Origin: a virus
Reading direction: 5' to 3' (one strand)
Length of the DNA: 24,558 bases
Virus record (IMG/VR): IMGVR_UViG_3300025098_000266
Coordinates: 1-24,558 of that record
Below are positions 1-24,558 of this stretch, piece after piece (the first letter of the stretch is position 1; every line of letters starts with the position of its first letter). The notes beneath the pieces are model-generated. The model made no database searches. It had not been told where the DNA came from and saw only the letters and a program-made list of their open reading frames with translations. The translations under genes were made by a program, and so were the position numbers.

Positions 1-50
1 GCCTTTGATTTGATGAAGCTAAACAGGATTGGCTTTAGAAGTAAAACCAT
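1..50 (-). CDS. Start of a small hypothetical phage protein (partial, cut by window edge)
   Basis: An open frame begins with ATG at 50 and runs leftward off the window; the visible residues start MVLLLKPILFSF and are hydrophobic, followed by a basic Ser/Lys stretch. It follows the stop of the 329-75 gene by 24 nt in the same direction, so the two could be co-transcribed. The beginning resembles a short conserved protein that I associate with marine cyanophages, but only 16 residues are visible and no Shine-Dalgarno site precedes the ATG. Function unknown; the call rests on position and the residual similarity, so confidence is low. Confidence 0.4.
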   Translation of the reverse strand, partial: MVLLLKPILFSFIKSK

Positions 51-74
51 GACAGCACTGTGTGTGCCGGAAGT

Positions 75-329
75 CTAAGTCCGATTTGCGTGGCCTTCCA
101 GTCGTGCAACATTCTGCTCCAGGTCTGAGATTCGAGCGAATAGCTCCTGATCCCGAACCCTCAGATCAGCGTGGAGAACATCCATTCGTGACGCTAAATT
201 ATCGACAGCTGAAGTTAGACGCACCAACGAATCCCTTCCATGCTGTGTCTCACGGTTGACACCTTTGATACCAGAGGCAGCCACGCCTATTGACGCACCA
301 GCAACAGCAGCCCAGATTTCAACCACCAT
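75..329 (-). CDS. Small membrane-anchored coiled-coil protein, unknown function
   Basis: 84 residues. The N-terminus (about 4-22, WAAVAGASIGVAASGI) is a short hydrophobic helix, likely a membrane anchor. Residues about 33-80 are charged and heptad-like (LTSAVDNLASRMDVL, then ISDLEQNVARLEG), predicted to form a coiled coil. The start at 329 is supported by an AGAGG Shine-Dalgarno site 4-5 nt upstream, unusual in this window. Topology (short anchor plus coiled coil) is reminiscent of inner-membrane spanins or small lysis accessory proteins, but no partner lipoprotein with a lipobox is present, so I do not assign a function. It is divergent from the plus-strand gene at 353 with 23 nt between start codons. 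Confidence 0.7.
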   Translation of the reverse strand: MVVEIWAAVAGASIGVAASGIKGVNRETQHGRDSLVRLTSAVDNLASRMDVLHADLRVRDQELFARISDLEQNVARLEGHANRT

Positions 330-352
330 CCGACCTCTAGCGTGAACTCATC

Positions 353-616
353 ATGGCAGAAGAACAGGCAAAGCAAGAGCAAGAAAACGACAACTCACGT
401 TTAGGTGATGTCATCAAAGTTGTCCTGCTTGGTTGGGCAATGGCAATCCTGACCGCAAATTACTTGGGAGTCTTCAAGCAGTCTCTTGACCCCACCTACC
501 CAGCTTCCATTCTTTCTGGTACGGCAGCTTCCTTTGGCCTAGCTGTCGGCAACAATAAAAAGAAAAAAGAGGAGCCTACAATCAAGGAACAGTCCTCTAC
601 GTCTAAACCCAAATGA
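353..616 (+). CDS. Small two-segment membrane protein, first gene of the plus-strand operon
   Basis: 87 residues. A charged N-terminus (residues 1-18, rich in E, K, Q) is followed by a clear transmembrane segment (about 19-39, including VVLLGWAMAILTANYL), a short loop, a second weaker hydrophobic segment (about 48-66) and a lysine-rich tail (NNKKKKEEP). Two short membrane segments and a basic tail fit a class II holin-like layout, but no endolysin is next to it and small membrane proteins are hard to assign, so this is only a possibility. Its stop overlaps the next start (ATGA at 613-616), which indicates translational coupling. No Shine-Dalgarno site is visible before ATG 353. Confidence 0.75.
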   Translation: MAEEQAKQEQENDNSRLGDVIKVVLLGWAMAILTANYLGVFKQSLDPTYPASILSGTAASFGLAVGNNKKKKEEPTIKEQSSTSKPK

Positions 617-1110
617 GACGTTTTCTCTTCTTATCCTGCCTAACGTTTTTTGCGGCAAGTCCTGCTTCGGCAGATATTACGCACGCTATTAAGTCTTCAA
701 TCTCGCTAACTGTTGATGGAGCAGGATCAATCTCAACGCGGTTGCCGAGCACAATGGCAGTATCTGGCTCTAACGTCACTCTGGACACTGCTCCTGTGTT
801 GGGGTCATTTTCTTCCGGCAGTGCTCTTGGGTACACTCCTGGTGCTTACAGTATTACTACTGCTGGCGACAGCTTTTCGTATTCAGAGTCATACATAGAA
901 GGTGATGACGTTCCAACCGTACTTTCAACAACTGTGACCGGTGGTGTAGTACCTGCGTTGCCAATCTTCGGAAGCAATACTACAACTTCTGGAGGAATTG
1001 CAGGTGCTTTGGCTGGCACAATTGCAACCGACGGAGCAATCTCGATAACAGCAGGTGGTGCGGGTACAACTGCAGTTGGCCAAGTTATTCAGGAGCTGAC
1101 TATCAAATGA
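613..1110 (+). CDS. Secreted Ser/Thr/Gly-rich protein of unknown function (signal peptide)
   Basis: 165 residues. Residues 1-20 form a typical Sec signal peptide: basic MRR start, hydrophobic core (FLFLSCLTFFAAS) and an ASA|D cleavage site. The mature part is low in charged residues, lacks cysteine and alternates Ser/Thr/Gly with small hydrophobic residues (for example GAGSIS, ITAGGAGTTAVG), as expected for an all-beta secreted or surface protein. It begins in the ATGA that ends the 353 gene and ends in the ATGA that begins the 1107 gene, so it is the second gene of a tightly coupled operon. I do not recognise a family with certainty. It could be an envelope-targeted effector in the infected cell or a protein that reaches virions through the periplasm. 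Confidence 0.8.
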   Translation: MRRFLFLSCLTFFAASPASADITHAIKSSISLTVDGAGSISTRLPSTMAVSGSNVTLDTAPVLGSFSSGSALGYTPGAYSITTAGDSFSYSESYIEGDDVPTVLSTTVTGGVVPALPIFGSNTTTSGGIAGALAGTIATDGAISITAGGAGTTAVGQVIQELTIK

Positions 1111-1526
1111 GAATCCTGCTGTTGCTGCTTTTAGCTGCTCCAGCAGCAGCCGTACCAATCGTTCCTAACTTTCAACAAGGTACACTTTCTAGTACAACAA
1201 GAACAACATCTAAGGTCAACGAAGTCATTAATTCCTACGAATATCGTACGGGTTATGAATACACAGCAAGCGGCACAAATATCAAACCTTCTGCAGGTCT
1301 CGCTCCACAAAGCTTGACGACGACCACAAATACCTTGAACGGTATTTCAAGCAAGTGGACTGGACTTGATCCTGCATCTAGACCAACCTGGAGCATCGTT
1401 AACGAAGGGGCTGCCTTCAGCTTTGTTGAAACTTTGTCCGCGCCAGGGCTTGTAAATCACACGCTAATAAATAGAGAGACTGACATCGAATCACTTACAG
1501 AGACCACCAGCACCTTTACCCAATGA
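1107..1526 (+). CDS. Secreted protein of unknown function (signal peptide)
   Basis: 139 residues. MR followed by a very leucine-rich core (ILLLLLLAAPAAA) gives a signal peptide of about 15 residues with cleavage near AAA|VP. The mature part is Thr/Ser/Asn-rich with scattered aromatic residues, no cysteine, and ends in a Thr-rich stretch (TETTSTFTQ). Like its neighbour it looks beta-rich and extracytoplasmic. It overlaps the preceding and the following genes by ATGA (1107-1110 and 1523-1526). No enzymatic motif is visible and I do not recognise the family. Its composition resembles that of the 613 protein, but I see no convincing alignment that would make them paralogues. Confidence 0.8.
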   Translation: MRILLLLLLAAPAAAVPIVPNFQQGTLSSTTRTTSKVNEVINSYEYRTGYEYTASGTNIKPSAGLAPQSLTTTTNTLNGISSKWTGLDPASRPTWSIVNEGAAFSFVETLSAPGLVNHTLINRETDIESLTETTSTFTQ

Positions 1527-2254
1527 AGCGTGTCTTAGCAGCCCTGCTGTTATTGGCTGAGCCGGTTAACGCTCAGATTTCAAGCACTGCTGCTCCAGTC
1601 GCAAACAGCAGTGGCTCCGTTACAAACCAGGCTGTCCAGGTCGTACCAAGCAAAACGTTCACCTCTGTAATCAATGGCGTTAGTTGCCAAGGTGCAACCC
1701 TGACGATCAACCCTTTCCTTAGTTCAACCACTGGCTGGTCTGATCCGTACGAACGCTATTACAACGAGCCTGTCTATGACACGCTTGATTTAGTTGGTGC
1801 GTTTGACCCAGAAGGCAACCCCGTTCCAGATGGCAGACCTGATAACCCAGGCAGCGTCTTGTTTCATAAACCAGTCAGGACAGGGCAGAAAACCAACTTC
1901 TCAGTCAATGGCGGCATCACTGCACAGATCTCGATTCCGCTAGATCGAAGTCATATCCGTACTTGTCGCGCTGCAGCAGAAAAACAAGTGCAGCTTATGG
2001 AAGCCAGCCTTGCTGATAAACGCCTCAATTACGAAATAGCTAGGTTGCGAAACTGCGCTGACCTTATGAAAGAAGGCGTGATGTTTCACCCCAAATCGCC
2101 TTACAGCAAAATCTGTGCTGATGTGATCCTGGTCAATCCGCCTGGCGTCTTACCGCCCCACACACATTCAATTCCTACTTCCTCAAAGACCGCTGAAACT
2201 TCCGACGCTGCCAAGCGGACTCAACAGCAACCTTCTTCCCCAGCTTCTCCTTGA
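1523..2254 (+). CDS. Secreted four-cysteine protein of unknown function (signal peptide)
   Basis: 243 residues, last gene of the plus-strand operon. Signal peptide residues 1-17 (MKRVLAALLLLAEPVNA|Q). The mature protein has an N-terminal beta-like half (about 20-140, with a WSDPYERYY segment and a Pro/Asp-rich stretch near 93-108), a helical segment (about 148-182) and a low-complexity Ser/Thr/Gln/Pro tail (about 211-243). Cysteines are at 55, 148, 178 and 198, an even number that would suit two disulphide bonds in the periplasm. Starts in an ATGA overlap with the 1107 gene. Its last 80 nt are antisense to the end of the convergent gene 2933-2175. Function unknown. Confidence 0.8.
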   Translation: MKRVLAALLLLAEPVNAQISSTAAPVANSSGSVTNQAVQVVPSKTFTSVINGVSCQGATLTINPFLSSTTGWSDPYERYYNEPVYDTLDLVGAFDPEGNPVPDGRPDNPGSVLFHKPVRTGQKTNFSVNGGITAQISIPLDRSHIRTCRAAAEKQVQLMEASLADKRLNYEIARLRNCADLMKEGVMFHPKSPYSKICADVILVNPPGVLPPHTHSIPTSSKTAETSDAAKRTQQQPSSPASP

Positions 2255-2933
2255 TCTTTTTGATCGTCTTTTTGACGGTCGGCTTGATCGTTTTAAGCAA
2301 AATGTCGCCTAGTGGTTTGGCTAAGACTGCCGCTGTTGTTGCGACAACCGCAATCGTTGCAGTCGTAACCACAACAGGCGAACCAGGTAAATGGTTGCCG
2401 AGAATCGCTGGTATGTCCAACGACTTGAATTGGGTTTTGCACTCTCCATCGACTCGCTTGTAACCAGTGATGACAGCAGTCTGAAGCTTATTTTTAGCGC
2501 CTATAGGTATTGCGTCTGGTGGCGGACATGGCAACTCTGTGTCTACCTTTGGAATGCCGGTTGGGTTGGACGCCTCCGGTGAAGGGGACTGAGCCGGTTG
2601 TTTCGAGGCAGCCGGTTTTTCTTTGGGGTCTATTGCTGGCGGCTTAGCTGATCCATAAGTCAACGTTCCAGGTGTGAAGTCCAATGCGGCAGGAAACGAT
2701 GGCATCGTTCCATCGCAAACAGTGAAGTTGCCCTTCGGATCATTGGTGTAAGCGTCTGGATTGCCAGGCTGTGCATTTCTTGTCTCAACGCAGCCAGGTA
2801 TATCTGCAACCGGAAAGCCCAGCATTAACGTAATTGGTGGCTCCTGCGGGATACTTTGCGGTGGGATGCCTCTCCAAGCTGGTATCTCTGGAACGTAAAC
2901 ACGCCCCACACCAATCTCGGGTATTTCCGGCAT
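2175..2933 (-). CDS. Proline-rich protein with C-terminal membrane segment and basic tail, unknown function
   Basis: 252 residues. The N-terminal part is Pro-rich and starts with PEIP repeats (MPEIPEIG... YVPEIPAW). Residues about 55-85 include two cysteines (GCVETRN and TVCDG); about 100-130 is a low-complexity Pro/Ala/Ser/Lys linker; a third and fourth cysteine lie at about 136 and 162. A single transmembrane segment (about 188-208, TATIAVVATTAAVLA) is followed by a strongly basic lysine-repeat tail (TIKKIKEKLGKK). There is no N-terminal signal peptide, so a C-tail-anchored topology is likely. It starts 3 nt after the stop of the 3176-2937 gene (TGA TAG ATG), so the pair are co-expressed. 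I associate similar PEIP-starting proteins with marine cyanophages but no function is known to me. Confidence 0.75.
   Translation of the reverse strand: MPEIPEIGVGRVYVPEIPAWRGIPPQSIPQEPPITLMLGFPVADIPGCVETRNAQPGNPDAYTNDPKGNFTVCDGTMPSFPAALDFTPGTLTYGSAKPPAIDPKEKPAASKQPAQSPSPEASNPTGIPKVDTELPCPPPDAIPIGAKNKLQTAVITGYKRVDGECKTQFKSLDIPAILGNHLPGSPVVVTTATIAVVATTAAVLAKPLGDILLKTIKPTVKKTIKKIKEKLGKKVAVESAWQRRKFQRSLRK
2262..2280 (+). other. Inverted repeat just after the plus-strand operon
   Basis: GATCGTC (2262-2268) and GACGGTC (2274-2280) form a 7-bp stem with one G-U pair around a TTTTT loop, starting 8 nt after the stop codon of the plus-strand operon. There is no U-tract directly after it on the plus strand, so it is at best a weak terminator. 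On the other strand it lies in the Lys/Ile-repeat codons of the 2933-2175 gene, which by themselves can create such symmetry. Confidence 0.3.
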
Positions 2934-2936
2934 CTA

Positions 2937-3176
2937 TCAGAACGGCAACTTAGGTGTCTCGATTGCGGGGCCTGTAGCCGATGGCAGTTCAGGCATCACG
3001 TCATCAATCTGGGCTGGCACCATTTGCGTAACAACCTTGGTCAGCTCAAGCTTTAGCTCACTCATGTAATACTTCGTCAGCGATGGGATTCTGGTGTAAA
3101 GCACCAGCGATCCAACAACCATCGTTCCAGACATCAAGAACCCTAAGGCCCCAGCGAGATTGAAAAACTTTTGCAT
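2937..3176 (-). CDS. Small single-pass membrane protein, unknown function
   Basis: 79 residues. One transmembrane segment (about 6-28, LAGALGFLMSGTMVVGSLVLY) is followed by an amphipathic, charged helix (about 32-56, SLTKYYMSELKLELTKVV) and a Pro-rich tail (PELPSATGP). Located 3 nt before the 2933-2175 gene and downstream of a strong intrinsic terminator, so it needs its own promoter or read-through; I see no clear promoter boxes in the short leader and no Shine-Dalgarno site. The PELP motif of its tail recalls the PEIP motifs at the start of the next protein. It resembles a small protein that I associate with marine cyanophages; function unknown. Confidence 0.7.
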   Translation of the reverse strand: MQKFFNLAGALGFLMSGTMVVGSLVLYTRIPSLTKYYMSELKLELTKVVTQMVPAQIDDVMPELPSATGPAIETPKLPF

Positions 3177-3189
3177 GGTGATGACAGAT

Positions 3190-3220
3190 AAAACAAAAGG
3201 CCCCCTTACGGGAGCCCCTT
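3190..3220 (-). terminator. Intrinsic terminator after the outer-membrane-like gene
   Basis: Read on the minus strand, GGCTCCC (3216-3210), loop GTAA, GGGGGCC (3205-3199) forms a GC-rich stem with one mismatch, followed directly by TTTTGTTTT (3198-3190). This is a textbook Rho-independent terminator placed 36 nt after the stop codon of the 3612-3256 gene. It separates the fibre/outer-membrane block from the two small membrane genes downstream. Confidence 0.85.
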
Positions 3221-3255
3221 GTCGGTCTGTGTGAAAAACCTAAGCTAGTTATAGC

Positions 3256-3612
3256 TCAGAAAGCCCACTTTACGCCAAGCTTTGTTCCAACAGAAGGATC
3301 CTCTTCTGCAGTGATGAAGCTCAGCTCGCCATAAATGCCAACGCTTTCGGCTACCTGAACGTTTCCGCCAACTTTGCCGGACAGTTCAAACTCACCATCT
3401 TCGCCTTGTGGGCTGACGAAAGCTGGACCGCCTTGAGCGTAGTAGCTGTAAACGCCATCAGCGCCTTCAAAACCAACGTGGAAATCTGTGGTTGCGCCCA
3501 CGTAGTCGCCGCCTGAATAACCAGCGTTATTCTCCACGTTGACATAAGGGCCTGCCAAGGCAGCTGAACCAGCGAGAACACCAGAAACAGCTACTGCGAA
3601 TGCTTTGATCAT
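3256..3612 (-). CDS. Small outer-membrane beta-barrel-like protein (secreted)
   Basis: 118 residues. Residues 1-20 are a Sec signal peptide (MIKAFAVAVSGVLAGSAALA|G). The mature 98 residues alternate polar and hydrophobic positions in short Gly-rich strands (DFHVGFEG, VYSYYAQGG, VGIYGELSF) and end in GVKWAF, with a terminal Phe as in substrates of the Bam outer-membrane assembly machine. It is short for a monomeric barrel, so it may pair or oligomerise. It sits downstream of the fibre genes, as lom does in lambda, although I see no sequence proof of relationship to Lom/OmpX. Likely role: altering the infected cell's surface, for example blocking superinfection. It could instead be a soluble periplasmic beta protein. 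A terminator follows at about 3.2 kb. Confidence 0.75.
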   Translation of the reverse strand: MIKAFAVAVSGVLAGSAALAGPYVNVENNAGYSGGDYVGATTDFHVGFEGADGVYSYYAQGGPAFVSPQGEDGEFELSGKVGGNVQVAESVGIYGELSFITAEEDPSVGTKLGVKWAF

Positions 3613-3638
3613 TTTTGGAAGGGGTTGAGTTTCCTTGA

Positions 3639-3653
3639 GCCAGATTAGCTGGC
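3639..3653 (-). other. Small hairpin in the leader of the outer-membrane-like gene
   Basis: On the minus strand GCCAG-CTAAT-CTGGC is a perfect 5-bp stem with a 5-nt loop, located 27 nt before the ATG at 3612 and 30 nt after the stop of the 3899-3684 gene. No U-tract follows, so it is not a standard terminator; it could influence mRNA stability or translation of the outer-membrane-like protein. Confidence 0.3.
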
Positions 3654-3683
3654 CCGGTCAATGGACAGTTTTGAATCTGTTCC

Positions 3684-3899
3684 TTAATTCTCATCCGTTC
3701 CAGGGAACGTTGAGTAATGACGCTTATGCAATCCGGTATAAAGACCGCGCTGTGGATGATCACTTTTGTCGCGGCCTTCAAGCTTATAAAGCATGTCCAG
3801 CCAGACAACCCGATTGTTCATCGCCTCAGTATCTTCCGCCCCTGGCTTGCAGGGAATCATTGGGTCAGGTCTTTGCATCAAGAAGGTTCCGTAGGCCAT
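3684..3899 (-). CDS. Small conserved phage protein of unknown function
   Basis: 71 residues, soluble and without signal peptide or membrane segment. It starts with MAYGTFLMQRPDPM, contains a Glu/Asp-rich turn (KPGAEDTEAMNN) and an aromatic helix (VVWLDMLYKLEGRD), and ends with a His/Tyr-rich tail. Its start lies 22 nt inside the end of the 4495-3878 gene, in line with the close packing of this operon. The opening motif is familiar to me from small genes next to tail fibres in marine cyanophages, but no function is attached to it. Its place after the fibre chaperone suggests a link to fibre assembly or to the virion, which is inference only. Confidence 0.7.
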   Translation of the reverse strand: MAYGTFLMQRPDPMIPCKPGAEDTEAMNNRVVWLDMLYKLEGRDKSDHPQRGLYTGLHKRHYSTFPGTDEN

Positions 3900-4495
3900 G
3901 CAGTTGCAATATTAGGGTTCGCAACCGTTTCCATCACAGGTTGACCCGCAACTGGATTAGCCACTTCATTGGCATCATCATCAACGATGGTGTCAGGCTC
4001 CACAACACCATTGCCATCAGCATCAGTTTGCTGGCGCGTAATCGTTGCCGATCCAAACAACAGCTCTTTTAACTCCTCAACAGTTGTGCAAGCGTCAATT
4101 TCGGTTTGACGCGTATTGCATGACGTGCGAACTGCAGCCCTATAAGTTTTCCAAACTGAAGGAATGTTTGTGCTGGTCTCTTTCGCTTTGATGATGCGCC
4201 AGTCAGATGGGGCGATCAACGTACCGGCAATCTCGTTTTGCTTTGACTTCCATAGCGTCTTCAGACCTGTAGTGGTGTTGCCGTTTTCATCAGTAACGTC
4301 ATCCAACTGCTTTGGGTTATCGACGCCCCAATAAAAACGCTGGTCCCAAGTGCCTTCATCAGCGCCCCAGGTAACACCAATCGCTGCGCGATCTGCAGTG
4401 CTGCTTAGGCGTAGCCAGTTAGCTGGATATTGAGCGGTTTCTGTTTTCCATGGTCGATCCATGGGTAACGCACGACTGCCGAGGTAATAGCCCAT
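3878..4495 (-). CDS. Probable tail-fibre assembly chaperone-like protein
   Basis: 205 residues. The N-terminal half (about 20-75) contains WLRLSSTADRAAIGVTWG and an aromatic RFYWGVDNPK motif; the central helix-rich part (about 93-143: LIAPSDWRIIKAKE, then IPSVWKTYRAAVR, TTVEELKELL) matches the pattern of phage tail/fibre assembly chaperone families, in which a 'TDW..iR..E' motif is followed by 'iP..w..yR..lR'. The C-terminal 60 residues are acidic and low-complexity (ADGNGVVEPDTIVDDD). It lies 24 nt downstream of the 1245-residue adhesin, the usual place for a dedicated fibre chaperone such as lambda Tfa. Alternatively it may be a minor virion protein. The family is recognised by pattern, not by a search. 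Confidence 0.65.
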   Translation of the reverse strand: MGYYLGSRALPMDRPWKTETAQYPANWLRLSSTADRAAIGVTWGADEGTWDQRFYWGVDNPKQLDDVTDENGNTTTGLKTLWKSKQNEIAGTLIAPSDWRIIKAKETSTNIPSVWKTYRAAVRTSCNTRQTEIDACTTVEELKELLFGSATITRQQTDADGNGVVEPDTIVDDDANEVANPVAGQPVMETVANPNIATAWPTEPS

Positions 4496-4519
4496 GAGAA
4501 TGCAGGTGATGAATGAAGT

Positions 4520-7500
4520 TTAACGAGCAAGCCCGCCATTGCTGGCGAATGGGTGTTCAGCGAAGGCGGCGTAGAAATGTGTATTAGCGTTTATTGCACC
4601 ACTGCTTGAAGTCCTGATCTTAAAACCATTAGATAAGATATCTATATTATATCCGCTTGTAAAACCAGATTCAGCAGTAGTTAGGTTTGCAGCTACAACT
4701 GTACTAGATTCATTATAAGAATTTCTTTCTGTATCATAAATGATCCAATCATTAGAAGCATCCAGATTTTTGATAAGAATCCAACGTGGAGAAAAACCAG
4801 TATAAACAAATGGAAGTGATGATGAAGATTCATAGCTACCAAATGCGCTATACCCTTCGACAGGTGCAAAGCAGTAGGCGATCATGTCACCATTGTTATT
4901 GTCTAAAAGACCAGCAAGACCAATAGTAGTTGAAGTCATAGACCCCCAATATGTACCGCCAAATGTTCCAACAGCCAAATTGTCGAATCCCAAATAATTA
5001 CTTGCAATATTAGAAAATTCTGCGCTCCAAGGACGCCAATTTGTTGAAGCAGCACGCCTCTTAGTAATCAAGAATTTTGGGGCAGCATTTAAACCATGGG
5101 CCACTGTTGCGTTCGCTGATCCAGTCCAGGAAATAATCGAGAACCCAGCACTTGGGTTGGCTCTGACTGTTGATGCGATGCTTGGGACGTTGGTTACTGA
5201 TACGCCGGAGTCGACAAGCTGAATACCATCAACGTCGATCCTTGCAATACCTGTGTCTTCACTGCCGTATTTATTACGGCTCCAGCTTAATGAAGTAAAA
5301 CCTGAAACATTAAAGGTGTGAGTTAAGATACTCGATGTTTGTGCAACATCATTGCCAACAGCAGTACCATTAATTTTAAATGCGTTTGCATGAGTTGACG
5401 GATAGTAATACCAAATTTTAACTGTTGATGCGCTACTAAAACTAGGGTTTGGAGTAAAAACTAACTCATTATTGTCAGCCGGAAGTGTGTTATTGGCATC
5501 ATTTAAGTCAAATGTTCTTGTTTTTGGATAGCCGGAATAATTGCTTCCTGTTATTTGACCGCTCCACGTCTGACTCTGGTCATACAACGAGCTATTTAAA
5601 TCACCAGCAGCAATCGTTGTGTTGGAAGATCCGGCGTCCCACGCCCAGGCAACATACGTATAATTGTTTTCATTGACGTGGTATCCTGCAAGACTACCTT
5701 TTGTCACCTTGATGCCGTCAGCAGCATTTCCAGTAATACAACCGTAACCCCAATCTGAAAGCGAGTATTCTTGCCCAGTGTCATTAGAAGACAGGTTCAA
5801 TGACCCACCCCTTACGGTATCCCAAAGCATATGTCTGTATCCATGTGATCTGGATTTAACCCAAATTAAATCAGGAGCCGACGCAAGACTTAAACCAGTG
5901 ATGGTGCGTTCTGAGGATGATCCATCACCTGTATAAGTAAGAACATCCATATAAACCGAACCATCCGCAATCGTTGGGGTCGGTAAGTTTGCGGTGTTTA
6001 AAGACTTGTAGCCGCTTGGTGCGGCATAAGCGAAGGCACGTTGGCCGAAGTTTAATGAGACTTTGGTACTATATTGACTTGTCACAGGAAATACATCAGA
6101 CACTCCGGTAACAGTAGGATTAGCTCCAGAAGTTGGATTTCCAGTAGTACCAACGGAGCCATCCATCCAAACATTGTTTAAACCAAGCCATAGGTGTTGG
6201 TTGTCAGCGTCATAGGCCACCTGCATAACACTACCAATAGCAGCCGCAGAAAAACTAGATGCTGTTGTGGGAGAGCCGCTAACATATCGCTGAACAGTGC
6301 CACTGGCATTTACCAAAATAAGATATGTACCTGTGGCGGATATGTTGGGATTTGCGGCTGCATCAGTTGCTACACCAATACAATTTGCTGTAGTTCCTGA
6401 AAACGGAGACTGAACAGTTCCCTCGAAATACCATTTTCCTGTACTAGGAAATTTAAACGTACCTCTAGCGGCATTGTGATTAGTATTCCCTTCTGCGTCT
6501 AAATTGCCGTTGGTCAGAGTAAGAGACCCACCATTGTCCAACGGATTCAACGTCGCATAGTTGCCCACGACTTCGCCGCCCGCTCCAGTGTCTGTCTGCG
6601 TGCCGTTGGTTGGGGTGTCAACTAGGGAGTCGGTTCCTGCGGCAAGCGGATCACTGACGCCGGAGTCAATTAAATATTTGCCGTTAATTTTTAAATATTT
6701 TAAACGAGCAGAGCCGCCATTACCTTGTATGGCAATTTCCGTTAATGATGTAGGAATAGTACCTGTAACACTTACCTCTACAAATCCTCCTCCAAGATTA
6801 GATTGATTTACCGCAACATCTGTGCCATTGAGCTTGATAACACCACCAGGGCATGAATATTCGGTAGAAAAAACAATTGAGGTTACATTTGCCAACGCAG
6901 TTCCAAGCTCAACATATAACCAAGTACCTGCCGCACCAGTTTGGCTATAAAGATAATTAGTTAAATCAGCATCAAAGGGATTGGTGGCAGCAAGCGAATC
7001 GGGAAATGTATTAGTTCGACCTGAAGTTGAGTAAGACGTGTTGGCTGTAGTTGTGGTTTTCATGCCAGAACTCCACATCTGACTTTGATCCCAATCGGAT
7101 CCTGCAGCACTTAAGTTATTAACAGTCCACGTATTCCCATTACCACTTGTGTCCGTACCAAGCGCAGCGTTTGAACTGTTGTCCGCAAAGTCGAGGTGGA
7201 AGGAGTTGTTACCTACGGAGACACCGGAGTCAATTAAAGCAATCCACCTGCCATTAATTAGAAGTTCAATTTTACCAAACCATCCGGGTTCCGTGCCATC
7301 TGCTCCACATTCGTAGGAAACGAACTGATTGTTAGAGGGTGTAAACTCTAATGGAACGTTATACCCACTGGTGATTGGAATTTGTGAAGCAATGTCCACA
7401 CCGTTTAAGTAAATTGTACTAGCTGGTGCAGCGTAGGTAGCCATGTATATACGAACTTTTGTGCAAGCAATTGGGCTTGGAGGAGTAAATGTAAGCCCAC

Positions 7501-8257
7501 CCCCTGCCCTGTTATTGCCTGTGGTAATTCCATTAAATCCATTTGTGATGGCATAACTAGCACCATAAGCAGTTCCAGTAACGTAATTACTCCACGTTTG
7601 ACTATTGTCAAACCAATCGTCAAACCCTCCGTCATACTCCTTCGGCTGCCACACACCGTTGTCATCAGTCTCACCAAAATCTGTTGGTGCTAATGCTTGA
7701 CCATCGATGAAATATACGTCGGCTAGGTAGCCATCAAAATGTCTTCCACCTCCACCAGGAGATCTGCCAATTTGATGCGCGAAAGCACCGTTAACAGCTA
7801 AATTTCCAGTACGAGCCCAGGTATGAGCTTCAACTCCGTTAATAAACCATTTAAGATTTGAACCGTCATACCTGACAAAGTAGTGAAACCAAGCGCTTGG
7901 ATCTCGAAATTTGGCGGTACCTTGAGAAGCAACACTGTTAACTGTCGCATAAATACTGTTACCATCAAATCCAATATCAAGAAAGTCAGTATCACTATTA
8001 GCACCATAAGCGCCAAATAAACATTGACGACTCGTTGCTAATGAACTTTGCTTAACCCAGCCGCTCCAAGTCCACGACTCGCGATTACCTGCAACACTTG
8101 GGGCGCGGGACAAATAGGCCGAGTCACCGCTGTTGAAACGTAAGCTTCTCGAAATAGCCGCTCCACCACCGCCACCGCCACCGCCGCCTCCTCCTCCGCC
8201 ACCACCAGCAGACTGACCACTAGCGCCAGCAAGAACGTTAGAACCAATGACGCTCAT
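4520..8257 (-). CDS. Large multidomain tail adhesin (LamG-like, SPRY-like and repeat domains)
   Basis: 1245 residues. After a short head (1-17) comes a run of 15 glycines (18-32), then a LamG/concanavalin-like domain (about 35-205: LRFNSGDSAYLSR, WTWSGWVK, HYFVRYDGSNLKWFINGV, DGYLADVYFIDG). A repeat unit that opens with SQxWS and closes with (L/V)IDSGVS or LVDSGVS occurs three times (about 216-348, 390-536, 892-1020). A SPRY-like domain (about 565-757: TLNPLDNGGSLTLTNGNL ... KWYFEGTV ... GYKSLNTANLP) is followed by repeated tail modules (about 770-890, 1035-1140 and 1150-1245) ending in YAAFAEHPF. LamG and SPRY folds bind glycans or proteins, so it is likely a receptor-binding virion protein. 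It overlaps the upstream gene by ATGA. Confidence 0.85.
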   Translation of the reverse strand: MSVIGSNVLAGASGQSAGGGGGGGGGGGGGGGAAISRSLRFNSGDSAYLSRAPSVAGNRESWTWSGWVKQSSLATSRQCLFGAYGANSDTDFLDIGFDGNSIYATVNSVASQGTAKFRDPSAWFHYFVRYDGSNLKWFINGVEAHTWARTGNLAVNGAFAHQIGRSPGGGGRHFDGYLADVYFIDGQALAPTDFGETDDNGVWQPKEYDGGFDDWFDNSQTWSNYVTGTAYGASYAITNGFNGITTGNNRAGGGLTFTPPSPIACTKVRIYMATYAAPASTIYLNGVDIASQIPITSGYNVPLEFTPSNNQFVSYECGADGTEPGWFGKIELLINGRWIALIDSGVSVGNNSFHLDFADNSSNAALGTDTSGNGNTWTVNNLSAAGSDWDQSQMWSSGMKTTTTANTSYSTSGRTNTFPDSLAATNPFDADLTNYLYSQTGAAGTWLYVELGTALANVTSIVFSTEYSCPGGVIKLNGTDVAVNQSNLGGGFVEVSVTGTIPTSLTEIAIQGNGGSARLKYLKINGKYLIDSGVSDPLAAGTDSLVDTPTNGTQTDTGAGGEVVGNYATLNPLDNGGSLTLTNGNLDAEGNTNHNAARGTFKFPSTGKWYFEGTVQSPFSGTTANCIGVATDAAANPNISATGTYLILVNASGTVQRYVSGSPTTASSFSAAAIGSVMQVAYDADNQHLWLGLNNVWMDGSVGTTGNPTSGANPTVTGVSDVFPVTSQYSTKVSLNFGQRAFAYAAPSGYKSLNTANLPTPTIADGSVYMDVLTYTGDGSSSERTITGLSLASAPDLIWVKSRSHGYRHMLWDTVRGGSLNLSSNDTGQEYSLSDWGYGCITGNAADGIKVTKGSLAGYHVNENNYTYVAWAWDAGSSNTTIAAGDLNSSLYDQSQTWSGQITGSNYSGYPKTRTFDLNDANNTLPADNNELVFTPNPSFSSASTVKIWYYYPSTHANAFKINGTAVGNDVAQTSSILTHTFNVSGFTSLSWSRNKYGSEDTGIARIDVDGIQLVDSGVSVTNVPSIASTVRANPSAGFSIISWTGSANATVAHGLNAAPKFLITKRRAASTNWRPWSAEFSNIASNYLGFDNLAVGTFGGTYWGSMTSTTIGLAGLLDNNNGDMIAYCFAPVEGYSAFGSYESSSSLPFVYTGFSPRWILIKNLDASNDWIIYDTERNSYNESSTVVAANLTTAESGFTSGYNIDILSNGFKIRTSSSGAINANTHFYAAFAEHPFASNGGLAR
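8162..8206 (-). repeat. Gly-codon triplet tract (15 consecutive glycine codons)
   Basis: Fifteen GGN codons (GGT, GGC and GGA mixed) encode residues 18-32 of the large adhesin. The tract is imperfect at DNA level but built of GG-triplets, so in-frame expansion or contraction by slippage is possible. It acts as a flexible hinge between the virion-side N-terminus and the first LamG-like domain. Confidence 0.8.
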
Positions 8258-8763
8258 GAGTAATTAGCGGTGAATACACAGTGAATTGATGTCGTGCTAC
8301 GAACCAGATAATCAATCCGATCCACAGCATCAGCAGCCGTACTTAACGTTGGTGCGGTGCCACCAGCAAAGTCGTAATACGTTCCAAACGTAAGCAACCG
8401 GCTGCCAGTTGCATCCTGCACGATAAAGATTGATCCGCTTTGGCCTGCCGTTAAGTTCGTCGGATTAGAAAGTTCGCAAGAACCTGTATTTGCCAAGGTC
8501 AACTGAAAATTATTAGCCGTTGCAAAATCCAGCACCTTCGTCGTATCACCAGCCGCAACCGCAATCGCAGAAATAGTCCCTCGTTGCGCTGCCGTATAAG
8601 TTCGAGCCTGTGTCGTTACCTGCGTTTCAACTGGCGCTGTTAGCAGGTTTGTAACTGTAATCTTCTTTGTCGCATCAGCCGAAACGTCAACAACAGCAAC
8701 AACGTCTGTCGCTGCATCCGTTGCTGTTATTGCTCCAAGCTCTGTGATCTTGACGTTGGCCAT
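8254..8763 (-). CDS. Short tail-fibre protein with adaptor-type N-terminus
   Basis: 169 residues. The first 45 residues (MANVKITELGAI... DVVAVVDVSADATKKITVTNLL) match the pattern of the N-terminal module of the adjacent 365-residue fibre protein and of many marine phage fibre proteins (K-I-x-x-L ... D-x-x-x-V-V-D ... K-I-T-x-x-x-L). The rest is Thr/Ala-rich and beta-like, ending in VDRIDYLVRSTTSIHCVFTANYS, a distal-domain style ending. It probably attaches to the tail tip and presents a short beta-structured head. Its stop and the start of the large adhesin overlap (ATGA), suggesting the two are made in a fixed ratio and may assemble together. Confidence 0.75.
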   Translation of the reverse strand: MANVKITELGAITATDAATDVVAVVDVSADATKKITVTNLLTAPVETQVTTQARTYTAAQRGTISAIAVAAGDTTKVLDFATANNFQLTLANTGSCELSNPTNLTAGQSGSIFIVQDATGSRLLTFGTYYDFAGGTAPTLSTAADAVDRIDYLVRSTTSIHCVFTANYS

Positions 8764-8802
8764 GAGATCCGATCAATACAGGGATTCTACGTCAACCAGC
8801 AA

Positions 8803-9900
8803 TTAGGTCCAAGTGCTGATCGCAACTCGTTTCCAAGTGTTAGTCGCAATGCAAACATACACATAATCTGCATCCCATGCGATCTCACCCGCCACACCCG
8901 TTGCTGTAGCTGAAGCTGGTGTATGCGTTGGCAATACAGGTCGAACCCCTAGCGTCACATTTGCAGACGTGATTGCTGCTGCACTCGTTAACGTTCCAGC
9001 AACCTGGACCTTGAAATCAAGCTTGCCGTCTTCTTCAGTGTCAGTCGGATCAACAATTGATCCTTCGATCACTGCATAGTTGACGGTATTAGGCGTTGCA
9101 GCATCATCGTTGCCCTGGAAAATGACAGAGCTGAGAACATCAGCCGCAACACCAGCTGCATTATTGCGGTGGTGATACAACACCACATCAGCAGCACTGA
9201 CAGCAACAACCTCCTTTGACTCAAGGAATAACGCGGTGTTCGCCGCAGATTCCGTGATATGCAACGGATGCTGTGGAGCGATCTCCTTAATGCCAACATT
9301 CTCGCCATCAATACGAAGACGAGTTGCAACCGTTCCAGCAACAGCAGTTTGTAGGTTCAGCCTGCCATCAGTTGATCCATGCGTGTTGTCTTTGATGTCC
9401 GCAAGGATTGCTGCATAGTCATGCGAAATGTTGATGTCGCACTGACCACGGAAAACAATGTTGCCAAGGCTGTCATCATTTGCAGCCGTTGCGCTGTTGC
9501 GATACAGCACCAGATCAGGTGCAGTGTCAGCGCCAGCATCGTTATTTTCAATGATGACCTGATCAGTCGTATCAGCACTGAACAGATGCAGTTGTGCTGC
9601 TGCCGTTCCAGTGCCTAGCTGAAACCCTGCAGTCGTGACTTTGGCGACATACGTTCCAGCAGCTGTAAAGCCCAGCTCGTTTGTCCCGGCGTAGTACAAG
9701 CCAGTGCTATTTGTACCGCTCAAAAAGCTGACGGATGGCGCTGCAGCCGTTCCATCATTCAACGCATTATGCAGCGTTTTAAATGTAATCCTTTTGTTTT
9801 TGTCGACGCTCAGGGGCTCGTCATTATCTACAACAGGGAAAATGTCTTCCGCTGCTGGCGCTGTTAGTTCTTTGAGCTGAGAAATCTTGCGATCAGGCAT
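8803..9900 (-). CDS. Tail-fibre protein with internal tandem repeat
   Basis: 365 residues. Adaptor-type N-terminus (1-45: MPDRKISQLKEL ... VVDNDEPLSVDKNKRITFKTL), then a DGTAAAPSVSF module (about 49-95) shared with the S74 fibre protein upstream. Two related repeats follow (about 104-205 and 211-315), each with LH(L/I), an aliphatic strand, (V/D)(V/L)VLY, (I/V)(I/V)F(R/Q)G and a Thr/Ala-rich ending. The C-terminus (GEIAWDADYVYVCIATNTWKRV) is a frequent end domain of phage fibres. Start at 9900 is supported by a GGAGG Shine-Dalgarno site 7 nt upstream that lies inside the end of the preceding gene. A virion fibre, exact receptor unknown. Confidence 0.8.
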   Translation of the reverse strand: MPDRKISQLKELTAPAAEDIFPVVDNDEPLSVDKNKRITFKTLHNALNDGTAAAPSVSFLSGTNSTGLYYAGTNELGFTAAGTYVAKVTTAGFQLGTGTAAAQLHLFSADTTDQVIIENNDAGADTAPDLVLYRNSATAANDDSLGNIVFRGQCDINISHDYAAILADIKDNTHGSTDGRLNLQTAVAGTVATRLRIDGENVGIKEIAPQHPLHITESAANTALFLESKEVVAVSAADVVLYHHRNNAAGVAADVLSSVIFQGNDDAATPNTVNYAVIEGSIVDPTDTEEDGKLDFKVQVAGTLTSAAAITSANVTLGVRPVLPTHTPASATATGVAGEIAWDADYVYVCIATNTWKRVAISTWT

Positions 9901-10835
9901 TAGCCAGCCTCCAAGGTCTCAATTCGTGTTGTCAATGCAGCAATCTCAGCGAAAGCTTCTTGCAATGCAGCAGTCAAAAGTGGCACCAGCTTGGACTGGT
10001 CAATGCCTTGATATTCTGGGTTGCCATCTTCGTCTAGCTCATCTTTTTCCCCGGTAACAGCTTCCGGCACAACAGTTGCAGCTTCATGAGCCAAAAACCC
10101 ATCGACTGTTACTGATGGCTCAACAATAAAGTTAAATCGTTTTACATCAAGCTGATTTAAACGCGCTTTCGCGCCAGTTAATGCAACAACATTTTCTTTT
10201 AAACGATAATCAGAGCTTGTGTTGTAAGCAGTGCTAGACGCTGTAACATTAATAGATCCTACTTTAGTCGTATTATAATTTAAAGTTGTAATTTCTCCCG
10301 TTGTTGTATGACGATTAAGGCGCATACAGTTACCAAAATTGCCAATATTTAGACGACCATGGCTGCAAACTTGAAGACCGTTAATACTGTTGTTATTGGC
10401 CGGGTTGACAGTCGTATTCCATAAAAGTGAAATACCACCTTCCGCTTGATCTAAACCTCCTCCAATTAGCAGCTCTTGTACGCCAGCAAGCGCAACGCCA
10501 AGCGTATTGTCTGAATGCTTGAAAATACCTGTGTCAGTGTCGGAGGTAAATCCAAGGGAAGGGGCAGCAGCCGTACCATCACCAACCGTTAACGCACTTG
10601 CAGCACTAACTTCCAATGAACCGTCAAGCCCACGCAAGTCAACCCAACCGGTATTGCCACTGTTTCTAATTTTTAACTTATTACTTGTTGTGTCTGCCCA
10701 AAATTGATACGCAAACGTTGTGGCTGGCGCAGTTGCACCGCTATGGTTTGTAAAAGCCGCAGCTAACTGCGTATTTAGATCTGCCCTGAAGGCTGATCCA
10801 CTTGCATTAGCGCAACTGCCATCGGCCTGAGCCAT
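9900..10835 (-). CDS. Tail-fibre protein with C-terminal S74 intramolecular chaperone
   Basis: 311 residues. N-terminal part (about 8-68: SAFRADLNTQLAAAFTNHSG, then FWADTTSNKLKIRNSGNTGWVDL) is a marine-phage fibre module; a DGTAAAPSLGF module (about 86-125) is shared with the next gene. The C-terminus (about 207-300) is a Peptidase S74 / intramolecular chaperone domain: SSDYRLKENV with the Ser208-Asp209 pair at the expected self-cleavage site and Lys213, then DGFLAHEA and a final coiled-coil helix (LLTAALQEAFAEIAALTTRIETLEAG). In the family this domain trimerises the fibre and cuts itself off. The mature fibre would be about 207 residues per chain. It lies 12 nt after the gpJ-like gene. Confidence 0.85.
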   Translation of the reverse strand: MAQADGSCANASGSAFRADLNTQLAAAFTNHSGATAPATTFAYQFWADTTSNKLKIRNSGNTGWVDLRGLDGSLEVSAASALTVGDGTAAAPSLGFTSDTDTGIFKHSDNTLGVALAGVQELLIGGGLDQAEGGISLLWNTTVNPANNNSINGLQVCSHGRLNIGNFGNCMRLNRHTTTGEITTLNYNTTKVGSINVTASSTAYNTSSDYRLKENVVALTGAKARLNQLDVKRFNFIVEPSVTVDGFLAHEAATVVPEAVTGEKDELDEDGNPEYQGIDQSKLVPLLTAALQEAFAEIAALTTRIETLEAG

Positions 10836-10847
10836 GAGAATCTAGGA

Positions 10848-13800
10848 TTAAACTTGCTCTGTTCCGTATCCTATCGCAGTGTATTGGAATTGACGACTCA
10901 TAATTACGCCACTGGGATTTTGGAACGTCACCGTAAAACCTGTTGAGGTTGGTGCGGTCATCGTGTAAAAATCACCGCTTTCCATGTCATACGGCGAAAG
11001 AGCAACCGCAACTCTCGTGTCATTGTCTACATAGAACGGATTATCAAATGTCACCTGGAACGGTCCAGAGTCGTTGGAAACAAGCACGTTGCTGTTTTCT
11101 GTCCGTCTCTCAAACTGAATAGTCGCTCCAAGTTTGTCCACAATCGGAGTTTGGTCAGGATGTAGCGCCTTCAGCTCAGCCTTGAACTGGAACTGCCTTG
11201 CAGTGAAATTGCCGTTTTCGACAGGTGCCCACGCCCCAAACGTAAGGTTGGATTCATGGTAAATCTTGTTGGTTTCTACGACTGAAGGGACTGCTGCCCC
11301 TGGATCGTAATTATCAAAGTCATTCCAAGTGTCAATGAGTGCTGTTCTTTCGTCAATTGTGTAATCGACAGGAGGGCTGTCAGGAGCAGCAGGCGGAACG
11401 TTGCTAATCATGGTATCGCCGCTTTGCGTTATTAACGTGTCATCGTCTTGCGTTAACAAGATTTCAATAGCACTCGCGTCCGCTTGGTTTGTCTGAATTA
11501 TGTCGCCATTTTGGGCAATTAACTGGTCATCGTTTTCAGCAACAAGGTTGTCTGGAACAATTACTTCCTCGCCAAACAACAAATAATTATTGTCTTCAGT
11601 CAAGAAATAAGTGCCTGTTGTCGTTTCATCTGTCGTGCGAAAGTAAATGTCAGCGGTCGTATCATCAGCGAGTTCTCCGTCAACATCGCTCCACGTATCG
11701 ATAAGCGCCGTACGATTATCAATTGAGCTAAGCGGGTACAACCCGCGAGAAGTTAAAACACGCCTTAAGTCAATGCTATATCTGCCGCCAAGATCTAATA
11801 TTTTTTGAAAGTGGTAAACACCAGAAGTGCCTCGCGTTCCAACAAAATCAACAGCCGATAACTCATCAAACGTTCCAGAGATCTCGTCAATCTTGCCGTC
11901 ACCGTCAAGAACAAGACCGTCGTACTCGCTGTCGTAATAAACGCCAAAACCCTCGCCTAGGAATGGTTTAACGTTTTGCGCCGGGAAATCTTCTCGGATT
12001 AATTCATAGTTAAATCTCGGGATCCCGTCAACCGCGAGTAAAGTAACTGCGACAGCGTTAGCACTGCGTATGCCAAATATTGTTTGGAACTTAATAAAGT
12101 ACGTTCCGTTTATTCTTGGTAAAATTACAGACGTTGAGTTTGCTAAAACAGTCCGCAAAATAGACGTGTTAGCCCAGCTTGCATTTGTTGAATCGTCTGT
12201 CGTATGACGTATAACTGCACGTAATGACTCCTTGTTAATGCCTGTTGGGCCAATCGCCCAGCGCAAAGAAACCTGATCTTTGGTTACGACTTCTAAGGTT
12301 ACGTCTGTTGGGTCAGGTGGTGTAAGCGGTGAAACTGGGACAGTAAGATCAATCGACGCATCAGCAGATTCCTTCGAGCGTGGTGCTGGGCCAACTGCCC
12401 GCACGAAGAATGAAAAGCTAGTGCCGGGAACTACATTGTCAACAACAAAGTTTGTGTTTGTAGTTGTTGTTTCAATAAAGTCACCATTGCCAATCTTATA
12501 CTTAATTTTGAAAAAGATTGCTGTAAATGCACTGCCGCGACTCCAGGATGCAGTAATTCGTGTTGTCGTAAGATCGTCTTTTGTTACATCTTCCGCGCTT
12601 AAAAATAAATCGACCGGAACAGGTGGTGCCTCATCAAACAGCGTTATATCTGCAAACTCAAGCAGTGCATTTTCAGTCTCAACAACGTTATAAATGTTGT
12701 CTACATGCTGGACACCTGTTATTGAATACGTTCCATTCTCACCCTCGCCAATTGCAAGGCATCTAAATTTCTGATGCTTAACGTTGCTGGCTTGGATTGA
12801 ATAAACAGTTTCTACTTGTGGCGCAGAGCTGAACGAGGACGAAACGTTAATTACATTGCCCACAACACTGCTAATCGATTTGGTTTCTGTCGTCCCATCA
12901 GCCAGCACACAGCTCAACTGACGATTCGTTCCAATCGGCAACGTGATTGTTTGATCTGCCGTAACAGACGTTGTTGTTGACGCTGAAATGCGACCCGCCA
13001 GTCTTGCGCCCTGACGCATTGCGTCCGAAACGGCAAAGATCTGACCAGGCATCACCATTAAGCCTTCGAGGCCAACGGAGAACGTCACAGTCTCGCCTTC
13101 TGTTTCTTCAGAAGCCAGAACCCATTTGCCCATTCGTTGGGCTTGGAATTTAGACGTGCAGCCGAACGCCACGATGTCACGGATCTGGAAGCCGTATTTA
13201 TTGACTAGCTCCTTGTTCTCAATAACAACAAAGTCAGGACGGTAAAAGTTATTTGGGTCGTTGTAGCGAACACGCACCCTGGTGCTTCTTGTCTTCAGGG
13301 AAGCGCCGTTATAACTAAAGCCACCACCAACCACATTTGAGTTGGTAAACAGGTGAACAGGCTCAAGAGCAGTAGTTGTGCTGCCTAAAACGCCATGGTC
13401 GCCAGCTACTTGGATCGTGTCTGACTTCCAATAAATCATCCCCCGGAATACGCTTGCTAGGTCTTGCAAGACGCTGAACGCATCTGCTGGCGAAGCAATC
13501 ACCGTATTGATGGCAAAACGTGGCTCCGTTCCACCTGCACTTGTTGGCACAAGCTCGTTGCAATACTTGGACAGCTCAATCAAATCAATCCAACTCAGCT
13601 CTTCTGCTGTGACAAAATCACCAGCCCCATAACGGCTGTTCGTCACCATGTCGTAGAAACAACAGACCGGACAAGTCGTGTACTTACGCGCTTGCAGCTT
13701 GCCGTTAAAAGGAATATTGCCGCCGTAATTCAAACTTCCATCTGCACGCACCATTGCGCTAGATGGAATCTGAACCTTCATCCCCTTGATCTCGTATGCA

Positions 13801-14621
13801 CGAGCTGGGACAGTGTTGAACTGATCCGTTGAAAGGCTTAGGCCAACACAAGCTGTGTGCTTGTAAGCCGTTTTAATATCCGTACCAGCAATAATCGAAG
13901 ACCACACAATCGTGTCGCCTCGACCACTGGCTAGCGGGGTTTTCTTGCTTACATCTTCAAGGTCACTAAACTTGATTTCAAAACCTGCTTCTATATCCGG
14001 CCCTGAAACGCTAGCTGTGAATATCAATTTGTCTACTTTGATTTGCCAGGGACCTTCTCCCGTTAAATCAATTCGAGGGGTTTGGTATTGATAATTTGAT
14101 GTTGAAATTCCTCTAAATTCTTTATAGCCTTGCCCGTCAAATGTTACGGTGTTAAAGGCACTGTTTTTACTTTTAACCGCGATTCTAATGCGTATTGCTG
14201 CAGGGAATAATTGACCCCTTGCAAGACCCTCAACTGCTGTCGAGAACAGCTTTGGAATGGTAAAAAGAAGTTTGACAAAATTAGTCTTTGGATCTGTAAT
14301 TGTTTTGACAAGGCTGCCCGCGCCATAATTTCTTTTTAAAACCTCGTTGTTTTCGTCAACCTCTTCGCTATAGTTTTCGCCAACTTGCGTGCTTACATCG
14401 ATGATTGTGGTAGTGGCATTTGCAAATTGATCGCTTATACCGATTCTGGTCTGGCTAGCCGTTCCTTTGCGTATTGCAAAATCGTTTGATTTGACAGCCT
14501 TTTGATCGGCAGAAGTCTCGTCTAGAAAAATGCTTTTGCTGCTTTGCGTTGCAAGACCTTCGATTGGTCCTTCGCACAGAAGGTCGATTAGCTTAATGGA
14601 CGATTCAGAATTTAATGCCAT
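10848..14621 (-). CDS. J: Tail tip attachment protein, lambda gpJ-like
   Basis: 1257 residues, close to the lambda J length (about 1130). It starts with the J hallmark SIKLIDLLCEGPIEGL (about 8-23). The tail-hub part includes CPVCCFYDMVTNSRYGAGDF (about 317-336) and DAFSVLQDLASVFRGMIYWK. Two fibronectin type III-like domains follow (about 670-765 and 770-870). Beyond about 950 there is a partial duplication: RTALIDTW occurs at about 968 and 1092, and between the copies (about 1020-1073) are repeated D-x-L-I-x-Q-x-G-D motifs. The C-terminus (1100-1257) ends in a beta-rich segment, the expected receptor-contacting end. It follows the gpI-like gene by 7 nt. Confidence 0.9.
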   Translation of the reverse strand: MALNSESSIKLIDLLCEGPIEGLATQSSKSIFLDETSADQKAVKSNDFAIRKGTASQTRIGISDQFANATTTIIDVSTQVGENYSEEVDENNEVLKRNYGAGSLVKTITDPKTNFVKLLFTIPKLFSTAVEGLARGQLFPAAIRIRIAVKSKNSAFNTVTFDGQGYKEFRGISTSNYQYQTPRIDLTGEGPWQIKVDKLIFTASVSGPDIEAGFEIKFSDLEDVSKKTPLASGRGDTIVWSSIIAGTDIKTAYKHTACVGLSLSTDQFNTVPARAYEIKGMKVQIPSSAMVRADGSLNYGGNIPFNGKLQARKYTTCPVCCFYDMVTNSRYGAGDFVTAEELSWIDLIELSKYCNELVPTSAGGTEPRFAINTVIASPADAFSVLQDLASVFRGMIYWKSDTIQVAGDHGVLGSTTTALEPVHLFTNSNVVGGGFSYNGASLKTRSTRVRVRYNDPNNFYRPDFVVIENKELVNKYGFQIRDIVAFGCTSKFQAQRMGKWVLASEETEGETVTFSVGLEGLMVMPGQIFAVSDAMRQGARLAGRISASTTTSVTADQTITLPIGTNRQLSCVLADGTTETKSISSVVGNVINVSSSFSSAPQVETVYSIQASNVKHQKFRCLAIGEGENGTYSITGVQHVDNIYNVVETENALLEFADITLFDEAPPVPVDLFLSAEDVTKDDLTTTRITASWSRGSAFTAIFFKIKYKIGNGDFIETTTTNTNFVVDNVVPGTSFSFFVRAVGPAPRSKESADASIDLTVPVSPLTPPDPTDVTLEVVTKDQVSLRWAIGPTGINKESLRAVIRHTTDDSTNASWANTSILRTVLANSTSVILPRINGTYFIKFQTIFGIRSANAVAVTLLAVDGIPRFNYELIREDFPAQNVKPFLGEGFGVYYDSEYDGLVLDGDGKIDEISGTFDELSAVDFVGTRGTSGVYHFQKILDLGGRYSIDLRRVLTSRGLYPLSSIDNRTALIDTWSDVDGELADDTTADIYFRTTDETTTGTYFLTEDNNYLLFGEEVIVPDNLVAENDDQLIAQNGDIIQTNQADASAIEILLTQDDDTLITQSGDTMISNVPPAAPDSPPVDYTIDERTALIDTWNDFDNYDPGAAVPSVVETNKIYHESNLTFGAWAPVENGNFTARQFQFKAELKALHPDQTPIVDKLGATIQFERRTENSNVLVSNDSGPFQVTFDNPFYVDNDTRVAVALSPYDMESGDFYTMTAPTSTGFTVTFQNPSGVIMSRQFQYTAIGYGTEQV

Positions 14622-14628
14622 AAGTCAA

Positions 14629-15939
14629 TTAAGCGAGATCATACCCAAATACATGGACTCGAAACTTCGTCGGCGCATCAGTGTCAACATCCATAATAGT
14701 AATCCTTAAAGTTAATTCCTGATTATTTTCAAGCCTGGTCCATTTTAATCTTTGCGCCCAGTAATATTCTTGCGACCTTTCTAAATACCCCTGAATAGTA
14801 TTTTCAGCAACAGCTACCGTTGGGTTGCTTCCAGACCTGCTATGTATAACTTCTATCCGATATTGGATGAATCCATCAATTTTAGTTGCGTTTTCGCCTT
14901 TGCCAGCTCTGCCATATAGCCCACCATCAATTTCAAATAACACGTCAAATTCGTCTTCGTATTTAACTTTAGTGTCAATATCGCCAAACTTTTGCGTGCT
15001 ATTTTCTTGAAGACTTCTGCTTAACCCAGGGCCAAAACCATCGCCTGAAGGGATGACTCTCCTGCGATTATTTATGCTTGTTTTGTATTGAAAAACGTCA
15101 CGCGAGTCAAGCCGTTTTGTCGCAATTCCAGACTCTTCATTAAACTCACGCTCCACCTCACTGCCATTAATCAATATGGTTTCCCGTCCTGGTGCTTTGA
15201 TTGCTGTTGCAATTGGGTCGGAAACATCTGTTGCTTCAATGCCTACTGACAACATGTGACCGCCAAGCATGGCGCGGCCATACACAACAGGAATTGTTGA
15301 ACCGTTGCCAACAGTATTGGCTGGTCCGGTGTACGCATAAGACTGCTGACCACTTGCCCCACGCGTTACACCTTGTGGGCCAGGGCCACGAAAACTTGTG
15401 CCATCCATACGACGACTGCCAAGTTTTGGCACTTCTGGTTGCGGTGAGATCATGTTTGCCACACCGCCAAGAATCAAACTTGCGCCAATTGCGCTTAAGC
15501 CTGTGCCAATGGCCGTGCCAATGGCACTACCGACCACGAGTGAAGACCCTGCCGCAAGAGTAGTTCCCGCAGCCACCGTGCCACCAAGGCCAGCAAAACC
15601 AAACAACCCCGCGCCAGGCAGCAAAAATGAAGCCGCGACCAAGCCAACACCAACCAAAATTGATGTCGTAGAACCACCTCCACTACCGCTGATCACCGGC
15701 ACAAGCATCATTGGCCTGCTGCCAAACGGTAAATGCAGTTCGTCATATCCCATCGCCGCACCAGACTGAATCAGCTTGTAGCCAACACCGTTTTGGTGCG
15801 CTGTCATCAAATCTTTCTGCAGCTTCGGATGATTGACACACAACAGCTTGATCGCGTCTGCTGGTGTCCTTAGGTTGTAATACTCGTGGTGTGTGCCGTA
15901 TTTTTCGCCCAGCTCACCGGCTAACATCACCAGTTGCAT
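14629..15939 (-). CDS. I: Tail assembly protein, lambda gpI-like
   Basis: 436 residues from ATG at 15939. An in-frame ATG at 15996 would add 19 residues, but the family's ubiquitin-like start (compare MQLVMLAGELGEKYG with the usual 'v.LyGeLgekFG') begins at the internal Met, and the longer form would overlap the NlpC/P60 gene by 83 nt rather than 26. Domains: N-terminal gpI domain (about 1-90, including RTPADAIKLLCVNHP), a Gly/Ala-rich hydrophobic region (about 92-175, probably membrane-active or disordered), then a beta-rich C-terminal part with STIPVVYGRAMLGGHMLSVG. In lambda, I acts with J, K and L to form the tail tip and is not known as an abundant virion component. Confidence 0.8.
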   Translation of the reverse strand: MQLVMLAGELGEKYGTHHEYYNLRTPADAIKLLCVNHPKLQKDLMTAHQNGVGYKLIQSGAAMGYDELHLPFGSRPMMLVPVISGSGGGSTTSILVGVGLVAASFLLPGAGLFGFAGLGGTVAAGTTLAAGSSLVVGSAIGTAIGTGLSAIGASLILGGVANMISPQPEVPKLGSRRMDGTSFRGPGPQGVTRGASGQQSYAYTGPANTVGNGSTIPVVYGRAMLGGHMLSVGIEATDVSDPIATAIKAPGRETILINGSEVEREFNEESGIATKRLDSRDVFQYKTSINNRRRVIPSGDGFGPGLSRSLQENSTQKFGDIDTKVKYEDEFDVLFEIDGGLYGRAGKGENATKIDGFIQYRIEVIHSRSGSNPTVAVAENTIQGYLERSQEYYWAQRLKWTRLENNQELTLRITIMDVDTDAPTKFRVHVFGYDLA

Positions 15940-16303
15940 AGCGATAGACGGCGGCAACGCTCTGCCTATAGTACCGCCCAAAAGGTTCCACCGCACTCAG
16001 GCTGTTGAACCGTTGGTGCAAGATCTTATCCGCACCAACATAAATTGCTGCGTGCATTGGCGTCCTAGTCATCAACCGCATAATCAATACATCACCAATC
16101 TTGCGTTCTGCCATATCAACCTCATAAAACCCATACGCCTCAGCCTGTTCTAAAAATATGCTGCTTGTCGTCTCAAGGTCTTCTGGTCTCTCAAAGTCTG
16201 GCAGCAACACCCCCATCAACCTGTAGTAATCGCAGATCAGCGTGAAGCAATCCTGCGCTCCATACGCAAACTCCTTGCCTGTCAGGGATCGATAGTTGAC
16301 CAT
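15914..16303 (-). CDS. K: Tail-tip NlpC/P60 cysteine peptidase (C-terminal half of lambda gpK)
   Basis: 129 residues, one NlpC/P60 domain. Visible catalytic elements: Cys19 in GAQDCFTLICDYY, His84 in TPMHAAIYVG, and His96 in ADKILHQRF as likely third polar residue; GDVLIMRL precedes the His motif as in lambda gpK. Family members cleave peptidoglycan stem peptides, and the tail protein is thought to help the tip through the cell wall or to process tail proteins. In lambda this domain is fused to a JAMM peptidase in one chain; here it is a separate gene whose ATG lies 22 nt inside the end of the JAMM gene in the -1 frame. Confidence 0.85.
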   Translation of the reverse strand: MVNYRSLTGKEFAYGAQDCFTLICDYYRLMGVLLPDFERPEDLETTSSIFLEQAEAYGFYEVDMAERKIGDVLIMRLMTRTPMHAAIYVGADKILHQRFNSLSAVEPFGRYYRQSVAAVYRYATGDVSR

Positions 16304-16623
16304 TCGCCGTCAGGGACAGAATAGATATGCCATACAAGCTTAGTTTGACTGCAGCTTTTGCGATCTGGCTCACTAGCTTGCCCGCCTAACGGGTGAGAAT
16401 GCACGACGGCTTCAATCGTTCCAGACAACATGGCCTCCATATAGTCAGTGGCGTTAAGGACAAAGGTCAGCTCTGGCTCGTCTGCAACGTTTTGGCACGG
16501 CCAATACTTGCCATCAACAAGTAAGCCACAAGCTTCTTTTGGATACTCAAGGATTGCGTGGCCTTCCGCCTTACGCTTGAACTCTTGATCCAAGGAATCC
16601 TCCAAACGGGATCGATACATCAT
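16282..16623 (-). CDS. Tail-tip JAMM/MPN metallopeptidase (N-terminal half of lambda gpK)
   Basis: 113 residues from ATG 16623. JAMM/MPN pattern: Glu in HAILEYPKEACGLLV (about 23-37), then HSHP and SEPD (about 76-86), giving the two zinc His and the Asp. The usual spacing H-x-H-x7-S-x2-D is one residue shorter here (x6). WHIYSVP at the end is also typical of phage gpK. A second possible start is TTG at 16593, preceded by a perfect GGAGG with a 5-nt spacer, which would give 103 residues and reduce the overlap with the gpL-like gene from 53 to 23 nt; the domain is intact from either start. Likely a tail-tip maturation peptidase. Confidence 0.85.
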   Translation of the reverse strand: MMYRSRLEDSLDQEFKRKAEGHAILEYPKEACGLLVDGKYWPCQNVADEPELTFVLNATDYMEAMLSGTIEAVVHSHPLGGQASEPDRKSCSQTKLVWHIYSVPDGEWSTIDP

Positions 16624-17386
16624 TCTTGCCTTCGTTATCTGGAAAGCGAAGCCTGCAACTGCTTACCCGTTTGCCGCATACATCAAACTTGTCCACAGCC
16701 TGGTCAAAGGTCAAGCTGTTGATCGTGGCCAATGACTGCATCTCGGCCTTAGAAATCTCAATGTCATCAACCTGAAAATACCTTTTGGCTACATAACCGC
16801 ATTCAGTACCTCTGTATTTCCACGGGCAAAACTCAGTTACCTGACGACGTGGCAACTCAAGATTGGTCAGGTCAAGCTTGGCCGTCAGCTCAAATTCAAC
16901 AAACGCCAAGTTCTCATCCGCAACCCTGTCGATATACCAAACCTCTTCTGTCTTTGCTGCTGGATCGGCAGTTGCGTTGCCACCACTAAAATTAACGGCA
17001 TCTAAGAATTTCTTGAACGTACGGATACGCACCACCTGCGCTTTTAGTGGGTTGTAATTTTGCTGAACAATTAAAGAGCTGATCGCACCGTTGGCGTTAG
17101 CTACTTTTAAAGTTGGCCTGGAAATGACACCTTTACCTGATGTCTCAAGCCCCGTCATCTCTACAGGCACAGCCGGATAGGTCTTGCCGTTAAAAACAAT
17201 GTTGGTAACGAGATCATTCGTTCCAGGGTGATAATAAAGCGTCTCATCAACGTTATTAACGGCTTGCGTTAACCGCACCTCAAACAAATCGATGACTGCT
17301 GTTGGCTCAAGCTTTTGCAGCTCCTCAAAGTATGCAGGCGCTGCTGTGCGTAAGTCTTCAACGAACTGGGGCGTGTTATCACTCAT
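16571..17386 (-). CDS. L: Minor tail protein, lambda gpL-like (Fe-S type)
   Basis: 271 residues. N-terminal beta-rich part (about 25-170) with FEVRLTQAV, YHPGTN and GKTYPAVPVEMTGLETSG, characteristic of gpL. The C-terminal part carries four cysteines in gpL order: Cys187 (FCPWKYRG), Cys196 (TECGY), Cys237 (DVCGKR) and Cys244 (SSCRLRFP). In lambda gpL the C-terminal domain binds an iron-sulphur cluster through conserved cysteines; the same set is present here, so the ability is probably kept. Starts in an ATGA overlap with the gpM-like gene. Part of the tail-tip initiator complex with M, K, I and J. Confidence 0.88.
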   Translation of the reverse strand: MSDNTPQFVEDLRTAAPAYFEELQKLEPTAVIDLFEVRLTQAVNNVDETLYYHPGTNDLVTNIVFNGKTYPAVPVEMTGLETSGKGVISRPTLKVANANGAISSLIVQQNYNPLKAQVVRIRTFKKFLDAVNFSGGNATADPAAKTEEVWYIDRVADENLAFVEFELTAKLDLTNLELPRRQVTEFCPWKYRGTECGYVAKRYFQVDDIEISKAEMQSLATINSLTFDQAVDKFDVCGKRVSSCRLRFPDNEGKNDVSIPFGGFLGSRVQA

Positions 17387-17727
17387 GGCTCAAATACTTG
17401 CACGAATGACGTGACAATCTCCGCTCGATCAATAAATGGAATCGTCTTCGTCCACTCTGTGCAAATGAATTTACTGCTAGTCGCTTCGCCAGGTGGAGTG
17501 TAGATAAAGGTTTCTACACCACCCCTTGCATCAAGGAAGTCTTCGATCGTGTCAGCTTCTGTTTCTGATACACGGAAGGTCAGGTTATAGACCTTTGGGT
17601 TTTGGTTGATGCCAAACGTTGCTCGCTGGCTATAACCACTCCCAAACTGGGAGATACGCACCTGTGGTGCGCTTTGCTTCGTCATCCCTGGTGCGGGATC
17701 AAAATCGGGAAAAGTTAAGGCACTCAT
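17383..17727 (-). CDS. M: Minor tail protein, lambda gpM-like
   Basis: 114 residues, equal to lambda M in size. Motifs: FGSGYSQRATFGINQNP in the first third, LTFRVSETEADTIEDFLDARGG in the middle, and FIYTPPGE, CTEWTKT and VTSFVQVFEP at the end, all matching the 'phage minor tail protein M' pattern. It joins the tail tip to the tube initiator. Its start overlaps the stop of the tape measure gene by one base (TAATG) and its stop overlaps the gpL start (ATGA), so the tail genes are translationally coupled here. Confidence 0.88.
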   Translation of the reverse strand: MSALTFPDFDPAPGMTKQSAPQVRISQFGSGYSQRATFGINQNPKVYNLTFRVSETEADTIEDFLDARGGVETFIYTPPGEATSSKFICTEWTKTIPFIDRAEIVTSFVQVFEP

Positions 17728-20075
17728 TAGCGGGACAATAAGCCTCCAGGTCGCTGTTGCTTGATCAATTCTGCCTGCACAGCCGCTCCAATCAACCCTC
17801 CGAGCTGTTTGCCAGCGCCACTGTCACCTGAAGCAGAACTGCCTTTGGCGTCAACGTTAACGACAACGCTTGTGCTGCCACCTCCGCCTCCACCAAGCTT
17901 GTTGTTTGGAACAATATTGCCAGAGGTGTTTGGAACGAATAGCTCAGGGCCTTTTTCGCCAACCATGTAAGGCGTACCACCCGAGACGGGACCGCCTGCG
18001 GCTCTCCCTCCGCCAAAGAACGATCCAAGGCCAGGAATACCGCCAAGTGCAGTATTGACTCCAAACTGCAGCAAGATATTTGCGACTTGCCTAAGCGTTT
18101 GTGATGCAACGTCAGCAAGTGATTTTGTGCCTTCAACTGCTGCGCTTAAAGCATCAACAATGCCGCTAGAAATACTTTGGCCGATTGACGCATACATGGA
18201 CTCTAAGTTCTCTAACGCTTTGACCTGTTCCTTAAGAGCGGCAGTGCCTTGCAAACTCTGTTCGACTTGCTCTCTCGTCAAGCCTTCATTTTCTTTCATT
18301 ATTTTATTAACTTTTTGCTCTAACTGTTCCTCTTCCAGTCTTCCGTCAAGCCTTGCCTGCAGTAAGTCCTGCTCACTTTGCAAGCCTTTTAATGTTTCTG
18401 CCGCTTTCTCTGCTTGTGCAGCCTTGCTGGCGTTGAGTTTGTCCTGAATGCTGAAAATTTCTCTATCAGCCGCCAATCCAGCTTTTTTAATTTCTTCTTC
18501 TTTTTCCAAAGGAGGTATCTTTTTAAGATTTATTTTCTCAATTGCTGTAGCTTGCTTCTCAAGAGCAATTTCCATATTCAATGCTGCTTCACGTACCGGA
18601 TTTTCTTCTTCTTTGGCCTTAACAACTTGTCTGCTTAGCACCGCTAAACGCTCCTGAAGAGCAACTTCAGCTTGCAGCTGTGGCAGTCTGCTTTCTCGTC
18701 CTTTCTTGGCGCGTCCGCCACTGACTGAAAAGTCTCTTCGATCCTGTGCAGTAACAGGAATTGATACCGGGCTAACAGGCTTAAATTCTTTTCTAATCTG
18801 CGCTAACGCATCTTCTTGACTTAAAAAGACTTGTCCTGCACTTCTTGCTTCCGCTCGCGCCTTAGATCCAGACCTACCTGTCCCTAAAGATTCACCAGTT
18901 AAAACTTTAAACCTAGACCTAGCAGCTCCTTCTTGAGAACCTAAATCTCCAAAAAATGCTTCTCTACTGCCAGCCCCCGCAACAGCGCCTAAAACTTGAT
19001 TTACAACTTTTAAAAAGGCTTCTAATGGTCCAGAAACTAGCGCAAATAATTGCGTCGTTAGCTGATTCCAGAGCTTTGTTGTTTCACTTGTAGTCTCACC
19101 TAGCTCTTGCAAAGAACGAACGCCTTCGTTGCCAATCAATTGGGTCAGTTCACCTGTCAACAACGCCGCTAGCTCTTCGACCCTGCCTTGCTCTTCAAGC
19201 TGGAATGCTCTCTCTTTTATCTGTTCACTGCTAAATAACGACTTTTCACGTACCAACTCCAACGCACCGCCGGTTGAGTTCAGGGCTTGGCCAACCTTTG
19301 CCGCTTCTTTTGCGAATGCTTCGACCTGTGCAGTAATTGCGCTAGCAGCGATCGATCCGCCTAAGCCACCTACCGCTCCACCGATGCCCCCTGCCAATGC
19401 TTGGAGCGGGCCACCTCCAAACAGCAACGGGAAGCCAGCGCCTGTAAGAATGTCTCTTCTCCTGGTCTCACTTCTTCTTGCAGCATCTCGCCTCCTGCTT
19501 CTTGCCGAGGCGATAGCTTCTTTATCTAAACGCTCTTGTTTTCTCTTTTCTTCTGTTATTTGTTTTTCATAGTATGTTCTTTTTTGTAATTCTGCCTCCA
19601 GAGTCCCTAGCTCTGTTGCAGGGCCAATAGCAAGACCTTCTGCTTGTCGCGCAGCCTGAAGCAGCCCTTGATATCTTTTCTGCAACTCTCCGGCCTTCCC
19701 TTCGGCCTTTGCAAACGCTGAGGCCAGTTCCTGAACTTCTGCATTTTGAGACTTTAAAAGAGTCTTTCCTGCTTCTAATTTGTCAATTTTAACGTTCGCA
19801 AGAATTTCGCTAAAAGCAGACGCTTGGCTTGATGCGCCAGCAAAAGTTGCTGAAATTCCGGCTATAGAATTATTTGCTAACTTCGCTTTCTTGATAACCT
19901 CCGTCATTGCGGTCCTGACCGCATCCGCCCCAGAACCAGAGCCTGGAGCAAGAAGATTGATTGGTTTTAATTGTTTAATTAAACTGTTAAGCCTGCCTAC
20001 GGTCGCAGCCGTTCTTTCAAGACTTTTCTGATTCTGGACGTTTACAACAATATTTGCGCTATACGAGGAAGTCAC
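17727..20075 (-). CDS. H: Tape measure protein (lambda gpH-like)
   Basis: 782 residues from a GTG start. Mostly alpha-helical and Ala/Glu/Lys/Gln-rich, with long coiled-coil stretches (about 100-210 and 440-640). A basic cluster (about 190-208, SRRRDAARRSETRRR) precedes a Gly/Ala-rich hydrophobic region (about 212-255, GFPLLFGGGPLQALAGGIGG), the likely membrane-penetrating segment. The C-terminus has the gpH-style motif PYMVGEKGPELFVP (about 702-715) in a Gly-rich context. Tape measure length sets tail length; at 0.15 nm per helical residue, 782 residues would span roughly 115 nm before any processing (an estimate). It starts 30 nt after the end of the frameshift ORF of the assembly chaperone. 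Confidence 0.92.
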   Translation of the reverse strand: MTSSYSANIVVNVQNQKSLERTAATVGRLNSLIKQLKPINLLAPGSGSGADAVRTAMTEVIKKAKLANNSIAGISATFAGASSQASAFSEILANVKIDKLEAGKTLLKSQNAEVQELASAFAKAEGKAGELQKRYQGLLQAARQAEGLAIGPATELGTLEAELQKRTYYEKQITEEKRKQERLDKEAIASARSRRRDAARRSETRRRDILTGAGFPLLFGGGPLQALAGGIGGAVGGLGGSIAASAITAQVEAFAKEAAKVGQALNSTGGALELVREKSLFSSEQIKERAFQLEEQGRVEELAALLTGELTQLIGNEGVRSLQELGETTSETTKLWNQLTTQLFALVSGPLEAFLKVVNQVLGAVAGAGSREAFFGDLGSQEGAARSRFKVLTGESLGTGRSGSKARAEARSAGQVFLSQEDALAQIRKEFKPVSPVSIPVTAQDRRDFSVSGGRAKKGRESRLPQLQAEVALQERLAVLSRQVVKAKEEENPVREAALNMEIALEKQATAIEKINLKKIPPLEKEEEIKKAGLAADREIFSIQDKLNASKAAQAEKAAETLKGLQSEQDLLQARLDGRLEEEQLEQKVNKIMKENEGLTREQVEQSLQGTAALKEQVKALENLESMYASIGQSISSGIVDALSAAVEGTKSLADVASQTLRQVANILLQFGVNTALGGIPGLGSFFGGGRAAGGPVSGGTPYMVGEKGPELFVPNTSGNIVPNNKLGGGGGGSTSVVVNVDAKGSSASGDSGAGKQLGGLIGAAVQAELIKQQRPGGLLSR

Positions 20076-20105
20076 GCGGCAAAACTCACGACCTGTCGCA
20101 ACACT

Positions 20106-20632
20106 CTACCTGCGCCTACGGGCCTTTGCTAATTCCTTCTCCTGCTCTTCGTTCAAAATTTTAAAATACGCGCTCCAACCCAAAACCTCTTCTGCTGTCA
20201 TCGTTGACCGTAGCTCCGACAAGCTCATGCCAAGCTCCTTGGCAATGCCAAACTGCAGCATGAGCCAGTTATCCTTCCGAAGCTCGGCTCCTAGGATTTT
20301 GGGTCGATTGCCTCTTCCTCTTCGTCGTCAGTCAAAATCGCCAGCATCAAAGACTGCAAATCCTTATCCTTCACCTCGTTCTTAAGCACATCAACTTCGC
20401 CAGCCAAGAACAAAGACTCCCCCACTTCATCCTTAGCTTTTGTAATTAAAAGCTGCAGAGCAAACGCATTGGCGTCATCCGATCCAGCACGTTTTTGAGC
20501 GCGTTCACGCTCTGCCATCGTCAATGGCGTAACCCACATCTCAAACTTGCTGTCGTCCGAAAGAGTAACGACTCTTTTTGTTGCTTCTAAATTTGCGGCT
20601 TTCTTGAGACGGTCAATGGCGCGTAATGCCAT
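20106..20632 (-). CDS. GT: Tail assembly chaperone, -1 frameshift fusion (lambda gpG-T-like)
   Basis: The upstream reading frame (20632-20291) carries C CCA AAA at 20303-20297, just before its TCC TAG end. A slip of -1 there enters an open frame of 63 codons that ends at TAG 20108-20106 and would give a fusion of 112 + 63 = 175 residues. The extension reads ILGAELRKDNWLMLQFGIAK then ELGMSLSELRSTMTAEEVLG, an aromatic helix (WSAYFKIL) and a charged end (EEQEKELAKARRRR), the pattern of lambda-type T domains. The position between tube and tape measure genes is the conserved one. In the family the T part recruits tube subunits while G coats the tape measure. Confidence 0.85.
20291..20632 (-). CDS. 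G: Tail assembly chaperone (lambda gpG-like)
   Basis: 113 residues when translation does not shift. Helical and charged: MALRAIDRLKKAANLEATKR, VTLSDDSKFEMWVTPLTMAER, QLLITKAKDE, then SLMLAILTDDEEEEAIDPKS. The acidic end before the stop and the slip site are typical of phage G proteins, which coat the tape measure before tube assembly and leave the finished tail. Located 82 nt after the stop of the tail tube gene, with a terminator between them, so its expression likely depends on read-through or a promoter in the short leader; none is obvious. No Shine-Dalgarno site. Confidence 0.88.
   Translation of the reverse strand: MALRAIDRLKKAANLEATKRVVTLSDDSKFEMWVTPLTMAERERAQKRAGSDDANAFALQLLITKAKDEVGESLFLAGEVDVLKNEVKDKDLQSLMLAILTDDEEEEAIDPKS
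20297..20303 (-). promoter_or_regulatory. Programmed -1 ribosomal frameshift heptamer (C CCA AAA)
   Basis: CCCAAAA sits in phase as X XXY YYZ in the chaperone frame, two codons before its stop. A 4-bp hairpin (CCGA-GCT-TCGG, 20287-20277) begins 9 nt downstream, and GAGCC (20290-20286) could instead pair with GGCTC (20266-20262) 6 nt downstream; both are short. The slip joins G to the T-like frame. Confidence 0.82.
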
Positions 20633-20666
20633 GAGTTAAAACTAATTGTCTTACTACACTAGCACT

Positions 20667-20693
20667 AAAAAAGCCCCTAACAATGTCAGGGGC
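20667..20693 (-). terminator. Intrinsic terminator between tail tube and assembly chaperone genes
   Basis: On the minus strand GCCCCT (20693-20688) pairs with AGGGGC (20678-20673), with extra inner pairs around an ATT loop, and is followed at once by TTTTTT (20672-20667). It lies 22 nt after the stop of the tail tube gene. It probably limits transcription into the later tail genes so that tube protein is made in excess. Confidence 0.85.
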
Positions 20694-20714
20694 CTCTTTA
20701 TCATCAATCGACTA

Positions 20715-21455
20715 TTAGCTCTTAGCAAAGTCGAATGTAGGAGCTGCAGTTGGACGGAAGTTAATTGATACTGCCTGTGCGTCGTCAGGAGTAACTGAAT
20801 AACTCGCAGAAGTCAGCACCGCTTCCATTGAGATGGAACGGCTAGCTGCGTCATCTGGCGTACCAGCTGAAACAACTGCATCCATATACAGCTTGAACGT
20901 TGCACCAGCTTGGTTGCGCTGGGTAACGTCTTCAATCAAACGAGCCGAAATACCGGTGTCGTCATCAGTGAAGTAAACCTCAGCTGAACCCGTACCATCC
21001 GCAAAACCAGAGATGAAGGTTCGGAATGGTGCGGTTTGACCCAACGTGCCACCGATGCTTGTTACATCGATTTCTTCACGGGTTACTTCAAAATTCCAAG
21101 AACGGACGTTCGCTACTGACTGGAACTCGGTGTAATTAATCCCGAAGGCGCTGGTGCCGTCAGTTCCGTCGTCTGTCAAAGCAAGCTCACTACCGCCTGC
21201 AGTAGCAGCAAACGTGGCTACTCCGGTAGAAGCTGTGTAGGTCAGAACGAAGACTGGAGTTCCTTCAGCCAAACCGGCAGGGAGGGTGCCCCCGCCGGCA
21301 GTAAACGAAACTTTGTCGTTTACCTTGAAGTTGAGAAACGTTCCAACTTTGATGGAATTGCTAGCGTTGGTGACATCTGCAGCCTTAAAGGTTCCAGATG
21401 TGCCAGCTGGCTTGTAATAAAGGGCTCCAGAGGTGCCCGAAAGGACGGTAGCCAT
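20715..21455 (-). CDS. Major tail tube protein
   Basis: 246 residues, beta-rich and without membrane segments or signal peptide. N-terminal half contains an insert-like Gly/Thr-rich stretch (about 40-100, FTAGGGTLPAGLAEGTPVF and TASTGVATFAATAGG). The tube-protein core begins near VANVRSWNFEVTREEIDVTSIG (about 113-134) and includes FISGFADGTGSAEVYF, the conserved 'r.f..G..dgtgs..v.f' pattern, and ends with ISMEAVLTSASYSVTPDD. Position between terminator and chaperone genes is the standard one. It is followed by an intrinsic terminator. In the virion it stacks in hexameric rings around the tape measure. Confidence 0.88.
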   Translation of the reverse strand: MATVLSGTSGALYYKPAGTSGTFKAADVTNASNSIKVGTFLNFKVNDKVSFTAGGGTLPAGLAEGTPVFVLTYTASTGVATFAATAGGSELALTDDGTDGTSAFGINYTEFQSVANVRSWNFEVTREEIDVTSIGGTLGQTAPFRTFISGFADGTGSAEVYFTDDDTGISARLIEDVTQRNQAGATFKLYMDAVVSAGTPDDAASRSISMEAVLTSASYSVTPDDAQAVSINFRPTAAPTFDFAKS

Positions 21456-21529
21456 TCGTGGTACTGAGAATGGTGGACTTACGGGCGAAACCCGGACTCA
21501 TACAGCTTAGCGTGCTGTCAGCAAAACAT

Positions 21530-21961
21530 CTAATCCTGGTCCTCTGCGACAAAAGATGTGTCAATACGACCTACTAAATGCGGACTCGCTTCAGTTGTTG
21601 AGAACGTAGGCCCATTTATCGCTCCGGGTCGCATATAAATTCCTGAACCATCTCTAGTTGAAGCAGATAACCCTAAAAGAGTGGTTACAGCAGTGTCCAA
21701 AAGAGTTTGGCTTCTTGCAGGCCCTTTTCCTTTTTCGCTATAAACGCGAACAATTACACTACCTCGCGCGAAATCTAAATTACTAGTCAACGTTGTTTCA
21801 GTAGTTACGCCAAACGCAATATTTACACGTACATATTCTGTGGTTGTGTTTGCTGGAGCCGCTGTAATGTTGTCGAAAAATACAGGGACAGCCGGACTAA
21901 GCGCACCAAACGCTGTCTGAATTGGGCTTTCTATTGTGGCGCGAATCTCCTGGTATCTCAT
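21530..21961 (-). CDS. Tail terminator protein (DUF4128-like)
   Basis: 143 residues. N-terminal helix (MRYQEIRATIESPIQTAFG), then VPVFFDNI and EYVRVNIAFG strands, a central GSVIVRVYSEKGKGPARSQTLLDTA segment and a C-terminal IDTSFVAEDQD. This order is that of DUF4128/tail terminator proteins that cap the tail tube and join it to the head. The start overlaps the stop of the neck gene by 4 nt (21958-21961). The next gene, the tail tube, begins 74 nt downstream of its stop, a gap that contains only short inverted repeats. Confidence 0.85.
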   Translation of the reverse strand: MRYQEIRATIESPIQTAFGALSPAVPVFFDNITAAPANTTTEYVRVNIAFGVTTETTLTSNLDFARGSVIVRVYSEKGKGPARSQTLLDTAVTTLLGLSASTRDGSGIYMRPGAINGPTFSTTEASPHLVGRIDTSFVAEDQD

Positions 21962-22479
21962 CGTTTCGCCCTAAAGCCAAAGGTTACTCCTCTCCCAATA
22001 GCTTGCCCCATCTCACTATTGACATACCTTGTGTACCAGTCAAGTTCAGCCGTACTTTCTGCTTTTCCACCTCCGGCAGTGACATCGCCCCTGAAACCCG
22101 GAACAGGCCGAGAGCCTTCTCTCACTACATCACCAGCCGGACGACCAATCTTTTTAAACTCGCCTACTTCTAAATCAAGCGCATACGCTGCGTAAGGCTG
22201 CGTATTTTCAATGCTGAATTTTTTAACTCTTGCGGTCTCTCTGATAGATGTTGAAAGGCTTGGAACATCTCCTAGAGAATACGGATAGCCTCCGCCTGTT
22301 GACCCTGATGCTCCTGTACCTACAGGAACAGCGACCCAGCTGTCTTGAAACTCGCCACTCCATTCTGGGCCTGCGTCTGCCAAGTCATTCATTATTTCTA
22401 CTGCTGCATAGCGAGTCACCAAATTGATCAGCTCTCGCATGTCTTGCGGCAATTTAGAGATGTCCTCTCTCCTTGCCAT
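21958..22479 (-). CDS. Neck / tail completion protein (HK97 gp10-like)
   Basis: 173 residues. The first part is helical (LPQDMRELINLVTRYAAVEIMNDLADAGPEWSGEF within about 9-48), with the 'P.WSG.f..sW' pattern of HK97 gp10-like neck proteins, followed by a Gly-rich loop (VGTGASGSTGGGYPY) and a beta part ending in a basic GRGVTFGFRAKR. Such proteins lie between the head closure and the tail terminator, as here. It starts on the last base of the head closure gene (overlap of 1 nt at 22479). The family assignment rests on pattern and position. Confidence 0.82.
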   Translation of the reverse strand: MARREDISKLPQDMRELINLVTRYAAVEIMNDLADAGPEWSGEFQDSWVAVPVGTGASGSTGGGYPYSLGDVPSLSTSIRETARVKKFSIENTQPYAAYALDLEVGEFKKIGRPAGDVVREGSRPVPGFRGDVTAGGGKAESTAELDWYTRYVNSEMGQAIGRGVTFGFRAKR

Positions 22480-22856
22480 TACTGCGGCCTCGCAATAATC
22501 GTGTGAAGCAAGGGGTCTTCACCCCGAAGACTCAACACATTTAAAATCTTCGCTTCTCTTGTCACGCCAGCTTGTGAATACTGAATGCGATCGGCTTCAG
22601 TTGGGTAGTAAGAGTTCAACTCGTCACCACCAATAATCACCTTGATGTCAGTTGTTTGATAGAGCCCGTCATTCTCTCTCGCTGAAACATTAGAAATCAA
22701 ACCTTTCAACACAACAGATGTATCCGCACCAGTCACAGCACCTGTTGCTGGGTCGTAAGTGCGTGGCGTTGTCGTTTTGACAAGCGTGATGTCTTGACCC
22801 CATTCGTCCAATAGATCTTTGGGGATTGACTTAAAAGTGCTGTCTACAAGTGACAT
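22479..22856 (-). CDS. Head closure / head-tail joining protein (stopper)
   Basis: 125 residues, beta-barrel-like. Pattern: LLDEWGQDITLVKTTTPRTYD near the start, GAVTGADTSVVLKGLISNV in the middle, then DIKVIIGGDELN and REAKILNVLSLRGEDPLLHTIIARPQ. This matches phage head closure (gp16/gpFII-type) proteins that seal the portal channel and form the neck. It starts 1 nt downstream of the adaptor gene's last base and ends on the first base of the next gene, so neck genes are coupled. No Shine-Dalgarno beyond a GGGG stretch 10 nt before ATG. Confidence 0.85.
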   Translation of the reverse strand: MSLVDSTFKSIPKDLLDEWGQDITLVKTTTPRTYDPATGAVTGADTSVVLKGLISNVSARENDGLYQTTDIKVIIGGDELNSYYPTEADRIQYSQAGVTREAKILNVLSLRGEDPLLHTIIARPQ

Positions 22857-22857
22857 C

Positions 22858-23388
22858 TCAACCCCTCACCATACGAACTTGATAAGAGCCAGAACCTCCA
22901 AGACAATAAGCACCAAGATAAGACTGCAGCCAAGGGTAAACGTCGAATACGTTATTGACAGTTCCAGTAGCTTGACTAGCAGTGTTGTACTTGACCTTGA
23001 GGTCTCCGAGTTCGACTTCTTCGTATAACCCCTTATCGCCGGTATTCCCTGTAATCGCGTCCGTGTCATTGGCCAGTTCAAACGCTAGTAGATATGTAGC
23101 TTTTTTAATTGCGTTTGGAATCGCGGAACAGGTCAGTTCTACGCGATCGACATGATAATTATTGCGGGGCCAGCTTAAGGCTTGGCTTGAATCGCAACGA
23201 TCACCATAGAAATTCAACGTATCGATCCAGCCTGTAGCCGAGATCAGAGAGCGAATTTTGTTGTCATCAGTCTTGTTGTCCCACTGCGTTGAGCTTGGAA
23301 CGGTTTCAAAATACGCGTCTGCCTCTGCCAACGTCACAAAGCTGTTGGCTGTCTCACTCTTGAGTGTGGCGTTGATCGTGGCAGCCAT
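22858..23388 (-). CDS. Head-tail adaptor (DnaT-like / gp6-type connector)
   Basis: 176 residues from ATG 23388 (MAATINATLKSETANSFVTL). A GTG at 23412 is in frame but the 8 extra residues would be encoded by a hairpin and lack family similarity, so I reject it. Typical pattern: SFVTLAEADAYFETV, WDNKTDDNKIRSLISATGWID, FYGDRCDSSQALSWPRNN, then IPNAIKKATYLLAFELAND. This order is that of phage proteins annotated as 'putative DnaT-like ssDNA-binding protein', now taken as head-tail adaptors on the portal ring. It ends in a Gly/Ser-rich VRMVRG tail. It is next to the capsid gene and 1 nt before the head closure gene. Confidence 0.85.
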   Translation of the reverse strand: MAATINATLKSETANSFVTLAEADAYFETVPSSTQWDNKTDDNKIRSLISATGWIDTLNFYGDRCDSSQALSWPRNNYHVDRVELTCSAIPNAIKKATYLLAFELANDTDAITGNTGDKGLYEEVELGDLKVKYNTASQATGTVNNVFDVYPWLQSYLGAYCLGGSGSYQVRMVRG

Positions 23389-23404
23389 AAGACAATAATA
23401 AGGT

Positions 23405-23426
23405 GGCCCCACCTAATGGTAGGGCC
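23405..23426 (-). terminator. Hairpin between capsid and adaptor genes (weak terminator or processing site)
   Basis: On the minus strand GGCCC-T-ACC, loop ATTA, GGT-G-GGGCC gives a GC-rich stem with one mismatch 17 nt after the capsid stop codon. The sequence after it is ACCTTATTATTG, too weak a U-tract for a strong terminator. It may dampen downstream expression or protect the capsid mRNA. Confidence 0.5.
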
Positions 23427-23442
23427 TTTGCTCTGATCAAGA

Positions 23443-24522
23443 TCAGATGGTTGTGGTATCCAACGGAGAGTTGACGGTCAACTGAACCATAGGGATCAGG
23501 TCAACGTCATAAGTGGCGGCCCACTTGTTAGCGGTAGCCAGGTTGGCGTTGGTGGGGTTGTCACCAGCGTCAGACCACTTAGTACCCATCACGTGATAGG
23601 TGCTGTGATAATCCACAGAAAGCACGTCTTGCTTCGAGAGGACGTTGCGATCAGCTTCAATGCGAAGCTCTTGCTGCACACCCTCAAGGATGGTGCCGCC
23701 TTTGGTCAGGTAGCAATAGAACTCACGCTGATGACCACCAGTGCCAGGAGCAACGGTGTTCACTGCACTGTCGGTAACGACTCGCATTCCTGCGAACTCA
23801 CCAACTTCGCGAGCGCCAATGCCTACGCCACCACCACCCCAGGTCACTGCGCCGGAAGCGGCAAGTGCTGAAGTAGAGAAGGTCAGCATTCCTACCTGAT
23901 ACAGGTAGTAAGCAACAGAAGGATGGACAATCAGAGTGTCCAGCTCTTCACCGCGTTCTCCAAGCTTGGAGCGTGCTTCAGCAACTGTTGCTGCACTGAG
24001 GAAGTTAGCCTCAGCACCACCAGATGCTGCTGCAACAGCTTTATCCAAAGCGTTGGCAGAAAGTGCCGTGCCAAACAAACCAGCAAGCTGTGAGAACAGA
24101 CGTGCGCTGTTCAGCTTGTTGATCGCATCAGCCAGCTGATTGCGGATGTGAAGCATTGGATCTTCACCAGCAGCTAATACTGCAACGTCATCTACGGCAT
24201 ACGCGAAACCGCGATGGCAGATGGTTGCAATCTGAGTGCCAGTACCGATCTTTTGTGGCGTCAAGTAACCAGCAGTGCTGGTCCCCCACGTAGCGGTCCC
24301 GTCCATAATCTCTTCTGTTGGAGATACAGGATTGAACTCGGGAACTTGAATGCGGCTACCACCTGCACGAGAATCGAGCAGGGAGTTACGAACAACAGCA
24401 CCAGACTTGATAAACAAGCTGCGCTCTTTGATGGCCTCAGACACATAAGTGCTGAGATTATTCCTCTTGACGATGTCCGCGAGTAGGACACCGCCGGAAT
24501 AATTCTGAAATGGAGCAGCCAT
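23443..24522 (-). CDS. Major capsid protein (gp13-like / HK97-fold type)
   Basis: 359 residues. Features of phage capsid proteins: an N-terminal helix (about 10-45, LLADIVKRNNLSTYVSEAIKE), a beta patch (SRIQVPEFNPVSP), a spine-like helix (about 118-150, AAGEDPMLHIRNQLADAINKL), GERGEELDTLIVHPSVAYYLY (about 198-218) and the C-terminal RNVLSKQDVLSVDYHSTYHVMGTKW. I associate the last motif with capsid proteins of marine siphoviruses of the gp13-like group. No N-terminal delta domain is obvious, so a separate scaffold or protease may lie beyond the right edge. Start context AATAAGAA-ATG has no Shine-Dalgarno site. First gene of the visible morphogenesis operon. Confidence 0.88.
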   Translation of the reverse strand: MAAPFQNYSGGVLLADIVKRNNLSTYVSEAIKERSLFIKSGAVVRNSLLDSRAGGSRIQVPEFNPVSPTEEIMDGTATWGTSTAGYLTPQKIGTGTQIATICHRGFAYAVDDVAVLAAGEDPMLHIRNQLADAINKLNSARLFSQLAGLFGTALSANALDKAVAAASGGAEANFLSAATVAEARSKLGERGEELDTLIVHPSVAYYLYQVGMLTFSTSALAASGAVTWGGGGVGIGAREVGEFAGMRVVTDSAVNTVAPGTGGHQREFYCYLTKGGTILEGVQQELRIEADRNVLSKQDVLSVDYHSTYHVMGTKWSDAGDNPTNANLATANKWAATYDVDLIPMVQLTVNSPLDTTTI

Positions 24523-24558
24523 TTCTTATTCAGGGATAATGTTTGCGGTGGATCAAGT

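Follow-up and report, generated by a model that had tools for sequence, protein, structure and literature searches.

We found that the window, the whole 24,558-base virus record analysed here, very probably encodes a lambda-type G/GT pair of tail assembly chaperones of a long-tailed phage, made through a -1 slip at C CCA AAA near the end of the gpG-like gene. The mechanism is a known one, and the locus is a well-supported new example of it in an ocean phage fragment; no near DNA match of the window to any phage record was found. At the level of sequence, the site, its frame, its conservation and the selection on the extension can be regarded as established.

The 3′ end of the gpG-like open reading frame reads GAC CCA AAA TCC TAG on the minus strand, corresponding to the C-terminus IDPKS and the stop. 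As the initial annotation had claimed, the heptamer is in phase at this gene end; it starts 10 nt before the gpG stop, within a frame overlap of 12 codons, counted from the previous stop of the -1 frame to the gpG stop. CCCAAAA occurs in phase at only 2 of 6721 positions across 19 open reading frames of the window. The -1 frame is open over the claimed 63 codons, beginning with ATC at 20297 and reading ILGAELRKDNWLMLQFGIAKELGMSLSELRSTMTAEEVLGWSAYFKILNEEQEKELAKARRRR, and the predicted fusion of gpG with this extension has 175 residues. The same annotation stated that the extension has no start of its own. We found no ATG, GTG or TTG in the -1 frame between its upstream stop and the slip, and the statement holds for the whole domain, but not for its interior, where Met codons exist.

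Table 1. Coordinates of the G-T locus, its candidate stimulators and the adjoining tail genes in the window
Feature	Position	Strand	Details
Major tail protein	20715..21455	-	directly upstream of gpG; phrog_1407 'major tail protein', E 8.4e-7
gpG-like tail assembly chaperone gene	20291..20632	-	ATG start, TAG stop 20293..20291, 113 aa
Candidate internal Shine-Dalgarno-like GAGG	20311..20314	-	7 nt upstream of heptamer; putative stimulator
Slippery heptamer C CCA AAA	20297..20303	-	in phase, X XXY YYZ
-1 frame T-like extension	20106..20297	-	63 codons (20297..20109) and TAG 20108..20106
Candidate downstream RNA hairpin	20223..20265	-	8-bp outer and 5-bp inner stem; putative stimulator
Tape measure protein	17727..20075	-	next gene downstream; 782 aa, GTG start at 20075; phrog_1538 'tail length tape measure protein', E 2.2e-12

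We assembled 250 distinct G-T loci from five viral-collection scans, the first of which gave 80 loci, together with one genome scan and annotated phages. The T frame relative to gpG is -1 in 160 of them, +1 in 87 and 0 in three; the three frame-0 loci were considered as natural fusions and rejected, as they look like indels or truncations. C CCA AAA (80) or C CCA AAG (4) is found 10 nt before the gpG stop at 84 distinct -1 loci, and C CCA AAG is found 52 nt before the stop at three S-2L-like loci (S-2L and two relatives), bringing the arrangement to 87 distinct loci altogether. The only genome-collection match is a homologous G-T pair (L332:4998-5515), whose contig had been assigned to a gammaproteobacterial MAG; its overlap contains C CCC AAG, not a clear heptamer, and the contig could be a mis-binned phage.

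The extension evolves as a protein. In a set of 68 distinct extensions, the T frame has a pN/pS of 0.18 and no stops, whereas the remaining frames have pN/pS values of 1.4 and 3.2 and contain 5.0 and 2.4 stops per sequence. These statistics are unlike those of non-coding DNA, in agreement with the initial reading of the -1 frame as expressed, and they indicate strong purifying selection that is also present before the first internal ATG: T codons 4-11, from the gpG stop to that ATG, have a pN/pS of 0.03 in frame and of 4.8 and 1.8 out of frame. For gpG the value is 0.14; a one-codon indel in its acidic tail distorts the ratio in one alignment, and the value from another was used.

Codons 4-11 bear directly on the alternative that the extension region encodes a small protein of its own, translated without any frameshift from the internal ATG at residue 13, which has AAGGA about 10 nt before it. 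This ATG is present in 83 of 84 relatives, and the S-H1 record contains a separate CDS annotated over the extension region. However, an independent start there is unlikely because the codons upstream of it are conserved as protein; moreover, Met is absent from this position in other clades, and such a start leaves the fixed slip heptamer without a reason. We therefore consider a separate small protein to be highly improbable.

The codons at the slip are nearly invariant. In the 84 distinct relatives, which are kin to each other, so that these counts are not numbers of independent events, Asp is encoded by GAC in 84/84, Pro by CCA in 84/84 and Lys by AAA in 80 and AAG in four. Elsewhere in the same gpG genes, CCA accounts for 49 of 138 Pro codons (CCG 34, CCT 29 and CCC 26), and synonymous sites away from the slip are widely changed (pS ~0.6). 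The position of the gpG stop is kept as TAA, TAG or TGA. Tandem tRNA re-pairing accounts for the fixed third positions of CCA AAR better than does transcriptional slippage, by which the longer product would arise on the C3A4 run and not on the ribosome. A short homopolymer run is indeed present, but polymerase slippage typically needs much longer ones, and this origin has a still smaller chance of being correct.

Least probable of all, to the point of being negligible, is a sequencing or assembly indel that splits one true fused gene into two frames: the arrangements of L019, L072 and L292 (scan class frame 0) do look indel-like or truncated, but the same -1 arrangement recurs on more than 80 distinct contigs, the cultured phages KBS-S-2A, S-H1, P-HS2 and S-2L share it with slip sites of other kinds, and the gpG stop stays in place. 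Given the metagenome relatives, chance or assembly error appears untenable as the origin of the arrangement. No cultured relative was found to have C CCA AAA itself; the slip sites of the nearest cultured phages are A AAA AAC, A AAG or C CCA AAG.

We identified both halves of the predicted fusion by profile and structure comparisons. The extension matches phrog_337 'tail protein' (E 9.7e-6), as do 42 of 43 of its homologues, and lambda gpT matches the same family (E 4.7e-7), which supports the proposal that the extension is T-domain-like. When the extension is aligned to lambda gpT by hhalign, the first ~38 residues of both are paired (P 6.8e-4, probability 27%), with the segment DNWLMLQFGIAKELGMS-LSELRSTMTAEEVLGWSAYFK placed against the start of lambda gpT. 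The AlphaFold model of the extension is a confident helical domain (pLDDT 92). The upstream half matches phrog_20784 (E 4.9e-33), and phrog_344 'tail assembly chaperone' is matched by 20 of 34 gpG homologues and, weakly, by lambda gpG itself (E 0.049); a direct hhalign comparison of the two gpG proteins is below significance (E 0.46). The top three PDB matches of the gpG model (pLDDT 78) are 2ob9_B and 2ob9_A, the HK97 chaperone, and 3klu (YqbN), and the modelled domain appears to have the tail assembly chaperone fold. In the RcRhea tail assembly chaperone (160 aa), one polypeptide gives matches to the T model and to the gpG model alike. Pfam searches with either half gave no usable match.

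The chaperone pair sits between the major tail protein and tape measure genes, and the gene order from the major tail protein through J is that of lambda, V-G-T-H-M-L-K-I-J. Lambda K corresponds here to two open reading frames, both phrog_30 (window 15914-16623, minus strand). They share 22 nt and stand in a -1 relation; an ATG of its own opens the second frame, and the shared stretch contains no X XXY YYZ heptamer.

According to the proposed frameshift mechanism, the majority of ribosomes would terminate at the TAG at 20293 and produce gpG, while a minority would slip back by one base as the standard tandem-slip model describes, with tRNA-Pro moving from CCA to CCC in the P site and tRNA-Lys from AAA to AAA in the A site. 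The slipped ribosomes would continue in the -1 frame through the 63-residue helical T domain and produce a gpGT of 175 aa. Judging from the protein families, gpG would coat the tape measure protein and the T part of gpGT would recruit the major tail protein, so that a low slip frequency would set the gpG:gpGT ratio needed in tail assembly. The site differs from the GGGAAAG of lambda, as first described, but it is no unusual one: among the heptamers surveyed systematically in E. coli, C_CCA_AAG slipped most (54% when combined with the IS3 pseudoknot), motifs of the form Y_YYA_AAR were noted as shifty, and AAR codons in the A site were highly so (PMC4066793).

Two elements are candidates for stimulating the slip. 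The first is the GAGG upstream of the heptamer. The Glu codon at position -7 is GAG in 82 of 84 relatives, compared to 516 of 945 Glu codons elsewhere in gpG, and the G that follows it is missing in a few relatives. The second is a hairpin that starts about 31 nt downstream of the heptamer, where the usual spacer to a downstream stimulator is 5-8 nt (PMC4066793). Its region has the only clear folding signal within G-T (mean z of -2.5 against dinucleotide shuffles and -1.8 against synonymous randomisation), with 95% of cells paired, weak covariation and imperfect conservation. In an alignment from the heptamer onward, RNAalifold found no pairs compensated on both sides, and we therefore claim no proximal stimulator.

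Across the wider set of relatives, both the slip site and the direction of the shift vary. The -1 sites are C CCA AAA/G, A AAA AAC (in KBS-S-2A and S-H1) and A AAG GAA, and the +1 site is AAA A. NNA AAG GAA is fixed in 70 of 70 distinct Prochlorococcus-phage relatives (L004 and 69 further relatives of P-HS2), whose Lys codons are mostly AAA (395 versus 164); no X XXY YYZ heptamer was found in the overlap of the P-HS2 relatives, and the site matches the 'threetwotwo' motif hypothesised by PRFect (PMC10885494). At the +1 loci, AAA is followed by AGC, AGT or AGA, and a T-frame stop lies directly before it, a TGA or TAA in two distant clades (L003, L249-L328, L081 and L090-L099). By hand inspection, we rejected a -2 shift at these loci, since it would require AAA to pair anew with TGA or TAA.

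The +1 state appears at three places in the window's own gpG clade (L051, the L081 group and L117), on a gpG tree of ~100 columns with modest support. In L051 (822-1400), gpG is 88-92% identical to window-type DNA over most of the gene and is then joined by another T domain in the +1 frame. The foreign T is followed by 39 nt that match the 3′ terminus of the window's T exactly, which we read as the scar of a T cassette replacement that also switched the direction of the shift. A 1200-nt stretch of L051 recurs unchanged in L052, another metagenome contig. We think it probable that T is an exchangeable cassette with its own slip site and that evolution keeps the fused product but leaves the direction of the shift free. 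Neighbouring phages with near-identical gpG would then reach T differently, one by -1 and the other by +1 (at AAA A, with AGC following), and several chemically different slip sites would serve one protein family. Frameshift direction can vary between phages in general (PMC5009743); a switch inside one close family would be the more interesting part.

With this locus, the G/GT recoding family gains an abundant group of marine and freshwater phages. In the isolate records examined, the T extension is either unannotated or, in S-H1, a separate small open reading frame; therefore, annotation misses the extension. The relatives form a natural series, with several sites, two directions and one product, for questions about slippage on cyanobacterial ribosomes, such as at which sites it occurs and how tightly the ratio needs to be controlled. 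The searchable literature yielded no description of this frameshift for these cyanophages, and the word 'frameshift' is absent from the cyanosiphovirus papers checked. C CCA AAA may already be listed among known tail sites because subscription papers, for example Xu 2004, lie outside the scope of that search.

Among the closest known counterparts is lambda, where a -1 slip at GGGAAAG produces gpGT alongside gpG and where their ratio and roles have been described (PMC5009743). Both systems have a small upstream chaperone, a -1 slip near the end of G and a T part that is reached by the slip and belongs to the phrog_337 family. In contrast to lambda with its G GGA AAG, the heptamer is C CCA AAA, the gpG stop comes only 10 nt after the start of the heptamer, the T extension has 63 aa compared to 144 aa in lambda T, and gpG has no detectable sequence similarity to lambda gpG. 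Of the solved structures, the HK97 chaperone (PDB 2ob9) comes closest in fold to the gpG model (TM 0.52-0.56), at a sequence identity of 12-15% and a Foldseek E of only 2e-3. Among cultured phages, cyanophage KBS-S-2A (HQ634187) has gpG and T that are ~60% identical to those of the window, in a -1 relation and at the same place in the tail operon; it differs in its slip site, A AAA AAC, and its T extension is unannotated in the record. The Prochlorococcus phages MED4-184 and P-HS2 also have homologous gpG and T in a -1 relation, but with the site NNA AAG GAA in place of X XXY YYZ. Because Synechococcus and Prochlorococcus are the hosts of the nearest cultured relatives, this phage, too, is likely to infect a cyanobacterium.
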